64,000 nucleotides of DNA from the IMG/VR virus record IMGVR_UViG_3300002138_000037, positions 1 to 64,000 of that record; one strand, given 5' to 3'. The notes beneath the pieces were generated by a model. That model worked only from the letters and a program-made list of their open reading frames with translations, had not been told where the DNA came from and did no database searches. The translations under genes were made by a program, and so were the position numbers. The stretch comes from a virus. Every line of letters begins with the position of its first letter. Positions within the stretch are counted from its first letter, which is position 1. Of the stretch, positions 1 to 64,000 are shown piece after piece.

Positions 1-5
1 CAACC

Positions 6-263
6 TTGGCAAGAAAACATAAGAAGAACAAGACTGTTTTTGTTATTCAAGCTATCAATTCTTCGGGTATCTCTATTCGTGGAGAGGAATGGTATTGGCC
101 CGCGCAAGTGTTTGCATTGGCAAATGAATCGTCGATTGACTTGGGAGTTGAATTCACCACGTTGAAAGCCACTCACCAAAAGCGAGGGGAACTTATTGCA
201 CAAATCGAGTCGGGTAAAGAAAATTTGGAAAGTCTCTTGGCTGAGTTGAAAAGTCTCAAGTAA
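6..263 (+). CDS. Hypothetical protein, possibly 5'-truncated by the window edge
   Basis: The reading frame is open to the left edge of the window and the first possible start is a TTG at base 6, so the gene may begin upstream. The 85 visible residues have a basic N-terminus, a central WYWPAQVF segment and a C-terminal helix rich in Glu, Leu and Lys that could form a short coiled coil. I recognise no family. The gene ends four bases before the first of the repeated early promoters, so it belongs to the early small-gene region. Confidence 0.5.
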   Translation: MARKHKKNKTVFVIQAINSSGISIRGEEWYWPAQVFALANESSIDLGVEFTTLKATHQKRGELIAQIESGKENLESLLAELKSLK

Positions 264-266
264 TGG

Positions 267-294
267 TTGACTTTCTATAAATTTAACGTAGAGT
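267..294 (+). promoter_or_regulatory. Early sigma70-type promoter
   Basis: TTGACT (267-272), 16-base spacer, TAGAGT (289-294). Only six bases separate the -10 box from the ATG at 301. The TTGACTTTCTATAA block recurs upstream of several other genes in the first 3 kb. Confidence 0.75.
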
Positions 295-300
295 TTTCCC

Positions 301-636
301 ATGAAAGCAAACTTTAATGATGTGGTAATGTTTCGGTTGGATGGGAGTGTGGAAGGAATTGGTATAGTGACGGAAGTCCATTCACACTCCTATCACGTTC
401 TCTTGACTGAACCATGTAAGGAGTTTGACGCAGGTGTGGTCATCATTGTTTCAGTTAACGAGATTTATGAAGTCTCTGCGGTTGTAGAAGAAACCGGTTC
501 GTCAGACGACGATACGAACAAGTGCCACTGTTGTTCCGTTCACACGGACGACGTGTGTTCGTTTGATGTGGAAATGAATCCCTACAGTAATCCACGTCCT
601 TGTTGTGGCTCTCATGGTTGTGCGGAGGACGTGTAA
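301..636 (+). CDS. Cys-rich putative zinc-binding protein, paralog A
   Basis: This 111-residue protein has an N-terminal region of about 65 residues rich in Val and Ile that looks like a small beta domain. An acidic linker follows, then a Cys/His-rich C-terminus (CHCC near residue 76, a further Cys near 86, and CCGSHGC near 102-108) that could bind zinc. It is about 80 percent identical by eye to the product of 864-1199, and the upstream promoters also match, so the two units are a tandem duplication. There is no Shine-Dalgarno sequence, because the -10 box lies immediately upstream. The family is unknown to me. Confidence 0.75.
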   Translation: MKANFNDVVMFRLDGSVEGIGIVTEVHSHSYHVLLTEPCKEFDAGVVIIVSVNEIYEVSAVVEETGSSDDDTNKCHCCSVHTDDVCSFDVEMNPYSNPRPCCGSHGCAEDV

Positions 637-637
637 C

Positions 638-820
638 ATGAATGGACGTCCATATTGTGTCTATCTTCTATCAACCTGTGAGGTGGTTGACGTGTCAGCC
701 TCACTCGAAAGAGCCAAAGATAGGTTGTGGGAGTTGAATGACAACAAACAACATCCAACTGCGGATATGGCTATCACCAACGAATTGACGTGGGAAGATG
801 TAAACTATTGGAATTATTAA
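638..820 (+). CDS. Small hypothetical protein
   Basis: The 60-residue frame starts at an ATG one base after the stop codon of the preceding gene, so the two are probably translated from one mRNA. An in-frame upstream start at 605 would overlap the Cys-rich gene and is less likely. The product is mixed charged and ends in WEDVNYWNY. No counterpart follows the second copy of the Cys-rich gene, so the duplication covered only part of this unit. No family recognised. Confidence 0.6.
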   Translation: MNGRPYCVYLLSTCEVVDVSASLERAKDRLWELNDNKQHPTADMAITNELTWEDVNYWNY

Positions 821-828
821 ATCAATGG

Positions 829-856
829 TTGACTTTCTATAAAACTCTGATAAATT
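829..856 (+). promoter_or_regulatory. Early sigma70-type promoter
   Basis: TTGACT (829-834), 16-base spacer, TAAATT (851-856), then seven bases to the ATG at 864. Same TTGACTTTCTATAA block as at 267. Confidence 0.75.
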
Positions 857-863
857 ATCACTA

Positions 864-1199
864 ATGAAAGCAAATTTCAATGACATCGTAATGTTTCGGT
901 TGGATGGTCGTGTAGAAGGAATCGGTATAGTTACAGAGGTTCACTCTCATTCCTATCACGTTATCTTGACCGAACCATGTAAGGAGTTTGATGCTGGAGT
1001 GGTTATCATCGTTTCAGCCAATGAGGTTTATGAGGTTGAGTCGATTGTGAAAGAAACCGTTGATTCTGATGATGGAACTGACAAATGTCATTGTTGTCAC
1101 GTTTATACCAGTAAAACCTGTGCGTTTGATGAAGAAATGAATCCCCATAGCAATCCTCGTCCTTGTTGTGGTTCACATGGTTGTGCAGAAGATGTATAA
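864..1199 (+). CDS. Cys-rich putative zinc-binding protein, paralog B
   Basis: This is the second copy of the 111-residue Cys-rich protein. It has the same length as paralog A, a nearly identical N-terminal domain, and the same spacing of the CHCC and CCGSHGC clusters. Differences are concentrated in the linker (residues about 60-90), which suggests the Cys clusters and the N-terminal fold are under constraint. It has its own promoter, so it is a separate transcription unit. The function is unknown; small Cys-rich early proteins in phages often modify host processes, but nothing here shows a target. Confidence 0.75.
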   Translation: MKANFNDIVMFRLDGRVEGIGIVTEVHSHSYHVILTEPCKEFDAGVVIIVSANEVYEVESIVKETVDSDDGTDKCHCCHVYTSKTCAFDEEMNPHSNPRPCCGSHGCAEDV

Positions 1200-1206
1200 A
1201 AACTGG

Positions 1207-1234
1207 TTGACTTTCTATAAATTGCTAGTATTGT
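1207..1234 (+). promoter_or_regulatory. Early sigma70-type promoter
   Basis: TTGACT (1207-1212), 16-base spacer, TATTGT (1229-1234). The ATG at 1253 lies 18 bases downstream of the -10 box, so this transcript would have a short leader. Confidence 0.7.
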
Positions 1235-1252
1235 CTTCATATCAAAATAATT

Positions 1253-1468
1253 ATGTATAAAATTCGACACATTCCCGGTGCAGATTGTGTTAGCCAGCCA
1301 ACACCATCGGCGATTGTATCTCCCGAAAAACAACTGGAAAAATTGGAAAATTCGTTGGATAATTATTTGGAGGATTGCAGCAAAGGATATTGCAAATATG
1401 ATTCAAAATCGGTAGTGAAATTGAAAATGGAGATTTTCGAGTTCAAAAAAACTATGAAAACCACTTGA
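1253..1468 (+). CDS. Small hypothetical early protein
   Basis: A 71-residue frame starting with ATG after the promoter at 1207-1234. The second half is rich in Lys, Leu and Glu and may be helical. Its 3' end overlaps the -35 box of the next promoter by four bases, which shows how tightly these units are packed. No family recognised. Confidence 0.55.
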   Translation: MYKIRHIPGADCVSQPTPSAIVSPEKQLEKLENSLDNYLEDCSKGYCKYDSKSVVKLKMEIFEFKKTMKTT

Positions 1469-1492
1469 CTTTTTATAAATGGTTGGTATTGT
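1465..1492 (+). promoter_or_regulatory. Early sigma70-type promoter
   Basis: TTGACT (1465-1470), 16-base spacer, TATTGT (1487-1492), seven bases to the ATG at 1500. The spacer starts TTTTATAAAT, a one-base variant of the common block. Confidence 0.7.
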
Positions 1493-1499
1493 TTGAGTT

Positions 1500-1640
1500 A
1501 TGAAAACAAAGACATTTACCGCCACTGTGACTGTGAGAAATGAGGATGGGAAGTGTATCCTACCTATCCCGCACCCATTCAAGCTCTTGACCGGCAAGAA
1601 GCATGGGAGATGTTTCGTCAGGGTCACTATGGAAACGTGA
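1500..1640 (+). CDS. Very small hypothetical early protein
   Basis: A 46-codon frame runs from the ATG at 1500 to a TGA at 1638-1640. It begins MKTKTFTATVTVRNEDGK and is basic with a beta-like N-terminal half. It is supported mainly by its placement exactly seven bases after a strong promoter, as for its neighbours. About 35 bases of apparent non-coding sequence follow before the next promoter. No family recognised. Confidence 0.5.
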   Translation: MKTKTFTATVTVRNEDGKCILPIPHPFKLLTGKKHGRCFVRVTMET

Positions 1641-1674
1641 CGGTGATGGAGGTTGATGAAGTTAACGAAACCCC

Positions 1675-1702
1675 TTGACTTTCTATAATACTCAGATATT
1701 CT
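1675..1702 (+). promoter_or_regulatory. Early sigma70-type promoter
   Basis: TTGACT (1675-1680), 16-base spacer starting TTCTATAA, TATTCT (1697-1702), six bases to the ATG at 1709. Confidence 0.75.
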
Positions 1703-1708
1703 AACACT

Positions 1709-1831
1709 ATGAAAGCTACGAAATACCAAAAAGCATTCAATGCTCTAAAGTGTATAAACTCCTATCACTACAACCTTTCCACCGTGGTTGGATTCGCTGA
1801 CATGCACCGTGATAGTCGGTTCGGTGAATAG
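1709..1831 (+). pseudogene. Truncated paralog of the 2461-2700 gene
   Basis: The 40-residue frame begins MKATKYQKAFNALKCINSYH and matches the first 36 or so residues of the intact gene at 2461-2700, including the shared YNLST and MHRD motifs. It then stops after a short unrelated tail, so about half of the family protein is missing. The breakpoint lies near base 1815, where the sequence changes to a distinctly GC-rich segment. A promoter is still present, so a short peptide may be made. I read it as a remnant cut by recombination. Confidence 0.6.
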
Positions 1832-1976
1832 CCACAAAACAACGGAAGGCGAGGACCGCGCCTCCCTAATCGTCCGCGCCGTGAACAGCCACGAGGCGAT
1901 GAAAGAGGCGTTGGAGAAGCTTCTCCCCGGTGCTGAGGCTATGGGGTGGAACACGGACCAAGCCCGCGCCGCTTAG
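1788..1976 (+). CDS. Hypothetical protein in a GC-rich, apparently acquired segment
   Basis: The frame uses a TTG start and overlaps the truncated paralog. The convincing part is residues about 25-60, which contain the RAVNSHEAMKEALEKLLP pattern. Similar AVNSHE..EAL strings occur in many small phage proteins of unknown function. Base composition changes sharply here, with many G/C-ending codons, unlike all neighbouring genes. The true start may have been lost where this segment joined the truncated gene upstream. Confidence 0.4.
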   Translation: MDSLTCTVIVGSVNSHKTTEGEDRASLIVRAVNSHEAMKEALEKLLPGAEAMGWNTDQARAA

Positions 1977-2148
1977 ATTTGCTTTATAAACGCAGGAGCC
2001 TGAGCAAAAAGCAACCTAGCCCAGATTACCCCATTTCACCTATCCAAAATTCTCGAATAACTAAAAAATAAAAAATATTTTAGGATTATTTAACCCAATA
2101 GAATCAATGGTTTCGTGCATATCCTAGCTATCTACTAAAAAAAGTATG

Positions 2149-2176
2149 TTGACGGATTCAAAGAATCTGATAGGTT
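2149..2176 (+). promoter_or_regulatory. Early sigma70-type promoter
   Basis: TTGACG (2149-2154), 16-base spacer, TAGGTT (2171-2176), seven bases to the ATG at 2184. The spacer differs from the common block, but the spacing rule is the same. Confidence 0.6.
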
Positions 2177-2183
2177 GTTGCAC

Positions 2184-2393
2184 ATGAAAGCGAACGAAAT
2201 CAAAGTCGGTGACACAGTGAATGCTCCGGTTAATCTCAAAGGGTTCGAGCGTGAAGCCAAGTTAGGGCCGATTGAATGGATTGTGCGTCGTGAGAACAAG
2301 TCATCGTTCAGCGTCACTCACAAGGGTATCGCCGGTATCTCCGGCTGGTTGAATCTGTATCTCTGCAAGAAAACGGGAAAAATCAAACGCTAA
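2184..2393 (+). CDS. Small hypothetical early protein
   Basis: A 69-residue product starting MKANEIKVGDTVNAP. The N-terminal VGDTVNAPVNL and the alternating hydrophobic pattern suggest a small beta-barrel, SH3-like fold, but no family is clear. The ATG at 2184 is preferred over an upstream in-frame start because the promoter places it seven bases after the -10 box. It is basic at the C-terminus. The preceding 207 bases (1977-2183) hold only this promoter and AT-rich sequence. Confidence 0.55.
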   Translation: MKANEIKVGDTVNAPVNLKGFEREAKLGPIEWIVRRENKSSFSVTHKGIAGISGWLNLYLCKKTGKIKR

Positions 2394-2460
2394 CCCCCTC
2401 AACTCCCCTCGCTTGCGGGCGGGCGGACTTGGTGCGGTTAAACAACTAAAACGAAGGCGA

Positions 2461-2700
2461 ATGATGAAAACGGAGAACTACAGGAAAGCGTTTGCGGCTT
2501 TGAAAGGTGTAAAGTCGAGCAATTACAACCTTTCCACCTGTGCGGGATTTGCAGCAATGCACCGTGATATGTGGCTGGCAATTTGCGCGGCTGGAATCAA
2601 TGTCACGAAAGCGCAAGCTCTGCGGGCGTTTACCGGCCCTCGTGATGGTTATTGGACTACAATGGATATGGCTGAATATCTCGCAAAACGAAGCAAGTAA
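2461..2700 (+). CDS. Hypothetical early protein, intact member of a duplicated family
   Basis: The product is about 79 residues and starts at one of two adjacent ATGs (2461 or 2464). It contains YNLSTCAGFAAMHRDMW followed by a predicted helical C-terminal half (AGINVTKAQALRAF) that the truncated copy at 1709-1831 has lost. No typical promoter is visible just upstream, so it may be co-transcribed with the gene at 2184. I do not recognise the function. Confidence 0.6.
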   Translation: MMKTENYRKAFAALKGVKSSNYNLSTCAGFAAMHRDMWLAICAAGINVTKAQALRAFTGPRDGYWTTMDMAEYLAKRSK

Positions 2701-2710
2701 AAATAACCGT

Positions 2711-2738
2711 TGACTTTCTATAAATTGCTAGTATTGTA
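2711..2738 (+). promoter_or_regulatory. Early sigma70-type promoter
   Basis: TTGACT, 16-base spacer identical to that at 1213-1228, then TATTGT. The start codon follows about 13 bases later. Confidence 0.7.
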
Positions 2739-2750
2739 ACAACCTATATC

Positions 2751-2930
2751 ATGAACAACATACTTGTTTCCACCAAGACCAAGAATCCCATCAACCTTGG
2801 TGACATTGTAACCAATCTGCGTGGTGAAAAGAGTGCGGTAATCGCTTATACCGGACCTACTCATCGAAATGCCGAGGGCCGTATCTATACCGAAGCTGGT
2901 GAGTTTGCTCCCTATGTCTATGGATGTTAG
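2751..2930 (+). CDS. Small hypothetical early protein
   Basis: A 59-residue frame begins MNNILVSTKTKNPINLGDIV and ends with the stop near 2930. NLGDIVTNLRGEKSAVIAY resembles the small beta-barrel layout of many short phage proteins. It is supported by the promoter at 2711-2738. Coordinates may be off by one base. No family assigned. Confidence 0.5.
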   Translation: MNNILVSTKTKNPINLGDIVTNLRGEKSAVIAYTGPTHRNAEGRIYTEAGEFAPYVYGC

Positions 2931-2954
2931 GTTGTAAATAGTTAATATAATCCA

Positions 2955-2982
2955 TTGACATTCAACGGGTTTAATATACAGT
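2955..2982 (+). promoter_or_regulatory. Early sigma70-type promoter
   Basis: TTGACA (2955-2960), 16-base spacer, TACAGT (2977-2982), six bases to the ATG at 2989. TATACA inside the spacer is an alternative -10 box, but its spacing of 14 is poor. Confidence 0.55.
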
Positions 2983-2988
2983 AACACC

Positions 2989-3168
2989 ATGACAAACATC
3001 CTTAATGTGTTGCTACGAGTTGAGTGGAGTATCCGTGGTGAGTCAATGACTCAATGCCCAATATGTGGCAATGGTATGAAGTATGGCCACGTCACCGATT
3101 GTCAACTGGCCCAAGCCATCAAGGAGGCCGGTGGCAAAGAAGTAAAGATGGAGAAGGTAGAGGGGTAA
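2989..3168 (+). CDS. Small zinc-finger protein
   Basis: A 59-residue frame runs from the ATG at 2989 to a TAA at 3166-3168. A CPICG motif at residues about 23-27 is followed by HVTDC about a dozen residues later. That gives Cys, Cys, His and Cys ligands for one zinc ion, and the DCQLAQAI tail is common in short phage zinc-finger proteins. The C-terminus is Lys/Glu-rich. It is the last early gene before the non-coding region. The target is unknown. Confidence 0.6.
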   Translation: MTNILNVLLRVEWSIRGESMTQCPICGNGMKYGHVTDCQLAQAIKEAGGKEVKMEKVEG

Positions 3169-3305
3169 GGTGAGGGATGGGGAGGGGGATGTCAACAGGG
3201 TTAACCCTCCCCACCATATGGGGGGGAGAGGGTGTCTTAAAGTGGGGAGGTACCACTTCTGGATAGGGGGGGGCCCGACCCCTCTATTGACGCCATGTCG
3301 GCGCC
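3169..3305 (+). other. Non-coding G-run-rich segment with a palindrome
   Basis: No plausible gene is seen from 3169 to 3584. The first part carries many G runs: GGG, GGGG, GGGGG and GGG occur within 3173-3200, and longer runs follow near 3220-3275. A perfect 12-base palindrome, AGGGTTAACCCT, lies at 3197-3208. The strand asymmetry is strong. The segment could form G-quadruplex or hairpin structures; whether it acts in replication or transcription cannot be told from sequence alone. Confidence 0.5.
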
Positions 3306-3550
3306 ACACACACGGCATTTTTTTCTTTGGGGCCTTTTTGTCCCGATAACACTGTTTTTATAGGCAAACACACGGCATTTTTTTCTCTGGGGCACTTTTC
3401 TTGCAATTATAGCGTTTTCTAGCCTTCCTATATACAATTATTTTATTGTGGGGCACTTTTCTTGCAATTATAGCGTTTTCCTATCCATCTTTTTGACTAA
3501 TTGACCTTCTTTTTCAAAAAAACACGGGGGCAATTTTTTTCTTGGGGTGT
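3306..3550 (+). repeat. Degenerate repeat array of about 60-base units
   Basis: A CACGGCATTTTTTTCT element followed by TGGGGC starts at 3311 and again at 3371, with a degenerate third copy near 3522. A second element, GGGGCACTTTTCTTGCAATT followed by ATAGCGTTTTC, occurs at 3389 and 3450, with a diverged version near 3329. The two elements alternate with a period of about 60 bases. Each unit combines a GGGG run with T tracts. Candidate roles are a replication origin, a protein-binding array or a regulatory region. Confidence 0.6.
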
Positions 3551-3566
3551 TTTGGAGGTAAAACTC

Positions 3567-3574
3567 TATTTATA
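3567..3574 (+). promoter_or_regulatory. Late promoter box
   Basis: TATTTATA, ten bases before the ATG at 3585. Confidence 0.6.
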
Positions 3575-3584
3575 AACATCATAT

Positions 3585-5360
3585 ATGTCTCTTTTCACTA
3601 AAAAAAATCGACCAATCAGTTCTCATAAATTTCAAGATGGTACTTTTGTCAATGTTTATAGTCGGCAATATGGGTCTGGCTATAATGTAACGGGTAATGC
3701 CATTAGGGGATTAGAAGTCGTTCATGATATGGGTATGTTACATGATATGATTAGACAACTCTCACAGGAACATGGTGGTTTATTGAATGAACTGGAGAGA
3801 CGAGAGAAAAGTGAAAAGATGTTTATTAATGAAAGTCCCGATAGCATCAAGGTAGGGGAAAATAGTTATTATTATATCAGTAAAAACAATGTGGTTACTG
3901 GCTTTAATTTTGCAAACAAGTTATTGGGTGGTAAAATGACTATTGTTGGTTATAGTGCGGTTAATAAAAAGGTTATTGCATATTCTGGCGATCGTGAGCA
4001 GGATAACGTCTTGAGGGATATATTAAATGATTATTTGGAGGATTTTATTGGGGATGATTACTCAGCTAAAGGTCATAGTGGTCTGGAAGCGGTAATGGAG
4101 AGTCGTTATGGTGGTTTTGACAAATCATATACACGTTTTAGAGTTTTCTTGGTTGATGGTAATTATTATTTTACGGCGTGGTATATTACGTATGTTGGTT
4201 TGACACGAGAACAGGAGTTATATCAACGAGTGGTAAAACTGGCTGGTCTGGATGTTAATAAAGTATTCTTTGAGGTGCCTAATAGAGACGTTACGAAGAA
4301 AGATATGGAATTTATACCTTACCTCGAAGTTTATGGGGATAAGAAACCGGAACCAAAACCTAAAGTCGATGCCGTTGTCAAGAATGAGATTTTGGATAAA
4401 TTAACCGAACTCCGTCGTGAAAGAGCTGAAGCCGAGGCTGAGTCTCATGTCAAAGGTGCGACGTGGACCAAAGGTGAAGAAAACAGTTATAAACTCAAAA
4501 TCAAAAATTTAGACGTGGCTATTGAAGCCTTACGCTCAGCTTATCTATCCGGTGAGAGAGATATTTCAAAGGTAATTATTCAAACCATTGATAAATTGGA
4601 AGATAATGAAACCGAAGTCTATATACCAGCGGCGATTCTTTATCGTGAATTAGAAACCAAGTTAAGCAAATATGGTACGAACACTGTGGCTATTTTAAAC
4701 AAATTACGTAGTATGGGTGTCAATCCAAAATCAATGTTGAAATCCATGCATGCCAAACATGGTAATAACGTAACCGCAGAAACCTTTATATCGGAAATGA
4801 AAGAATATATGAAAAATAACTTATCGGAAAGTAAAGATTATAGTGAACCCGGCCATCGTGCGGGTATTTTGGATGTCATACATGAAATTGACGACATTGT
4901 ATTTGCAAATTTACAAAAATCAATGACTTCCGAAGAATATGCTGCATATCGTAAAGATAGGGGCATTGAAATGTTGGCTCCCGATGGTATGAATGCATTT
5001 GAGCAAAAAGGAACCATTAACCTTTATCTTCGTGGTTTACCACCAAAATATTGGAAAGCTTTGGCTCAAGATGTAGTCAAAGAAATTAAACGAGTCGGTG
5101 TTCAATTATTGAATAACAATTGGCAGAAGGTGGACACTAGTAAGTTAAATGGTTCACCCGTTTTGCGATTTTCGGTACAACTACCAGAAGATATGACGTT
5201 GCAAGATTTACCACATGCATATCCGGGCTTTCAAAAACGTAAAGATACTTCCGAACCCAATATGAGTCCAGAATATCGTGTGCGTAGTGACGAACCTGGC
5301 TTTGGTCATGGATTGGATGAAAAGATTACTTTTAAAGAAATAATGTCATCCAGACTCTAA
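3585..5360 (+). CDS. Large hypothetical phage protein, 591 residues
   Basis: I do not recognise a family. The protein has an N-terminal region of about 240 residues of mixed alpha/beta appearance and a charged Glu/Arg-rich helical segment around residues 265-320. The C-terminal portion includes a DLPHAYPGF motif and ends ITFKEIMSSRL. A late box sits ten bases upstream and a terminator follows 23 bases after the stop, so it is a single-gene late unit. Late timing suggests a virion or assembly role, but that is inference. Confidence 0.7.
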   Translation: MSLFTKKNRPISSHKFQDGTFVNVYSRQYGSGYNVTGNAIRGLEVVHDMGMLHDMIRQLSQEHGGLLNELERREKSEKMFINESPDSIKVGENSYYYISKNNVVTGFNFANKLLGGKMTIVGYSAVNKKVIAYSGDREQDNVLRDILNDYLEDFIGDDYSAKGHSGLEAVMESRYGGFDKSYTRFRVFLVDGNYYFTAWYITYVGLTREQELYQRVVKLAGLDVNKVFFEVPNRDVTKKDMEFIPYLEVYGDKKPEPKPKVDAVVKNEILDKLTELRRERAEAEAESHVKGATWTKGEENSYKLKIKNLDVAIEALRSAYLSGERDISKVIIQTIDKLEDNETEVYIPAAILYRELETKLSKYGTNTVAILNKLRSMGVNPKSMLKSMHAKHGNNVTAETFISEMKEYMKNNLSESKDYSEPGHRAGILDVIHEIDDIVFANLQKSMTSEEYAAYRKDRGIEMLAPDGMNAFEQKGTINLYLRGLPPKYWKALAQDVVKEIKRVGVQLLNNNWQKVDTSKLNGSPVLRFSVQLPEDMTLQDLPHAYPGFQKRKDTSEPNMSPEYRVRSDEPGFGHGLDEKITFKEIMSSRL

Positions 5361-5383
5361 AAGACAACCTTATACAACATACT

Positions 5384-5416
5384 AACCACCAAGGGATTAT
5401 AACTTTGGTGGTTTTT
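5384..5416 (+). terminator. Rho-independent terminator
   Basis: AACCACCAA pairs with TTGGTGGTT across a loop of about 12 bases, followed by a short T run. It isolates the upstream gene from the barrel gene. Confidence 0.75.
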
Positions 5417-5420
5417 ATAT

Positions 5421-5448
5421 TTGACACAACGTTGTTTTAACCTATACT
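5421..5448 (+). promoter_or_regulatory. Strong sigma70-type promoter of the barrel gene
   Basis: TTGACA (5421-5426), 16-base spacer, TATACT (5443-5448). Unlike other promoters here it is followed by a leader of about 55 bases. The leader contains a small GGATG/CATCC hairpin and an AAGGA ribosome-binding site near 5499. Confidence 0.8.
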
Positions 5449-5510
5449 TATCTCAAAGTTGGAACTGGATGCGTCATCCGGGGACAATTGTTATATAAGG
5501 AAAAATAAAT

Positions 5511-6218
5511 ATGATTAAACAAATGAAAACATTGGCCGCCTTGGTGCTGGTCGCATTGGTAACTATAATGTCAGCAACCGCTGCTGAGTTCAAGGTAACA
5601 CCACAAGTAGGTTTTGATGTGGGTTATACCACTCGAGCAAATCACTTGGGTTTGCAATTCCAGAAAAATAGTGCCTTCGTCGCATCCACTGTGGCGTTGT
5701 CGAATAAGATTGTTACTCCCGAAGTTGGTGTGACATATTATATCCGTGGAGAAAGTGCTCAACAAGCTGTCTTGGACGCAAATCTCTCACGTAATATTGG
5801 TGATGGTAACATCGTCTTCAATCTCAAAGGTGGTGTTGAAAAACGAGTTATTGCAGGAGCTTTCACTGATACATTCACGGCCTATGGAACGTTACGATTG
5901 GATAAGTTTCCAGTTTTAACGAAGATTGCAAGTCCCTATGTCACCGTCGCTCGGGATTTTGACACGGAATTGTTTGGTACAACGGTTGGTTTGGACCGTA
6001 CCTTTAGTTATCGTGGTGTCTCGTTGACTCCCCGTGTTGAAGGTTACTTCTACAATAAACATACAAGTTGGTTGGCTGGTGGTGAGTTGTCCTATACCGG
6101 CATTAAGTATGTAACTCCATATGTCGATGCAAGTTATGTTACCTCCGATACGACTCTCGCAGCTCGTAAGTTTGAAGGTAATTTTGCTTTGACTACGGGT
6201 GTTCGATTCAAGTTCTAA
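5511..6218 (+). CDS. Outer-membrane beta-barrel protein with signal peptide
   Basis: The 235-residue product has a clear Sec signal peptide (basic MIKQMK, hydrophobic core, ATAA cleavage site near residue 25). A body of alternating polar and hydrophobic beta strands follows, with Thr/Tyr/Val-rich stretches and short turns. It ends GVRFKF with a terminal Phe, as required for barrel insertion by the Bam complex. I therefore predict a small outer-membrane porin or adhesin-like barrel made during infection or lysogeny. It has its own promoter, leader, Shine-Dalgarno sequence and flanking terminators, so it looks like a moron. Known analogies are lambda Lom and Ail/OmpX-type proteins; surface alteration or superinfection exclusion is inference. 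Confidence 0.8.
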   Translation: MIKQMKTLAALVLVALVTIMSATAAEFKVTPQVGFDVGYTTRANHLGLQFQKNSAFVASTVALSNKIVTPEVGVTYYIRGESAQQAVLDANLSRNIGDGNIVFNLKGGVEKRVIAGAFTDTFTAYGTLRLDKFPVLTKIASPYVTVARDFDTELFGTTVGLDRTFSYRGVSLTPRVEGYFYNKHTSWLAGGELSYTGIKYVTPYVDASYVTSDTTLAARKFEGNFALTTGVRFKF

Positions 6219-6240
6219 ACAATTGGACGATAATTCTAAG

Positions 6241-6277
6241 AAACCGCCGACACTTAAAAGTCGGCGGTTTCTTTTTT
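6241..6277 (+). terminator. Rho-independent terminator
   Basis: An 11-base-pair stem of AAACCGCCGAC with GTCGGCGGTTT around an 8-base loop, followed by CTTTTTT. It is the strongest terminator in the window and closes the barrel unit. Confidence 0.9.
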
Positions 6278-6285
6278 GTCGTAAC

Positions 6286-6293
6286 TATTTATA
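6286..6293 (+). promoter_or_regulatory. Late promoter box
   Basis: TATTTATA, six bases before the ATG at 6300; it would give an essentially leaderless transcript. Confidence 0.7.
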
Positions 6294-6299
6294 CATCGT

Positions 6300-7046
6300 A
6301 TGAAGAAGAGTAAATTAAAAAGTATAATCAAAGAATATATCATAGAGGCAAATAAAGACACCATGCAATATGATTTGATGAATCGTGAATTGAAATCTGC
6401 ACTAAAGGTCAAAGATTTTGAAAAAGCTGCTTTTTACAAAGAACTTCTAATGTCCTCGAATTTACAAGCAAGTGTTGGGTGGGATAGATTTAAAGGTAGT
6501 TGGGCGTATGAATCGTGGATTAAAAAACCCAATACACAATCAATGATAAAACAGTTGAAGGATGAGTCACGACGTTTTGCTTATCTCCGAGAAGATAACT
6601 CCGATGAAATGTATGCAGAATATGTGGGAGAAAGACAAGGTGAAGAACCATTCATGATGCGTGATAAAAAATGGCAATATGTCAACGCAAAATATTCCAA
6701 TGGTAAAGTTGATATTGGCGTTTATTCTTTCAGTGAAGATATGGTTTACACATACGACACATTTAGAAAGATGTATAATATCAAGGAAGCTTCGGTGAGT
6801 GAAAATAGTAACTCGGAAACTCAAAAAAAATCCGGGTATGTCATGGTTGGAGAAGTTGAATACACATATACCGCAACGGTTAGTATTTCTAACTCGACTG
6901 CTAGAGAACCTCATGGTGAAGATTTGACAACGGAATATCTTGATGATGTAGACATTACATCAATTCAACCAGAACCAACGCCGGATATGGAGAAGTTGGT
7001 GCTTCGAGAAATCTACAAAGATATTCGACGTTCGTTTGCACAATGA
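6300..7046 (+). CDS. Hypothetical protein with capsid-targeting-like N-terminus and UVR-like motif
   Basis: The 248-residue protein begins MKKSKLKSIIKEYIIEA, a Lys-rich amphipathic helix ending in IIE-A. This resembles the T4 capsid-targeting sequence (MKTYQEFIAEA) that gp21 removes. Residues about 25-50 (MNRELKSALKVKDFEKAAFY) resemble a UVR-type helical hairpin found in UvrB, UvrC and other proteins. The rest is unrecognised, with several Tyr-rich segments. It sits alone behind a late box and is followed by the tmRNA promoter. A packaged internal protein is plausible but not shown. Confidence 0.65.
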   Translation: MKKSKLKSIIKEYIIEANKDTMQYDLMNRELKSALKVKDFEKAAFYKELLMSSNLQASVGWDRFKGSWAYESWIKKPNTQSMIKQLKDESRRFAYLREDNSDEMYAEYVGERQGEEPFMMRDKKWQYVNAKYSNGKVDIGVYSFSEDMVYTYDTFRKMYNIKEASVSENSNSETQKKSGYVMVGEVEYTYTATVSISNSTAREPHGEDLTTEYLDDVDITSIQPEPTPDMEKLVLREIYKDIRRSFAQ

Positions 7047-7047
7047 G

Positions 7048-7075
7048 TTGACAAATAGAAAAGATGTAGTATAGT
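7048..7075 (+). promoter_or_regulatory. Promoter of the tmRNA gene
   Basis: TTGACA (7048-7053), 16-base spacer, TATAGT (7070-7075), close to consensus. Transcription would start about 20 bases before the mature 5' end, so RNase P-type processing is expected. Confidence 0.8.
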
Positions 7076-7102
7076 GACGGTATTGTTCTTTGAGAATTTT
7101 AT

Positions 7103-7486
7103 GGGGATGTACTGGTTTCGATTCAGTTGAGATAAAGTACGAGGCATGTAGAGGATGATAGTTGGCCTCTTAAAAATTTCTATCAAAAAGATTAAACGCA
7201 AAAAACGTAATCGCCTATGACTTCACTCCAGAAATGGACGAAGTTGCTGTCGCAGCCTAATAAAAGGTTGTGCCGTTGAATGGATGACACACGATAGTCT
7301 ATTCAACGAATTTTTCGTGAGTGTTTGGTAATTCGACTTAGGTTACCAAACGAGAAAACTTGAGTATAAGGGTTGTGTGGTTTGGTATGTTCAGAACACA
7401 ATCTCGAAAATTTAAACATCCTAAACATGTAGGCTTTGACGGTATAACGATTGAAGACATGGATTCAACTTCCATCATCTCCACCA
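7103..7486 (+). ncRNA. ssrA: Transfer-messenger RNA (tmRNA), one-piece
   Basis: This RNA would rescue stalled ribosomes with SmpB by acting first as alanyl-tRNA and then as mRNA for a degradation tag. The acceptor stem GGGGATG (7103-7109) pairs with CATCTCC (7476-7482), followed by an A and an encoded CCA (7484-7486). A T arm of ATGGA/TCCAT with loop TTCAACT precedes it. The 5' part has GGTTTCGA and the GTTGGCCTC segment typical of bacterial tmRNAs. Two further long hairpins (GTTGAAT/ATTCAAC and GTTTGGTAA/TTACCAAAC) lie where pseudoknots are normally found. The length, 384 bases, is usual for a one-piece tmRNA. No smpB is in the window. Confidence 0.95.
7198..7263 (+). other. tmRNA tag-peptide reading frame
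   Basis: The resume codon GCA at 7198 opens a 20-codon frame, AKNVIAYDFTPEMDEVAVAA, ended by two consecutive TAA codons (7258-7263). The C-terminal AVAA matches the hydrophobic ends recognised by ClpXP-type proteases, and double stops are typical. The acidic middle EMDE is unusual but compatible. Confidence 0.9.
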
Positions 7487-7671
7487 TTTACGGTAATAAT
7501 GCTCTCTTCACACCCTTCAAGAAAAATTTCACCTTCGTTAAAAATTCCAAATATAATATCTTTCCACACATCAATTTCACTGATAATCTTCCTATACAAA
7601 CTAAATGAAAACTCAAATGTTTTATTCTGTTAATTAACGGATAGTCGGGCGAAGTTTTCATTGGTGTAATG
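7487..7671. other. Intergenic region after the tmRNA
   Basis: No convincing gene. On the minus strand a stretch of about 50 codons is open and reads like a protein fragment (LYRKIISEIDVWKDI and onward into the tmRNA 3' end). It lacks an ATG and is closed by stops, so it may be a remnant or chance. Confidence 0.3.
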
Positions 7672-7679
7672 TATAAATA
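7672..7679 (+). promoter_or_regulatory. Late promoter box, canonical T4 form
   Basis: TATAAATA, eight bases before the ATG at 7688. It is the clearest exact match to the T4 late consensus on the plus strand immediately before a gene. Confidence 0.6.
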
Positions 7680-7687
7680 TAAAAATT

Positions 7688-7981
7688 ATGACATATAATC
7701 GAGGTAAAATATTAAAATGTGAATGTAGTGGTCATGCGTTGGAAGTTGAATATGACATCTACGATAAACAATATTGGTTTAGTATGTGGCATCTTGGTAA
7801 TAATGGCGCTATTTTACGTTGGAGTGAAAGAATTCGATGGTGTTGGCGAATTCTAACAACCGGACATCCTTGGGCTGACCACGTTATTTTATCCGAAGAA
7901 AGAAAAAATGAATTGGTTGAGTATCTTCAAACCGCAAGTGAAACCGCAGATAAAAAGGAAAAGGAAATTCTACTAGGTTAA
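7688..7981 (+). CDS. Conserved-looking small phage protein rich in Trp
   Basis: The 97-residue product has a Cys pair near residues 11-13, a WFSMW motif, and a central RWSERIRWCWRILTTGHPW block. It ends in a charged helix. Similar Trp-rich small proteins with a G(H/K)PW motif are common in large T4-like phages, but I know no function. A canonical late box lies eight bases upstream. Confidence 0.65.
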   Translation: MTYNRGKILKCECSGHALEVEYDIYDKQYWFSMWHLGNNGAILRWSERIRWCWRILTTGHPWADHVILSEERKNELVEYLQTASETADKKEKEILLG

Positions 7982-7987
7982 TATCCA

Positions 7988-8015
7988 TTGACAAATGAGA
8001 AGTCTAATGTAACAT
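7988..8015 (+). promoter_or_regulatory. Sigma70-type promoter
   Basis: TTGACA (7988-7993), 16-base spacer, TAACAT (8010-8015), six bases to the ATG at 8022. Confidence 0.7.
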
Positions 8016-8021
8016 AAAAAT

Positions 8022-8231
8022 ATGACAAATACCATTAATAAAACTAAACCGGTTAACAAAGTCAATTCACATAAATACATTGTCACTAGAGATGGATTTC
8101 GTGTCTCGGAGTTGGAATACAATAACCCCGAAAATGCGATTGATGAATATACGTATTGGAAATCGTTGACGCAAAAGTGGGATAAATCTTCAACGGTGGA
8201 AATCGTAGAAAAAAATCTACGTAAAGATTAA
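8022..8231 (+). CDS. Small hypothetical protein
   Basis: A 69-residue basic protein with an N-terminal Lys/Thr-rich tail, then YIVTRDGFRVSELEY and a C-terminal helix. It lies alone between a sigma70 promoter and a terminator, so it is a monocistronic early or middle unit. No family recognised. Confidence 0.6.
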   Translation: MTNTINKTKPVNKVNSHKYIVTRDGFRVSELEYNNPENAIDEYTYWKSLTQKWDKSSTVEIVEKNLRKD

Positions 8232-8260
8232 CAGGGTGATTAAAAATATCAATTGAATTG

Positions 8261-8290
8261 AAAACGTGACTAGAAATAGTCACGTTTTTT
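8261..8290 (+). terminator. Rho-independent terminator
   Basis: AAAACGTGACTA / TAGTCACGTTTT stem with a GAAA tetraloop and trailing T residues. Its near-symmetry could also stop transcription from the other strand. Confidence 0.85.
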
Positions 8291-8326
8291 ATTGTGCGTA
8301 TATTTGATTTTGGTATATTATTTTGA

Positions 8327-8334
8327 TATTTATG
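8327..8334 (+). promoter_or_regulatory. Late promoter box
   Basis: TATTTATG, 15 bases before the ATG at 8350. Confidence 0.5.
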
Positions 8335-8349
8335 TTCGGTTAACTTTTT

Positions 8350-8655
8350 ATGAAAAAAAATTGCTATAAACCAATGGTTCTACCGTCGTCAGATGGTGAA
8401 CTAAAATCATATGTCCACGAAAATAAGTTAAAAATGATGGATAGTGTCGTCAATTCAATTCAACACTCTGTTGAAAATGATCTCACTGTTATCGAGGTTT
8501 TTAAGTTCAAAAATTCCGATTTTGTTATCACGCTGGATAAAAATAATTTCTTATCCAATATGGAACAGATATACAGTTATTGTATGGAAAATGAATACTA
8601 CGAATTATGTAGTAAGATTAAGAAAGTAAATGTTAGATTGCTTAAAACTATATGA
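8350..8655 (+). CDS. Small hypothetical protein upstream of phoH
   Basis: A 101-residue protein with a Lys-rich N-terminus, mixed alpha/beta pattern and a C-terminal helix (YELCSKIKKVNVRLL). Its stop overlaps the start of the PhoH gene by four bases, which implies translational coupling. No family recognised. Confidence 0.65.
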   Translation: MKKNCYKPMVLPSSDGELKSYVHENKLKMMDSVVNSIQHSVENDLTVIEVFKFKNSDFVITLDKNNFLSNMEQIYSYCMENEYYELCSKIKKVNVRLLKTI

Positions 8656-9377
8656 AAAAAAGTAAAAATAAACTAACTGACAAAAGCCCAGTAGTTCCGC
8701 AAAACAAGAAAATAAAAAATCAAATAACCATAACAGAAAAACAACAATTAACCGAAAAACAAAAATCCTTCTTAGAATTGGCATTTGATAAAAATGTCAA
8801 AATGATATTCGTATCAGGTCCAGCCGGAACAAGCAAAACATATCTGGCTATTTTAGCATCTCTCAAATTAATGAATGATAGACGAGTCAGTGATCTCTTA
8901 TACATTCGTAGCGCCGTTGAAAGTAGTGATAGTAAATTGGGCTTTTTGCCCGGTGAGAGTAGTGAAAAAATGGCACCATATCTCCAACCATTATTAGATA
9001 AATTGGATGAGTTTCTTAGTCATGGAGATATAGATGCTTTACAAAAAGGTGGTCATATTGATTCTATTCCTGTTGGATTTCTCCGAGGATTAAATTGGAA
9101 TGCAAAGGCCATTGTTGCGGATGAAGCACAGAATTTAACCACCAAGGAATTGATGACGTTGATTACCCGTGTTGGTGAATTCAGTAAAATCTTTGTAATT
9201 GGTGATCCTGACCAAGCCGACATTAATGGTAAAAGTGGATTCAAGAAAATGTATGATGTTTTCGATGATGCTGAGAGTCGGGAGAATGGAATTTATACAT
9301 TCCAATTCACCGAAGACGACATTGTTCGTAGCAAATTAGTACAATTTATCATTAAAAAAACCAAAAAACAATTATAA
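8652..9377 (+). CDS. phoH: PhoH-like ATPase
   Basis: The 241-residue protein matches PhoH in length and motifs. It has a basic N-terminal extension and a Walker A motif GPAGTSKT at residues about 56-63. A Walker B-like ADEAQN follows near 155-160, then a GDPDQ sensor motif near 180-184. PhoH ATPases are cytoplasmic and some family members carry RNA helicase or nuclease activity. They are widespread in marine T4-like phages, but their role in infection is unsettled. The start overlaps the preceding gene. Confidence 0.9.
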   Translation: MKKSKNKLTDKSPVVPQNKKIKNQITITEKQQLTEKQKSFLELAFDKNVKMIFVSGPAGTSKTYLAILASLKLMNDRRVSDLLYIRSAVESSDSKLGFLPGESSEKMAPYLQPLLDKLDEFLSHGDIDALQKGGHIDSIPVGFLRGLNWNAKAIVADEAQNLTTKELMTLITRVGEFSKIFVIGDPDQADINGKSGFKKMYDVFDDAESRENGIYTFQFTEDDIVRSKLVQFIIKKTKKQL

Positions 9378-9382
9378 ACACA

Positions 9383-9390
9383 TATTTATG
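9383..9390 (+). promoter_or_regulatory. Late promoter box
   Basis: TATTTATG, nine bases before the ATG at 9400. Confidence 0.6.
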
Positions 9391-9399
9391 TGTTGATAT

Positions 9400-9852
9400 A
9401 TGGCAAACAAACGAATAACAGAATTGTCCCCACTTACGTCTGCTAGTTTAGACTCGCAAGATTTACTTGTGGTCGTGGATAGAGATTTTTCCGAAACAAA
9501 AAACATGTCCGTACATGAACTTACCGGATATTTTACGGATAATCTCATTCCCAAAGAGTCAGAACATTCTGTTAGTTGTGAAAATTCCGAAACTGCGGTG
9601 GTTGCAGAAACATCGAGTCTTTCGACATATGCAACCACCGCAGGTTCTTCTACTTCATCATCTTATAGCGCCAATGCGAATGTTTCAGTGGTGGGTGGTA
9701 AAGATGGTATGGGATTTGCAGTTTATCAATATACCCAAAACCAAGTCAATAATTTAACAAATGTCCAAGCTGGTACGGTTATTTACAACTTGACTTCGGG
9801 TTCATTTCAGGGTTATGTTGGAAGTCAGTGGAGAACATTCACATTGACTTAA
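9400..9852 (+). CDS. Small tail-fibre-like structural protein
   Basis: The 150-residue product begins MANKRITELSPLTSASLDSQ and continues DLLVVVD. This ITEL...DLLVVVD pattern is common at the start of phage tail-fibre and appendage proteins. A low-complexity Ser/Thr/Ala stretch (residues about 75-105) follows. The C-terminal GGKDGMGFAVYQYTQ to GTVIYNLTSGSFQGYVGSQW is beta-rich and recurs in short appendage tips. The late box upstream agrees with a virion protein. Confidence 0.6.
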   Translation: MANKRITELSPLTSASLDSQDLLVVVDRDFSETKNMSVHELTGYFTDNLIPKESEHSVSCENSETAVVAETSSLSTYATTAGSSTSSSYSANANVSVVGGKDGMGFAVYQYTQNQVNNLTNVQAGTVIYNLTSGSFQGYVGSQWRTFTLT

Positions 9853-9853
9853 T

Positions 9854-10015
9854 ATGAAAAAAGAAACATTGGAAAAGTTAGAATCCGTCCTTGAGGAAAT
9901 TATGAAATTGTCTTATGAGAAGGCAAAGGATGGTGACATAACCGACGCTAAAATAAATCAGTTATCCCACGACGGTAAGAAATATCTACTCACTCTGAAA
10001 AATACAGAGATATAA
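9854..10015 (+). CDS. Small helical hypothetical protein
   Basis: A 53-codon frame from the ATG two bases after the preceding gene to a TAA at 10013. It starts MKKETLEKLESVLEEIMKL and is almost entirely charged helix, probably a coiled coil. Its close spacing to the upstream gene supports co-expression. No family recognised. Confidence 0.55.
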   Translation: MKKETLEKLESVLEEIMKLSYEKAKDGDITDAKINQLSHDGKKYLLTLKNTEI

Positions 10016-10055
10016 TAAATTGTCTTTTATTGGTCGTGACGTATATTCATGTCAT

Positions 10056-10715
10056 ATGAAAGAATATACCGAACAAGAATTACAAGATAATTACGAGTCA
10101 TTCATCACATTTCTTAAAAAGAATTTCGATGGTGAACGATTGGAGAAACTTCTCCACCTTTATAGTGAGAATGAATACGGACTTCGATTGATAACCGCTC
10201 CTGCTTCCGCAAAAGCACATTTCCACAATGCCTATATTGGTGGATACTTAGACCATATTTTAGGAGTTTGTAAAGCTTCCATGGGTGTCAAAAAGTTATG
10301 GACAGTAATGGGTGCGGAAATTGATTTCACCGATGAAGAACTAATTTTTGCCGCACTTCATCACGATTTGGGTAAATTGGGTGACCGACAACAAGGTGAA
10401 TACTATCTACCACAAGACAGCGACTGGCATGTAAAAAATCGTGGTGAGATATTCAAGTTCAACACCAATCTTCAATATATGGACGTCACTGACCGAGCTT
10501 TGTATATTCTTCAACAGTATGGAATTGTCTGCACTTGGAAAGAAACCTTGGGTATTAAGTTGTCAGATGGTCTTTATCACGAAGCAAACACCTCATATTT
10601 GAAAAATTACAATCCTGATTACGAATTGAAGACCAATCTTCCCCGTATCCTACATCAAGGTGATTTTATCGCTTGTCGAACGGAGTATGATTTGTGGAAA
10701 CGAGAAAATCGTTAA
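10056..10715 (+). CDS. HD-domain phosphohydrolase
   Basis: The protein (219 residues from this ATG; a TTG at 10020 would add 12) carries the HD metal-dependent phosphohydrolase signature. A His in AHFHNAYIGGYLDHI lies near residue 52, an HHDLGK motif near 101-106, and a later conserved Asp is likely. Enzymes of this superfamily hydrolyse nucleotides or cyclic nucleotides. The substrate here cannot be told, so a nucleotidase, dNTPase-like enzyme or signalling-nucleotide hydrolase are all possible. A terminator follows the gene. Confidence 0.8.
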   Translation: MKEYTEQELQDNYESFITFLKKNFDGERLEKLLHLYSENEYGLRLITAPASAKAHFHNAYIGGYLDHILGVCKASMGVKKLWTVMGAEIDFTDEELIFAALHHDLGKLGDRQQGEYYLPQDSDWHVKNRGEIFKFNTNLQYMDVTDRALYILQQYGIVCTWKETLGIKLSDGLYHEANTSYLKNYNPDYELKTNLPRILHQGDFIACRTEYDLWKRENR

Positions 10716-10753
10716 TCACGTAATACGTTTATATACATAGGTTTATAGAAAAC

Positions 10754-10777
10754 CCCCATCGAAAGATGGGGTTTTTT
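10754..10777 (+). terminator. Rho-independent terminator
   Basis: CCCCATC / GATGGGG stem with a GAAA tetraloop followed by six T residues. Confidence 0.9.
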
Positions 10778-10789
10778 CTTTTATTTCCA

Positions 10790-10797
10790 TATTTATG
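10790..10797 (+). promoter_or_regulatory. Late promoter box
   Basis: TATTTATG, four bases before the ATG at 10802. Confidence 0.65.
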
Positions 10798-10801
10798 TCT
10801 T

Positions 10802-11614
10802 ATGAACGTCTTTTCTTTTAAAAATTTAGTTGGTTTCACATCCTTTTTCATCGCAACCTGTGCAGCTTATTTTTCTATTATTGGTATTGCCATGTTATTT
10901 TCAGGTTCTATGGTCGCCGCAATCATTATGGCTTCCTCCTTGGAATTGGGTAAATTAGTAGCGACTAGTTATTTGTTTAGATATTGGGAATCGACTAAAT
11001 CGTTTTTGAAAATATACTTAACCATTGGGGTTGTTGTATTAATGTTTATTACTTCATTGGGTATATTTGGATATTTGAGTTCTGCATATCAAAAATCTTC
11101 TTTAGAAAACTCAACATACGAAGAAAAAATTGCAATGTATGAGTCTCAAAAATTGGTTACTCAGTCAAAAATTGAACAATCCAAAAGTCGTATATTAACT
11201 ATCGACAGCCTTCGGGTGAATCAAGAAAAGAGATTGAATGATTCAATGACGAATACTTTCTTGGCTCGAAATCCAATTCAATTACAAGAAATCCAAACGC
11301 AAACTTTGGACCTGATAACTAATAACGAAAAGAATATTGAATTAGAGAATCAGAAAATCCAATCTTCGAACGAGGAATTATTGAATTTGCAGACAACTAT
11401 TAATAACGTAAAAGTCGAATCTCGTAGTAAGAGTGATATAATCACATTTAAATATGTGTCGGATGAATTCAATGTTCCCATGGACACTATTGTAAAATGG
11501 TTCATTGCCCTATTAATTTCCGTGTTTGATCCACTTGCAATTTGTCTCCTATTGGCATATAATAACATATTATTCACCGACGATAAAAAAAAAAATTATC
11601 ATAAATACCCTTGA
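10802..11614 (+). CDS. Membrane protein with periplasmic or cytoplasmic coiled coil
   Basis: I choose the ATG at 10802, because a start at 10766 would lie within the terminator hairpin. Three hydrophobic segments lie near the N-terminus (residues about 8-35, 38-58 and 72-98). A long Gln/Glu/Ser-rich coiled coil follows (about 105-220), and a further membrane segment (about 232-255). The coding frame then runs into an A11 tract and stops 15 residues later. Similar membrane coiled-coil proteins occur in T4-like phages without known function. The real C-terminus may be longer if the A tract is slippery. Confidence 0.7.
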   Translation: MNVFSFKNLVGFTSFFIATCAAYFSIIGIAMLFSGSMVAAIIMASSLELGKLVATSYLFRYWESTKSFLKIYLTIGVVVLMFITSLGIFGYLSSAYQKSSLENSTYEEKIAMYESQKLVTQSKIEQSKSRILTIDSLRVNQEKRLNDSMTNTFLARNPIQLQEIQTQTLDLITNNEKNIELENQKIQSSNEELLNLQTTINNVKVESRSKSDIITFKYVSDEFNVPMDTIVKWFIALLISVFDPLAICLLLAYNNILFTDDKKKNYHKYP

Positions 11615-11750
11615 CATTAGTAATTTGAATGATAGTGTCGTGACAGATGAAACAAACACGGAATTAATATCATCAAATGTAGTAAAAAATGTCGATAAAA
11701 AGAAAAAACTGGCCAAACACACGAAGTTTGCGAGACTTTTTCGAAATTAA
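11584..11750 (+). other. Possible frameshifted C-terminal extension of the membrane protein
   Basis: After the A11 tract (11585-11595) the next frame stays open for about 50 codons (NTLDISNLNDSVVTDET..., ending KKKKLAKHTKFARLFRN). It looks like a cytoplasmic tail. Loss of one A, by transcript slippage or because the true sequence has A10, would fuse it to the upstream gene. A TTGACA-N16-TAGTGT promoter-like sequence also lies at 11611-11638. Confidence 0.4.
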
Positions 11751-11789
11751 TTTGATTTTTTGAATATTGGTTACTATGTAGTTTATGTT

Positions 11790-11930
11790 ATGGACGAAAA
11801 CAATATAAACGCAGTATTAAAAATGTTAAGAAAATCAACAACTCGATCAGATTGGGATTTGGTTTATGAGGCGATAGAATATCTCGAAGAATATGTCGAG
11901 GATACAGACGATGATGAAAGTTCTTATTAA
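11790..11930 (+). CDS. Small acidic hypothetical protein
   Basis: A 46-residue frame from the ATG at 11790 to a TAA at 11928-11930, starting MDENNINAVLKMLRKSTT and ending in an acidic EDTDDDESSY tail. It is two bases upstream of the next gene, consistent with a shared mRNA. No family recognised. Confidence 0.55.
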   Translation: MDENNINAVLKMLRKSTTRSDWDLVYEAIEYLEEYVEDTDDDESSY

Positions 11931-11932
11931 AT

Positions 11933-12235
11933 ATGATAATTATAGTTTCAATTTTATTAGTGGTGTCGGTGGCAATCAATATTTTTCTTTATAAAGCGTT
12001 AAACGTAAGTCTTACGAAAGTAAAAATATACGAAGTCTGGATTTTGGATTTCAAAGAGATGGTTCAAGATACCTACGCTAAACTGAAATTTATTGACGAC
12101 CGGGAAATGTTTGAAAAGGATGATGAAGTTGGGTTTGTTTTTTCTAACATGGTTGATATAATAAACGATTTAAAAGAAAAAACCTATGACGACGATGATT
12201 CAAAAAACAAAAACAAAGAAAACAGTCAAGAATAA
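11933..12235 (+). CDS. Small membrane-anchored phage protein
   Basis: The 100-residue protein has one N-terminal transmembrane helix (MIIIVSILLVVSVAINIFLY). A soluble helical domain follows, with YEVWILDFKEMVQDTYAKLK and a DDEVGFVF motif, and then an acidic, Lys-rich tail. The layout YExW...FDDREMFEKDDEVG is a pattern I recognise from large T4-like phages, where it is uncharacterised. Its 3' end overlaps the sigma-factor gene by about 50 bases in another frame. Confidence 0.65.
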   Translation: MIIIVSILLVVSVAINIFLYKALNVSLTKVKIYEVWILDFKEMVQDTYAKLKFIDDREMFEKDDEVGFVFSNMVDIINDLKEKTYDDDDSKNKNKENSQE

Positions 12236-13082
12236 ACCCGGCTCTAGGAATAAGGTTACTTCTAAAAAGACATTCAAATCGGCTAAAATTAAAAATGTAA
12301 ATAGGGTTCAGATAGTCGATGTTTGTGAAGAAAAACCGAAAGTAACGCCGGTGCCCACACCTACACCAGTAGTTGAGGTTCCAGTGAAGAAGGTTCGTAA
12401 ACCGTCCTTTGAAAAAATGTATTTTACCAAAGATACGGAAGACTCCATTGTATTGTATAATAAAGAAGAAGATATTGATAAACGCAATGAAATCTTCAAC
12501 ACCAAGATAAAGTTTGCATTTGAAAAGTTGGTGGAGAATATCTTTAACACATTCAAATTCAGTTACTTCGATGTAGGTCCATTGGAAGTACAAAAAGAAA
12601 CGCTTTCACATTTGGTGGCTAACATTCATAAATATGAAGAAGGTAAAGGTAAGGCATTTTCATATTTCAGTATCATTGCGAAGAACTACCTGATATTCAA
12701 TAACAATTCCAATTACAAACGATATAACCAACAAGTTGATATCAGTGAAGAGAATGAAGCGAACACCGTTAGATTACAATCTGAGGATACACATCACAAA
12801 GAAATGGAAACTAAACAATTCATCACAATGATGGTGGATTATTGGGATAGAAATCTCACCGAGATATTCACCAAGAAGAAAGATTTGAAAATTGCTGAGG
12901 CAGTCGTCGAGTTATTCCGTAATAGTGATCGAATAGACCACTTCAATAAGAAGGCATTATATCTTTATATCCGTGAAATTTCTTCGTGCAAAACGCAGCA
13001 GATTACAAAAGTGATAAATAAGATGAAAGAGTATCAGAATAAGATTACTAAGCTCTATGTCGAAAACGGTTCCCTTAGTTAA
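12186..13082 (+). CDS. Late-transcription sigma factor, gp55-like
   Basis: The product would be the phage sigma subunit that directs host RNA polymerase to the TAT(T/A)TAT boxes. The first 80 or so residues are a Lys/Pro/Val-rich tail. The core has KPSFEKMYFTKDTEDSIVLY and NEIFNTKIKFAFEKLVENIF, then HLVANIHKYEEGKGKAFSYF and SIIAKNYLI. The last two resemble sigma region 2 (KFSTYA..WI.n.i) as in T4 gp55 and its marine relatives. It has 298 residues against about 185 for T4 gp55, with much of the excess in the N-terminal tail. Start choice (12186 or 12195) is uncertain. The 3' end overlaps a GIY-YIG gene. Confidence 0.7.
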   Translation: MTTMIQKTKTKKTVKNKPGSRNKVTSKKTFKSAKIKNVNRVQIVDVCEEKPKVTPVPTPTPVVEVPVKKVRKPSFEKMYFTKDTEDSIVLYNKEEDIDKRNEIFNTKIKFAFEKLVENIFNTFKFSYFDVGPLEVQKETLSHLVANIHKYEEGKGKAFSYFSIIAKNYLIFNNNSNYKRYNQQVDISEENEANTVRLQSEDTHHKEMETKQFITMMVDYWDRNLTEIFTKKKDLKIAEAVVELFRNSDRIDHFNKKALYLYIREISSCKTQQITKVINKMKEYQNKITKLYVENGSLS

Positions 13083-13803
13083 TAAATATTACACCTATCA
13101 ATTGTCACATCCCCTTACAGACGAAGTATTTTACGTCGGTAAGGGGTGTGGTAATAGAATGTATAAACATGAAAAAGATGTGAGGTTGGGAAAAGTTCCT
13201 AACAAGACAAACTATAAGTTGTTTAATAAGATTTATGACCTAGTTAAAAAAGGTTTGTCTCCAAAGTATGAAAAGTTGATTGAGAACGTCGTGGAAATAG
13301 AGGCGTTATCATTAGAATCCGCATTTATAGATTTCTACGGTATGGAAAATTTGTGCAATTATTTGAAAAGTTGGTCGGGGGTTTCCGAAAGACGTCTGGA
13401 AACACGTATAAAACAAAGTTTGGCAAATAGGGGTGAAAAATCCTATATGTATGGTAAACCGAAGACAAAAAAACAAAAAGAGAAAAATCGTATCGCTCAT
13501 ACAGGAATTAATAATGCACGTTACATTAAAACAAAATATGCCTTTTACAACGAATCAATGGGAATAGTCGAAACTCTTACACCATATGATTTTAGAAAAA
13601 AATACAAAGTTGATAGTGGTGGGTTAAATTTGTTTTTAAATGGTAAAAGACTTTCTATAAAAGGTTGGACACTTGGTAAGGTTTCCTTAGAAGAAATAGA
13701 AAATGAACGACGTGAAAAAATTCGTCAAAAAACCAAAGGTGTTGCCAAATCGGAGTCACATCGGAAGAATTTGTGGAAAAATCGTAAAAGGCGGTCAATC
13801 TGA
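13057..13803 (+). CDS. GIY-YIG homing endonuclease
   Basis: The 248-residue protein begins with a GIY-YIG-type catalytic module. YYTYQL and FYVGKGCGNRMYKH are in the first 40 residues, with Arg in GNR and a later conserved Glu near residues 85-90. NUMOD3-like Lys/Arg-rich DNA-binding repeats follow (for example RGEKSYMYGKPKTKKQKEK), then a C-terminal helix-turn-helix-like region. Its start lies inside the 3' end of the sigma-factor gene, which is typical of a free-standing homing endonuclease lodged beside a conserved gene. Confidence 0.85.
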   Translation: MSKTVPLVNKYYTYQLSHPLTDEVFYVGKGCGNRMYKHEKDVRLGKVPNKTNYKLFNKIYDLVKKGLSPKYEKLIENVVEIEALSLESAFIDFYGMENLCNYLKSWSGVSERRLETRIKQSLANRGEKSYMYGKPKTKKQKEKNRIAHTGINNARYIKTKYAFYNESMGIVETLTPYDFRKKYKVDSGGLNLFLNGKRLSIKGWTLGKVSLEEIENERREKIRQKTKGVAKSESHRKNLWKNRKRRSI

Positions 13804-13811
13804 TATTTATT
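13804..13811 (+). promoter_or_regulatory. Late promoter box
   Basis: TATTTATT, three bases before the ATG at 13815; it heads the baseplate cluster. Confidence 0.65.
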
Positions 13812-13814
13812 GTT

Positions 13815-14195
13815 ATGGAAACTATCGAATTTGAAATATATAAAGGTAAGTCGTTCTCATCACTCTGTAAAGAAATTGTAGTTAATCAGAATGAAAAGAA
13901 GGACCAAATTGATATTTTAATCAGTGAACTCCGTCCGTTGATTAAAAGTGTGAACGACGCAATGGTTATCGTGCCACTTATTCGTGATTATCTCGACACT
14001 GGAATTAAAAACGATGAACAACTTGTAAAATTAGCTGCGGTTATACAACGTATTTTATCCAAACAAAATGAGGGTGGAGATGGTGACCAATCATTTGCCA
14101 TAACTGACGAGGAACGTAAACAGTTGTTGGATGCGATGCAGGATGTTCAAAAAAATTCCACCGAGTTAGTAAAAGTTAAGGAAATCAAATCATGA
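13815..14195 (+). CDS. Hypothetical protein heading the baseplate operon
   Basis: The 126-residue product is mostly predicted helix with a short N-terminal strand (IEFEIYKGKSF). It includes LISELRPLIKSVNDAMVIVP and an EERKQLLDAM helix near the C-terminus. Its stop overlaps the start of the spike-like gene by four bases, so it is translationally coupled to it. Position suggests a baseplate or assembly factor. I do not recognise the family. Confidence 0.65.
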   Translation: METIEFEIYKGKSFSSLCKEIVVNQNEKKDQIDILISELRPLIKSVNDAMVIVPLIRDYLDTGIKNDEQLVKLAAVIQRILSKQNEGGDGDQSFAITDEERKQLLDAMQDVQKNSTELVKVKEIKS

Positions 14196-15817
14196 ATTCA
14201 TCTGGTCGAACAATATTAAATAATTCAACCGATGATGTAAACAAATTATCCACTTTTAGAGATGTCAAATATCTCCAAGTGGGTGAAAACATGCCGCAGT
14301 TCGAACCGGGGGTTGTTTTGGACATCATTCTCGACGACAAACATCCTCTGTTTGCAAATGGGGAAATGGGAAACATTACCATTCCATCGGAATATCCTAA
14401 AAATTACAATAATCTTCCAGCAAGTTCTTCGGATAAAAGTTATTATCCAATTGGAACTGTGTTAGTGAGACTATGTTATACACAACAAAAGGTTGAGAAG
14501 GAAAATTTGATTTGGGCAATTCCAATTGATAGTAGTTTTACAACATATCCAGTATTAAATGAAGTGGTTAATGTAGTTTATATCTTGGATAAATTTTACT
14601 ATACAAACAAAATCAACACCAAAAATGACAACAATACCTCCGCCGATTTTAGATACGAACAGACATATGGTAAGAAAATATCCAATCGGAGTTATTCCGG
14701 TTCCACAACGGTTGTTGAATTACGTGGGCCAGAATCTCGACTCGATTCAACGAATGATAGATTCTATTCGGGGTTCCGTGGTATTTTGGGAAATTACTTC
14801 TGGTTTAATGATAAAATTCGAAATCTCAAACATTATGAGGGAGATTCAATTTTTGAAAGTCGGTTTGGTCAAAGTATAAGAATGGGGGCCTACGACGATA
14901 ATCGTAAAAATGATAAAGGGGTTTACGACAACTATAAAAGTGACAAGGAAGAGGTTGGTGGTGGCAATCCCATGATTTTGATTCGTAATAGACAAAGACC
15001 TATTGCGAAAGATAATACACAACAATTACATCCACTCTTAAATAAGATAGATGATGTTAACTCTTCACCAAATGAGAAGAATGTTGGTGGATATTTAATT
15101 GAAGATATAAACAACGATGGTAGTTCTATTCACATAACAAGTGGATTGACGGTATCAAGATTTAAAACAACGTGTTACAAAAAATACTTTTCAACAAATT
15201 CTGGTGAGGAACAGGTCAAATTTAATCCACCAAACGCAACCACGTTTAAAATGCCCGAATTGAGTGGGGATCAAATTGTAATACATAGTGATAGATTAAT
15301 TTTTGCGTCTAGGTTTGGGGAGACGTTACATTTTTCGAAGAAACGTTATATGGTAACAACTGATAGTGAATATACTGTCGATGCCCATAATCAAATAGTT
15401 TTTACCACAAATACCAAGACGGTGTTTAACTCACCAGCTATATATTTGGGAGAACATAATAATACAAACGAACCAGCGGTATTGGGTCAGACTTTAGCTG
15501 ATTGGTTATACGACTTATGTTTATGGTTGGAGGAACATACCCACTGGCACGAACACACCCATGAAGATGTGGGTGTTCCGACTCCTAAAAATACCCAAGT
15601 TCCGGTGCAAATCAGACAATTACGTAGTTTACGTGATAAGATTCATACCATTATGAGTCGTCGAGTATTTTTGACGGGTGGGGGTTATGCTCCGGGTGGA
15701 GATGGTGGAGAAATTGTAGATGGTGTTCCATCAACTAAAATAAACACATTCTCTGGAACGGGTGTTCCCGGTGGATGGCCAGCCTCAAATAGAAGAGAAA
15801 GTCCGAGAAAATTTTAA
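14192..15817 (+). CDS. Baseplate hub/central spike protein, gp5-like
   Basis: The 541-residue protein appears to start with a beta-rich OB-like domain (QFEPGVVLDIILDDKHPLF, PIGTVLVRL, IWAIPIDSS). It then has repeated strand segments, and near residues 445-460 a His-rich motif EEHTHWHEHTHED. A Gly-rich C-terminus follows. OB-fold N-termini and HxH metal sites at the tip are known for contractile-tail spikes such as T4 gp5/gp5.4, P2 gpV and R-type pyocins. No lysozyme domain is visible. The assignment rests on these features and on the position just before gp25 and gp6. Confidence 0.6.
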   Translation: MNSSGRTILNNSTDDVNKLSTFRDVKYLQVGENMPQFEPGVVLDIILDDKHPLFANGEMGNITIPSEYPKNYNNLPASSSDKSYYPIGTVLVRLCYTQQKVEKENLIWAIPIDSSFTTYPVLNEVVNVVYILDKFYYTNKINTKNDNNTSADFRYEQTYGKKISNRSYSGSTTVVELRGPESRLDSTNDRFYSGFRGILGNYFWFNDKIRNLKHYEGDSIFESRFGQSIRMGAYDDNRKNDKGVYDNYKSDKEEVGGGNPMILIRNRQRPIAKDNTQQLHPLLNKIDDVNSSPNEKNVGGYLIEDINNDGSSIHITSGLTVSRFKTTCYKKYFSTNSGEEQVKFNPPNATTFKMPELSGDQIVIHSDRLIFASRFGETLHFSKKRYMVTTDSEYTVDAHNQIVFTTNTKTVFNSPAIYLGEHNNTNEPAVLGQTLADWLYDLCLWLEEHTHWHEHTHEDVGVPTPKNTQVPVQIRQLRSLRDKIHTIMSRRVFLTGGGYAPGGDGGEIVDGVPSTKINTFSGTGVPGGWPASNRRESPRKF

Positions 15818-15825
15818 TATATATA
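15818..15825 (+). promoter_or_regulatory. Variant late promoter box
   Basis: TATATATA, four bases before the ATG at 15830. Confidence 0.45.
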
Positions 15826-15829
15826 CGTT

Positions 15830-16246
15830 ATGAATGCAGATCAATTTAAAAAACTAATTCGTGAAATCGTTAATACGGAGTTAAAAACCGCATTACCTGC
15901 AATTTTGGATGAATATTTCAAGAACCAAAAACAACCAGTTGTTGAAAATACCACCAAAATATTAAAAAATGTGGTTGACTCGTCTAAAAGAATCACCGAT
16001 TCCAGACCAGCACCAGTTGTGGCTCCTAAAACCTTTTCAACGAACCCTATCCTAAATCAGATTTTAAACGAAACCACCGTTAAAATCCCCAATGACGATA
16101 GTAATTCGATGATGGCGTCTCAACAGAGTGCCCCCTCGGTATTAGACTCACCAGAGGCGGTGCCTGATTCGTTGTCTGGGGTCTTTACGAAGAATTATGC
16201 TTCGGTATTACAGGCTGCCGATAAAATAGCTAAACAAAAGAGATAA
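15830..16246 (+). CDS. Hypothetical protein between the spike and gp25 genes
   Basis: The 138-residue product starts MNADQFKKLIREIVNTELKT, similar in style to the Lys-rich amphipathic N-termini elsewhere in this phage. It continues with a Pro/Val/Ser/Asn-rich, probably disordered middle and a short C-terminal helix. The NPILNQILNET string is typical of similar proteins in large marine phages. It lies two bases before gp25. Function unknown; a baseplate assembly role is suggested by position only. Confidence 0.6.
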   Translation: MNADQFKKLIREIVNTELKTALPAILDEYFKNQKQPVVENTTKILKNVVDSSKRITDSRPAPVVAPKTFSTNPILNQILNETTVKIPNDDSNSMMASQQSAPSVLDSPEAVPDSLSGVFTKNYASVLQAADKIAKQKR

Positions 16247-16248
16247 TA

Positions 16249-16668
16249 ATGGCCACCCGAACATCAGCATCATATGCACCTATTGGGTTAGAAGTTCCTT
16301 TTATAAGGGGAACTGGTGGGTATTTTCAGCAAACATTTGATACAAACAATCAAGTGAAACAAAATCTCATGAATTTTTTAAAGACCAAGAAGGGTGAACG
16401 CCGAATGTCACCGGAATTTGGAACAAAGTTGTATGAGCTGGTTTTTGAACAAAAAACGGATAATTTGAACGAAATTGCTAAAAATATCCTTTTTGAAGAA
16501 ATCTCATATTGGATTCCAGAGGTAAGTATTGATGAAATTGACATTATTAATGTTGAAAACCCCGTAGGAGATGATAATTATAAACTGAGAATATCTGTGT
16601 CGTTTACTATCAAACAGACGAAAACTGAAGATTCGGTAACATTTGACTTACAAAGTGTCAATATATAA
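16249..16668 (+). CDS. 25: Baseplate wedge protein gp25 (GPW/gp25 family)
   Basis: At 139 residues it has the usual length of T4 gp25. It contains the characteristic NQVKQNLMNFLKTKKGERRM followed by SPEFGTKLYELVF, then a NILFEEISYWIPEVSIDEIDI region. This lysozyme-like-fold protein (not an enzyme) is part of the wedge and contacts the first sheath ring in contractile machines. It is followed two bases later by gp6, its structural partner, so the pair is conserved. Confidence 0.9.
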   Translation: MATRTSASYAPIGLEVPFIRGTGGYFQQTFDTNNQVKQNLMNFLKTKKGERRMSPEFGTKLYELVFEQKTDNLNEIAKNILFEEISYWIPEVSIDEIDIINVENPVGDDNYKLRISVSFTIKQTKTEDSVTFDLQSVNI

Positions 16669-16670
16669 TT

Positions 16671-18635
16671 ATGGCAACCGTATTAGATAAAAATTTTAAA
16701 CCTCAATCAAGAGAGGTAAAATATCTTGGACGAGATTTTGGTCAATTGAAACAAGGATTGATTGAGTTCTCTAAACAATACTATCCAAGAAGTTACAAAG
16801 ATTTTAGTGATGCAGCACCGGGCACAATGTTTATCGACATGGCTGCGTATGTTGGTGATGTTTTATCTTTTTACATTGATTATCAATACAAAGAAGGATT
16901 GATTAATTTTGCAGAAGAACGTAAGAATGTTATTCAACTGGCTAAGTATTTAGGATACATCTCCAAACCTACTAAACCCGCGATAACAACTTTAGATGCG
17001 TATATCATAGTTCCATCAAAACGATTATCCGACGGCACATTCGAACCAGATACGAGATATGCTATGCGAGTGAGGGAGGGTATGGAAGTATTATCCTCAA
17101 ATAGAGCTGCGTTTATAACCACAGAAACTCTTGATTTTTCCATTGACAGTGTAACGTCACCCCGAACCGACGAAGTGTTCTCACGAAACGATGTAGGAGA
17201 ACCGGAGTTTTATCTTTTAAGAAAATCCACCAAAGCTTATTCCGGTAAAATTATTACACGGGAATTCAATGTTACCAGTCAAAACCCAAATCTTCGAGTG
17301 GAATTGGCTGAAACGAATGTTATTAAGGTGATTAGCATAATTGACGCGGATAACAACAATTGGTATCAGGTTGATTATCTTGCCCAAGATTTAGTGGAGT
17401 TGCCGGTTGAAAACAACCAATTAAATTTTGAAACATTTTCTCAATATCGTTCATCCGTACCTAACATATTGAAATACTTGCGAACCAATCGACGTTATAC
17501 TATTGATGTAGACGAAAATAACAAAACGTATATACAATTTGGACCATCTACGGATAGTTTGGAAGAGGAAATTTTAATACCTAATTCAGAGTTGTTGGGT
17601 GTAGGATTTGCCAATATCAGTAAATATAATTTGACGTTGGATCCAACCGCATTCGTCAATTCTAATTCTTATGGATTATCACCATTCAATACAACTCTAA
17701 CGGTCAAATATATTATTGGTGGGGGAGTAGAATCAAACGCAAACGTTGGGGATATTACCACTATCAGTAAAGTTGCTTTCGATGAGGTTGAAGAATATTT
17801 ACCATCCGAATTAAATTTGGTAAATACCATCAAAAATAGTTTACGTGTTGAAAACTCCACATCAGCTACCGGTGGTGCGGGTGAAGAAAGTATTTTGGAA
17901 ATCAAACAAAATGCAATTTCAAACTTTGCGACACAAAATAGAATGGTGACTAAAGAAGATTATATTGCGAGAACATTGAGTATGCCAGCGGAATTTGGTA
18001 AGGTATCTAAAGTCCATGTGATAACGGAAAATGATTTATATACCAACAATACGACGTATATTCAAGGATTAATTGATGAAAACAACAACATCGTTGTTGA
18101 TGAAAAAAATAAAGACTATCGTAAAGTAAATTTGGAAGGCGTAAATCCATTGGGTATAAATCTCTATGTTCTTGCATACGACGATAATGGCAATTTAACT
18201 CCGGTTAACGAAGCACTTGCACACAATTTACGGAATTATCTATCGAAATACCGAATGATGTCAGATAGAATAAATATCATTGATGGATTCGTCGTTAACA
18301 TCGGTGTCGATTTTACAATTTTGACGTATTCCACTTACAACAAAAAAGAAGTATTGACGGAGTGTATAGACTCCATTAAAAACTTTTTCAATTCCGAATC
18401 ATGGCAATTTTCACAACCAATTAACATCGGTCAATTGGAATTAGAAATTGCTAAAATTGAAGGAGTTCAATCAGTTGCTCATCTGGAAATCGAGAATTTG
18501 GCTGGGGATAATTATTCAATTTATGAATATGATTTACCATCCGCAACAAAGAATAAAATTATATACCCACCAATCGACCCAACTATTTTTGAAGTAAAAT
18601 ATCCAGACGTCGATATTAGAGGTAAAGTATTGTAA
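16671..18635 (+). CDS. 6: Baseplate wedge protein gp6
   Basis: The 654-residue protein matches T4 gp6 (660 residues) in length and in its N-terminal signature (YYPRSYKDFSDAAPGTMFID, then MAAYVGDVLSFYIDYQ). Central and C-terminal parts include the baseplate-J-like segment MVTKEDYIARTLSMP and a LSKYRMMSDRINI region. gp6 dimers form the continuous inner ring of the baseplate that joins wedges together. It lies between gp25 and a series of appendage genes. Confidence 0.9.
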   Translation: MATVLDKNFKPQSREVKYLGRDFGQLKQGLIEFSKQYYPRSYKDFSDAAPGTMFIDMAAYVGDVLSFYIDYQYKEGLINFAEERKNVIQLAKYLGYISKPTKPAITTLDAYIIVPSKRLSDGTFEPDTRYAMRVREGMEVLSSNRAAFITTETLDFSIDSVTSPRTDEVFSRNDVGEPEFYLLRKSTKAYSGKIITREFNVTSQNPNLRVELAETNVIKVISIIDADNNNWYQVDYLAQDLVELPVENNQLNFETFSQYRSSVPNILKYLRTNRRYTIDVDENNKTYIQFGPSTDSLEEEILIPNSELLGVGFANISKYNLTLDPTAFVNSNSYGLSPFNTTLTVKYIIGGGVESNANVGDITTISKVAFDEVEEYLPSELNLVNTIKNSLRVENSTSATGGAGEESILEIKQNAISNFATQNRMVTKEDYIARTLSMPAEFGKVSKVHVITENDLYTNNTTYIQGLIDENNNIVVDEKNKDYRKVNLEGVNPLGINLYVLAYDDNGNLTPVNEALAHNLRNYLSKYRMMSDRINIIDGFVVNIGVDFTILTYSTYNKKEVLTECIDSIKNFFNSESWQFSQPINIGQLELEIAKIEGVQSVAHLEIENLAGDNYSIYEYDLPSATKNKIIYPPIDPTIFEVKYPDVDIRGKVL

Positions 18636-18636
18636 T

Positions 18637-18930
18637 ATGCATAAATTCATATTTCCATCATCCGACACATTCATTTGTAATGACCCGGATTATTATTTGA
18701 AAAATTTCGGACGAGATGAAATTTTGGAAATAAATGCGTTTACTCGTAATGTTGTTACGTTTGTTGTAACTGGTTCAAGTGAAATTTCGAGAGATAGGTT
18801 GAATTTACAAGTTTTATCTTTCAGTGGGTATTTTTCGGGTTCCCTGACTGGTTCGGGAGATATAACAAGTGGGTCGGCATTTATTTCAGGTAGTGGTATG
18901 TGGATAGAACCAGATACGGGAAGTTGTTAA
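18637..18930 (+). CDS. Small appendage-like structural protein
   Basis: A 97-residue Ser/Gly/Thr-rich protein beginning MHKFIFPSSDTFICNDPDYY. Its N-terminus aligns with that of the next gene (MHHFIYCQKDTYVMNYPDYV), so the two are paralogs. The C-terminal half is low-complexity with SGYFSGSLTGSG repeats. It starts one base after the gp6 stop. It is probably a baseplate or tail decoration component. Confidence 0.6.
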   Translation: MHKFIFPSSDTFICNDPDYYLKNFGRDEILEINAFTRNVVTFVVTGSSEISRDRLNLQVLSFSGYFSGSLTGSGDITSGSAFISGSGMWIEPDTGSC

Positions 18931-18934
18931 TCAT

Positions 18935-19285
18935 ATGCATCATTTTATATATTGTCAAAAAGATACTTACGTAATGAACTATCCCGATTACGTTGAGAAA
19001 AATTTTGCGTTGGATCCATATATTGAAGTCGGTGCTATAAACAAATTAATTATAGGTTATATTACCGCGTCGGTGGCAAGAACATCGGGTTCAAACCAAT
19101 TGGTATCTTCTCGTATGGATAATTTCACCGGAACCTTCACCGGTAGTATTGATTGTGCAACGGGTAGTGTCAATGGATTTATATTATGTGACCAAATTGT
19201 TGCGGTTGAGTTTGACTTAGTTGACGACTCTGAGAATCAAATGATTGATGATTCTGAAAATACTCTGATAGTTTCGTCTACTTGA
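18935..19285 (+). CDS. Small appendage-like structural protein, paralog
   Basis: The 116-residue product shares the MH.FI....DT.......DY..KNF start with the preceding gene, and a GTFTGS/GSVNG repeat-like region. Its C-terminus has duplicated DDSEN motifs (DDSENQMIDDSENTLI), which could bind metal or simply be a short internal repeat. It lies four bases after the previous stop. Role inferred only from position. Confidence 0.6.
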   Translation: MHHFIYCQKDTYVMNYPDYVEKNFALDPYIEVGAINKLIIGYITASVARTSGSNQLVSSRMDNFTGTFTGSIDCATGSVNGFILCDQIVAVEFDLVDDSENQMIDDSENTLIVSST

Positions 19286-19288
19286 TAT

Positions 19289-19296
19289 TATTTATT
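19289..19296 (+). promoter_or_regulatory. Late promoter box
   Basis: TATTTATT, four bases before the ATG at 19301. Confidence 0.6.
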
Positions 19297-19300
19297 ACAT

Positions 19301-20545
19301 ATGTCATTATCATTCACAGTTGATTATTTTTCCGGTATTTCGAGTAGCAATTACGTATCCGGTAGTGCATCGGGGTCATTTAGTGGTTCAATATGCGGGT
19401 TCACTGGTAGTTTGGAGAATTTCACGGGTATTTTATCGGGGTATATATCGGGGTCTTATGATTATCTTTTAAACCGTTACGTTACGGAGTATAAAACCTT
19501 CATAAAACGTTCTATATTGAAGTTCGATTTGACCACCATTAGTGAATCTATTGCTAATGGAAGTGTGGTAAATCCAAAATTCATTCTCAATCTCCGAACG
19601 GTGGAGTCGAAGGAAATTGGGGTAGATTATAAAATCTATGCATACCCAATAAGTCAAAGTTGGGATATGGGAACGGGTATTTTTGCTGCGGGTGGTGGCA
19701 ATACAGGAGTAAATTGGTCTTATCGAGAATATCCAGATACTTCAAGTGTTTGGTATCCAAATATTGATTTAGATACAAATTTATCCGGGGCAAATTACTT
19801 GGATACTGCGTCGGTTGCGGTGTTTGCTCGGGGAGGGGGAACTTGGTATTACTCGGCACCAGTCAGCTGTTCCAATGATCCAAGTCAAAGTTTTTGTTCC
19901 GCCGTTTCCGGGGCTAGTTACATATGCAGTCAATCTTTCAGTTACCAATCCTCAGATATAGAACTTGATGTTACTCGTATTTGCCAAGCGTGGATTTGTG
20001 GTTGTATTCCAAACGAAGGAATTATACTACTCACTTCCGATGAATTGAATGAAGATGCGACAAGTAATCTCAAGTTTTTCGGTCGTGAGACGAATACCAT
20101 TTATTCTCCATATTTAGACGTTAAATGGGATGACTCATCCTTTGTAACGGCCAGTTTATCACCAGTAACCGCAAGTCTCGGTGTGAATGTTTCCATAAAA
20201 GGTATAAAAAAGGAATATAAGAGTGGGGCTAAGGTGAAATTTACGGTATCTGCACGTGAACAAAACCCACTAAAACGATTTGTGTCTGCACAGACTGCTT
20301 ATTTAACTCCAAAATACCTACCAACATCAAGTTTCTACGCTATTAAAGACAATGAAAGTTCCGAAACCATTATTGACTTTGATGATTATACTAAATTGAG
20401 TTGTGATGAATATGGAAATTATTTCTATTTAGATACGACGGGATTGGCTCAGGAGAGATATTATCGAATACTCATTAAAACTGAGTTAGACGACGGTTCT
20501 ATTCAATTATTTGATAATGGTAGTGTTTTTAAAATCATAAGATAA
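19301..20545 (+). CDS. Structural protein with DNRLRE-like domain
   Basis: The 414-residue protein opens with SGSASGSFSGSICGFTGSLE low-complexity repeats. A domain at residues about 60-270 follows (KRSILKFDLTTI, VDYKIYAYPISQSWDMGTG, GVNWSYREYP, GGGTWYY, DVTRICQAW, GIILLTSDE). That order matches the DNRLRE/disaggregatase-related beta domain found in secreted bacterial proteins. A Cys-rich patch (CSNDPSQSFCSAVSGASYIC) is unusual for a phage structural protein. A second beta domain lies at the C-terminus. The function may be surface binding. Confidence 0.65.
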   Translation: MSLSFTVDYFSGISSSNYVSGSASGSFSGSICGFTGSLENFTGILSGYISGSYDYLLNRYVTEYKTFIKRSILKFDLTTISESIANGSVVNPKFILNLRTVESKEIGVDYKIYAYPISQSWDMGTGIFAAGGGNTGVNWSYREYPDTSSVWYPNIDLDTNLSGANYLDTASVAVFARGGGTWYYSAPVSCSNDPSQSFCSAVSGASYICSQSFSYQSSDIELDVTRICQAWICGCIPNEGIILLTSDELNEDATSNLKFFGRETNTIYSPYLDVKWDDSSFVTASLSPVTASLGVNVSIKGIKKEYKSGAKVKFTVSAREQNPLKRFVSAQTAYLTPKYLPTSSFYAIKDNESSETIIDFDDYTKLSCDEYGNYFYLDTTGLAQERYYRILIKTELDDGSIQLFDNGSVFKIIR

Positions 20546-20546
20546 T

Positions 20547-21017
20547 ATGGCAGATTTGAATAAATTTGGTGACGAAATCAATTCGTTTAGAAACGGAACA
20601 TTATTGTACACATACAGTTACAATTCCGTTGGTAATCTCTTTTTTAAACAAGAATCTGACGTATTTAATCAACAATTTTTAAAGTTGTCGTTGAATAATC
20701 TTGAGTATAAAGATGATAAATTGGCCATTCTATATCCACTTGCATTTGAAGAATTCGTAGATGTGACTCCGACGAACAATACACCCGATACTCAAAATGA
20801 TGATTCTCAACTAACTATACAGATGTTGGAGAACACTATTACAAACCTCCAATATAAGGTAACCGAAACCAATAACGCGGTAGATGAGATAAATCGGTTG
20901 GAATCTCAATTGAACGCTACTAGAGAATTGATTATTCAACTTCGTATTGATAGGGGAGAGGGTCAATCTAAGTCTGATTTTAATGTTGAGTTTCCTTATA
21001 CCCCAAAAACATTCTAA
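20547..21017 (+). CDS. Hypothetical structural protein with C-terminal coiled coil
   Basis: The 156-residue product has a globular N-terminus (DEINSFRNGTLLYTYSYNSV) and a heptad-rich helix from about residue 92 to 142 (TIQMLENTITNLQYKVTETN and beyond). It starts one base after the preceding gene. A trimeric connector or chaperone role is possible, but no family is recognised. Confidence 0.6.
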   Translation: MADLNKFGDEINSFRNGTLLYTYSYNSVGNLFFKQESDVFNQQFLKLSLNNLEYKDDKLAILYPLAFEEFVDVTPTNNTPDTQNDDSQLTIQMLENTITNLQYKVTETNNAVDEINRLESQLNATRELIIQLRIDRGEGQSKSDFNVEFPYTPKTF

Positions 21018-21064
21018 CACATTGATTGTAAATTAGTAAGTCGTTTTAATAGTTATAGTAAGGT

Positions 21065-24000
21065 ATGTTCAATATATTAAAAGAATCACCCAATGAGATA
21101 AATGACGTAGGCTATATAAATTCGAGAGAGAATGTATTGTTTACGAGTTCATCTACACAAGAATATTTCTTTGGTAATTCGACAAAAGATGTAATTGAGA
21201 TTGGTGTCTATAATAGTCAAAAACAACCAATCACCTCATCCACTTTGGTTGGCTTTACAACCACTACAAAGTTTTTTTACCGATATGAGGATATTGATAA
21301 CAATGTATTCCGAGATTACTACTTTCCACCAAATTCCAATTTGATTCAAAATGGAAATCGGGATGTCTTAATTTCTGTTAAAGATATTGTTGAACAGAAT
21401 TCTATCACCGATGCCAATTTCTATCTATCGTTGACTCCTATATCGAATTTTTTCTCACAGACGAATCCTTTAATAATCAAAGAGATAAGCAATTCTCGTA
21501 GAGAAATAAAATTAGTAAAATCGTTCAATAGTGAAAATGTAGTCAATAACATTTCCGTTACTTTTGATGGTAATCAAATTTTATTTGATGGAAATAAATC
21601 CTTGAGTTTGAAATCGGGAACAGTCTACAATCTAAACTTTGTCAGTGGGGATATAACACTTGTCAAATTTAGTAAAATAAAGGATGGTTCTTTTAATGGT
21701 GGAGTTGAATATGTCAATAATGTAATTTACAAACCATCCACACGACAAATCATACTGGACACTACGGAAGATTTTCCAGTTACATTATTTGCGTATAATA
21801 AAAATCACCGAAATAGTGGTGTGGAAATTAATTTTCCAAGCCGCGTATCCGATTCTGATTTTAAGTTAAATAGTGAATTTCTATCATTGGGTTATAACAC
21901 ATTTATCAACAATCGAATTTACGATGATTTTGAATATTATGTAAACACATTCAACATCACCGATGTTTATAATCTAACAAAGGATAATTTCAAATCCGAA
22001 ATCAATTCTCTAAAACAATTATTTGGTTTGGCGGAAAATGATTCTGATGGTGTGTTTGAAATTTTACGTAGTGTGTTTTACGGTGAAACTATTTACGACG
22101 GTGAGATTCAAAAAAGCATTTCTTACCTCGGTATAAAAGATTATCTACTAAATTATCTCAAATTCAACTATGAATTTGTAAATACCTTTAACAATTTTAA
22201 TACATCGGTCAACGAAATAAATTTTGCCGCATGTGATAAAAAATTGTTACGTCGGTTGGCATCCTATAAATCCCCATCCAATTTTCCAGCGGATGTTAGA
22301 TTGCAATATGCGGATTCATTAAAGTATCTATATGGTGTATTTAATGTATTTCTAAAAAACACTCTCACAACGATTGAATCGGATTTCAAAAATAAGTTCA
22401 AGAGTCCACTTAAAAATGCGTTGAAAATTAATGGTCAAATTTTTCCAATACTGACTCTTAAAATAAATGGAAATGAACTTTGGTTGAAATTGAAAGATGG
22501 TATTCCATCCGAATATGTCATTGGAGATTTCTCAGATATAGTCAACATTTCCATTGAACCTTTCTTCCAAACTATTAACTTTGAGAGTAGTGTTAAAAAG
22601 AATACAATCAAATTAAATAAACCCAATTTCAGCATTGATATAAACGAACTATCTGCACGAACTTTGGGAACGAAGTATTACACGTCTGATGAATTGGAAG
22701 TGAATCGTAACATCAAAAATAAAATTGATGTCAACAAGAAGATTGCAAATATCAACGTAGATTATACTGATTTTAGCAAATTTGTCATCTTCTCATCGGC
22801 TAACTTACGAGTCAAAATATTTAAAAATAAAATATCAAGAATAACGGTTTTAGAAGAAGAAAATGATGAATTGGAATCCTTTGATCCAACTAATTCAGCA
22901 ACCAATGATAAAATTGGGGTGTATAACAAAATTGAGTTAAACAATAAAGAAATTGATTCGATATTTGCAAGTTTTGATGGTTATGAATCATATCTCTACA
23001 AGACTGGATATTTCATTTACGATACTTCATCTGAGACATTTGTTGAATCGACAACGGATTCTAGTGCGTCTAGTTATGTTGCCACATTGGATACCGATAG
23101 TGCTGAGTATGACATCAACAATCGTGATAGTCTTATAAACAACACCCCGGAGTATGTATATAATGACACTGATAACGATGAGTATCTCAAGTTCTTGAGT
23201 ATGGTTGGTCATCACTTTGATAACATCTATCTTTACATTTCCAATATCGGTATTTACAAAAATATCGGCGATGATACTTCAACGGGATTGACTGGAAAGT
23301 TAATCACGAATATTTTGAATGGATTTGGCTTTAAAGTTCCACCGGGACTAAGTGGAACATTGGAATATTCCGAAGTGGATGAATTATACCTCAATAGTTC
23401 AGAATCCAATAAGTATAACAACTCAATTTCCGTTGATGATAAAACGAAAACTATATGGAAGAGATTATTAACTAATTTACCATCAATATATAAAAGTAAA
23501 GGAACCGAAGAGTGTCTGAGACAGATATTTGCGATATATGGTATCCCAAACAATCTTATTCTGGTGAAAGAATTTGGTGGGGGATATACGCAAAATGAAA
23601 TTAGTTCATCATATACCATTGAAGAAAAGGAATATTTATTGGAATTCATTGGTTCCGAGGAAGAACGGGTGGAGTTTGTAAATTTAGAACCATTTAAATC
23701 GGTTGACTTCAAATTGTATATTGATACCACAAAATATCCAACCTCTCAGGTCATTGTTCCTATCCATAGTTCATTCTCCGGTGGTGACCAAATTTATTCG
23801 TTTGGATTCATAAAAATAAGCGATACGTTGGGTAGTTTATACTTCGTTATAAAAAGTGGTGATGAATCATTTGCGGCGGTGACGGAACCTTTCTACATGT
23901 TCAATGGTGAAGTGATGAGTCTTTTACTTAGAAAGAATCCAATTGATTCAAATTTTGAAACTGCATCTGATGACAATTTGGTTCCAACTCGATACGACAT

Positions 24001-25720
24001 ATGTGTTCATAGAAACGAATATTGTCTGGAACCAATTGATAAAAAGTTTAGTTTCTATCTTAGTGGATCCTTGAATACCGCATTTGACAATGTTGGTGGA
24101 TTAACTTATTTCGGAAATGTAGACACTAATTTAAACTTGATTTCGGAATTGGGTAACATTCCTACGGCAAATCAAAGTGTTTTATTGGAAGATGAAGTTG
24201 ATGACTTGGATTTGATTGCTGAAAATGACCAAGAGAATTTCTTCTTGACTGAAATCGGTGGTTATGAAGTGGTCAAGTTCTACGGATGTTTGGATAAGTT
24301 TGTATTCCAATCAGTTGCGTTATCGGATGAGAATTTCTACATCAAGTGTAAGAATTTTAACTCTTACTACCAAGGACAACCATCATCAAGTTATGAAGAA
24401 ATTTTATTCCGGTTCCACTTTGGAATTCCATTTGATGTAAGTTATAGTTCTTCACAACTTACTGGATTTAGAGTTGATAATGCCAATAGATATTACAGTT
24501 CGGCTTACGCATTGATGTATAATTTTACGGGAAGCAACATCTCCGATTCTTTCGATACATCGAGTTGTGTAAGTCAGTCCTATTCACTATTCCCACACCA
24601 AAGCCGTGAATTTGACATCAGTAATGAATATTTCACAGGAGAGGTTGGACCAAGTCGGTTTGAAAATGATAAAGTAGAATATACATCATTGACCACGTTG
24701 GATAATACATTATCCCCAACAAATACACGGACCTCGAAATCTAAATACAATTACTACAGTGATGCTAATAAATTGGGTATATTCCTATCACCAATACACG
24801 AACGAAATAAAGACATATTGAATTTCTTCGGGGATTATGAAATCGTATCAAGTATTTCCGACCCAAGAGAAAAATTCGGACGTAAATATTTGGGACTAGA
24901 AACCTTACGGAAAAACTATTATGGGGAAAACTACATCAATCGTATTTTATTCAATGAGTTATTTACGATATACAAAATTTTCGTAGATAAAAGCATTTTT
25001 GATACATTGAAAAATGTCTTGCCTGCTAGAAATAGAGTTTATAAAGGAATATTGGTTGAACCAACTATTTTGGAGAGAAGTCGTATTGAAGAAAAAGCAG
25101 TGTTTATAGGTGAAATTCAAACTTTGGATGCAATTATAGACCTGAAAGAAATTATCGCGGATATTGATCAGGGTGAATTAATATCTCTTAACGCATCGGA
25201 AATACCCGTGGCTGCAACTTCCAATGTAAACTCGACGTTTGTGACCAATACATTCTCAGCGTTCGAAAATATCCAAGATACCCCCGATAAGTATATGGTC
25301 AGTATATTTCCAAATACTTTTGGATATGTGGAATTCGACGGACAGACATACAAAGCTTATACTTTGAACGAAAAACGAACATTGAGTTATTCCGATGATG
25401 GGGTTGATTCAAATAACGTGGTAAAAGACTTTAAAAAGGTCACGTTAGTTATCAGTGGTAGTTCGTTTGTAACGTCTTCTGCATATACAACTTTAACAGA
25501 TGTGGAGAATTTCCGTCATATCAGCCGTAAGAATATTCCATTTCGTAAAGAATTGTATTTTGATACCGGTAGTTTGGATACTGGACTGGTTTATACCGGT
25601 AAATCGAGACAAACCAAGTTTACCACGATAAACGAACCAAATGAATCAGATAGAGAACCTATAATAACAATACCAGTCGGTGCATCCATCAAAAACATGG
25701 AAGGTGGTATTACAGTTTAA
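21065..25720 (+). CDS. Giant baseplate/tail structural protein, 1551 residues
   Basis: This is the largest gene in the window. The N-terminal third is Asn/Ile-rich and beta-like. A central segment near residues 790-850 contains IWKRLLTNLPSIYKSKGTEE and LRQIFAIYGIP, a KGT motif I recognise from large tail proteins of marine T4-like phages. After it comes a lectin-like beta-sandwich region (VDFKLYIDTTKY, YSFGFIKISDTLGSLYF). The position after gp25-gp6 would fit a gp7-like wedge protein (1032 residues in T4), but sequence alone does not prove this. Confidence 0.65.
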   Translation: MFNILKESPNEINDVGYINSRENVLFTSSSTQEYFFGNSTKDVIEIGVYNSQKQPITSSTLVGFTTTTKFFYRYEDIDNNVFRDYYFPPNSNLIQNGNRDVLISVKDIVEQNSITDANFYLSLTPISNFFSQTNPLIIKEISNSRREIKLVKSFNSENVVNNISVTFDGNQILFDGNKSLSLKSGTVYNLNFVSGDITLVKFSKIKDGSFNGGVEYVNNVIYKPSTRQIILDTTEDFPVTLFAYNKNHRNSGVEINFPSRVSDSDFKLNSEFLSLGYNTFINNRIYDDFEYYVNTFNITDVYNLTKDNFKSEINSLKQLFGLAENDSDGVFEILRSVFYGETIYDGEIQKSISYLGIKDYLLNYLKFNYEFVNTFNNFNTSVNEINFAACDKKLLRRLASYKSPSNFPADVRLQYADSLKYLYGVFNVFLKNTLTTIESDFKNKFKSPLKNALKINGQIFPILTLKINGNELWLKLKDGIPSEYVIGDFSDIVNISIEPFFQTINFESSVKKNTIKLNKPNFSIDINELSARTLGTKYYTSDELEVNRNIKNKIDVNKKIANINVDYTDFSKFVIFSSANLRVKIFKNKISRITVLEEENDELESFDPTNSATNDKIGVYNKIELNNKEIDSIFASFDGYESYLYKTGYFIYDTSSETFVESTTDSSASSYVATLDTDSAEYDINNRDSLINNTPEYVYNDTDNDEYLKFLSMVGHHFDNIYLYISNIGIYKNIGDDTSTGLTGKLITNILNGFGFKVPPGLSGTLEYSEVDELYLNSSESNKYNNSISVDDKTKTIWKRLLTNLPSIYKSKGTEECLRQIFAIYGIPNNLILVKEFGGGYTQNEISSSYTIEEKEYLLEFIGSEEERVEFVNLEPFKSVDFKLYIDTTKYPTSQVIVPIHSSFSGGDQIYSFGFIKISDTLGSLYFVIKSGDESFAAVTEPFYMFNGEVMSLLLRKNPIDSNFETASDDNLVPTRYDICVHRNEYCLEPIDKKFSFYLSGSLNTAFDNVGGLTYFGNVDTNLNLISELGNIPTANQSVLLEDEVDDLDLIAENDQENFFLTEIGGYEVVKFYGCLDKFVFQSVALSDENFYIKCKNFNSYYQGQPSSSYEEILFRFHFGIPFDVSYSSSQLTGFRVDNANRYYSSAYALMYNFTGSNISDSFDTSSCVSQSYSLFPHQSREFDISNEYFTGEVGPSRFENDKVEYTSLTTLDNTLSPTNTRTSKSKYNYYSDANKLGIFLSPIHERNKDILNFFGDYEIVSSISDPREKFGRKYLGLETLRKNYYGENYINRILFNELFTIYKIFVDKSIFDTLKNVLPARNRVYKGILVEPTILERSRIEEKAVFIGEIQTLDAIIDLKEIIADIDQGELISLNASEIPVAATSNVNSTFVTNTFSAFENIQDTPDKYMVSIFPNTFGYVEFDGQTYKAYTLNEKRTLSYSDDGVDSNNVVKDFKKVTLVISGSSFVTSSAYTTLTDVENFRHISRKNIPFRKELYFDTGSLDTGLVYTGKSRQTKFTTINEPNESDREPIITIPVGASIKNMEGGITV

Positions 25721-25750
25721 AAATAAAAACAAAAAACCCAAATTTGAAAC

Positions 25751-25758
25751 TATTTATT
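25751..25758 (+). promoter_or_regulatory. Late promoter box
   Basis: TATTTATT, ten bases before the ATG at 25769. Confidence 0.6.
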
Positions 25759-25768
25759 AATTGATTAT

Positions 25769-26401
25769 ATGGCATACTTAGATAACAAATCCATCGTTGT
25801 TGACGCAGTTTTAACAAAAAAAGGAAGAGAACTTCTTGCGACTAACGGAAGTTTAAAAATTTCATCGTTTGCATTAGCTGACGACGAAATTGATTACAGC
25901 CTCTTCAACGAAAACGCCGATTCAGAAGAGTTGAAGGAAATTGCGTTGATTAATACTCCGGTTTTTGAACCAAATACCGACGAAACGCAAGTAATGAAGT
26001 TCAAATTGGTGACCTTGGAAGAAGGAACGACATTCATTCCTACAGTATCTATCGCACAAAGTTCTATCAGTATCGCATCTACATATACCGCTCAAATTGT
26101 CATTTCTCCATCTACTACACCAAATAATTACAACGTCAATGGTGGATATACCGCAATTTTAGGTAATACAAAAGTTGGTTCGTTGATAGTTAAAGTTCAA
26201 GCACCAACGAGCACGACAGTTGGAACCGTCACATCATTTGCGGGTGATACATCGGCAGAAAGTTCTCAAGCAGTTGTTGGATTGGAATTCGCATTTATCC
26301 CATCCTCGAAACTTACTCGTACAACGACTACCACATTGACCATCGTTGGTAATGAAAGCGGTGGTGGTGTAAGTATTCCAGTGACCGTAACCGTCGAATA
26401 A
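25769..26401 (+). CDS. Tail/baseplate structural protein with conserved N-terminus
   Basis: The 210-residue product begins MAYLDNKSIVVDAVLTKKGR and continues ELLATNGSLKISSFALADDEIDY, a block widely seen in structural proteins of large marine phages. The rest is Thr/Ser/Val-rich beta sequence with an Ig-like appearance (TTLTIVGNESGGGVSIPVTVTVE at the end). It starts a late unit shared with the next gene, eight bases downstream. Confidence 0.65.
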   Translation: MAYLDNKSIVVDAVLTKKGRELLATNGSLKISSFALADDEIDYSLFNENADSEELKEIALINTPVFEPNTDETQVMKFKLVTLEEGTTFIPTVSIAQSSISIASTYTAQIVISPSTTPNNYNVNGGYTAILGNTKVGSLIVKVQAPTSTTVGTVTSFAGDTSAESSQAVVGLEFAFIPSSKLTRTTTTTLTIVGNESGGGVSIPVTVTVE

Positions 26402-26409
26402 TCTACTTT

Positions 26410-27498
26410 ATGTCAAATTTTAAGATATATCAACCATTTGAAGTCACCGATGTCATTTCGGGTAAAACAACCACAGTTTCCAGTGGTTACTTTCCCGGCG
26501 GCGATGTCAAAATATCTCAATCAGCATTTTATACATCCAGCGCACAAACGCAATTAACCGGTGCCAATGGTATATATGACGTATTGAATGGAATGTACTA
26601 TACCAACGTCTACGATGATAATGTAAGTAACCGACAATTGTTATTTTCAATAAGTTATGGTGATTCAAACAACGGTGGAGCAACTTCCGGTTCATCGGTA
26701 TTTTCCAGTTCCGCAGCTGTTTACACCCAATATAAAAATTTATTGTTGGGTATTGCGGATGTTGATGGGAAGTTTAGTTTCAAAACGGGTAGTTCCGCAG
26801 CCGCAACTTACATAACCAGTTCAGAAATTTTCGTAATTGCTTTCTCATCCGATTTAATGAAAGACCAAGTTGATAGAGGTCAATGGACATTTAAAATTAC
26901 CGGATCAAATACTAGTGCAAGTCTTCAATTGATTGACGAGTTACCAATATTGACAGCGGCGGAACAAAAAGAACAACGACTAGTTTATCAGGTTGTTTCG
27001 GGTAGTTTTGATGAGTCTTTGGGTCGTTCAACGGCTGCCGCATCGGAATATCAAGGATTGGGTCTATTTTATCCTAAGAATGGTATTTTAATCTTAAATG
27101 CGGATAAATTAAGACATTACGCGGGTCACGTATATAACAACTCCGCTACATCGTCTATCGTCAATCACCAGTCTTTATTTGGTAAATTGACCCCAAGTGC
27201 AAATGGTATGATGCGAGTAAGAAAATCGGAAATTGTTCCGTCTGCTCACTATTTCATACGAGTTAAGAATCAAGATTTCAATTTCTCCAACAATCCATCG
27301 TTTGTTTATCAAACCACGGATGAAAATTATACAAAGGGTGAAATTATCACGCAATTACAGGCCGAACCAAAAACCTATATTACCACAGTTGGTCTATATA
27401 ACGAACTAAATGAGTTGGTTGCTATTGCGAAGATGAGTCGTCCAACCAAAAAAGACTTCACAAACGAACTTCTAATTCGTGTCCGACTTGACTTTTAA
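26410..27498 (+). CDS. Tail/baseplate structural protein with a shared C-terminal motif
   Basis: The 362-residue protein is Ser/Thr/Tyr-rich and beta-like. It ends in YITTVGLYNELNELVAIAKM and SRPTKKDFTNELLIRVRLDF. Almost the same ending (TTIGLYN......AVAKL..PI......FIIRFDI) closes the protein of 30245-32686. This suggests a common attachment domain on two otherwise different appendage proteins. It belongs to the late structural cluster. Confidence 0.65.
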   Translation: MSNFKIYQPFEVTDVISGKTTTVSSGYFPGGDVKISQSAFYTSSAQTQLTGANGIYDVLNGMYYTNVYDDNVSNRQLLFSISYGDSNNGGATSGSSVFSSSAAVYTQYKNLLLGIADVDGKFSFKTGSSAAATYITSSEIFVIAFSSDLMKDQVDRGQWTFKITGSNTSASLQLIDELPILTAAEQKEQRLVYQVVSGSFDESLGRSTAAASEYQGLGLFYPKNGILILNADKLRHYAGHVYNNSATSSIVNHQSLFGKLTPSANGMMRVRKSEIVPSAHYFIRVKNQDFNFSNNPSFVYQTTDENYTKGEIITQLQAEPKTYITTVGLYNELNELVAIAKMSRPTKKDFTNELLIRVRLDF

Positions 27499-27531
27499 TT
27501 GATTATTGAATGAAAATCATAATGTGACTCA

Positions 27532-27539
27532 TATTTATG
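27532..27539 (+). promoter_or_regulatory. Late promoter box
   Basis: TATTTATG, four bases before the ATG at 27544. Confidence 0.65.
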
Positions 27540-27543
27540 ATTA

Positions 27544-30243
27544 ATGATTAAGAGTCTCAAGAAAGATGATGTTAGTGCCGTTCCATTTGTCGTTTCAAAA
27601 AGATGGAGAGCCACAAGCAAGGAAAACACCAGTTTACTTCTAGGTGATGTAGATTTTGAATATGTGATATATTCATCATCTTTTTCTTCGGAAAGTGGGG
27701 ATACATTCACATCGGAAGAATCAAGTTCCACAAGTTCATCGTTTATCGCGGAATCATTCACCACCGGAGTAGCGGGCTTCTTATCTACTCCACTAGCTTT
27801 AGAATTTATAGATTATGGGGATGGTTGGCAATTTGGATGTACATCTTCGTTACGAAACATAAGTAATTATGAAATTTTGGTAGAAGATACATCTTCCTAC
27901 ATCAGTATCGAAGCCGCCTCCGAATTTTTCTTGTTGGAAAGTTACAACGAATTAAGTACGAGTCGTGATCCTTATAATGGTCCAACGTATAGATTTGATT
28001 TGACTATGGATGTTCCATTTACAAACTCATCATGTGATTTATGTCTCGAACAATCCGAGGATAATTTTTTGACTTTTGAAGATGGTATTCAAGTTGATAG
28101 TTATGTCAAATTTAATCCTGATATAGAGCCTCAAAATTTGAATAATACCTACAAACGTATTACTTACAATCAAATCAAGAACTTGTTCTACAACAATTCA
28201 AATGACCCAACGAAATTATTGGGGTTGGAAAATTTTGATGTGTTTTTGGATGCAAAAAATCGAGTTGTATATGATAATATAAAAGTTGTAACCATTCCTC
28301 AAGCATATTTTGGTGATAAAATTGTTGAAAATAGTGTGGAAATAATCGAAGATTCGGGTGACCAAGTTTATACCATTGTTGATGATGGTCGTGGAAATCT
28401 TCACGCACGAGAAAACATTTTCAGTGTAATAGTATCCGATGCAAATAAGGATATTAACTACTTCAATTCCGCATCGTATGTTAATTTTTCCAATTTCAAC
28501 TTCTCCGTAAACGATATTGGAGTAAGTTCATCTATTAATTGGCAGTATTACAAGAATAACATTCTGTATGTCAATCGTGATGTCATTGAAGATTTCGTCG
28601 TTCATGGATATACAATTAATGATGTGGTAACTCCAATCAGTTACAACTCTAATCTTATTTATGTGGGTGAAGCCGGTACAAATTTGGATGTAGTTTCATT
28701 ACCACATGAAGATTTGTTGGGATATTTCCGAAAAATTGAATGTGGTACGAATTTCGTAGTTGCATTGAAATCTTCGGGTGATGTGGTTACGTGGGGTGAC
28801 TCAACAATAACAACGACTATTCCTACGTTTGATACCAAAGTGAGGGACATATCAGTTGGTGACCAACACGCAATTGCAATTGACGATAATGGCAAAATTT
28901 ATGTGTGGGGAACATCAACTTACACCGGTTCACTACCAACTGTAACGAACAATTATAGATACATCAAAGCCGGACCTAGTGGTAGTGTAGCGATACATAC
29001 CAACGGACGAATTTATGGATTTGGCCACAGTTCATGTAATTTATTTACCAATATTCCACAAGTGGGAAATATAGATAAAGTAGAAATTGGTAGTCAACAT
29101 GGTATCATATTAGATAATAATGGTGATTTATACTCATGGTCATCAAACTCTGATTACAGTCAATCATTAATACCAACTAGTGCAGAAACGGGTATTCAAG
29201 ATGTAGTATGTGGTGATGACCACACCATTGCGTTAAAAACTGACGGTAGAATTATTGCATGGGGAAAGAATAATTTTTCACAATCGTTCATACCATTCGG
29301 GGAATCATTGACGGATTGGGCAGTAGTGGCTGGGGGAATCGCAACTGTTGGATTAGCGGATGTAAGTGCCGTTCTAGCTAAAGGAAATCGTAGTGTTGCA
29401 TCACAACGACGAATTACGGATGCGGTTGATAAACCATATAGGTTTACATTTGCATGGGGTCAACATCCATTCACAACCGAATATTCTTTGACGGATATAC
29501 ATTTGGGTAGAAATTACACAATATTGGATCCAAATGTAAATTATCAACAGTTGGTATATACAAATGATTATACATCTCCAACAATTTTGAAGGGTGCATT
29601 GAAATCAACAACAACATTGAATTTTGACATCAATCTTAACGGTACGAAAGAGTATAATTTAACGGATTACAAGGTTAAAATTTCCAAATTACATGACCCA
29701 CATGGAACTCCAATGTTTTCTGGTTTGGGATTTTTAACAACGAAGGTAAACAACAAAGAATTATATTCATACATTTCCAGTGGTGAAGATAATGAAATGA
29801 CAATGAGTGTGGGATTGAAAACTTTTTATCTTGACACTGGATCCATTGACTTATCCGATCCTCATTATGGTGGATATCGTAATGTACCAACATATATTAC
29901 TCGGTTAACATCGAGTATATCAATGGGTCAAACCGGTTCGAGGGATTATAATAACACAATGACTGGTCGGTTTGTAAGTTATGACCACTCAACAACTGAA
30001 TTGGTTGTTTTTGTGGATTCTGTTCAAGGAAGTGGAATTTATGATAATTGGTCGATTGATTTTGGTAAAATCATTGTGAATGAACTTTTGGATGAATTGA
30101 ATATCGCCGATACTACTTATAACCGATTGTATCTATCAGGTTCATCCTATACCACTTCGTCTAATTTAAATTCGATGTTAAAAGATGAATCGTTTATTGA
30201 ACACTATTTAGAAAATCAAGGTTCTTACGACCCTTACACATAA
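27544..30243 (+). CDS. Tail appendage protein with RCC1-like beta-propeller repeats
   Basis: The 899-residue protein has a Ser-rich N-terminus and a long Asn/Tyr-rich beta region. Between residues about 390 and 600 it carries five RCC1-type repeats with GTNFVVALKSSGDVVTWG, GDQHAIAIDDNGKIYVWG, GSQHGIILDNNGDLYSWS and GDDHTIALKTDGRIIAWG. A short hydrophobic AVVAGGIATVGLADVSAVLA segment follows, then a C-terminal beta region. RCC1 repeats form a propeller used for protein or glycan contacts, so a host-binding or assembly role is likely. The next gene starts one base after the stop. Confidence 0.75.
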   Translation: MIKSLKKDDVSAVPFVVSKRWRATSKENTSLLLGDVDFEYVIYSSSFSSESGDTFTSEESSSTSSSFIAESFTTGVAGFLSTPLALEFIDYGDGWQFGCTSSLRNISNYEILVEDTSSYISIEAASEFFLLESYNELSTSRDPYNGPTYRFDLTMDVPFTNSSCDLCLEQSEDNFLTFEDGIQVDSYVKFNPDIEPQNLNNTYKRITYNQIKNLFYNNSNDPTKLLGLENFDVFLDAKNRVVYDNIKVVTIPQAYFGDKIVENSVEIIEDSGDQVYTIVDDGRGNLHARENIFSVIVSDANKDINYFNSASYVNFSNFNFSVNDIGVSSSINWQYYKNNILYVNRDVIEDFVVHGYTINDVVTPISYNSNLIYVGEAGTNLDVVSLPHEDLLGYFRKIECGTNFVVALKSSGDVVTWGDSTITTTIPTFDTKVRDISVGDQHAIAIDDNGKIYVWGTSTYTGSLPTVTNNYRYIKAGPSGSVAIHTNGRIYGFGHSSCNLFTNIPQVGNIDKVEIGSQHGIILDNNGDLYSWSSNSDYSQSLIPTSAETGIQDVVCGDDHTIALKTDGRIIAWGKNNFSQSFIPFGESLTDWAVVAGGIATVGLADVSAVLAKGNRSVASQRRITDAVDKPYRFTFAWGQHPFTTEYSLTDIHLGRNYTILDPNVNYQQLVYTNDYTSPTILKGALKSTTTLNFDINLNGTKEYNLTDYKVKISKLHDPHGTPMFSGLGFLTTKVNNKELYSYISSGEDNEMTMSVGLKTFYLDTGSIDLSDPHYGGYRNVPTYITRLTSSISMGQTGSRDYNNTMTGRFVSYDHSTTELVVFVDSVQGSGIYDNWSIDFGKIIVNELLDELNIADTTYNRLYLSGSSYTTSSNLNSMLKDESFIEHYLENQGSYDPYT

Positions 30244-30244
30244 A

Positions 30245-32686
30245 ATGCATAAAAACATATACATAGATAAGAAAGATTTTGGATATGCGGTTGCGATAAA
30301 TGAAATTTACAGCGCTATTGGAAATCCATCGTTTGAAAACTTCTCTTCTTCCTCAAATGCGATATTGGAAGAAGGTAGTGTGGATTTTTATAAATACGAT
30401 GCTTTGACGACGGATAGATTTGCGTATAATTTTACTGTAAGACGAACTTCTTTAAACGGAGATTTTACCCTTTTTACAGAAAATTACACAACCTCATCAG
30501 ATTCATTAATTTCAGGTAGTAACGAGGTCATTACCGAGTTGGGAACTAGTTCTAGTATTGATACCTCGGTGTATGATAGTTCATCTATATTGATTGCGGA
30601 TTTTGATAACATAAAAATACTTCAATCAGATTTCGGTCGGTCTTTAGATGTTTATGATAATTTATGCGTCGTAGGTTCAACCAAAATGGTTTACACCTTA
30701 CTACACATTGATAATGTCGTTCGAGACGATGATGGTGTAGTCGAATTACACGATATGTCAAATTCGACATCCTCATTACTCGTTTCTCTCTATGCTTCGG
30801 ACACGGGATTGACCGATACAGGGTCTAATTCATTTGGTTGGTCCGTTTCTATGAATCAGGAGTTTATAGCGGTAGGCAGTCCATTTACGAACGTCAGTGG
30901 GTCAGTATTCGTATTCAAGAGTGGGTCAAGTGGATATACTTATCACAGCGTATTGACATCTAGTGCTGAAAGTTTTTTTGGTGGATGCCTTAAATTAGAC
31001 AAAAATTACAATAAGTTGGTTGTGGGTAACGGAAGTATTATGAATTCCGATTCTAAAGTGTATTTGTATGAGTATATTTCGTCATCGGATGCGTGGTCAG
31101 TAGTAACGACGTTTGAATCTAATCGAGAAGTAGAAAATCTTAACTTTATACCAGTACCACAATATTCACCTATCATTACATTACCAGATGGTTTTGGTAA
31201 CGCGGTTTCACTATATTGTTCATCCTCAAGTTCCGTCACGGTTGCGATAGGTGCTCCATACGACAGAAGTTATCAAGAATTTAGTGGTTCTAACTGTTAC
31301 CGTAATGGATGTGTTTATGTATTCGATTTAATTGAGTGTGAACTAAACACATCAAGTAGTTCATACTGGCGTGAAACGAAATTATTTGGAGATAGTGACT
31401 CGTTTAAATTTAACAGATTTGGACACGCGGTTGATTTGTATGACAGCAATCTTCTAATTTCATCTCCGAAGTTTTTATCCGAGTTCAGTTCTTCCTATAT
31501 CCAGAATACCCTTTTCAAAGCAGAAGATTGTGATGATTTGGAGGAAAATGATTACTTGGGTATGTTCTACATATACCAAAATACCGATGATAGTTGGGAT
31601 AATGTCTATGCGAAGTTCAAACCAAAAAAGAAATACGGTTATCCTTACAATTTCTTTGCACACGATGTTTGTATTTTCGATGAAAATGTCATTGTTGGTT
31701 CACCAATTGCATTGACGGATTCTAATAGATTGATTGAAATCATACAGGATAGGGATGATTTGGCGTTGAATCTTAATGGAGATTTTAACATATTTAACTT
31801 GTCTGATTTTGAGGCACATCATCACGTTGGTAATGTCTTTTATAAAACTGGAAAAATGGTCATATCCACATCCGGTTCAATTTTCGACTATATGTTTGAG
31901 AGTGATGTGAATGATGAGCCAATTTACGACATATCTTATAATAGCAAGACGTCTTTATATGAAAAGGAAATCATATGTACGGTTGAACCGGGGGAATTTA
32001 ACTATTCTACAAATCCGACATCTTATACCTATCCAACAGCATCATTGGACTTAAATAAAAGTGGTAAATTTGATTTTGAAGACTGTGATAAAATTTTAAG
32101 AGCCATTTACAAAAAAATAACAGGTGTGGAAACTTGGTGGAACCTGTTTCCGTTCGATTATCCATCTGGATTTGAAGAAACTGTTGAAGGAAGTTTGTTT
32201 TACTATTATCTAAGTGGTTCATTTGAGGATAAATCACAAATTGCCCTCAATTCTACCACCTTGACAACGGTTGATTATAACTACATAATTAACAATTTAG
32301 ATGACGTATTGGATGTAAATGCTGATGGTATCACCGATGATGACGACATTAGAATCATATGGAAATATTTCATTGATAAATTGACTCCTAACAACTATCA
32401 AAACTTCATCACCTCAAAAAGTGTAGGTATTAGAAGTCAATATGTTGATGCGAAAGATTATTTGGATTCCTTGACTAATCGTGGAATAACACCAACTATT
32501 AAAGACGCATTTCAAGATAGGTGGGTATCTAGTTCGATAAACCCAACTGGTTCATATCTATCACCATACATTACAACCATAGGTCTATATAATGGATTAG
32601 ATTTGATAGCTGTGGCTAAGTTAGGAACACCTATAAAAAATGAAGGTAATTTTCCTTTGAATTTTATTATACGATTCGACATTTAA
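30245..32686 (+). CDS. Tail appendage protein with FG-GAP-like propeller and dockerin-like loops
   Basis: The 813-residue protein has about five repeats of the form FGxxVxxxxxxxxVGxP (FGRSLDVYDNLCVVGS, FGWSVSMNQEFIAVGSP, FGNAVSLY...VAIGAP, FGHAVDLYDSNLLISSP, FAHDVCIFDENVIVGSP). They resemble integrin-type FG-GAP propeller blades. Two calcium-loop motifs follow, DLNKSGKFDFED near residue 602 and DVNADGITDDDD near 690, each before a hydrophobic helix as in dockerin repeats. The C-terminus shares the TTIGLYN...AVAKL motif with the 26410 gene. It is probably a host-recognition or baseplate-peripheral protein. Confidence 0.7.
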   Translation: MHKNIYIDKKDFGYAVAINEIYSAIGNPSFENFSSSSNAILEEGSVDFYKYDALTTDRFAYNFTVRRTSLNGDFTLFTENYTTSSDSLISGSNEVITELGTSSSIDTSVYDSSSILIADFDNIKILQSDFGRSLDVYDNLCVVGSTKMVYTLLHIDNVVRDDDGVVELHDMSNSTSSLLVSLYASDTGLTDTGSNSFGWSVSMNQEFIAVGSPFTNVSGSVFVFKSGSSGYTYHSVLTSSAESFFGGCLKLDKNYNKLVVGNGSIMNSDSKVYLYEYISSSDAWSVVTTFESNREVENLNFIPVPQYSPIITLPDGFGNAVSLYCSSSSSVTVAIGAPYDRSYQEFSGSNCYRNGCVYVFDLIECELNTSSSSYWRETKLFGDSDSFKFNRFGHAVDLYDSNLLISSPKFLSEFSSSYIQNTLFKAEDCDDLEENDYLGMFYIYQNTDDSWDNVYAKFKPKKKYGYPYNFFAHDVCIFDENVIVGSPIALTDSNRLIEIIQDRDDLALNLNGDFNIFNLSDFEAHHHVGNVFYKTGKMVISTSGSIFDYMFESDVNDEPIYDISYNSKTSLYEKEIICTVEPGEFNYSTNPTSYTYPTASLDLNKSGKFDFEDCDKILRAIYKKITGVETWWNLFPFDYPSGFEETVEGSLFYYYLSGSFEDKSQIALNSTTLTTVDYNYIINNLDDVLDVNADGITDDDDIRIIWKYFIDKLTPNNYQNFITSKSVGIRSQYVDAKDYLDSLTNRGITPTIKDAFQDRWVSSSINPTGSYLSPYITTIGLYNGLDLIAVAKLGTPIKNEGNFPLNFIIRFDI

Positions 32687-32690
32687 CTGA

Positions 32691-32698
32691 TATTTATT
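32691..32698 (+). promoter_or_regulatory. Late promoter box
   Basis: TATTTATT, four bases before the ATG at 32703; it favours that start over a TTG at 32697. Confidence 0.6.
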
Positions 32699-32702
32699 GT
32701 AT

Positions 32703-32930
32703 ATGGCAAATCAAATTAACAGAGAATCTTTGAAGACGAGTTTGGAAGACAGATATGGTAAATCCAAAGTTGGTGGGGCGTTTGATGCGAAATCAGCGGG
32801 AGTTAAATTTACCGATGGTATTGCCAATGATTTCGCAGATGGCTTTACCCGTGGTGGAAAAAATTCCAAACTTCCTAAGAAAGATTCTTCCTATCTCAAG
32901 GGTCATTCGACTCAGAAATACAAAGGTTAA
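32703..32930 (+). CDS. Small basic hypothetical protein
   Basis: A 75-residue Gly/Lys/Ser-rich protein beginning MANQINRESLKTSLEDRYGK, with a repeated FxDGxA pattern (FTDGIANDFADGFTRG) and a basic C-terminus ending STQKYKG. It is probably largely disordered. It sits alone behind a late box before the resolvase gene. No family recognised. Confidence 0.55.
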   Translation: MANQINRESLKTSLEDRYGKSKVGGAFDAKSAGVKFTDGIANDFADGFTRGGKNSKLPKKDSSYLKGHSTQKYKG

Positions 32931-32950
32931 TTTTATATCGTGACACATAC

Positions 32951-32958
32951 TATATATG
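32951..32958 (+). promoter_or_regulatory. Variant late promoter box
   Basis: TATATATG, four bases before the ATG at 32963. A GTGACA hexamer at 32940 with a 16-base spacer and TATGAT gives an alternative sigma70 reading, but its -10 would overlap the ATG. Confidence 0.4.
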
Positions 32959-32962
32959 TGAT

Positions 32963-33460
32963 ATGATATTAGGATTTGATGCGTCTACTACAACCGTGGG
33001 GTGGTCTTTCTGTGAAAACAACGTTATACTCGACGCGGGATTCATAGATATAAAAAAGTTGGAAACTTCCAAAGAAAAAACCTTCCACGTTCTGACTACA
33101 TTGAAGTCTCATAAACTTCTTCCCCAAGTTAAAACAATTCATCTCGAATCCGCACTCAGTGGTTTTGCTGGGGGATTCACCTCACAACAGGTGATAATTA
33201 AATTGGCACGATTCAACGCGGTATTTGAGTATATCGTGGCTGAAGAATGGAATCATCCAGTCGTTCTTCTCAATGTTAATACTACTCGTAAAAAAGTTCT
33301 CGGAAAGTGTCGTGAAAAAGGTATAAAATCCAAAGAATTCGTCAAGATGTATTTGGAGAAGATTCACCCAATCCACCAATTTGACGTTCTCAATAAAAAA
33401 GGAAATTGGGACGAACGTAATTCCGATATGTATGATGCAATGATACTTTCGTTATATTAA
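32963..33460 (+). CDS. RuvC-like Holliday junction resolvase
   Basis: The 165-residue protein has the RNase H-fold layout of RuvC. It has GFDASTTTVGW with catalytic Asp at residue 6, HLESALSGF with Glu at 62, and a C-terminal SDMYDAM with Asp at 155 and 158. It would cleave branched DNA before packaging, the role T4 gp49 plays with an unrelated fold. It lies beside primase and the SbcDC-like gene, which fits a replication-recombination module. Confidence 0.8.
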   Translation: MILGFDASTTTVGWSFCENNVILDAGFIDIKKLETSKEKTFHVLTTLKSHKLLPQVKTIHLESALSGFAGGFTSQQVIIKLARFNAVFEYIVAEEWNHPVVLLNVNTTRKKVLGKCREKGIKSKEFVKMYLEKIHPIHQFDVLNKKGNWDERNSDMYDAMILSLY

Positions 33461-33461
33461 A

Positions 33462-33490
33462 TTGACCTTTTCTATAATTTAGAGTAGTTT
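33462..33490 (+). promoter_or_regulatory. Sigma70-type promoter of the primase gene
   Basis: TTGACC (33462-33467), 17-base spacer containing TTCTATAA as in the early promoters, TAGTTT (33485-33490), six bases to the ATG at 33497. Confidence 0.7.
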
Positions 33491-33496
33491 ACGGAC

Positions 33497-34450
33497 ATGT
33501 TACATCAGGAAGAGATTGTATCAGTTTTAAACAAAGCGTTAAATCAGAAGGCTAAAATTAGAAAAGGCACTGATGCGGTTTATTTCTGCCCTAAATGTAA
33601 ACATTACAAACGAAAGTTGGAAGTCAACTTAATTACAGGTAAGTATAATTGTTGGTCATGTGATTTTTCCGGGTTAACTCTTCGATCTCTTTTCAAAAAA
33701 CTCAACGTTTCCCGTGAATTATACCGACTAGTTGATATAAAATCGACGCATAATATCGACGTGGATATTGATGTCGTCAATTTACGAAATCTATTCTCAC
33801 CAAAAGAAAATGTGGCTGAGATTGTCAATCTTCCAAAAGATTATAGACCACTATCCGAATATCACAACTCTCCAGAATATAGAAATGCGTTGAAATATTT
33901 GAAAGCAAGGAACGTATCTGATTACGATATTCATCGTTACCAAATTGGATATTGTGAAGATGGTGATTATCGTCAACGAATCATCGTTCCTTCATACGAT
34001 GGTGATAACAATTTGAATTTTTTCGTGGGTCGTAGTTATTATGACCAATGTTCTCTAAAGTATAAGAACTATGAGGGAAGTAAAAACGTGATTGGGTTTG
34101 AATCTTTGGTGGACTTCACACAGGAAATAACATTGGTTGAAGGTTCTTTTGATGCAATGGCGATTAGATATAATTGTGTTCCGTTATTTGGGAAAACATT
34201 GTCCAGAAAACTACGAGAATCGTTGATATTAAATGGAGTAACGTCGGTAAACGTGGTATTAGATAACGATGCGTTGTCAGAATGTCTCAATATTGTGACA
34301 TTCTTAATGAAAAACAACATTAAAACAAAGTGTGTTGTCATGACGGAGAAAGACCCGTCAAAACTTGGATTTGAAAAAACTTGGGAGATTATCAACAATA
34401 CAAAATTTATCGACTTCGATGAAATGTGTAAGTTAAAAATGAATTTATGA
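33497..34450 (+). CDS. DNA primase with zinc finger and TOPRIM domain
   Basis: The 317-residue protein makes RNA primers for lagging-strand synthesis. An N-terminal zinc ribbon uses Cys 31, 34, 52 and 55 (CPKC and CWSC). A linker of about 60 residues follows, then the TOPRIM catalytic core with LVEGSFDAMA near 213-222 and VVLDNDA near 252-258. It is DnaG/gp61-like, although shorter than bacterial DnaG and without a helicase domain. It overlaps the downstream nuclease gene by four bases. Confidence 0.85.
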   Translation: MLHQEEIVSVLNKALNQKAKIRKGTDAVYFCPKCKHYKRKLEVNLITGKYNCWSCDFSGLTLRSLFKKLNVSRELYRLVDIKSTHNIDVDIDVVNLRNLFSPKENVAEIVNLPKDYRPLSEYHNSPEYRNALKYLKARNVSDYDIHRYQIGYCEDGDYRQRIIVPSYDGDNNLNFFVGRSYYDQCSLKYKNYEGSKNVIGFESLVDFTQEITLVEGSFDAMAIRYNCVPLFGKTLSRKLRESLILNGVTSVNVVLDNDALSECLNIVTFLMKNNIKTKCVVMTEKDPSKLGFEKTWEIINNTKFIDFDEMCKLKMNL

Positions 34451-37400
34451 ACGTGCAAAAATTGAACTGTGATGTGACGGAGTTTATTGGAATATTTCAC
34501 ATTGCGGATATTCACATCCGATTAACAAAAAGACACGATGAATATCTCGACGTGTTTGAAAGGTTATATGAGGTCGTTGCGAAGACCCCGGAAAATACAT
34601 GTGTCGCAATATTGGGTGATTTATTTCACTCTAAATCAAATCTCAGTCCCGAATGTGTGGGTATAGCTTCTGATTTCTTACGAAGACTTGCTGATTTGCG
34701 TCCGACTATATTGATTGCGGGAAATCACGACGCAACTTTGACCAACAAGAGTCGAATGGATAGTTTGAGTCCGATTGTCAATGCTATCAATCACAAAAAT
34801 CTATTCTACTTGAAGGATACTGGTATTTATATCTTAGGAGACATTGTATTCAACCACATGTCCGTGTTCGATCCCGTAGAGAGTTATATCAGAGCCACCG
34901 ACATTCCTAAAATATACACCAATCAAGCAAGACACGTCATTGCGTTGTATCATGGAGCTGTTCATGATGCAGTCTCCGACGTCGGGTATCGAATTAACAA
35001 TCAATCGGTGACCGCAAATCTATTTGATGGACATGATATTGTCTTATTGGGGGATATTCACAAATATCAGACACTTGAAATTCCAGATTCCGATACGAAA
35101 ATTGTATATGTTGGTAGTTTAATCCAACAAAATCACGGAGAATCTCTTGACAGCCATGGGTATGTATTGTGGAATTTAAAACAACGAATACACAAACAAT
35201 TTGATATTGGTAATGAAAGGGGTTTCTATACTATCGACATTGATAAGGGACACCTTAAAACGGATTTATCAAATCTTCCTAAGAAAGTCAAATTACGAGT
35301 GAGATGTAATGACTCAGATTATTTAGAAATCAAAGCTGTCATTGATGAAATTCGTAAACGTTGTGAGGTAGAACATTTGGTGTATTTAAAATCCGCTAGT
35401 GGAACCACACCAAACTCAGCTGCGGTCAGTGTGGAAGAACTTTCATTGGCTGATTTGAATTCTGTGGAACATCAGAACAAGTTAATTAAAGAATATCTTA
35501 TGGCTCATACATCGGATAAAGAGGTTACCGATGATATGTATGAGACGATTTTTCAAATCAATACACAACAGAATCAGTTGATTGACAAAGATAAATTGGT
35601 CCGAAACATTCGATGGAAACCTAAAAAATTCGAGTTTAGTAACATGTTTAGTTACGGTGAGGATAACGTCATTGATTTTACAAAGATGAAAGATGTAATT
35701 GGATTGTTTGCATCCAATGCTTCGGGAAAATCCTCGTTAATGTCTGCATTGAGTTTTTGTATATTTGATAAATGTGATAGAGCATTTAAAGCAACGCACA
35801 TTTTAAATTCACAAAAGGCTACATTCCACTGTAAATTCAACTTTGAAATAGATAACACCGATTACTTCATTGAACGAAATGGTAAGTCGGATAAAAAGGG
35901 AAATGTAAAAGTGGATGTCAAATTCTGGAAAGAGGAAAATGGTTCCATAATCGAATTAAACGGAGAGGCTCGTCGTAGCACCAATGATTTAATCCGTGAT
36001 TTTGTGGGTAGTTATGAGGATTTCATCTTAACGGTGTTATCCATCCAAAATAACAAATCGGGTAATTTTGTTGATATGGGACAGTCCGAACGTAAAGATT
36101 TGTTATCACAATTTATGGGATTGAATATCTTCGATATACTACACAGTAGTGCGTCGGAGACACTTAAAGAATTGAATAATGATGTCAAGTTATACCACCG
36201 TTATGATAACGGTGTGTCGATTGACGATTTGAGTGAATCCATTGATGGATTCAAATTAGATTTGGTGACTTTAAATGAAGAGTCGGATAGACTGGTTGGT
36301 GAAAAGGAAAAATTGAATTCTTCGTTATTTGAAGAAACCACCAAGTTGATTAAAATTGAGAACAATATTCCGAAGAATATTACATCCCTCGAATCGACAC
36401 GTATTTCAGTATCTACAACCATTGCAAAATCGGAGAGTCAGATTGTAACATTGCAGGAATCTTTGAAGTTGGAATCAATTGAGTTGGAAAATACCAAAGA
36501 AGAATTGAAATCTATTGACACCGACGACGTTTCACAAAAATTCAATCAACTAAAAACGTTGCGAGAACAATTACAATCTATTAAACACATCATTGAGACG
36601 AAGAAGATTTTCATCACTGCTAAATTAGATAAAATCAATAGATTACATAACCACCAATATGATCCAAACTGCAAATATTGTGTCAACAATTCATTTGTTA
36701 AAGATGCGTTGGATGCGGAAAGCTCCCTCGACAATGATAAGGTAGAGGCTAATGATTTAGTCATCAATTATGAGGATAAGAAAAAACACATTGAGTCATT
36801 GGTGTATGTCGAAGAATTGCAACGAAAGTGTGATTTATTAAAAGTCAAGTTGAATAACTGCGACAGACGTATCATCTCTATAAACCGAGAAATTACATCT
36901 TTGGAGTCAACCGTCCAGTCGAACAGTGTTCACCTAACTAAGTTGGATAACGACATCAAACTCTATTACGACAATGAATCGAATATCAAATATAACCTCG
37001 AAGTGGAGTTGAAAGTAGGTAAAATACAACAGGAGATTAGAAACACCGATATATTAATCAAACAGAATAATACCAAGATAATCAACTTGTCTGCAAATTT
37101 GAGTGGATATGAAAAGAACATGCAGGAGAAAATTGTCAACCGAGATAAGATGAAAAAAACCGAATCTGATTTGAAGTTATACGATTTATACGTCAAATCG
37201 GTTTCCCGTGACGGTATTCCATTTGATTTAATATCCAAGGCTGTCCCGGTTATTGAAAGTGACGTCAATGAAATTTTATCTCAGATTGTGGATTTCTCGG
37301 TAAATATAGAAACCGATGGAAAAAATGTCGTCACCAATCTGGTGTATAGTGATAAGAAGTGGCCGTTAGAAATGGCGAGTGGGTTGGAGAAGTTCTTAAC

Positions 37401-37647
37401 CTCTTTGGTCATCCGAGTTGCATTAATCAATCTCTCAAACCTACCTAGACCCAATTTCATCGCTATTGACGAGGGATTTGGGTGTGCGGATTCGGATAAT
37501 TTGTCATCTATGCAATCCCTATTTGCAATATTGAAGTCGAATTTCGATTTTATGTTGATAATAAGTCATTTGGATATGATGAAAGATATGGTGGATGGTC
37601 AAATTGAGATAAAGAAAGAAGATGGACACTCGAAAATAGTATATTGA
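34447..37647 (+). CDS. Fused SbcD-SbcC (gp47-gp46) recombination nuclease
   Basis: The single 1066-residue chain joins two subunits normally made separately. Residues 1-380 are the Mre11/SbcD-type metallophosphoesterase: HIADIHIR near 18, LGDLFHSK near 57, AGNHDAT near 94. Residues about 395-1066 are the Rad50/SbcC-type ATPase. It has Walker A ASNASGKSSL near 424, a coiled coil with a CKYC zinc hook near 741, an MASGLEKF signature near 975, and Walker B FIAIDEGFG near 1003. In T4 this complex resects DNA ends for recombination-dependent replication and degrades host DNA. I see no frame break between the halves, so the fusion looks genuine. Confidence 0.9.
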   Translation: MNVQKLNCDVTEFIGIFHIADIHIRLTKRHDEYLDVFERLYEVVAKTPENTCVAILGDLFHSKSNLSPECVGIASDFLRRLADLRPTILIAGNHDATLTNKSRMDSLSPIVNAINHKNLFYLKDTGIYILGDIVFNHMSVFDPVESYIRATDIPKIYTNQARHVIALYHGAVHDAVSDVGYRINNQSVTANLFDGHDIVLLGDIHKYQTLEIPDSDTKIVYVGSLIQQNHGESLDSHGYVLWNLKQRIHKQFDIGNERGFYTIDIDKGHLKTDLSNLPKKVKLRVRCNDSDYLEIKAVIDEIRKRCEVEHLVYLKSASGTTPNSAAVSVEELSLADLNSVEHQNKLIKEYLMAHTSDKEVTDDMYETIFQINTQQNQLIDKDKLVRNIRWKPKKFEFSNMFSYGEDNVIDFTKMKDVIGLFASNASGKSSLMSALSFCIFDKCDRAFKATHILNSQKATFHCKFNFEIDNTDYFIERNGKSDKKGNVKVDVKFWKEENGSIIELNGEARRSTNDLIRDFVGSYEDFILTVLSIQNNKSGNFVDMGQSERKDLLSQFMGLNIFDILHSSASETLKELNNDVKLYHRYDNGVSIDDLSESIDGFKLDLVTLNEESDRLVGEKEKLNSSLFEETTKLIKIENNIPKNITSLESTRISVSTTIAKSESQIVTLQESLKLESIELENTKEELKSIDTDDVSQKFNQLKTLREQLQSIKHIIETKKIFITAKLDKINRLHNHQYDPNCKYCVNNSFVKDALDAESSLDNDKVEANDLVINYEDKKKHIESLVYVEELQRKCDLLKVKLNNCDRRIISINREITSLESTVQSNSVHLTKLDNDIKLYYDNESNIKYNLEVELKVGKIQQEIRNTDILIKQNNTKIINLSANLSGYEKNMQEKIVNRDKMKKTESDLKLYDLYVKSVSRDGIPFDLISKAVPVIESDVNEILSQIVDFSVNIETDGKNVVTNLVYSDKKWPLEMASGLEKFLTSLVIRVALINLSNLPRPNFIAIDEGFGCADSDNLSSMQSLFAILKSNFDFMLIISHLDMMKDMVDGQIEIKKEDGHSKIVY

Positions 37648-37651
37648 TACC

Positions 37652-37659
37652 TATTTATA
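37652..37659 (+). promoter_or_regulatory. Late promoter box
   Basis: TATTTATA, nine bases before the ATG at 37669. Confidence 0.6.
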
Positions 37660-37668
37660 GGCATCATT

Positions 37669-40065
37669 ATGCATGGTAGCACCAAAAAGGGAACAAAATA
37701 CAGTCTATTAAATCGACCAGTCGATATTGAAGATACGTCATATCGTTCAGAATATTTCGTCATATCGGATTTAAATCCCACGTTGACGGCTGGTAAAAAT
37801 ATGTTCACCATAAACGGGTCGAATAAGTTAAAGCCTCGATCCGGCATTTTGTTGGAAATATTGGATTCTAAAGGTGGAGTATTGTATTACGAAACCGCTA
37901 AATCGGGTTATTTTTCTTATGCCGATACAACCGATTTGGTAGTTTCTATCCATATTTATGAATCCACACCGTCCGGCTTTGGTAAAGTTGTATTGATGGG
38001 AACGACGGTTGATGGTAAAGTTGTTCGTTGGAACACAAATATAAAGATTAACCCAACTTTGGATAACTCATCTAAAGTTACATTTTTCAATACACCCTCG
38101 GTTGAAACTGAGGAATTTTTATCTCTTATATTAAATGAGTCAATATCCAGTGGTTCACAAACCATTGAAACTATTAACGGCAGCGTTAAGGGATATTCAC
38201 TATTTCCAAAAATATACACTGATATACATTCCATAGATATTCGGAAAACTGATTTAGATTATCGACTCTCATACACCGACACCTCATCTGCAATTGATTT
38301 AAATTCATTCAATTTACAAAATAAAGATAGAGAAATCGAACTTTACATAAGTGAAATATCATACCTAGATAATAACGTATTGAAAAACAAAGTTGTTAAT
38401 ATCACGGAATCTTTCTTTGTTGATGGAGTAACAAATACGACCGAACTTCAATTGGATAGACCATTCACATATTACATTAATAATACGACTCAAATAGTGC
38501 CTATTGTATCAGCATCATTCACACAAACATTAAATTCGAGCACATACTTAACATCTTCGGGATTGATTACATCATCCCTTAACCCCGATGGTGTTCCTGA
38601 TCCTACAATATATCTTTCACAGAGAGTTGATGGGGAAGATTTATTTTTGAAAGAGGCATTTCTTGATATAACCTATAAAAATCTAAAAACGTTGACGGGA
38701 AAAGTTCATAGACATAAAGTTTACAGACGTAGTTTAAATAAGGCATCGGAATTTGAATGTATCGCCGATGAACCACTTATCGAAAAAGAATTCATATTTG
38801 ATTCTTCGACAATTAACAGGTTTTATGCGAATATTGGTGAGTTTTACGAACAGAATCACATAGCCAAATATTACTACACCAGTTCGACGGATTTAACGTT
38901 GACTCAGAGTTCGATTACTCATTTGAATTCGATGATTTGTAATTCGACAGATGTTAATTTGAATCAAAGTCGATATATCATAATAAAGAATGATACTTCA
39001 TTGGTCACAAGTCTGACTTCTTCAGCTTCATATGTCGATTTTAATGCAAATTCGTTTGCGAATAAAACAGGTTCTTCATATGATTCCAATTTTATTAAAT
39101 TGTATAAAAATACAGACTATCTATTTTCATCGAACGTTGACATTGTAAAAAACAATCCGGTAAGTGAGAGTAGATTATTATTCTATTTGACTGGTTCCTA
39201 CAATACATCAACCGCAACCGTAGAACAAAACTATATCAATGGTAAAGGATTGTTATTAAAAGAGTATAACCTTCCGATTGGGACAAATTTAAAATCGTTC
39301 ACGAAAGATGATTTCAATTTATTGAATTTTATCAACGACTATATCGGAACAATTGTTATCATACCAGTCAATATCAGTCAATTTAGAATTGATAATCTAT
39401 CTTTGACATCCCATGCGGAATTTGGTTTTTCACCAGATACCTTCTTCACCCGAATATCCTTCCCGGTCAGTATTAAAAACGAACAGTTTGAAATAAAGGT
39501 GGAATTTTTAGATATTAATAACAATTCAATTTACTCAGGTATTCGTAAAATTGTTAATATGGATAGGAATGGCGAAACGTTGGCGAAGAATATTCCCAAT
39601 TTTGTTACTGCGGACACCGGCACTATCATAAATGCATTGGCATCTGGTAGTGGTAAATTGACATTATCATCATCCCGTGATTCATCACAATCTTTTACAG
39701 TTGATAGAGCTACTCTATCCGTCATTGAAAGTTTCGTCGTACAAAAGGATAATTCCAGTGGTAATGCATTTTTCGTGGTGGAGAGCACGGATACCGAGGA
39801 TTACTGTCGAGTTGATGGTAAATTATACATGACTGGTTCGATATACATGTCTCCATCCGAACGGCTATATGGAACTAGTAGTTATTCAATTTCCGCGAGT
39901 CAATCAAATAGTAGTAGTTATTTGAATTATGGTGTATCCAATAACCACGTGACCCAATTCACCGCGTCATCGTTTGATGGTGCAGCGAGAACTGCATCGG
40001 GTTATATTCCCATAAACCTCAATGGATCAACCGTTTATATTCCTTACTTTACTGCTATTTCTTAA
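37669..40065 (+). CDS. Large hypothetical structural protein, 798 residues
   Basis: The protein begins MHGSTKKGTKYSLLNRPVDI and is Ser/Thr/Asn-rich with many predicted beta strands. A possible Ig-like domain lies at residues about 40-130, where GKNMFTINGSNKLKPRSGIL starts, and a Ser-rich C-terminal quarter follows. It stands alone between the recombination module and packaging genes, behind a late box. It is probably a virion fibre or head/tail decoration. I know proteins of this style from large marine phages but no function. Confidence 0.6.
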   Translation: MHGSTKKGTKYSLLNRPVDIEDTSYRSEYFVISDLNPTLTAGKNMFTINGSNKLKPRSGILLEILDSKGGVLYYETAKSGYFSYADTTDLVVSIHIYESTPSGFGKVVLMGTTVDGKVVRWNTNIKINPTLDNSSKVTFFNTPSVETEEFLSLILNESISSGSQTIETINGSVKGYSLFPKIYTDIHSIDIRKTDLDYRLSYTDTSSAIDLNSFNLQNKDREIELYISEISYLDNNVLKNKVVNITESFFVDGVTNTTELQLDRPFTYYINNTTQIVPIVSASFTQTLNSSTYLTSSGLITSSLNPDGVPDPTIYLSQRVDGEDLFLKEAFLDITYKNLKTLTGKVHRHKVYRRSLNKASEFECIADEPLIEKEFIFDSSTINRFYANIGEFYEQNHIAKYYYTSSTDLTLTQSSITHLNSMICNSTDVNLNQSRYIIIKNDTSLVTSLTSSASYVDFNANSFANKTGSSYDSNFIKLYKNTDYLFSSNVDIVKNNPVSESRLLFYLTGSYNTSTATVEQNYINGKGLLLKEYNLPIGTNLKSFTKDDFNLLNFINDYIGTIVIIPVNISQFRIDNLSLTSHAEFGFSPDTFFTRISFPVSIKNEQFEIKVEFLDINNNSIYSGIRKIVNMDRNGETLAKNIPNFVTADTGTIINALASGSGKLTLSSSRDSSQSFTVDRATLSVIESFVVQKDNSSGNAFFVVESTDTEDYCRVDGKLYMTGSIYMSPSERLYGTSSYSISASQSNSSSYLNYGVSNNHVTQFTASSFDGAARTASGYIPINLNGSTVYIPYFTAIS

Positions 40066-40074
40066 TTTTGAGAC

Positions 40075-40082
40075 TATTTATG
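40075..40082 (+). promoter_or_regulatory. Late promoter box upstream of packaging genes
   Basis: TATTTATG, 91 bases before the ATG at 40174, so it would give a real leader there. The intervening sequence holds no other gene. Confidence 0.4.
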
Positions 40083-40173
40083 TATAAAATAGAGACTTTC
40101 GATAAATTTACGAATTAAAATTAAACTTCAAATAAACCGAAATGTATATATCTTTGTTAAATGGTTATATAAT

Positions 40174-40779
40174 ATGAAAAGAGCAAAAAACAAAAGCAAC
40201 ATCGAAATCGTAAAAGGATATTTGGCAGGCGAACGACCATTCACACAAGTTGGTTGGGTGCCGGATTTTAAAAAACGAAAAGAAGGTGAAACTTGGACCG
40301 ATGCACAAAATAAGTCTTGGATTTTCAAAGGTGGTCGTAAAAAACGTGTCAATAAGAGTGTAAAAATAAATCCAGATGACGTTAGATTGAGATGTAAAGA
40401 TTGTCAAATGGATGTTAAATGGGGTAATTATCTCGATGATCGAGTTTTTTACAAAAGCGGTAGATGTTACGATTGTTTAATCAAATTTGAAACCAAATTG
40501 AAACGTGATGGTGAATTTCGTCACTACGAACAAGTCAAAATTTTCAAAAATCAAAAAGGATTTTGTTTGGATTTGAAGGGTAAACTCGAAGATACCATAA
40601 AATATCTCGAAAACTCCAACGAGGACATCGTTTATATAAACGAAGATGGTAGTAAAGATGTTTGGAAAGATACAACTAAAGGTCAAGTGTTGGAAGATGC
40701 AAAACGTGATTATCAGGAATGTTTGGATGCATTGGTTCGGATTGATGAACAGTTGGAAAAGTTAAAGAAATATGAGTGA
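40174..40779 (+). CDS. Zinc-ribbon protein upstream of terminase, candidate small terminase
   Basis: The 201-residue protein has a basic N-terminal half with a WVPDFKKRKEGETWTDAQNK segment. A zinc ribbon follows (CKDC near residue 74 and CYDC near 96), then a C-terminal helix ending LEKLKKYE. It overlaps the terminase large-subunit start by eight bases, the position where small terminase genes usually lie. It does not obviously resemble T4 gp16, so the assignment rests only on position. A DNA-binding packaging accessory is an alternative. Confidence 0.5.
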   Translation: MKRAKNKSNIEIVKGYLAGERPFTQVGWVPDFKKRKEGETWTDAQNKSWIFKGGRKKRVNKSVKINPDDVRLRCKDCQMDVKWGNYLDDRVFYKSGRCYDCLIKFETKLKRDGEFRHYEQVKIFKNQKGFCLDLKGKLEDTIKYLENSNEDIVYINEDGSKDVWKDTTKGQVLEDAKRDYQECLDALVRIDEQLEKLKKYE

Positions 40780-41614
40780 CCCAAAAGTTAATTTACGAGA
40801 TGTAATTAAGAGTGAGTATTCTAGGTGTTTGGTGGATCCAATATACTTCATGAAGAAGTATGTTAAAATTCAACATCCGCTTCGGGGGACAATTCCATTT
40901 GAACTTTATCCATTTCAGGAAAAAGCGTTGAGAGAATTATGCGATAATAATTACAACATTATTCTCAAATCACGTCAGATGGGTATTACCACTCTGACGT
41001 CCGCATACTCATTATGGATGATGATTTTCCATCCTGATAAAAACATTCTCTGTATCAGTATCAAACAAGAAACGTCGAAAGAAATTGTTACACGGGTAAG
41101 ATTTGCAAACAATAATCTACCTTCTTGGTTGAAATTACAATGTGTTGAAGATAATCGGCTTTCCCTCCGATTAAAAAATGGTTCTCAAATCAAAGCAGTT
41201 TCATCATCCGGTGATGCAGGTCGTTCTTCCGCACTTTCATTGTTGATTATTGACGAAGCAGCCTTCATTGACAATATCGAAGAAATTTGGTTGTCCGCAC
41301 AATACACTCTATCTACTGGTGGTAAAGCAATTATTCTCAGTACTCCAAACGGTGTTGGTAATTTCTTTCATAAGACGTGGATGAAAGCAGCGGCAGATGA
41401 AAATGAATTCAATACCATTAACCTCCCTTGGTATTTACATCCAGAAAGAGATCAACACTGGCGAGATAAACAAACGGAATTGTCCGGTGTAAAAGGTTCG
41501 GCTCAAGAATGTGATTGTCTGTGGGGAGAATCCAAAGTTTGTGTTCGAGATATAAACACCAAAGTCGTAAGTTATATGACATTGGAAGAATTATTCATCT
41601 CTTTATCAAATTAA
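40772..41614 (+). CDS. terL: Terminase large subunit, N-terminal fragment ending in a split-intein N-half
   Basis: The 280-residue product carries the packaging ATPase. It has a Walker A-like SRQMGITT at residues 68-75, Walker B LLIIDEAA at 157-164, and a STPNGVGN motif near 190. At Cys 249 the sequence leaves the terminase family and reads CLWGESKVCVRDINTKVVSY, an intein block A. It then stops 32 residues into the intein. The second half of the protein is made by the gene at 42358. Trans-splicing would join SAQECD to CDFTTTG. Confidence 0.9.
   Translation: MSDPKVNLRDVIKSEYSRCLVDPIYFMKKYVKIQHPLRGTIPFELYPFQEKALRELCDNNYNIILKSRQMGITTLTSAYSLWMMIFHPDKNILCISIKQETSKEIVTRVRFANNNLPSWLKLQCVEDNRLSLRLKNGSQIKAVSSSGDAGRSSALSLLIIDEAAFIDNIEEIWLSAQYTLSTGGKAIILSTPNGVGNFFHKTWMKAAADENEFNTINLPWYLHPERDQHWRDKQTELSGVKGSAQECDCLWGESKVCVRDINTKVVSYMTLEELFISLSN
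41516..41611 (+). other. N-terminal half of the split intein
   Basis: Thirty-two codons from the catalytic Cys (41516-41518) to the stop. It has only block A; block B is on the other fragment. This very short N-half is the hallmark of atypically split inteins such as the AceL-TerL intein. Confidence 0.85.
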
Positions 41615-41617
41615 CAC

Positions 41618-41625
41618 TATTTATA
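41618..41625 (+). promoter_or_regulatory. Late promoter box of the inserted endonuclease gene
   Basis: TATTTATA, four bases after the stop of the terminase N-fragment and 17 bases before the ATG at 41643. Confidence 0.55.
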
Positions 41626-41642
41626 CGCAAGAATGTGACTGT

Positions 41643-42365
41643 ATGAATTATGTTAAATTAGGTTGGGATAATATAAAATTAGAATTGAACTCTATTAATG
41701 AATTTTATTCTTTATCCGAGACAGTTAGTAGATTAAAGCATGAAAATTTTTATAAATCTTTGTTTGGTAAAGCAAAAAACAGAACTCTAATAAAATCTGA
41801 TCCAATTTTGTATAAATCAATATATACATGGACTTCTATTTTAGAATTAACGTTTAAAAGTCAAAAATCATACAAAGGAAATTTTAATTTCAAATATCGT
41901 ATTTTGTTTTTAGTAGAAAAAAATGCAGATGTCCAGAAATTACTATGTAAATGTGGTAAACGATATACATGGAACACATATTGTAGATATTGTCCAGAAT
42001 ATCATGTTACTTGTAAATCACATTCTACGGAAACGAAGAAAAAACAAAGAATTGCAGCCATAAATTATATATCAAATTGTTCCGGTAAATGTGTTCCTAG
42101 ATATAATCGCAGTGCAATTAAATTGATTGAATCATATGGACGTGATAATGGATATAATTTTCGGCACGCAGAAAACGGTGGTGAAGTGTTTCTATCAAGT
42201 TTAGGATATTGGTTAGATGCTTATGATGAGGAAAAAAATGTTGTTTTGGAGATTGATGAACCGAGACATTTTAAAAATGGAAAACTAAAAAACAAAGATT
42301 TACAGAGACAAGTTGAGATAGAAAATTTTCTAGGATGTAAATTTGTACGGATTAAATATGATTAA
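41643..42365 (+). CDS. Vsr-like (EDxHD-type) homing endonuclease inside the broken terminase gene
   Basis: The 240-residue protein has an N-terminal DNA-binding part with several Cys pairs (CKCGKRYTWNTYCRYCPEYH). The C-terminal nuclease domain reads YWLDAYDEEKNVVLEIDEPRHF, later KDLQRQVEI, and ends GCKFVRIKYD. The order D, E-x-D, H, D/Q and a terminal beta strand fits the EDxHD/Vsr-like homing endonuclease family described for fractured genes with split inteins. It sits precisely between the two intein halves, has its own late box and overlaps the second fragment by eight bases. Confidence 0.8.
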   Translation: MNYVKLGWDNIKLELNSINEFYSLSETVSRLKHENFYKSLFGKAKNRTLIKSDPILYKSIYTWTSILELTFKSQKSYKGNFNFKYRILFLVEKNADVQKLLCKCGKRYTWNTYCRYCPEYHVTCKSHSTETKKKQRIAAINYISNCSGKCVPRYNRSAIKLIESYGRDNGYNFRHAENGGEVFLSSLGYWLDAYDEEKNVVLEIDEPRHFKNGKLKNKDLQRQVEIENFLGCKFVRIKYD

Positions 42366-42687
42366 AAATAATAAATATGAAATACAAACGCCGTCTGGAT
42401 TTCAACATTTTGAAGGAATTAGAAAGTTGGAGAAATCCGAACATGTAAAATTGACATTATCGGATGGAACAGTTCTCAAATGTTCACTCACACACCCATT
42501 TATATCTAATGGAAAAGAAATAAAATGTTCGGAATTATCAATTGGCACTATTTTAGATTCACGTCAACTTAATAAATATACTACAGTTAAATGTATTGAA
42601 AAAATTAATGATTCAATACTATTATATGATATAGTAGAAGTTACTGGTGGGAATATTTTTTACGTCGATGGGATTGTCTCACATAAT
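42358..42687 (+). other. C-terminal half of the split intein
   Basis: One hundred and ten codons ending in the HN dipeptide at 42682-42687, directly followed by the Cys codon 42688-42690 of the C-extein. Blocks B, F and G are intact. Confidence 0.85.
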
Positions 42688-43560
42688 TGTGATTTTACAA
42701 CAACTGGCCATACCTTATTGGAAACCGATACGTTGAAATGGATTAAAGAAAATAGAATTAAAGACCCAATAGAAAAACGATTTGCAAACCAAAGTCTATG
42801 GATTTGGGAATATCCAGATTATACGAAGAATTATTTGATTTGCGCCGACGTTGCTCGTGGTGATGGTGATGATTATTCCGCATTTCACGTTCTTGAAATG
42901 GAATCATTGACACAGGTTGCGGAATTTAAAGGTGCGGTAGATACCAAGACTTATGGAAATCTACTCGTCAGTATGGCAGTCGAGTATAATAAAGCAATAT
43001 TGGTCGTGGAAAATAACAACATCGGATGGGCAACTCTACAACAGGTTATTGATTCACAGTATCCAAATACATTTTATAGTAGTGCCGATTTACACTACGT
43101 CGATTTGGAAAAACAATTAACTAACAAACATCATCGAATTGAGAGAAACATGGTTCCGGGTTTCACCACAACCACCAAAACCAGACCACTTATAATTTCG
43201 AAATTGGAAGATTATTTCAGAGAACGTAGTGTTATTACAAACTCGATTCGATTATATGAAGAATTATCCGTCTTCATCTGGAATAATGGAAAAGCACAAG
43301 CAATGACTGGATATAATGACGATTTAGTTACTTCATTGGGTATGGGATTATGGGTAAGAGATACAGCACTTAGACTCAAATCTGAATCCGGGGAGTATGT
43401 TAAATCATTAATCGGAGGTATTAGTAAAACAGGTGATACCGAGGTTATTTATACATCCCAAACAAAGAAATCTCATGATTATTGGAGCATGCCTTCATCA
43501 GCCGGTAGTTCATTAACAAATCCAAATAGAGAAAGAGAAGATCTAAAGTGGTTGTTATAA
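42358..43560 (+). CDS. terL: Terminase large subunit, C-terminal fragment beginning with a split-intein C-half
   Basis: From the ATG at 42358 the first 110 residues are intein: YEIQTPSGFQHFEG, block B-like TLSDGTVLKCSLTHPF, block F LYDIVEVTGGNIFYVDGI and block G VSHN. Cys +1 follows, then the terminase nuclease domain with ADVARGDGDDYSAF, VVENNNIGW and NDDLVTSLGMGLW. This RNase H-like nuclease cuts concatemeric DNA at headful packaging. The TTG at 42343 is a less likely start. Without trans-splicing neither fragment would be a complete packaging motor. Confidence 0.9.
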   Translation: MIKNNKYEIQTPSGFQHFEGIRKLEKSEHVKLTLSDGTVLKCSLTHPFISNGKEIKCSELSIGTILDSRQLNKYTTVKCIEKINDSILLYDIVEVTGGNIFYVDGIVSHNCDFTTTGHTLLETDTLKWIKENRIKDPIEKRFANQSLWIWEYPDYTKNYLICADVARGDGDDYSAFHVLEMESLTQVAEFKGAVDTKTYGNLLVSMAVEYNKAILVVENNNIGWATLQQVIDSQYPNTFYSSADLHYVDLEKQLTNKHHRIERNMVPGFTTTTKTRPLIISKLEDYFRERSVITNSIRLYEELSVFIWNNGKAQAMTGYNDDLVTSLGMGLWVRDTALRLKSESGEYVKSLIGGISKTGDTEVIYTSQTKKSHDYWSMPSSAGSSLTNPNREREDLKWLL

Positions 43561-43571
43561 TACACAATCAC

Positions 43572-43579
43572 TATATATA
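43572..43579 (+). promoter_or_regulatory. Variant late promoter box
   Basis: TATATATA, 11 bases before the ATG of the portal gene at 43591. Confidence 0.45.
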
Positions 43580-43590
43580 TCATATATTTT

Positions 43591-45585
43591 ATGGCGAATA
43601 ACAACAACGATAAACCAATAGATTTAAAATCAAAAAGTCTTTATGCGAGATTGAAAAGACTTTTTTCCACAGATGTCATAGTCCGTAATGTCGGTGGTAA
43701 AATGTTGAAGATAAAAGATACCGACCACGTTCAGTATGCGACGGATAGAAATACATTGCGTGATAGATTTAATCGAGTAAGAACATCTGGTTACGGTCAG
43801 TATAGTAGAGATTTCACTCTTGCATATCAAGCTTCTCGAATCGAATTATTCCGAGATTATGATACAATGGATATGGATCCAATCATTGCATCTGCGTTGG
43901 ATATTTACGCGGATGAATGTCTCACACAAAATGAAATGGGATTTATTCTGAATATAAAGGCCGACGATAATAATATTAAGAAGATTCTCGAAAATCTTTA
44001 CTATGACATTTTGAATATCGAATTCAATCTATGGAGTTGGACACGTAATATGTGTAAATACGGCGACTTCTACTTGAAAATGTATATCTCCCCGGAATAT
44101 GGTGTTTATTTGGTCGAACCACTATCGGCTTATAATGTTAGTCGAGTTGAAAATAGTGATCCAATGAATAAAAACTACGTGAAGTATCAAGTTAGTTTTG
44201 AATCGGGTGTCATGGAAGAATTGGAAAATTATCAAGTTGCACATTTTAGATTGATAAGTGATAGTAATTTCCTTCCTTATGGTAAATCAATGATTGAAGG
44301 TGGCCGTCGTGTTTGGAAACAGTTGAGTCTGATGGAAGATGCTATGTTAATTCATCGTATCATGCGTGCACCGGATAAACGGGTATTTAAAATTGATATC
44401 GGAAATATACCTCCATCCGAAATTGATAATTTTATGGAACGAACCATTAGTAAGTTGAAGAAAGTTCCATATATTGATGAACAGACGGGTGATTATAACC
44501 TTCGATTTAATATGCAGAACATGGTGGAGGATTTCTATCTACCGGTTCGTGGTAGTGATAGTGGAACAGATATTCAACCGTTATCCGGTATGGAATTTAC
44601 GGGTATTGATGACATCGAATATTTGAGAAACAAAATGATGGCTGCGTTGAAAATTCCGAAAGCCTTCTTGGGATATGAAGAAGATTTGAGTGGTAAAGCA
44701 ACATTGGCTGCGGAAGACATTCGTTTTGCAAGAACTATCGCACGTATTCAAAAAATTCTTGTCAGTGAATTAACAAAAATTGGTATCGTTCATTTATATT
44801 CACAGGGATATACCGATGAGAATTTGGTAGATTTTAGACTAGAATTGACCAATCCATCAACTATCTTCGAGAAAGAAAAAGTGGATATTTGGGGTGCTAA
44901 AGTTGGTGTTGCTAAGGATATGATGGAAAATAAACTCTTCTCTAAGAAGTGGATATATGCACATGTATTTAATATGTCCGATGAAGATGTATTGGATACC
45001 AAGAGTGAAGTGGTTGAAGATGCTAAACAAAATTGGAGATTTGCACAAATTGAAGAGGAAGGTAATGATCCAGCAGTTTCGATGCAAAAAGTTGATGGAG
45101 GTGGTAACTTGGAACCTCTTGGAGGCGGCGGTGGTGGGGCTGGATACACTCCTACCGATAAAGATGGGGAGGAAGACACTGGTGAACCGGGACCAGAGGG
45201 TGAAGGTGAACCGGGGGGGGAACCTGGCGATGAGGCAGGAGCTAATACCGGTAAAGTCAAACCAGAACCAGGCGCTAAGGATTTAGGGGGAACGCCGTTG
45301 GCTGAAAAAACTTATGTTAGACCGTCGCAAAAGGGTAAGAAAAATGCTCGTGATTATCCTTTCGGAGAAGATCCACTTGGTCGGTTGGAAAATAGAGCCG
45401 ATTATCGAAAAAATCCAATTCGTCATAAATTCAAAAATAACTCACCATTGGGATTTGAGTCGATTAATTTGAGTAGTTTATCATCTCATTTAAACCGGAA
45501 CGTTAAGACGGAATTGATAACGGAAAGTGGAAACACCAAGTCAATGTTAGATGAAACTAACATCATTTCCGACGATAAGAATTAA
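43591..45585 (+). CDS. 20: Portal vertex protein gp20
   Basis: The 664-residue protein forms the dodecameric portal through which DNA is packaged. Recognisable gp20-type segments include YDTMDMDPIIASALDIYADE, YGDFYLKMYISPEYGVYLVE, MIEGGRRVWKQLSLMEDAM and MMAALKIPKAFLGYEEDLSG. It is longer than T4 gp20 (524 residues), mainly through a Gly/Glu/Pro-rich low-complexity stretch near residues 500-560. A C-terminal tail of about 90 residues follows. It lies 30 bases after the terminase and starts the head gene order 20-21-22-23. Confidence 0.9.
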   Translation: MANNNNDKPIDLKSKSLYARLKRLFSTDVIVRNVGGKMLKIKDTDHVQYATDRNTLRDRFNRVRTSGYGQYSRDFTLAYQASRIELFRDYDTMDMDPIIASALDIYADECLTQNEMGFILNIKADDNNIKKILENLYYDILNIEFNLWSWTRNMCKYGDFYLKMYISPEYGVYLVEPLSAYNVSRVENSDPMNKNYVKYQVSFESGVMEELENYQVAHFRLISDSNFLPYGKSMIEGGRRVWKQLSLMEDAMLIHRIMRAPDKRVFKIDIGNIPPSEIDNFMERTISKLKKVPYIDEQTGDYNLRFNMQNMVEDFYLPVRGSDSGTDIQPLSGMEFTGIDDIEYLRNKMMAALKIPKAFLGYEEDLSGKATLAAEDIRFARTIARIQKILVSELTKIGIVHLYSQGYTDENLVDFRLELTNPSTIFEKEKVDIWGAKVGVAKDMMENKLFSKKWIYAHVFNMSDEDVLDTKSEVVEDAKQNWRFAQIEEEGNDPAVSMQKVDGGGNLEPLGGGGGGAGYTPTDKDGEEDTGEPGPEGEGEPGGEPGDEAGANTGKVKPEPGAKDLGGTPLAEKTYVRPSQKGKKNARDYPFGEDPLGRLENRADYRKNPIRHKFKNNSPLGFESINLSSLSSHLNRNVKTELITESGNTKSMLDETNIISDDKN

Positions 45586-45624
45586 ATATATTACAAAATA
45601 TAGAATTTTAACAAAAAAACACAA

Positions 45625-45632
45625 TATTTATA
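45625..45632 (+). promoter_or_regulatory. Late promoter box
   Basis: TATTTATA, 20 bases before the ATG at 45653. An AAGG just downstream may serve as a ribosome-binding site, making this one of the late units with a leader. Confidence 0.55.
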
Positions 45633-45652
45633 AATTAAGGTAAATTAGATAT

Positions 45653-46519
45653 ATGCATAAGTCTAAACATTCGAAATTCAAAAATACGGGAATATTATTT
45701 GAATTATTAGCGAGACAAGTGACCGCCGACATTTTGGCGGGTAAAAACGAGTCGAAAGCTAAAGATATTCTATTCAAGTATTTTAAAGAAAGCAAACAGC
45801 TTGGGAAGGAGTGGCAGTTATACAACTTCCTCGTCAATGAACAGTTTCTTACTGAGTCTAAAGCGGAACAATCACTTTCGGTGGTGTTAAAAACGAGGGA
45901 ATCCCTTAATACCAAACAACTCAATCAGGAAAAATACGATTTAATCAAGGAAATTAAGGAAACATATCCCATCGACGCATTTCTAAAATCGAGTATTAAA
46001 AATTATAAAGTTCACGCATCTATCTACAAAGTATTTGAAAATCACATCGAATCAAACAGTTTTAGAATTGAAGATGTAGTTAAAGCCAAATCCTTCTTAT
46101 TGGAAAATTTAGTTGTCAATAAGAAGGATAATCAGGTTAAAGACGATGAATTGTTGGAGTATTACAGAAAGGAAAGTGAAGAAGTTCGTTTATTGGCATA
46201 TAAATTCTTGGTTGAAAAACTCAACAGTAAATACAACTCCTTAGATTCAAGTCAGAAGAGAATGTTGAAGGAATATATCAACGGAGTGTCTAACACAACA
46301 CATATTTCTACATTTATTGCGGAAGAAAAGAGTAAAATTCAAAAAGAATTGGAAGATTTATCTCCAAATATTGATTCACAAATTATCCGCATCAAAATTA
46401 ACGAAGTAAATAATCAGTTAAATAAGATAAATTTGAGTAAGGGTGTTAAAGATAATCACGTCATGTTGTTGTTACTCTCATATGAATTGATTAAAGAAAT
46501 CAAAGCCGGATTGAAATAA
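45653..46519 (+). CDS. Hypothetical helical protein of the head cluster
   Basis: The 288-residue protein is almost entirely helical and highly charged, starting MHKSKHSKFKNTGILFELLA, with a QVTADILAGK segment and long Lys/Glu/Leu-rich helices. Proteins with the KNTGI(L/V)FE(L/M)L..Q start lie downstream of the portal in other large marine phages. I know of no function. The position fits a core or scaffolding-associated protein comparable to T4 gp67/gp68, without sequence proof. Confidence 0.6.
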   Translation: MHKSKHSKFKNTGILFELLARQVTADILAGKNESKAKDILFKYFKESKQLGKEWQLYNFLVNEQFLTESKAEQSLSVVLKTRESLNTKQLNQEKYDLIKEIKETYPIDAFLKSSIKNYKVHASIYKVFENHIESNSFRIEDVVKAKSFLLENLVVNKKDNQVKDDELLEYYRKESEEVRLLAYKFLVEKLNSKYNSLDSSQKRMLKEYINGVSNTTHISTFIAEEKSKIQKELEDLSPNIDSQIIRIKINEVNNQLNKINLSKGVKDNHVMLLLLSYELIKEIKAGLK

Positions 46520-46520
46520 T

Positions 46521-47153
46521 ATGAAGGACATTAAATCAGCAATAAAAAAGATTGTTAGTGAAATCTTGAAAGAAATGACCTCCACTGGTTCAGTGGCTGG
46601 TTATCAGACACCATTTGCGTTTAGTCGTAAAGGTGCAGGTAAAAACGCGGCAACTAAAGGTAGTGAAAAGTTGGGTTATAAACCCGTAAAAGACATTGAT
46701 GAAACGGTCGAAGAGGAATATGAGAAATTAAATGAAGAAGCTTCATACGATGCGTCCAAAGATGTACAATCTTTAAAACAAGCAATGGCGTCAACCGAAT
46801 ATTCATTGGAACAAAAATTTCGTCAAAATTTAACACAGAAATTAGCGGGTAAAAATGTTCAGGCACAGGCTAGTAAAGGATATGGTCAAGCTGAAAAAAT
46901 GTATAATGTAAGAGTGGATGCAGTCACTTTGGAAGATTATTATGGTAAAGACGATTATAAGTTGATTTTACATGGGGCTGAATCTGGTCGTCAAGAAAAG
47001 GATAAACAATTTTTTGTAAATACAGCCATTCCATTAAAAATTATGTCGAATGCTACACAAGCTGGTGTATCGCAACCTGCTGTTCCAACAGCCGTAGCTC
47101 CAGTAGCGCCAGTAGCTCCTACAACCCCTCTTGAAAAACAAATTGCTAACTAA
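46521..47153 (+). CDS. Head-cluster protein with capsid-targeting-like N-terminus
   Basis: The 210-residue product begins MKDIKSAIKKIVSEILKEM, a Lys-rich amphipathic helix with an LKE-M end. It continues TSTGSVAGYQTPFAFSRKG, a block I recognise from T4-like head clusters. A mixed domain (YNVRVDAVTLEDYYGKDDYK) and an Ala/Pro/Val-rich tail follow. It sits one base after the previous gene and just before the protease, where T4 has gp67 and gp68. It may be a prohead core protein processed during maturation. Confidence 0.6.
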   Translation: MKDIKSAIKKIVSEILKEMTSTGSVAGYQTPFAFSRKGAGKNAATKGSEKLGYKPVKDIDETVEEEYEKLNEEASYDASKDVQSLKQAMASTEYSLEQKFRQNLTQKLAGKNVQAQASKGYGQAEKMYNVRVDAVTLEDYYGKDDYKLILHGAESGRQEKDKQFFVNTAIPLKIMSNATQAGVSQPAVPTAVAPVAPVAPTTPLEKQIAN

Positions 47154-47154
47154 T

Positions 47155-47763
47155 ATGAAAGAATTATTGATAGAATGTATTCCATTCGAGTTTAAACAAA
47201 CATTAAACGAGTCAGCGGCTGATGGTAAAATGTGTGTTAGTGGTATTTTACAACGTGCGGAGTCAAAAAATCAAAATGGTCGAGTGTATCCTTTTGAAAT
47301 ATTACAACGTGAAGTTGAAAAGTATAATCAAAATTTTGTTCAACAAAAACGTGCAATGGGTGAATTAGACCATCCAGACAGTGAAGTTGTGAATTTAAAA
47401 AACGTTAGTCATAACATACTCAGAACATGGTGGAATGGTAAAGAATTGATGGGTGAAGTGGAAATTTTGACTACTCCAAGCGGTAATATTTTGAAAGAAT
47501 TGTTGAAATGTGGAATCACCTTGGGAATTTCTAGTCGTGGTGCTGGAACGGTGAAGAAGGTTAATGAAAGCACCGTAGAAGTGAACGACGATTTTAGTTT
47601 AATTGCGTTTGATTTTGTTAGCAATCCTAGCACCATTGGGGCATTTATGTTTCAAAAGGCTCCAATGAATGAGTCGGTAACGAGGAATGTAATTAATCCA
47701 ATTGATAATAAGTGGACCAAAGTGGATGATATTATTCGAGACATTTTATCGGAAATTAAATAA
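47155..47763 (+). CDS. 21: Prohead maturation protease gp21
   Basis: The 202-residue product starts at the ATG at 47155, one base after the preceding stop; an upstream in-frame TTG would overlap that gene. It matches the phage prohead serine protease fold. GRVYPFEILQREVEKY is near residue 41, the catalytic His in GELDHPDSE near 73, and the Ser in GISSRGAG near 126. The FDFVSNPS motif follows. It cleaves scaffold, capsid and internal proteins after (L/I)xE-type sites and then itself. Its own N-terminus has LNE-S near residue 21, a possible autocleavage site. Confidence 0.85.
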   Translation: MKELLIECIPFEFKQTLNESAADGKMCVSGILQRAESKNQNGRVYPFEILQREVEKYNQNFVQQKRAMGELDHPDSEVVNLKNVSHNILRTWWNGKELMGEVEILTTPSGNILKELLKCGITLGISSRGAGTVKKVNESTVEVNDDFSLIAFDFVSNPSTIGAFMFQKAPMNESVTRNVINPIDNKWTKVDDIIRDILSEIK

Positions 47764-47768
47764 CAATC

Positions 47769-48287
47769 ATGATAAATGACAATAGTGGTAAACAAATATT
47801 GAAGGGGTTGATACGGGAATTTCTTTCCGAGGAAGCCGAAAATCCCGTTGTTAAGAATGTTAAGGCGCAGGATAACTTTGATGATTTTGTAAACAAACCA
47901 GAAAATGTTGGTCAACCTTTCACGCGAGATGAAATAGACATTTTACAAACATTGGATATTAAACCCGATGAATCTTCCGCAACTCAAATCAAGTATAGTG
48001 CGACGGAACAGACAAATGGTAATAATAAGCAAATGGTGGTAATAAAAAAATTACAACCTAAACCCGTTTTTGTAGCGTTATGTTGTCCAGATCGTAGACC
48101 GGTGAATTTGAGTGCTGACGATGTTGATGTGGCGTCGGCCGTAAGTCCTACACCCGCACCACAACCAGAGAAAGTTGAGAAGGATACTATAATAATCAAA
48201 ATAAGTAGACCTATCAATCCTAGAGGTGATGAACATGCGTTATTTAATTTTGTGAATTACATTGTAAAGGAATTGAATATCAAATGA
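47769..48287 (+). CDS. Head-cluster protein with capsid-targeting-like N-terminus
   Basis: The 172-residue protein has KQILKGLIREFLSEEAEN at residues about 9-26, a Lys/Arg amphipathic helix ending FLSE, like the T4 targeting peptide. The body is acidic and Pro-rich in the middle, with a C-terminal segment IIIKISRPINPRGDEHALF. Its stop overlaps the next start by four bases. It may be an internal or core head protein. No family recognised. Confidence 0.55.
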   Translation: MINDNSGKQILKGLIREFLSEEAENPVVKNVKAQDNFDDFVNKPENVGQPFTRDEIDILQTLDIKPDESSATQIKYSATEQTNGNNKQMVVIKKLQPKPVFVALCCPDRRPVNLSADDVDVASAVSPTPAPQPEKVEKDTIIIKISRPINPRGDEHALFNFVNYIVKELNIK

Positions 48288-48586
48288 ATAAGTTAACATT
48301 AAAAAGTGCTATTCAAACCGATTACATTCCACCCGATGATTGGTTAATCCATGAATGGGAGATGTTAAATGACCTTGGTTTTGAGGTTGATGATGCATAT
48401 TCCATGTCATTTGAACAGTTGGAGGACTTTCTCGGTAAAGAAAAAAAGGTTAAATTCAAAGTTTACCGTAAAAAAGATGGTTGGTATTTAGAACCAACCA
48501 TAAACAATCAAAAAACAAAAACGGAGATATTCCGATATCACACAAAGTTGATGCATCGGATTCACGACCTATTTGGAAAATTTTAA
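48284..48586 (+). CDS. Small hypothetical protein in the head cluster
   Basis: A 100-residue alpha/beta protein beginning MNKLTLKSAIQTDYIPPDDW, with many aromatic and charged residues (VKFKVYRKKDGWYLEPT) and a basic helical end. It overlaps the previous gene by four bases, so the two are co-translated. Function unknown. Confidence 0.6.
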   Translation: MNKLTLKSAIQTDYIPPDDWLIHEWEMLNDLGFEVDDAYSMSFEQLEDFLGKEKKVKFKVYRKKDGWYLEPTINNQKTKTEIFRYHTKLMHRIHDLFGKF

Positions 48587-48587
48587 C

Positions 48588-48595
48588 TATTTATA
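48588..48595 (+). promoter_or_regulatory. Late promoter box
   Basis: TATTTATA immediately after the preceding stop and five bases before the ATG at 48601. It rules against the longer in-frame start at 48481. Confidence 0.7.
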
Positions 48596-48600
48596 ATCGT

Positions 48601-49083
48601 ATGATACAATTGAAAAAACTTTTGGAAGGCATGAATATTGACGGAAATCCGGTCAAACCAACAGCACCAGTGGCTCCACAATCGTCACAAGGTAAAGAGG
48701 ATAAAACTCCTAAAATGTCAGTGGATGAAAAAAAGAAACTGGTAACAATGGTTGCTCGTTACAATGAATATGGTAAATCTGTATATCGTGAAACGAAAAT
48801 TACCGAAGTTGCTAAAAATTTACAAGAAATTGCCGATTTGTCTGAAGCATATGCTATCAACGAATGTGGTGATTGGTTTGAAGAAAACACTGTAAAGAGA
48901 CATTATCAAGAAATAAAAAAATACTCAGAACAATTTGGTAAATTAGCTAAAGAAGTTCAAATTCGAGAACAACAATTAGAGGCTTTATATGAGGATATTG
49001 GTAAAAAACTCGAAATGTATTTTGATATTGATGATCCACAAAATAATCAACAATCTGGCCAACCTCAATCGCCAACTAAATAA
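48601..49083 (+). CDS. Hypothetical helical head-cluster protein
   Basis: The 160-residue product begins MIQLKKLLEGMNIDGNPVKP, again a short amphipathic start with an LLE-G motif. A Pro/Ala linker and a helical charged body follow (IREQQLEALYEDIGKKLEMY). The C-terminus is Gln/Pro-rich. Position between the protease and scaffold genes suggests a prohead core or internal protein. No family recognised. Confidence 0.6.
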   Translation: MIQLKKLLEGMNIDGNPVKPTAPVAPQSSQGKEDKTPKMSVDEKKKLVTMVARYNEYGKSVYRETKITEVAKNLQEIADLSEAYAINECGDWFEENTVKRHYQEIKKYSEQFGKLAKEVQIREQQLEALYEDIGKKLEMYFDIDDPQNNQQSGQPQSPTK

Positions 49084-49110
49084 AATTTAACGTTTTTGTA
49101 TTTTTAATTA

Positions 49111-49118
49111 TATTTATA
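49111..49118 (+). promoter_or_regulatory. Late promoter box of the scaffold gene
   Basis: TATTTATA, about 96 bases upstream of the ATG at 49215, so the scaffold transcript would have a long AT-rich leader. Confidence 0.55.
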
Positions 49119-49214
49119 CAACGAATACAATATTATTCATATATTGTTCCGAATTTTACACACTTCATTGAAGTTCTATAATAACTTCACAAAAATAACC
49201 AAAAGTTAAAACAT

Positions 49215-50264
49215 ATGAGTTCAGAATTATTTAAAGAAGCTATCGCTGATGCAAAAGCAGTTCGTGCAAGCGCACTCGCAAATGCTAAAGCGTCCCTCGA
49301 AGAAGCTTTCGCTCCAAGAATGGCCCGTTTGATGGCTGAAAAATTAAAAGAAGAGTTGGGTGAAGAAGAAGGAACTGATGAAGAAGAAGGAACTGAGATT
49401 CCTCTCGCGCCTGATCCTGTCGCTGCCGAAGGTGAAGAAATCACCTCAGAAGACATTGATGCAATTTTGGCAGAGTTGAATAAAGATATTAACGAAGAAG
49501 ACGTTCCACCAGCATCTGATGCTCCGGTTGATGCTTCCGTTCCAGCTCCTGCTGCTCCAGTTCCACCAGTCCCAGGCGCACCAATTGACCCAGCTACCGT
49601 TCAAACAGTTGCTGCTCCAGTTATGGTTGTCGCACCGGATCAATTACCAGGCGCACAAGGTGCTCCAGTTCCTCCACCATCTGCTCCTCCAACGGATGTC
49701 CCACCACCAGTTGATGCAGACCTCAACTTGGAAGCAATGATTGCTAGTTTGAATGAAGAAGAGGAAGAAAAGAAAGACGATGACGATGAAGAAATCGACT
49801 TAAACGAATTACTCTCAAGTTTGTCTGAAAATTCCGATGAGAAGGAAGAAAAAGACGAAGAAAAAGAAAAAGAACTTGAAGAAACCAAAAAACAATTTGC
49901 CGAGGCTTGCGAGACTATTGAATTCTTACGCAGCCAACTCAACGAAGTGAACCTATTGAATGCAAAACTGCTTTATACGAACAAATTGTTCAAAGCACAC
50001 GCATTTGATAACTCACAAAAAATGAAGATTATTGAAGCGTTCGACTTAACTAAGTCCGTTCGTGAAGTTAAATTGACCTACAATAATTTGTCAGAAGCAT
50101 TTAATCTTAGCAAAGTGAAGAAGGCCCCAAGCCAAAAGACCACGATTGCTGAAGGCTTCGCATCACAATCAACTGGAACAACCAAGCCTGCCGAGAAAAT
50201 CGTCAGTGCTCCGATTAACGAAACGGTTTCAAGATTCCAAAAACTCGCTGGTATCAAGAAGTAA
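49215..50264 (+). CDS. 22: Prohead core scaffolding protein, gp22-like
   Basis: The 349-residue protein has an Ala/Lys-rich helical start (MSSELFKEAIADAKAVRASA), a long acidic and Pro/Ala/Val-rich middle, and an acidic run of Glu/Asp. The C-terminal helical part (residues about 225-349) contains LLNAKLLYTNKLFKAHAF and ends ETVSRFQKLAGIKK. This C-terminal layout is that of T4-type gp22 scaffolds, which build the prohead core and are then degraded by gp21. It lies between protease and capsid genes as in T4. Confidence 0.8.
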   Translation: MSSELFKEAIADAKAVRASALANAKASLEEAFAPRMARLMAEKLKEELGEEEGTDEEEGTEIPLAPDPVAAEGEEITSEDIDAILAELNKDINEEDVPPASDAPVDASVPAPAAPVPPVPGAPIDPATVQTVAAPVMVVAPDQLPGAQGAPVPPPSAPPTDVPPPVDADLNLEAMIASLNEEEEEKKDDDDEEIDLNELLSSLSENSDEKEEKDEEKEKELEETKKQFAEACETIEFLRSQLNEVNLLNAKLLYTNKLFKAHAFDNSQKMKIIEAFDLTKSVREVKLTYNNLSEAFNLSKVKKAPSQKTTIAEGFASQSTGTTKPAEKIVSAPINETVSRFQKLAGIKK

Positions 50265-50305
50265 ATTTAAAAAGCGTAAATGTTAGTTTAACAAATACAA
50301 ATACT

Positions 50306-51985
50306 ATGAATGAAATTAAAGAATTGTTGACAAGCAACGTTAGTCCAATGAATCGTTTATTGGAAGAAACACGTGGTTTGCAAGGCAAATGGGAAAAAAC
50401 CGGTTTGCTCGAAGGTTTGAAAGGTGTCGAGAAGGCACAAATGTCTGTTTTGCTTGAAAACCAAGCACAACAATTGATCAAGGAAGCTACCTCAACGGGT
50501 ACTTCTACCAACAGTGAACAATGGGCAGGGGTTGCTCTTCCATTGGTTCGCCGTGTGTTCGCAGAAATCGCAGCAAAGGAATTCGTCTCGGTTCAACCAA
50601 TGAATCTCCCAAGCGGTTTGATTTTCTATCTCGACTTCAAATACGGTAATACCCGTGGGGGGCACACCGCAGGTGATTCGTTGTTCGGTGGTACGTTGAA
50701 GAAGCTCGGTTCTACCGATAGCGCTACCAACGGTCTATACGGTGCTGGTCGTTTCGGTTATACCATTAACCCAACGTCTTCCGTCGTTACCGCAGCATCC
50801 TCATCCTTGGCTGTCGATTTAACCGCATGGTCCGCAGTGAACTATGATGCCGACTATTCTGCAAGTGCAGTTGCCGGTGATTACCAAAAGATTACGTGGA
50901 ACCTCGGTTCTAACGCAGCTCGTTGGGATACAACCGCAGTAAGAAGTTTCACCTTCTTCTCCGCATCCGTTGACTTGAACGTGTTGGGTCAATTCACGAA
51001 GGTATATAACACTGGTTCCGCAGCTTCTCCATACTATGTAGTTGAAGCAGTTGTAACGTCATCCTTGGACTTGGCTGGTTCGGTAGTCGGTGTCTCTGGT
51101 AGCTTACAACCAAGTGATGCAACCCGTGGTGACTTCGAAGACAAATATCCGTTTAGCGGAAGTGGTGCTAACTCTGGTATTAACGCAGGTGTTGACATTG
51201 GTATTCCAGAAGTCAACTTGGAACTCAAGAGCGAACCAATCGTGGCTAAGACCCGTAAGTTGAAAGCAGTCTGGACTCCAGAACTCGCACAAGACTTGAA
51301 CGCTTACCACAGCATTGACGCAGAAGCAGAATTGACTGCTCTCTTGAGTGAATATGTCTCGATGGAAATCGACCTCGAAATCCTCGACATGTTATTGACC
51401 TCCGCTCCCGGTGCCACCACCGAAGCATGGTCTGCTAAGATTGGTACGGAATTCACCAGAACGCTTGACGCAAGTGGTAACGCTTCGTTCACCCGTATCG
51501 AAGATTCCGCAGCAAACAGAACCGCGTATGTCAAATCCACATGGTTCCAAACGCTCGGTAACAAGATCCAAAAGGTATCTAACAAGATTCACCAATTGAC
51601 TCTCCGTGGTGGTGCTAACTTCGTGGTCGTAAGTCCCGATGTTGCTACTGTCTTGGAATGTATCCCTGGCTTCATGGTCAACACTGACGGTGATAGTGCT
51701 AAATTCGCGATGGGTGTAAGTAAGGTCGGTAGCTTCGCTAACCGTTTCCAAGTTTACAAGAACCCATACATGGTTGAAAACCAAATCTTGGTTGGTTTCC
51801 GTGGAAATAACTTCCTCGAAACCGGTGCTGTTTACAGCCCATACATCCCATTGGTTCAAACTCCATTGGTTTACGATCCAGTGAACTTCACGCCTCGTCG
51901 TGGTGTCATGACTCGTTATGCTAAGAAGGTAGTTCGCCCAGAATTTTATGGCCGAATCTTGATTGCCGACTTGAACTACGTGTAA
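50306..51985 (+). CDS. 23: Major capsid protein gp23
   Basis: The 559-residue protein is close to T4 gp23 in length (521). It contains NSEQWAGVALPLVRRVFAEI followed by SVQPMNLPSGLIFYLDFKYG, and a GGANFVVVSPDVATVLE motif. The N-terminal 60 residues form a charged helical delta region ending QQLIKE, after which ATSTGT begins. Cleavage by gp21 after Glu 60 would mirror T4 cleavage after Glu 65. Codons are visibly enriched in C-ending forms relative to neighbours, as expected for a very highly expressed gene. A strong terminator follows. Confidence 0.95.
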   Translation: MNEIKELLTSNVSPMNRLLEETRGLQGKWEKTGLLEGLKGVEKAQMSVLLENQAQQLIKEATSTGTSTNSEQWAGVALPLVRRVFAEIAAKEFVSVQPMNLPSGLIFYLDFKYGNTRGGHTAGDSLFGGTLKKLGSTDSATNGLYGAGRFGYTINPTSSVVTAASSSLAVDLTAWSAVNYDADYSASAVAGDYQKITWNLGSNAARWDTTAVRSFTFFSASVDLNVLGQFTKVYNTGSAASPYYVVEAVVTSSLDLAGSVVGVSGSLQPSDATRGDFEDKYPFSGSGANSGINAGVDIGIPEVNLELKSEPIVAKTRKLKAVWTPELAQDLNAYHSIDAEAELTALLSEYVSMEIDLEILDMLLTSAPGATTEAWSAKIGTEFTRTLDASGNASFTRIEDSAANRTAYVKSTWFQTLGNKIQKVSNKIHQLTLRGGANFVVVSPDVATVLECIPGFMVNTDGDSAKFAMGVSKVGSFANRFQVYKNPYMVENQILVGFRGNNFLETGAVYSPYIPLVQTPLVYDPVNFTPRRGVMTRYAKKVVRPEFYGRILIADLNYV

Positions 51986-52010
51986 TCAATAACGAATAAT
52001 TAAATACAGA

Positions 52011-52037
52011 GAGCCTCCTTTTTGGAGGCTCTTTTTT
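52011..52037 (+). terminator. Rho-independent terminator after the capsid gene
   Basis: GAGCCTCC / GGAGGCTC stem with a TTTTT loop followed by six T residues. Confidence 0.9.
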
Positions 52038-52070
52038 GTTTAAATTTTAACCTTTCCATAGAACTCTTGA

Positions 52071-52078
52071 TATTTATG
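52071..52078 (+). promoter_or_regulatory. Late promoter box of an endonuclease gene
   Basis: TATTTATG, four bases before the ATG at 52083. Confidence 0.6.
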
Positions 52079-52082
52079 GTCA

Positions 52083-52835
52083 ATGATTAGTGGTATTTAT
52101 AAAATAACAAATGTTGAAACCCACCGTTTTTATATAGGGTCATCTAAAAACATTGATGGTCGGTGGGTGGAACACCGTCGAAATCTTAATGATGGTTGTC
52201 ATGTAAATCAAAAATTACAAAATGCGTGGAATTTATATGGGGAGGGTAAATTCCGGTTTGATGTAATAGAACTGGTGGATTTGGGTCAGTTGATTATTAG
52301 AGAACAATTTTACTTGGATACATTTAAACCATATTTAAGAGACGTGGGATATAACATTTGTTCCACCGCAAGTGGTGGAGACAACATCACTAACAATCCA
52401 AATAAAGAACAGTTTATTGAGAAAATGAAAACCATTTGTTCAGGTGAAAATAATCCGATGTTTGGAAAACGTCACTCAAATGATTCTATTTCTATCCAAA
52501 AAAGAAAAGCCAAGGGACGATTTACACGTAATTGGTTTATTGAAAAATATGGAAGTGAAGGTCCGCAAAAGTATCAAGAAAGAATTGAGAAGTTGAGAAA
52601 TCGAAAAATAAATTACGTATATTCCAATAATCTATCCGGTAGAGTGGTTGGTAAAATGACCGACGAATGTAAATTACGTATAAAAGAAAGTAAATCTAGG
52701 ATGAAAACAATTAAACCACTTTTATATCAGGATATAAAAGATGGGTTACTGACCGTTGTTGAATTGTCTACTAAATATAATCTTGGAATGACGACGGTAA
52801 AATACCACAAACGAAAAATAAAAAATATCCAATGA
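52083..52835 (+). CDS. GIY-YIG homing endonuclease next to the capsid gene
   Basis: The 250-residue protein begins with the GIY-YIG module (SGIYKITN, then RFYIGSSKNIDGRWVEHRR, and a Glu in REQFYLD). A NUMOD3-type motif follows (GENNPMFGKRHS), with basic linker regions and a C-terminal helix-turn-helix-like LTVVELSTKYNLGMTTVKYH. It stands alone after the capsid terminator with its own late box. T4 also has an endonuclease gene (segD) next to gp23, so the location is a known landing zone. Confidence 0.85.
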   Translation: MISGIYKITNVETHRFYIGSSKNIDGRWVEHRRNLNDGCHVNQKLQNAWNLYGEGKFRFDVIELVDLGQLIIREQFYLDTFKPYLRDVGYNICSTASGGDNITNNPNKEQFIEKMKTICSGENNPMFGKRHSNDSISIQKRKAKGRFTRNWFIEKYGSEGPQKYQERIEKLRNRKINYVYSNNLSGRVVGKMTDECKLRIKESKSRMKTIKPLLYQDIKDGLLTVVELSTKYNLGMTTVKYHKRKIKNIQ

Positions 52836-52846
52836 TAGGTTCGACA

Positions 52847-52854
52847 TATATATG
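52847..52854 (+). promoter_or_regulatory. Variant late promoter box
   Basis: TATATATG, seven bases before the ATG at 52862. Confidence 0.4.
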
Positions 52855-52861
52855 ATAAGTT

Positions 52862-53443
52862 ATGAACATTTTTAACGATACCAAATACAAAGAATATCTC
52901 GCAAATAAAACGAAAGAGGCTCAGCGGGATAGAACAAACCTCGGTTATTCGGCACAAGAGTATAATAAGAAATACGACACTGAGATTGAGACGGGAACGG
53001 AAAAGAAGAGATTGTTGTTGGAAGAGGGTAAACGTAAAGGGTTGAAACCGGAAGAAATTTGTACAGCTGTCTTTATTCCTACCAGAGAGACGCCTATTCT
53101 TAACTTCCTCTACTTTATGTTACGTGATGACCCACAAGGTAGTCAGTCGTTATTAGAGGTGTTACGAGAAGATAAAGATTTAGGTAAAGACGTTCGTATC
53201 TTGGAAGAACAATATAATAAAGAGACGGGTCATTTACAACACAATGAATATGAATCGAAACAACCTAATATGGGTATGTATCTCTATGGTGATGTAACTC
53301 TCGAAATGTTCGATAAAATCAAAAAATTGAAAGCGTTGAGTAAGAGTCCAAATACACAAGAAGCATTCTCAGCATATACTAAATGTAATGAATTGTGTAA
53401 GAAACATGGTTTGGAATTTGATAAAATTCGATGTGATGTTTAA
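52862..53443 (+). CDS. Hypothetical protein, 193 residues
   Basis: The product is helical, charged and without an obvious signal or membrane segment. It starts MNIFNDTKYKEYLANKTKEA and contains an AVFIPTRETPILNFLYFMLR segment. The C-terminus has a CNELCKKHGLEFDKIRC Cys cluster. It lies between endonuclease genes in an accessory region. I do not recognise the family. Confidence 0.6.
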   Translation: MNIFNDTKYKEYLANKTKEAQRDRTNLGYSAQEYNKKYDTEIETGTEKKRLLLEEGKRKGLKPEEICTAVFIPTRETPILNFLYFMLRDDPQGSQSLLEVLREDKDLGKDVRILEEQYNKETGHLQHNEYESKQPNMGMYLYGDVTLEMFDKIKKLKALSKSPNTQEAFSAYTKCNELCKKHGLEFDKIRCDV

Positions 53444-53446
53444 ATA

Positions 53447-53764
53447 TTACAAACTCAATGATTTTGTATTATCATAAATCATTCTAACTAATTTTATAAA
53501 ATCGTCTATGTGATATTTATTTTTTATAAAATTACACTCGATACAACAAGAGACACAATTTTCTATCGTATATCCTTTAAAATTATCTTTTCTATCTATA
53601 CCATTACAAATATAATGACCGTAACAATTTTTTTTCTGTATGGTTCTATACGGCATTCTTCCACAATAAAAACACTTTGATGAAAACATGTTTTCCATTT
53701 CTTCATTTGTCAAATTAAATGGAATATCTTTCTTAGTAGCGTTATTTCTATAGTTTCCGAACAA
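53447..53764 (-). CDS. HNH homing endonuclease
   Basis: The reading frame, with a TTG start at 53764, carries GNYRNNATKKDIPFNLT. A zinc-ribbon HNH core follows: KCFYCG, then NGIDRKDNFKGYTIENCVS and CCIECNFIKNKY. The invariant His is less clear (YGHYICNG is a candidate). This is the short HNH type common as free-standing homing endonucleases in T4-like phages. The frame is also open about ten codons further upstream. It overlaps the 3' end of the 53710-53937 gene. Confidence 0.7.
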   Translation of the reverse strand: MFGNYRNNATKKDIPFNLTNEEMENMFSSKCFYCGRMPYRTIQKKNCYGHYICNGIDRKDNFKGYTIENCVSCCIECNFIKNKYHIDDFIKLVRMIYDNTKSLSL

Positions 53765-53937
53765 ACCATTTTTTGTTGATTCTCCAAATCATTCAAATCT
53801 TGTAAAAAATTATGACATGGTAAAAAGTAAAAGCCATTTTCTTCTATCTCTTCCGGTGTCCATAACGTAGTTGGTTTAAAATAACCACCTGCGTTATAAT
53901 GATGACTTAATTTCGAAGCCATATGAGATGTTTTCAT
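53710..53937 (-). CDS. Small hypothetical protein, possibly truncated by the HNH gene
   Basis: The 75-residue frame begins MKTSHMASKLSHHYNAGGYF and contains PTTLWTPEEIEENGFYFLPC. It overlaps the guaC stop and then runs into the HNH gene in another frame. Its last 20 or so residues lie in sequence shared with the HNH start, so the native C-terminus may have been replaced at insertion. It belongs to the minus-strand operon with guaC and the macro-domain gene. No family recognised. Confidence 0.5.
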   Translation of the reverse strand: MKTSHMASKLSHHYNAGGYFKPTTLWTPEEIEENGFYFLPCHNFLQDLNDLENQQKMVCSETIEITLLRKIFHLI

Positions 53938-54926
53938 CTTCTATCTCCCGGTGGTAGACTGTTTTCCTTGATTTCAAATACACCATTTCCAATGAAATCA
54001 CTCAATGTCAAATGACCGGAATAGCTAACAATACTTGATAATCCACCCCAAAGTCCTGTTTCTCCGAACATCAAATCCTTTAATGGAATCTTGGTGCCAT
54101 CGACAGTGTAAACCTTACCTTCACTATGTCTAATTCGACCAGTGTTGTATCTTTCCTGTTGTTTGTGACTCGCACCACCCCAAAAAGTTCCATCTTTACT
54201 GACGTTAGTTTGTGCCTCTAATGCCTTTCCGAAAAATCCACCCAACATAACAAAATCTGCTCCTGCACCGAATGCTTTTGCCGCATAATTACCATTTTTA
54301 ATACCACCATCAGCGACAATGTAGAAGTTTTCATACAAATCAGCTTCTTCTGCACACTCCATAATTTCAGTGATATTTCCTCTATTTACACCAGTTGCAT
54401 CACTCGTTGAACATGCACTTCCACCCGCGATACCGACACGAAAAAGGATGTTAAAACCACAATTATCGAACTCTTTATACATTCGGATTCCATCTGCAGA
54501 ATGAATATTTCCCAACATCAAGTTGGAAACATTGGCTCTGGTACGAAGTTCATATATGACGTTTTTGATTTTGTGTAAATACCCATTTGCACAATCAATT
54601 AACCAATTAGTTGTTGTATCCTTGAACTTTTCAACTCTATCCCAATCATCCAATCCAATACTGACATAGACATTGGAACCATTGGTTTTACGGAATGTTT
54701 CAAGTTGAATTTCGGGAGTGCAGAATCTATGAATACACACCGTCAGACCCAAATCCGACGCAGCTTTTGCGAAATCTGGACCAACTACCGCATCCATTGG
54801 AGATACGATAATTCTATGTAGTTCTTTTGGAACCAAATCACGACTTGTGAAATTTGGATTAGCCGGTTGTGCAATCAAATTTATGTCGTTATAATAAATT
54901 GATTTTGTTTTGAGTATTTTGGCCAT
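53934..54926 (-). CDS. guaC: GMP reductase / IMP dehydrogenase family protein
   Basis: The 330-residue TIM-barrel enzyme would convert GMP to IMP with NADPH, or act as an IMPDH-like enzyme. Visible signatures are VGIAGGSACSTSDATGVNRG with the catalytic Cys at 172, VADGGIKNGNYAAKAFGAGA at about 204-223, and FVMLGGFF after it. A C-terminal SEGKVYTVDGTK segment is where the family has its purine-site Glu-Gly. It lacks the CBS domains of typical IMPDH, which favours GMP reductase. The ATG at 54926 lies one base after the macro-domain gene stop, so the two are one minus-strand operon. Shifting purine pools during replication is the expected role. Confidence 0.85.
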   Translation of the reverse strand: MAKILKTKSIYYNDINLIAQPANPNFTSRDLVPKELHRIIVSPMDAVVGPDFAKAASDLGLTVCIHRFCTPEIQLETFRKTNGSNVYVSIGLDDWDRVEKFKDTTTNWLIDCANGYLHKIKNVIYELRTRANVSNLMLGNIHSADGIRMYKEFDNCGFNILFRVGIAGGSACSTSDATGVNRGNITEIMECAEEADLYENFYIVADGGIKNGNYAAKAFGAGADFVMLGGFFGKALEAQTNVSKDGTFWGGASHKQQERYNTGRIRHSEGKVYTVDGTKIPLKDLMFGETGLWGGLSSIVSYSGHLTLSDFIGNGVFEIKENSLPPGDRR

Positions 54927-54927
54927 A

Positions 54928-55401
54928 TTATTTAGTGTATTCACAAATGTAAACCTCAAACGGCGCATCATCGAAGATGGAATGAATCATTGCGTTGACT
55001 ACATTCCAATCACCACCAGCTAATGCACAACCCATGTTCTTAGGTAGCCCGATAGATTTTATTGGTTTACCCACACAGTCTTTTCTCATTCCCTCCATAG
55101 CCGTGTAAATCGACTCATAGTTCAATTTTCGACTATCCTTACCGTAGTAGTATTGACCATACAAATTGTAGACAAACTTGATTTTGGTTTCAATGTTTGG
55201 TTTGGTGATTGTGGCCACGGAGAACTTACCAAACTTGGTTTTGTCACCAGATTGGGTCTTTAAATCCTCCTGATAAGCCTCTGGCAACTGCAGTTTTATT
55301 TGTTTCGCAATGCCACTTCCCATGGTGCAGAAACAATTGGTACAATGTCCAATTGCATCTACCTCATACGTTAATAAGTCAATCTTAACTTCTGTTATCA
55401 T
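54928..55401 (-). CDS. Macro-domain (ADP-ribose-binding) protein
   Basis: The 157-residue protein fits one macro domain. The first strands lead into VDAIGHCTNCFCTMGSGIAK, which contains the ADP-ribose-binding GSGIA loop. QLPEAYQED follows, with a later SIGLPKNMGCALAGGDW segment of the phosphate-binding loop. Such proteins bind or hydrolyse ADP-ribose derivatives, for example Appr-1-p or ADP-ribosylated targets. In phage it could recycle NAD-derived metabolites or remove ADP-ribose added by host defence; both are inference. It is the first gene of the operon and has its own promoter. Confidence 0.85.
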   Translation of the reverse strand: MITEVKIDLLTYEVDAIGHCTNCFCTMGSGIAKQIKLQLPEAYQEDLKTQSGDKTKFGKFSVATITKPNIETKIKFVYNLYGQYYYGKDSRKLNYESIYTAMEGMRKDCVGKPIKSIGLPKNMGCALAGGDWNVVNAMIHSIFDDAPFEVYICEYTK

Positions 55402-55407
55402 GTCAAT

Positions 55408-55435
55408 ATCATAGACTATTCTTAAAAAACATCAA
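55408..55435 (-). promoter_or_regulatory. Sigma70-type promoter of the macro-guaC operon
   Basis: On the minus strand: TTGATG (55435-55430), 16-base spacer, TATGAT (55413-55408), six bases to the ATG at 55401. It follows the same spacing rule as the plus-strand early promoters. Confidence 0.65.
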
Positions 55436-55455
55436 CATTTTATATTGCTGACTGA

Positions 55456-55463
55456 TATTTATG
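55456..55463 (+). promoter_or_regulatory. Late promoter box
   Basis: TATTTATG, three bases before the ATG at 55467. The in-frame ATG at 55461 lies within the box and is unlikely to be used. Confidence 0.65.
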
Positions 55464-55466
55464 GGG

Positions 55467-56657
55467 ATGATAAAGTTACGTGATATTTTGACCGACCCGT
55501 TATTTGAGAATCTACATTCTGTGGATGGGGTTTCTAATGATTTGAAATATTCAGATAATCATAAAATCAATTTGAGTGAAATAGATTGGAAATCATCTGA
55601 CTTGGAAGATGTAAAAGTTCAAAGTTGTATGTCCAATGACCAAGTAGTAACTTGGTTGAATAACGAATTGAAACGATACACCGATGGTGGTAAAGCAGCT
55701 GCAAATATGCCTAGAGTTTCGAGGGGTAATATATTGATAAAAGATACGGCTATAGATATTGATGGATTTATCAAATTATTGACTACCCCACCAAAAACAA
55801 TCTTCGACGAGGGTATGAAATCATTGCATACAACAAACGCAGATGTGTTGGTTATTAATACTGGTATTCCCGCTATGAGAGGGTTTGTTTACGATAAAGA
55901 AGACATTAATACCCCATTTAAAGTTGTCAATACCTGTCCCGCAGCTGGAGTTTGTTCTGTCGATTGTTACGCATTACAGGGATTTTACATCATGAACGAT
56001 GGGAAAAATATAAAATTAGCCCAAAGATTACAGTTGATAATGGAAAATCCAGAAATGTATCTAAAAATTGGCTATTCGGAGGCAGAACTATATGCATTCA
56101 AAGCTAATCGTGATGGAAAGACTTTAGAAATTCGGTGGAATGATGCGGGAGATTTCTTTTCACAAAGATATTTTAATTTAGCAACCGTCATTACAAAAAA
56201 GTTACTAGAGAATAATTACAAAATAAAGTCCTATTTTTATACAAAAGTGTCTGGTCGTGTTGATATAGGAGAAAAATTGGGATTCACAGTAACTTTCTCC
56301 CAAGGTGGAGTGGAATCAAATCCAACGGCTTCAAAACAATCAATCATCATTCCAACTTCCATGTTTTCGGATATTTTGAAAAAAACAAAAGGTCGAGGAT
56401 ATGAAAAAGATTTAAAAACTGGAAAAACTTCATTTATAGACGCAGAGGTTGGTAAAGTGGAATTGAAACGAAGGATTTTTGAGAAATATAAAGACCAATT
56501 ACCGGGATTGACTTTGGAATCTATTATGTACACCGACGAGTTGCCTCCTAACGAAGAATCTCCGGGTAAATTTTCCGCTATTATATTACCAAGTGGTGAT
56601 AGTGATAGACCAGCTCAACGAAAAGATGTAAGATACATATTCTTACTAAAACATTAA
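55467..56657 (+). CDS. Gp88-like protein with Cys cluster
   Basis: The 396-residue protein begins MIKLRDILTDPLFENLH and has at about residues 155-170 a Cys cluster, CPAAGVCSVDCYA. RWNDAGDFFSQRYF follows near 220. CP....C...CYA together with a conserved R.n.aGDf is the signature I associate with the Gp88 family of phage proteins, whose activity is unknown and which has been likened to radical-SAM enzymes. It is expressed from a late box with the small gene that follows. The N-terminus resembles the short amphipathic starts of other head-cluster proteins. Confidence 0.6.
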   Translation: MIKLRDILTDPLFENLHSVDGVSNDLKYSDNHKINLSEIDWKSSDLEDVKVQSCMSNDQVVTWLNNELKRYTDGGKAAANMPRVSRGNILIKDTAIDIDGFIKLLTTPPKTIFDEGMKSLHTTNADVLVINTGIPAMRGFVYDKEDINTPFKVVNTCPAAGVCSVDCYALQGFYIMNDGKNIKLAQRLQLIMENPEMYLKIGYSEAELYAFKANRDGKTLEIRWNDAGDFFSQRYFNLATVITKKLLENNYKIKSYFYTKVSGRVDIGEKLGFTVTFSQGGVESNPTASKQSIIIPTSMFSDILKKTKGRGYEKDLKTGKTSFIDAEVGKVELKRRIFEKYKDQLPGLTLESIMYTDELPPNEESPGKFSAIILPSGDSDRPAQRKDVRYIFLLKH

Positions 56658-56659
56658 TT

Positions 56660-56872
56660 ATGAAAAAAGAAGAGTTAAAAAAATTGATAAAAGAACAATT
56701 GCTGGAATCCGATGGTGTTTCAACGGTAACACTATCGTCAAATACAAGCAAAGCAGTTATAATTAAAGGTGATGCTTCAAACGAAGGATATATGGTTACT
56801 AATTTATCACCGAATGACATCACCGTTGAAATCAAACGTGTAAGTGTTGGTACGTTTATAACAATCAAGTAA
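56660..56872 (+). CDS. Small protein with capsid-targeting-like N-terminus
   Basis: The 70-residue product begins MKKEELKKLIKEQLLES, a Lys/Glu amphipathic helix ending LLE-S. The remaining 50 residues are a small Thr/Ser/Val-rich beta domain (VSTVTLSSNTSKAVIIKGDA). If cut after LLE, a domain of about 54 residues would remain in the capsid. It lies two bases after the Gp88-like gene. Confidence 0.6.
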   Translation: MKKEELKKLIKEQLLESDGVSTVTLSSNTSKAVIIKGDASNEGYMVTNLSPNDITVEIKRVSVGTFITIK

Positions 56873-56914
56873 ATTAAAATTCCAAGTATAGAACGTTTAT
56901 TTAGTATTTTTTAC

Positions 56915-56922
56915 TATTTATA
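56915..56922 (+). promoter_or_regulatory. Late promoter box
   Basis: TATTTATA, six bases before the ATG at 56929. Confidence 0.7.
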
Positions 56923-56928
56923 GGTTAT

Positions 56929-58134
56929 ATGTCTATTGGAATTGATCAAGATAGAGTTCGTTGGCCCGGAAGTGGTTCCGCCGTATCAGGTTCCACGCCT
57001 TATGGGTTTTTTGATACCGACGCTTACTTCGTATCCGACTGTGCTAATTCCGCAAAGTGGGCCGCAATTCGATTAGGTTACCCAATCGTTGATATAGAAT
57101 TGATTGATATCAATTTTTATGCAGCATTTGAAGAAGCGGTTGCAGAATATGGAGCCCAAGTCAATCAATTTAACATCAAAAACAACTACCTTAATTTAAT
57201 AGGTCAGTCACGAAGTAGTGAAGTTGGTGGTAAAGTTGTGATTCCAGATGGTTTAAATTATGTTGTCGGATTAGCCGGTGCATATGGTAGCGAAGCTTTG
57301 GTTGGTGGTAAAACTGATTTGAAAAAAGGTTATATCGCTACCACAGTAGGAGAACAAAATTATGATTTACAAAGTTTGTGGGGAGATGTATCAGAAAGTT
57401 TTGGTCGTATCGAAATACGTAAAATTTATCACGCACCACCTCCAGCTTTTGCCCGTATTTATGACCCATTTAGTATGACGGGTATGAGTTACAGCAATGT
57501 TCTCAATGAAATGGGATTTGCTGGTTATTCACCCGCTACGCAATTTTTGATGACTCCAATATTCGAAGATTTGCTTCGAGGACAGGCAATTGAATTCAAT
57601 GATATGGTTCGTAAAAGTGGTTATAGTTTTGAATTGGTAAACAATAAACTACGTGTATTTCCAATTCCAACTAGTGAATTCAATCTTTACTTTGAATACT
57701 ACGTTGAATCGGAAAAATTAGCCGCATCATTTGGTTCTGGTTCGGCATACGAGAAGTCATCGGATTATTCGAATATTCCGTATCAAAATATTCCATATTA
57801 CACAATCAATTCAGTTGGTAAACAGTGGATTAAAAAATATTTCTTAACCTTGTGTAAGGAATTGTTAGGAGCAGTTCGTCAGAAGTATGCAACGGTTGTT
57901 ATTCCGGGTGGGGAAACGACTTTGGATGGAGCAGAATTAAAAAGCGAAGCCGCAACAGAACGAGAACTTTTGATAGAACAACTACGTGAAATGTTAGAAT
58001 CTATGACGTCGGATAAACAATTGGAAGCTAGTGCAAACAAGTCGGAAAAAACAATGACAGTATTGAAAACTGTTCCGTCTTTAATCTATATAGGTGTTTG
58101 GATGTTTGGATTACTATTTATAGGATGTGGATAA
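56929..58134 (+). CDS. 13: Neck protein, gp13-like
   Basis: The 401-residue protein has YFVSDCANSAKWAAIRLGYP followed by VDIELIDINFYAAFEEAVAEYGAQVNQ, then NNKLRVFPIP and YTINSVGKQWIKKYFLTLCK. These fit the gp13-type head-completion protein that binds the portal side of the neck. T4 gp13 has 309 residues. The last 15 or so residues (VWMFGLLFIGCG) are hydrophobic and odd, and their DNA contains the late box of the next gene. The native C-terminus was probably replaced when the endonuclease inserted. Confidence 0.75.
   Translation: MSIGIDQDRVRWPGSGSAVSGSTPYGFFDTDAYFVSDCANSAKWAAIRLGYPIVDIELIDINFYAAFEEAVAEYGAQVNQFNIKNNYLNLIGQSRSSEVGGKVVIPDGLNYVVGLAGAYGSEALVGGKTDLKKGYIATTVGEQNYDLQSLWGDVSESFGRIEIRKIYHAPPPAFARIYDPFSMTGMSYSNVLNEMGFAGYSPATQFLMTPIFEDLLRGQAIEFNDMVRKSGYSFELVNNKLRVFPIPTSEFNLYFEYYVESEKLAASFGSGSAYEKSSDYSNIPYQNIPYYTINSVGKQWIKKYFLTLCKELLGAVRQKYATVVIPGGETTLDGAELKSEAATERELLIEQLREMLESMTSDKQLEASANKSEKTMTVLKTVPSLIYIGVWMFGLLFIGCG
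58115..58122 (+). promoter_or_regulatory. Late promoter box inside the gp13 3' end
   Basis: TATTTATA, four bases before the GTG start at 58127. It arrived with the endonuclease gene or was created at the junction. Confidence 0.55.
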
Positions 58135-59020
58135 AAATTTATCATGTCAATTATGTCACACGCCGTATAAAAATTTTAGATTATTGGGCATTCACATAGT
58201 TCGATTTCATAAAATGAAAACGTGGGAATACTATAATAAATTTATTGGAAATATTGGTCAGTGTCAAAGATGTTCGAGTAAGACTAATTTTATAAATTTA
58301 TCCAAAGGATACTCTAACTGTTGTGGACAGAGATGCTCTAAATTATTAGATTGTCAGAATCCAGATTATATAAAAAAAATATCTGATGGGACAAAAAAAG
58401 CTATGAATCGGGATGATGTTAAGAAAAAAATGGCGGATTATAGAAGTAAACCATTGTCGAAAAATACTATTTCAAAGATGTCACAATCTGCGAAAGAAAA
58501 ATTCATAAAAAATCCAGAACTTAAATCTAAAATTTATACCGATGAAAGAAATAGAAAAATTTCACAATCTAAAATTAGATATTGGGAGAATAATGAAATC
58601 GAAAAAAAAAGAGTAGGTAAAATATGGACTATTTGGAAAGAAAGAGATGAAGTTGGATGGAGAAAACATCTCATGTCTGCGTCCAAAATAGGATTTAATA
58701 AAATCTACGCACGAAATGGTGGAGATACTTCACTGGAAGTGAAAATATATAAAATGTTAGAAGTCGAAAAAATAAATTATATTAAAAAATATGAATTGGG
58801 TGGGAAAGTTTACGATGCTTTTTTACCAGACTATAATATTTTATTGGAAGTGGATGGGGATTTCTGGCATAAAAATTCCATTGAGGAATGTGTTTATGAT
58901 TTTCAGAAAGAATCGTATTATAATGATATTTTAAAAAATTCCATAGCGGATGATAATCATATAAAGATTGTGAGAATAAAAGAAAAACAAATACCCCTAA
59001 CTATCAAGGAAATATTGTAA
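58127..59020 (+). CDS. Homing endonuclease with Zn fingers and a PD-(D/E)xK/Vsr-like nuclease
   Basis: The 297-residue protein has an N-terminal C2H2-type finger (CQLCHTPYKNFRLLGIHIVR, then H) and a CxxC ribbon (CQRC...CCGQRC). A long basic NUMOD-like helical region with KISDGTKKAM and TISKMSQSAK repeats follows. The C-terminal nuclease carries YDAFLPDYNILLEVDGDFWH, with D, E-x-D and W-H as catalytic candidates. It starts within the gp13 gene end and stops one base before the gp14-like gene. Confidence 0.75.
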   Translation: MDKNLSCQLCHTPYKNFRLLGIHIVRFHKMKTWEYYNKFIGNIGQCQRCSSKTNFINLSKGYSNCCGQRCSKLLDCQNPDYIKKISDGTKKAMNRDDVKKKMADYRSKPLSKNTISKMSQSAKEKFIKNPELKSKIYTDERNRKISQSKIRYWENNEIEKKRVGKIWTIWKERDEVGWRKHLMSASKIGFNKIYARNGGDTSLEVKIYKMLEVEKINYIKKYELGGKVYDAFLPDYNILLEVDGDFWHKNSIEECVYDFQKESYYNDILKNSIADDNHIKIVRIKEKQIPLTIKEIL

Positions 59021-59021
59021 T

Positions 59022-59498
59022 ATGGCAGATTATCTAGGACGTTATCATTCACCGAGAGATAGACGATTTTTCGATTCTATCAATGCGGAATTGATGGGAG
59101 ATATTATCCAAACATTAGTAGTGTTGTATAAAATCGCCCCAAACGAAACTATTACAAACATGTATGGTGAAACGAGTCAAGCAACTGGTAAATTTTATTT
59201 TCCGGGCATTGAAATGACATCCATTGTTGATAGAGGGGATATAACCACGGAAGATGAAAATTTTGGTCCAGATAGAGTTCAATTATCGGTATTTAAATTC
59301 CGAGAAAAAATGCTGCAACAGGTTGGGTTTTTTCCACAGGTGGGGGATTTGATATTTTTCAACGAAATGTATTTTGAAATTGATAACGTAGTGCAGCAGC
59401 AGTTTGATGGTGGACAACCAGATAAAAGTAGATCTATTATCTGCAATACACATTATAGCCGACTTAGTAAAATCAACTTGGCGGCTCGGCAGAGTTAA
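59022..59498 (+). CDS. 14: Neck protein, gp14-like
   Basis: The 158-residue product begins MADYLGRYHSPRDRRFFDSI and contains YKIAPNETITNMYGETSQAT and VQLSVFKFREKMLQQVGFFP followed by QVGDLIFFNEMYFEIDNV. The layout resembles gp14-type neck or head-completion proteins of marine T4-like phages. T4 gp14 has 256 residues, so this one is short. The gene ends tail-to-tail with a 26-base overlap of a minus-strand endonuclease gene, and the last residues after SKINL may be foreign. Confidence 0.65.
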   Translation: MADYLGRYHSPRDRRFFDSINAELMGDIIQTLVVLYKIAPNETITNMYGETSQATGKFYFPGIEMTSIVDRGDITTEDENFGPDRVQLSVFKFREKMLQQVGFFPQVGDLIFFNEMYFEIDNVVQQQFDGGQPDKSRSIICNTHYSRLSKINLAARQS

Positions 59499-60423
59499 AT
59501 TTTTTTATAGGAAAAGTTGTTTTGGGATTTTTTTTCCAAAAATTCCAATCAGATTCCCATATAAAATAAACTTTATATCCTAATTTTGAGAGTTTTTCAA
59601 ATCTCGTAAACGTTTCTTTATGTAAATCTAAAAATGTTTTATTTGTTATTGGGTTGATTGATGATGGATTGTATTTTTTTAAATTTCCATGCCAAAAATC
59701 ACCCAAAAATTCAAATATTCGGTTACCATTAATTCCATCAACGTGAATTTTTCCAATATTCAAATACACCTGCCTATTTTCAATTTTTATATTTAGGTAA
59801 TTTAAAAAATCACTTTCGGGTTTGGATATAGTTTTACCGCACTTCGGACATCCATGACCTTTTAAATGGTGACTTGCAGACTGATTAAACGCACCGTGTT
59901 TTGAACATATTATTGTGATTTTATTTGAACGTCCGGTATATACCAACTTGTTATAATCATATTTATGATTATGAACCACATTTGACTCATTAACAAATTG
60001 TTCTTTGGATTTTAGAAATTTAGTCGATTTTTTTATTAAACTACATTGTGGGCAATGATTTGGTTTTAGGTGATTATTGGGAGTTTGTTCAAAAATACCA
60101 TGCGTCGAACATATTATTTTAACCCGTTTGTTCCAATTTTCATAACATACCATTGAATAATCATATGAGTTCCCATGAATTATTTGTGCTTTTTTTAAGA
60201 AAAATGTGGTGTCTAACTGACTTCCCCGACTCATACACATTTTACATCCACATATACCTAATAGATGGTTTCTTGGTGTTTGTAGGAATTCACCATGTAT
60301 TTTACATATAATAATGACGTTTGACAGTCTATTTTCATATATAGTTTTACTATAATCGTATTTTTTTCCAAACTTAACATATGACTTTGTTAAAAAATCT
60401 TCCCCGGTCATCTTTTTTGGCAT
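59473..60423 (-). CDS. Homing endonuclease with repeated zinc fingers
   Basis: From the minus-strand ATG at 60423 the protein has 316 residues. Three repeats of the form IICxxHGxFxQxxxxHLxxxxCxxC (for example TIICSKHGAFNQSASHHLKG) form zinc-finger DNA-binding units. The C-terminal nuclease has HVDGINGNRIFEFLGDFWHG and KVYFIWESDW, which fits a Vsr/EDxHD-like or PD-(D/E)xK nuclease. It is convergent with the gp14-like gene, unlike nearly all virion genes. It is inserted between the gp14- and gp15-type genes. Confidence 0.75.
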   Translation of the reverse strand: MPKKMTGEDFLTKSYVKFGKKYDYSKTIYENRLSNVIIICKIHGEFLQTPRNHLLGICGCKMCMSRGSQLDTTFFLKKAQIIHGNSYDYSMVCYENWNKRVKIICSTHGIFEQTPNNHLKPNHCPQCSLIKKSTKFLKSKEQFVNESNVVHNHKYDYNKLVYTGRSNKITIICSKHGAFNQSASHHLKGHGCPKCGKTISKPESDFLNYLNIKIENRQVYLNIGKIHVDGINGNRIFEFLGDFWHGNLKKYNPSSINPITNKTFLDLHKETFTRFEKLSKLGYKVYFIWESDWNFWKKNPKTTFPIKKFNSAEPPS

Positions 60424-60471
60424 AATATCGGAGATAACTATCAAAATAAGTAGTAATACCACAAACTCCAC

Positions 60472-60479
60472 TATTTATA
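60472..60479 (+). promoter_or_regulatory. Late promoter box
   Basis: TATTTATA, nine bases before the ATG at 60489. Confidence 0.6.
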
Positions 60480-60488
60480 TTAGATATT

Positions 60489-61436
60489 ATGGCGTGGAAA
60501 GGTGATACCAATAATCCGACACCAAATGGTTTACAATTTGGTGCAAATGTGAGTGATGTTAAAGTTACTGAAAACAGAGCTTTAAATACACGTCGTGATC
60601 AGGATTCTAACAAGGACTTCACCGTAAATCTTCTTGATATTGATTTAACGATTCTCGAATATATTGATAAGACAATTGATATTAAAGTCTTGGATAATGG
60701 TGAGAGTGTCAAGGTTCCAATACATTATGCGTCACCGGAAAAATGGAAAGCGATGCAACAAGATGGTGTGTTACGTGACCAACAAGGTAAATTACAATTA
60801 CCCGTTGTGGTTTTTACACGTAGTTCTTTTGCCAAAGATGCATCGTTAATGACTCCAAATCGTCACTTGACATATCCAGTGATGAAGAAATTTGATGCAA
60901 AGAATAAATACGACAAGTTTTCTATTTTGAATAATTATGTTGCACCGACTCATCAAGTTTTTGCGGTGACATTACCCGACCATATTGACATTACTTACGA
61001 ATTTACCTGTTGGTGTGAATTCATCGAACAGATGAACACTGTGATTCAGAAGATAAACTTCGCATGTGAAGAATATTGGGGTGACCCGAAACGATTCAAG
61101 TTCCGAGTTTATGCGGATTCTTATGCGTTCACCACGGAAAATTCTGGTGACAAGGATAGAATGGTTCGGTCAACTTTTACGTTGAAAGTAAAAGCATATT
61201 TACTCGAAGAATCCTTTGAAAGTAGAGAAAATACCGTAAAACGTAGTTTAACGCCACGGGTAGTCAAGATTGGAACGGAAATTGTTTCATCAAAACAAAT
61301 GGGTGAGATAAACACCAATTTGAATAAGACGGTGTATAAAAAACCATTTGGTTATACGCAGAAAGATGGAATTATGGTTCCAGATGGTGAGACTTTCGAG
61401 AAACCAAAAATCAACGTCGATGGGGATGGCATTTGA
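60489..61436 (+). CDS. 15: Tail terminator / sheath stabiliser gp15
   Basis: The 315-residue product shows gp15-type features. KVPIHYASPEKWKAM corresponds to VPITYASKEHF in T4 gp15. DITYEFTCWCEFIEQMNTVI followed by QKINFACEEYWGDP corresponds to the T4 segment YELSIFTRYEDDMFQIVEQI. gp15 caps the tail tube and sheath and joins tail to neck. It is slightly longer than T4 gp15 (272 residues), with a charged C-terminal tail. It follows the neck genes as in T4. Confidence 0.75.
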   Translation: MAWKGDTNNPTPNGLQFGANVSDVKVTENRALNTRRDQDSNKDFTVNLLDIDLTILEYIDKTIDIKVLDNGESVKVPIHYASPEKWKAMQQDGVLRDQQGKLQLPVVVFTRSSFAKDASLMTPNRHLTYPVMKKFDAKNKYDKFSILNNYVAPTHQVFAVTLPDHIDITYEFTCWCEFIEQMNTVIQKINFACEEYWGDPKRFKFRVYADSYAFTTENSGDKDRMVRSTFTLKVKAYLLEESFESRENTVKRSLTPRVVKIGTEIVSSKQMGEINTNLNKTVYKKPFGYTQKDGIMVPDGETFEKPKINVDGDGI

Positions 61437-61509
61437 TGGTAATTTCCATTATATCTACGTCAATGGTCGATGGAAAAGACATTCAATTGCACAATGGGAA
61501 TCATTATAA
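61420..61509 (+). CDS. Possible very small protein after gp15
   Basis: A 29-codon frame begins at ATG 61420 (or 61426), overlapping the gp15 end by 17 bases, and encodes MGMAFDGNFHYIYVNGRWKR followed by HSIAQWESL. The YIYVNGRWKR...AQW pattern looks like a real protein more than chance and resembles short structural peptides in large phages. No Shine-Dalgarno sequence is seen, as for most genes here. Confidence 0.4.
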   Translation: MGMAFDGNFHYIYVNGRWKRHSIAQWESL

Positions 61510-61550
61510 AATATTCCAATAACAAAGAGTAAGTGTATCATTCAATTAAT

Positions 61551-62690
61551 ATGAATAAATTGACATTTGATATATGTCAAAATGTTTTCTTACTGATTAA
61601 AACAGGTAAGTCGTTTGATAAATCGTTACACATTGTCAACCAATTACAATATCAAATAAATCAACTTGGTTTGACGTTTGATATTGTATTCTACGACATT
61701 GAAAATAAGTTGTATAAATCATATAAATTCACGGATTTGATTTATAGTGAGGAAAGCAATTGGGTGACGAATGTAGAGGATTTGACATATATTAAAAATG
61801 CAATGGGATTGTATTTTGATAAATTACGAATAGAAAAAATGTCCGATGAGTTTGTTACTTTGTCCAAAAAATTTTTGAAAACCACTGAGATGTTGGATAA
61901 ACCGATAACCGGTGGGAAAAATTTGGTTTACTTCTCCATTGGTTATGATTTGAAATATGTGAATTTATGTAAGATTGCAATTCAATCTATTCTCCAAAAT
62001 ACCACATCGAAAAACTTCGATATTCTGATACTCCATTCAGATTCATTGGATGTGAAATCACAATTTGACGAATTCCACGAATACAACCTTAGATTCTTTC
62101 CTATGAGTGGGTTTGAGAATGGGGTGAAATCATCTATGAAAAAATTGGAAATATTCAAATATCCAGACATATTGACATATGACAATATTCTGTTTTTGGA
62201 CGCTGATATTGTAGTTAATATGGATATTTCAAAACTACTCAATCATTCGTTATGTGATGGAGTTTTATATTCCACGATACATGATTCTACGGATAACAAC
62301 TTACATCAAACTAAATTTCACACAATCAGAAAATACAATTCGGTTGAAATGAAAAACTTTGAAGATAAAAACATCCGAGTTTTCAACGCAGGTCAGTTTC
62401 TTTTCAAATCATCACGTAAAATGATGACGCATTTTGATAATATCTTAGAGTTCATATGTGGTTGGAAAAAATCATATTTTTACGAACAGTCGTTCATGAA
62501 TTACTATTTCAATTACCATGAAAAATCCGACACTAAACTCTTATCCGAGTATGTTTCGATTGTGTATATAGATAAGTGTCCAAATTTCAATCTACAAAAG
62601 ATGAAACCAATTATCCACTATGCAGGTGAAGCATGTAATGGTGATTTTAAATTAAAATTTGTCGAAAAACACTTTCCCGAATACTTATAA
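61551..62690 (+). CDS. Glycosyltransferase, GT8-like
   Basis: The protein (379 residues from this ATG) has an N-terminal region of about 120 residues. A GT-A-type glycosyltransferase domain follows: LVYFSIGYDLKYVNLCKIAI, then NILFLDADIVVNMD with the metal-binding DxD at about 218-220, VFNAGQFLFKSS and FYEQSFMNYYF. GT8-like enzymes transfer sugars from nucleotide-sugars. In phage they may modify DNA, virion proteins or host envelope. Its place among neck and sheath genes is unusual and suggests virion glycosylation or an accessory cargo gene. Confidence 0.75.
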   Translation: MNKLTFDICQNVFLLIKTGKSFDKSLHIVNQLQYQINQLGLTFDIVFYDIENKLYKSYKFTDLIYSEESNWVTNVEDLTYIKNAMGLYFDKLRIEKMSDEFVTLSKKFLKTTEMLDKPITGGKNLVYFSIGYDLKYVNLCKIAIQSILQNTTSKNFDILILHSDSLDVKSQFDEFHEYNLRFFPMSGFENGVKSSMKKLEIFKYPDILTYDNILFLDADIVVNMDISKLLNHSLCDGVLYSTIHDSTDNNLHQTKFHTIRKYNSVEMKNFEDKNIRVFNAGQFLFKSSRKMMTHFDNILEFICGWKKSYFYEQSFMNYYFNYHEKSDTKLLSEYVSIVYIDKCPNFNLQKMKPIIHYAGEACNGDFKLKFVEKHFPEYL

Positions 62691-62696
62691 CTGGTT

Positions 62697-62972
62697 ATGA
62701 ATACAATTAAATTTACGGACGAAGAAATCAATTCTATAAAAACTGTTCAAAAGTCATATGAAGAAAAATTGATACTATTTGGTCAATTGAGTCTCGAACG
62801 AATTGCTATCGAAGATGCTATAAAACAGTTAAATGTGGCCGAAAACTCTGCTAGAGAAGAGTATATGAATCTCCAAAAAGAAGAACAAAAACTTATAGAA
62901 ACCCTCAGTTCTAAGTATGGTGATGGTAGTTTGAACCTCAAAGATGGTACTTTTGTCCCATCTTCCAAATAA
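62697..62972 (+). CDS. Small coiled-coil protein
   Basis: The 91-residue product begins MNTIKFTDEEINSIKTVQKS and is a long charged helix with heptads up to about residue 72, then GDGSLNLKDGTFVPSSK. This layout (helix, then G.G.l....G.F.P) is a common small phage protein of unknown role. It lies six bases after the glycosyltransferase. Confidence 0.6.
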   Translation: MNTIKFTDEEINSIKTVQKSYEEKLILFGQLSLERIAIEDAIKQLNVAENSAREEYMNLQKEEQKLIETLSSKYGDGSLNLKDGTFVPSSK

Positions 62973-63007
62973 AGTTATAAATAGATGTTGTTTCGAAAAT
63001 TTAGATA

Positions 63008-63015
63008 TATTTATA
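63008..63015 (+). promoter_or_regulatory. Late promoter box of the sheath gene
   Basis: TATTTATA, 140 bases before the sheath ATG; CATTTATA at 63034 is a weaker second box. The leader (about 63022-63155) ends in AAGGAG, a real Shine-Dalgarno sequence. Confidence 0.6.
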
Positions 63016-63155
63016 TTTAGATTTTCGTATGTCCATTTATAAAAATACATTTAAAACCGCCATAATGTTAGATATGACTCATATACTAATGAAAATAAAT
63101 GTGTATATCGAGAAATTAATAAACAATTATCAGAAAAATAAAAGGAGTATAAGCC

Positions 63156-64000
63156 ATGCCAATAACTGAAGGTGGAAGATTTAGTCCCGTGGACCGCATT
63201 GTGAGTCCGGGAGTTTTTACAAGAGAAAATGATTTAAGCGGACTCGCACAGGGTGTCGCTGATATAGGTGGTGTTATCGTCGCACCGTTTCCAAAAGGTC
63301 CGGGGTTTGCACCAACGTTAGTTACATCCGTCAGTGAACTCGAAGAGAAATTCGGTACCGCTGATGGTGTTTATTATGGACCATACACTGCAAAAGAGTA
63401 TTTATCCGAACAAGGACGTGTAACCGTATGTCGTGTTGGTGCATTGACTGGTTACAAACAGGAAAACCCATTGATGGTTTACGCTATTCCGGGTGTTTGG
63501 GATAGAATTGAAGTAAGCGCATCCGTTGAAACGGGTTCTGCTGATGACTATTCTTTCGTCAAAGATTCCGAAGGTTCCACCACTGTAAGTGACGTTCTAA
63601 CCTACGATTCAGCATCTGCATCCGTCACAATGAGTGCGGTTACTGTCGTAGTTACATTTGAAGACGACACTGCAACTTTCTACCCAGCTGGTTCTGGTAG
63701 TGGTGATTACGCAGGTGAGACAGTCACTTTGGGTACGTTTAACTTGACTACGGGTTCTGGTGTTTACATCACATCCAGTTATGAAGGTGACCCAACAAAG
63801 ACTTCCGCACAAAAATTAACTCAAGCATTGTTAGAATCTACCGCAACGGTTTCAAGCTTCTCAATGAGTTTTGACCAATTATTCATTACTGCTTCATCGA
63901 CATTCGATATTGAAAGTGGTTCAACGTTGAAAATTGTTAACCCTGTATTTAAAGCATTACGTTCATCCAGTGGTTGTGGAACGGTGTTGTATTTGACCGC
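63156..64000 (+). CDS. 18: Tail sheath protein gp18, cut by the window end
   Basis: The visible 281 residues begin MPITEGGRFSPVDRIVSPGV and FTRENDLSGLAQGVADIGGV, with APFPKGPGFAPTLVTSVSEL soon after. This is the N-terminal signature of contractile tail sheath proteins, where SPGVF..E.D and I.APF.KGP are highly conserved. An inserted Ser/Thr/Gly-rich domain follows from about residue 125. The frame runs off the end of the window. It has a strong AAGGAG ribosome-binding site and C-ending codons typical of a highly expressed gene. Confidence 0.9.
   Translation, partial: MPITEGGRFSPVDRIVSPGVFTRENDLSGLAQGVADIGGVIVAPFPKGPGFAPTLVTSVSELEEKFGTADGVYYGPYTAKEYLSEQGRVTVCRVGALTGYKQENPLMVYAIPGVWDRIEVSASVETGSADDYSFVKDSEGSTTVSDVLTYDSASASVTMSAVTVVVTFEDDTATFYPAGSGSGDYAGETVTLGTFNLTTGSGVYITSSYEGDPTKTSAQKLTQALLESTATVSSFSMSFDQLFITASSTFDIESGSTLKIVNPVFKALRSSSGCGTVLYLT

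What the first reader, a model, noticed from the sequence alone, without database searches (positions are those of the whole stretch)
40772..43560. Terminase gene fractured by an atypically split intein with a homing endonuclease in the gap
The terminase N-fragment stops 32 residues into an intein (Cys 249, block A only). The C-fragment starts with 110 intein residues carrying blocks B, F and G and the HN-Cys junction. Between them lies an EDxHD/Vsr-like endonuclease gene with its own late box. A split this close to the intein N-terminus is rare and recalls the AceL-TerL intein known from metagenomic data; the gene-endonuclease-gene layout matches the fractured genes described from environmental sequence. 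Here the whole arrangement is in a long phage contig. The packaging motor would be assembled only by protein trans-splicing.
Basis: partly seen in the sequence, partly recalled or inferred. Interest (0 to 1): 0.92.

Follow-up and report, generated by a model that had tools for sequence, protein, structure and literature searches.

The report
Phage packaging-motor gene broken by intein
A virus of bacteria carries its DNA-packaging motor gene in two pieces that probably join only after translation, with a selfish DNA-cutting gene between them that appears to keep a copy of its own target beside its start; the layout is a known kind, but the target copy looks new.

Summary
A T4-type terL is cut at codon 249. 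The N-ORF ends 32 residues into an intein, a 240-aa endonuclease ORF follows, and its stop overlaps the start of the C-ORF (110 intein residues plus C-extein). Two other assemblies keep the stops; 72 of the 80 best relatives have terL uninterrupted here. The kind is neither rare nor metagenome-only: I found 93 terL loci with this insertion, 92 of them split, including nine named phage records (Vibrio, Aeromonas, Providencia, Serratia). The break is the constant and the endonuclease the variable: EDxHD, GIY-YIG or HNH, free or fused, decayed or absent. Intein catalytic residues are near-invariant. One pair of diverged phages shares the 1.2-kb insert at 99.4% identity between flanks differing by 11-17%, so it moves as a unit. 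New here: many EDxHD genes, this one included, carry a copy of the left half of the intein insertion site just after a promoter-like box at the endonuclease start, as T4 I-TevI's operator mimics its homing site. Best reading: mobile fractured terL, trans-spliced, with a predicted self-repressing endonuclease. No splicing, cleavage or repression was tested.

The parts
40772..41515 (+). TerL N-extein (248 codons)
   Evidence: runs straight into the C-extein in 72 of 80 relatives
41504..41518 (+). intein insertion site, left half plus Cys1 codon (CAAGAATGTGATTGT)
41516..41614 (+). intein N fragment (32 aa, Cys1) and stop codon
41617..41624 (+). promoter-like box CTATTTAT
41628..41642 (+). copy of the insertion-site half (CAAGAATGTGACTGT), predicted endonuclease operator
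41611..41656 (+). possible RNA hairpin holding the box in one arm and the endonuclease start codon in the other (weak in the window)
   Evidence: z -1.57; z -1.38
41643..42365 (+). free-standing homing endonuclease, EDxHD/Vsr-like C-terminal domain, four conserved Cys in the middle
42358..42365 (+). ATG of the C fragment overlapping the endonuclease stop
   Evidence: 47 of 53 EDxHD loci overlap
42358..42687 (+). intein C fragment (110 aa, ends HN)
42688..43560 (+). TerL C-extein (+1 Cys, 290 aa) and stop

Best explanation
This is a mobile fractured-gene cassette in a T4-type phage. Shown by sequence: terL is interrupted at one codon by an intein N fragment, an endonuclease gene and an intein C fragment; relatives have the uninterrupted gene; in relatives the unit from intein N to intein C has moved as one piece between diverged phages. 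Inferred: the two TerL halves are made separately, the intein halves associate and trans-splice to give full-length TerL. In mixed infection the endonuclease cuts intein-less terL at the insertion site, and repair copies the cassette in. Further inferred, weaker: the endonuclease also binds the half-site copy beside its own promoter-like box and so limits its own expression, as I-TevI does; lacking the right half of the homing site, the copy would be bound but cut poorly. The C fragment's start codon overlaps the endonuclease stop, so translation of the second TerL half is probably coupled to that of the endonuclease.
For: Uninterrupted terL in 72 of 80 relatives: 63 with N- and C-extein matches abutting exactly, 9 overlapping by two codons (L002 junction). 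93 loci: each has a Cys at position 1 (found by a pattern that asks for Cys; no locus failed it), block-B His in 92 of 93, HN and +1 Cys in 93 of 93 (90 by profile, and the other 3 read). dN/dS in the intein fragments 0.06-0.44 where computable over 19 pairs, pairs with endonuclease-less members included. Cassette transfer: L105 against L104, 7 of 1208 element columns differ, against 65 of 600 upstream and 103 of 600 downstream; L005 against L104, 39 of 1208 against 91 and 96 of 600. Same break in nine named phage records: Vibrio VP-1, K469, 1.244.A, Va1 and EniLVp02, Providencia PSTRCR_127, Aeromonas PX29 and AsFcp_4, Serratia 92A1. Half-site copy: in 22 of 52 EDxHD loci at most 1%, and in 33 at most 5%, of control 18-mers match as well, 17 and 28 of 53, against 0 and 3 of 31 loci with other endonucleases; peak at the insertion site, mean z 2.63 against at most 0.70 outside -30..+10; left half only.
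Against: No splicing, cleavage, binding or transcript was measured. Loci are related and came from capped, similarity-ranked lists, so counts are neither independent nor a census. 19 of 52 EDxHD loci fail the 5% level for the copy. The 6 HNH loci also show a weak rise near the junction (mean z 1.91 at offset -6, with 1.66 elsewhere). The intein fragments are less constrained than the exteins in most pairs. The hairpin at the endonuclease start is ordinary in the window (z -1.57; -1.38). The fold match of the endonuclease to I-Bth0305I is modest (Z 6.7, 74 residues, rmsd 4.0) and a profile search of PDB sequences did not find it. Several other close pairs show no sign of transfer.
Confidence: 0.85

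Rival explanations
1. The halves work as two subunits without splicing, as reported for a ribonucleotide reductase gene split by a homing endonuclease gene (phage Aeh1, mobE), and the intein remnants are passive.
For: A gene in pieces that works as two peptides is mentioned in PMC10448857 (passage). No spliced protein has been seen here.
Against: Splice-junction and block-B residues are near-invariant over 93 loci and both intein parts show dN/dS well under 1, pairs with endonuclease-less members included; passive remnants should decay.
Confidence: 0.07
2. The half-site copy is not an operator but a relic of the event that placed the endonuclease gene, or a low-rate cutting site that makes donor ends.
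For: It lies in different frames and positions in different clades. Self-cutting to make donor ends has been suggested for other homing endonucleases (PMC10448857, passage). 19 of 52 loci lack it at the 5% level.
Against: A relic should decay between loci with many synonymous changes (pS about 0.4-0.9 in most pairs), yet 33 of 52 keep it at the 5% level. It goes with the EDxHD type. Of 7 endonuclease-less loci tested (L234 counted, L090 too short to test) only the recently deleted L197 keeps it at the 5% level.
Confidence: 0.35
3. Broken gene: sequencing error, assembly fault or pseudogene.
For: None found in the window.
Against: Three assemblies agree on the stops; the same layout recurs in dozens of loci and in named phage genomes; dN/dS is low.
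Confidence: 0.01
4. An RNA intron carrying an endonuclease sits inside a continuous intein gene.
For: ICP1 terL has an RNA intron with an endonuclease gene beside it (PMC10448857, passage).
Against: No group I or II intron in the window by Rfam; only 28 nt lie between the intein N stop and the endonuclease start, and the endonuclease stop overlaps the C-fragment start, leaving no room for a ribozyme.
Confidence: 0.01

Closest known systems
Aeromonas phage PX29 gene 17A/17B (GU396103)
   Same: Same TerL insertion site, N fragment with short intein N, C fragment with intein C, annotated as such in GenBank
   Different: GIY-YIG endonuclease fused to the intein C fragment; here a free-standing EDxHD-type gene
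AceL, GOS and Cat TerL atypically split inteins
   Same: Short intein N (25 aa AceL, 30 aa TerL CAT); AceL and GOS split after the first helix, position S2 (PMC13014065, passages); intein C matches the solved CatC by sequence (that CatC is the TerL CAT intein is my inference)
   Different: Their native endonuclease context was not available to me; window intein N is 32 aa
Fractured genes with split inteins and EDxHD endonucleases (Dassa et al. 2009)
   Same: Gene half, endonuclease, gene half (recalled; paper not held)
   Different: Whether those endonuclease genes carry a homing-site copy at their start could not be checked
T4 I-TevI operator and RBS hairpin (PMC2988022)
   Same: Homing-site-like sequence overlapping a late promoter of the endonuclease (15 of 20 nt; passage); hairpin over the start in some relatives
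   Different: I-TevI is a GIY-YIG enzyme in a group I intron with reported binding and repression; here an EDxHD-type gene in a split intein, prediction only
Pseudomonas phage MIJ3 split PolB intein with HNH gene between the halves (PMC6892783)
   Same: Gene-endonuclease-gene with a putative split intein in a cultured phage (passages)
   Different: Other host gene, longer intein N (blocks A to N4 are in the N part), HNH enzyme

Membership tests
Fractured gene (split intein plus endonuclease in the gap) | Two gene halves each carrying a complementary intein part, with a separate endonuclease ORF between | tested here: met
Fractured gene (split intein plus endonuclease in the gap) | Protein trans-splicing of the halves | not testable with these tools
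   residue conservation and selection only
Atypically split TerL intein (AceL, GOS, Cat type) | Intein N of about 25-30 aa, intein C of about 100 aa | tested here: met
   32 and 110 aa here; 30-38 aa to the stop in 85 of 92 split loci; lengths of the known ones from PMC13014065. That the split follows the first helix was not checked by structure
Atypically split TerL intein (AceL, GOS, Cat type) | Sequence kinship of intein C to the solved CatC intein | tested here: met
   6dsl_B E 4.3e-14 over residues 6-112
Atypically split TerL intein (AceL, GOS, Cat type) | Same insertion codon as AceL-TerL | not tested
   AceL-TerL sequence and flanks were not fetched
EDxHD / I-Bth0305I homing endonucleases | Conserved acidic and His active-site residues in the C-terminal domain | tested here: met
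   E203, E206, H209, D219 in 48 of 50 distinct rows, the other two gapped there; assignment of these to the EDxHD motif is recalled, so this is conservation, not proof of the motif
EDxHD / I-Bth0305I homing endonucleases | Vsr-like fold | tested here: inconclusive
   AlphaFold2 pLDDT 89.9, pTM 0.52; 3r3p Z 6.7, Vsr entries Z 6.7 and 5.8, best rows mitoribosomal proteins Z 10.3; no sequence hit to 3r3p
I-TevI-type endonuclease autoregulation | Homing-site-like sequence at the endonuclease promoter | tested here: met
   window 41628-41642 beside box 41617-41624. The box is promoter-like only
I-TevI-type endonuclease autoregulation | Endonuclease binds the site and represses transcription | not testable with these tools
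   needs binding and reporter assays
Group I or II intron | Ribozyme structure around the endonuclease | tested here: not met
   no Rfam match there; no room

The most novel reading that the evidence does not exclude
The EDxHD endonuclease of fractured terL genes has independently evolved the I-TevI strategy: it carries a half-site mimic of its homing site over its own promoter and represses itself. More broadly, the broken intein is a stable platform on which unrelated endonucleases are swapped, lost and regained, and from which one lineage (L191) has re-fused the two intein halves into one gene.
Probability: 0.45. Interest if true: 0.75.

Novelty: new variant of a known kind. Interest (0 to 1): 0.6.

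Why it matters
It ties a metagenome-known oddity to named phages where it can be tested, shows that an essential motor gene can stay broken after the endonuclease that accompanied the break is gone, gives natural evidence that a split intein and its endonuclease travel as one cassette, and yields dozens of natural short-N split inteins of possible use for protein labelling. If the operator reading is right, self-repression through a homing-site mimic has arisen in a second endonuclease family and a second kind of host element.

Tried and rejected
RNA intron: Rfam gave only a tmRNA. Two-subunit TerL without splicing and pseudogene: see rivals. A protein-level reason for the half-site copy (a tail of intein N): rejected because the copy lies in different frames and often after the stop. 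A phage-wide promoter element: rejected, since the 15-mer occurs without mismatch only at the insertion site and at the copy in the window (at up to 3 mismatches there are 6 hits, 6.44 expected). RNA hairpin as the general device: strong in some loci (L118 z -5.18, L140 z -3.77); 45 EDxHD loci have mean z -1.18, 10 of them under -2, against -0.13 and 5.8% for 225 control windows; weak in the window. Cellular genomes: one scan of genome contigs with the intein C alignment gave 51 pattern hits and no confirmed relative. PDB sequence search with intein N alone: no hit; with the endonuclease profile: best E 0.12, no endonuclease. Foldseek on the endonuclease model gave no match at E 0.001 or better.

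The 93 loci are 89 distinct sequences from one automatic pass plus four phage records added by hand; exact duplicates were merged, near-duplicates such as WIN and L096 were not (84 different intein rows). Loci cut by contig ends, and inteins at other terL sites (for example L091, L232, L239, L241, L243, L244), were not counted. Because the queries were split inteins, continuous ones may be under-sampled. In one search the label GIY (18 rows) rests on reading by eye, on the GenBank note of PX29, and on Pfam for 4 rows (L213, L216, L221, L086), of which L216 had only a weak NUMOD3 row; HNH was Pfam-checked for 3 of 6; the second Vsr-like type (6 rows) was read by eye, with Pfam DUF559 for L246, no informative row for L085, and only short remnants in L224, L225, L227 and L228. 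The information-content figures are biased, because windows were anchored on best matches, and are not used. The binomial test treats boxes as independent.

Literature: PMC2988022, PMC6892783, PMC8228797, PMC10189870, PMC13014065 and PMC10448857 were seen as passages only; other papers as search listings. Dassa et al. 2009 is not held and is cited from recall and from reference lists. That I saw no print report of a homing-site copy in EDxHD or fractured-gene endonucleases rests on the listings of searches, in a library that lacks most subscription journals; I did not open most listed papers.
Full report
What is there. The window lies in a 74,280-base virus record of a T4-type phage: Gp23 capsid and T4 portal profiles are found nearby. 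The terL gene is in two ORFs. The first (40772-41614) ends 32 residues after the start of an intein at Cys249; the second (ATG 42358 to 43560) opens with 110 intein residues ending in HN and goes on with the C-extein, CDFTTTG. Between them is a 240-residue ORF (41643-42365) whose stop overlaps the ATG of the second half by 8 nt. Two other assemblies differ from the window at 2 of 8720 bases each and keep the stops. No RNA intron is found.

The empty site. Of the 80 best relatives fetched with the C-ORF (596 were confirmed), 72 have terL uninterrupted here: in 63 the N- and C-extein matches abut exactly, in 9 they overlap by two codons. Four carry the insertion (L003, L004, L005, L041) and 4 lack the N part (L007, L032, L048, L070). 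L002, 85% and 75% identical in the two exteins, reads GSAQECD-CDFTTTG across the junction.

How common it is. Further scans with the endonuclease and intein C alignments, together with phage records, gave 93 terL loci with an intein at this site; 92 are split and one, L191, is continuous. Intein N runs 30-38 residues to its stop in 85 of the 92, 45 in L003, and 123 to 360 in six rows, five of which (L082, L083, L084, L147, L165) run on into an endonuclease. The nine phage records are Vibrio phages VP-1, K469, 1.244.A, Va1 and EniLVp02, Providencia PSTRCR_127, Aeromonas PX29 and AsFcp_4, and Serratia 92A1. PX29 carries the notes 'contains putative N-intein' and 'contains putative GIY-YIG endonuclease and C-intein'.

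The break stays, the endonuclease changes. By gap content the 93 rows are: EDxHD type of the window 53, GIY-YIG 18, HNH 6, a second Vsr-like type 6, none 7, unclear 2 (L234, L245), continuous 1 (basis of labels under Tried and rejected). The endonuclease is free (window, Providencia, Serratia), fused behind intein N (VP-1, K469, 1.244.A) or fused ahead of intein C (PX29, Va1). The 7 endonuclease-less rows need 7 changes on the intein tree, at least 6 forced by starred branches (140 columns, quick method, many open forks). Loss is direct in L197: 684 nt are missing between two TAAAAATT repeats while intein N, the half-site copy and intein C remain. L181 seems to keep a trace of the endonuclease 3' end (read by eye). 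L191 lies next to L118 among split inteins with weak support (81), so re-fusion is likely but not proven.

Does it work? Cys1 is present in 93 of 93 (by a pattern that asks for it and that no locus failed), block-B His in 92, HN and +1 Cys in 93 (90 by profile, the other three read). dN/dS of intein N and C was 0.06-0.44 in the pairs where it could be computed, of 19 pairs; the exteins are mostly more constrained. Phages with the broken gene stand in the databases as named phages, seven of the nine with a bacterial host in the record. Trans-splicing is therefore by far the likeliest reading, but it was not observed.

Does it move? L105 and L104 share the element with 7 of 1208 columns differing, against 65 of 600 just upstream and 103 of 600 just downstream; the first outside differences lie 13 nt before Cys1 and 17 nt into the C-extein. 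L005 against L104 shows 39 of 1208 against 91 and 96 of 600. Intein N, endonuclease and intein C thus moved as one cassette. L197 shows the same contrast without the endonuclease. Other pairs, such as L104 and L109 or L134 and L136, show no such contrast. The window's own element has no close non-identical relative among the loci fetched, so its own last move is not dated. The endonucleases of the L005 group carry Tyr in place of Asp205 (5 of 50 rows have Tyr: L005, L101, L105, L108 and the distant L229); since this group shows recent transfer, that residue may not be essential.

The half-site copy. In the window CAAGAATGTGATTGT at the insertion site (41504) recurs as CAAGAATGTGACTGT at 41628, between the box CTATTTAT and the endonuclease ATG. 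Over 52 EDxHD loci, the 18-mer at the insertion site finds a match near the endonuclease start that at most 1% of control 18-mers from the same stretch equal in 22 loci, and at most 5% in 33; 19 fail. With a wider gap definition it is 17 and 28 of 53, against 0 and 3 of 31 loci with other endonucleases, and 0 and 1 of 7 without. The similarity peaks at offset -12 and falls off both ways; no such peak appears for 18 GIY loci, and 6 HNH loci show a weak rise at -6 that is little above their background. It covers the left half of the intein-less site and not the right half. The box recurs in this phage: 8 of 10 plus-strand copies lie 13-26 nt before an ORF start (a looser test, gives 6 of 10 against 0.32). 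In one clade (L041 and relatives) the copy overlaps the box and an inverted partner follows, giving in several of them a stable predicted RNA hairpin over the endonuclease start; in the window the hairpin is weak. T4 I-TevI has such a layout, a homing-site-like operator (15 of 20 nt) over its late promoter and a start-hiding hairpin (PMC2988022, passages). I therefore predict self-repression by this endonuclease, at about even odds.

Coupling. In 47 of 53 EDxHD loci the ATG of the C fragment overlaps the endonuclease stop, so loss of endonuclease translation could lower the supply of the second TerL half. That this favours retention of the endonuclease is inference.

Endonuclease. An alignment of the window protein with 29 relatives gave an AlphaFold2 model of pLDDT 89.9 and pTM 0.52. 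Residues from about 135 to 240 match Vsr-like nucleases, I-Bth0305I among them at Z 6.7, but two mitoribosomal proteins score higher (Z 10.3), so family membership by fold is supported but inconclusive. It is the only such gene in the 74-kb record.

Verdict. Observation confirmed; the reading as trans-spliced fractured terL well supported; rarity not supported. The new points are the breadth of the same-site fracture with exchangeable endonucleases, the direct traces of cassette movement and endonuclease loss, and the homing-site copy.

Noticed in passing
window 7103-7486 (+): A tmRNA gene (RF00023, 136.5 bits, full model) in a phage genome; ARAGORN did not call it.
   Followed up: no
window 53934-54971 (-) and 54928-55401 (-): IMP dehydrogenase/GMP reductase-like gene and a macro-domain gene on the minus strand amid mostly plus-strand genes.
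   Followed up: no
window 13057-13803 (+): LEM-3-like GIY-YIG domain protein, Pfam E 1.5e-12.
   Followed up: no
window 30245-32686 (+): 813-aa protein with an FG-GAP repeat, possibly a host-binding protein.
   Followed up: no
L003 7201-11217, L004 7210-11010, L005 7197-10145: The portal gene next to the fractured terL carries one or two further intein-like insertions in the same reading frame (read by eye).
   Followed up: no
L082 834-3050; L091, L191, L232, L239, L241: terL also hosts continuous intein-like insertions at other sites (near Walker A in VP-1, near Walker B in others; site names by eye), so one gene can carry two or more.
   Followed up: partly
L191 2593-3001: The only continuous intein found at the split site: intein N and C fused directly without an endonuclease, a possible natural re-fusion.
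   Followed up: partly
L146 544-1260: The terL N part is interrupted by single in-frame stops at two places; recoded stop codon or broken gene.
   Followed up: no
L092 (LR756508.1), L094 (Prevotella phage Lak-C1): Huge-phage genomes hold ORFs like the C-terminal half of this endonuclease with no terL match in the fetched stretch.
   Followed up: no
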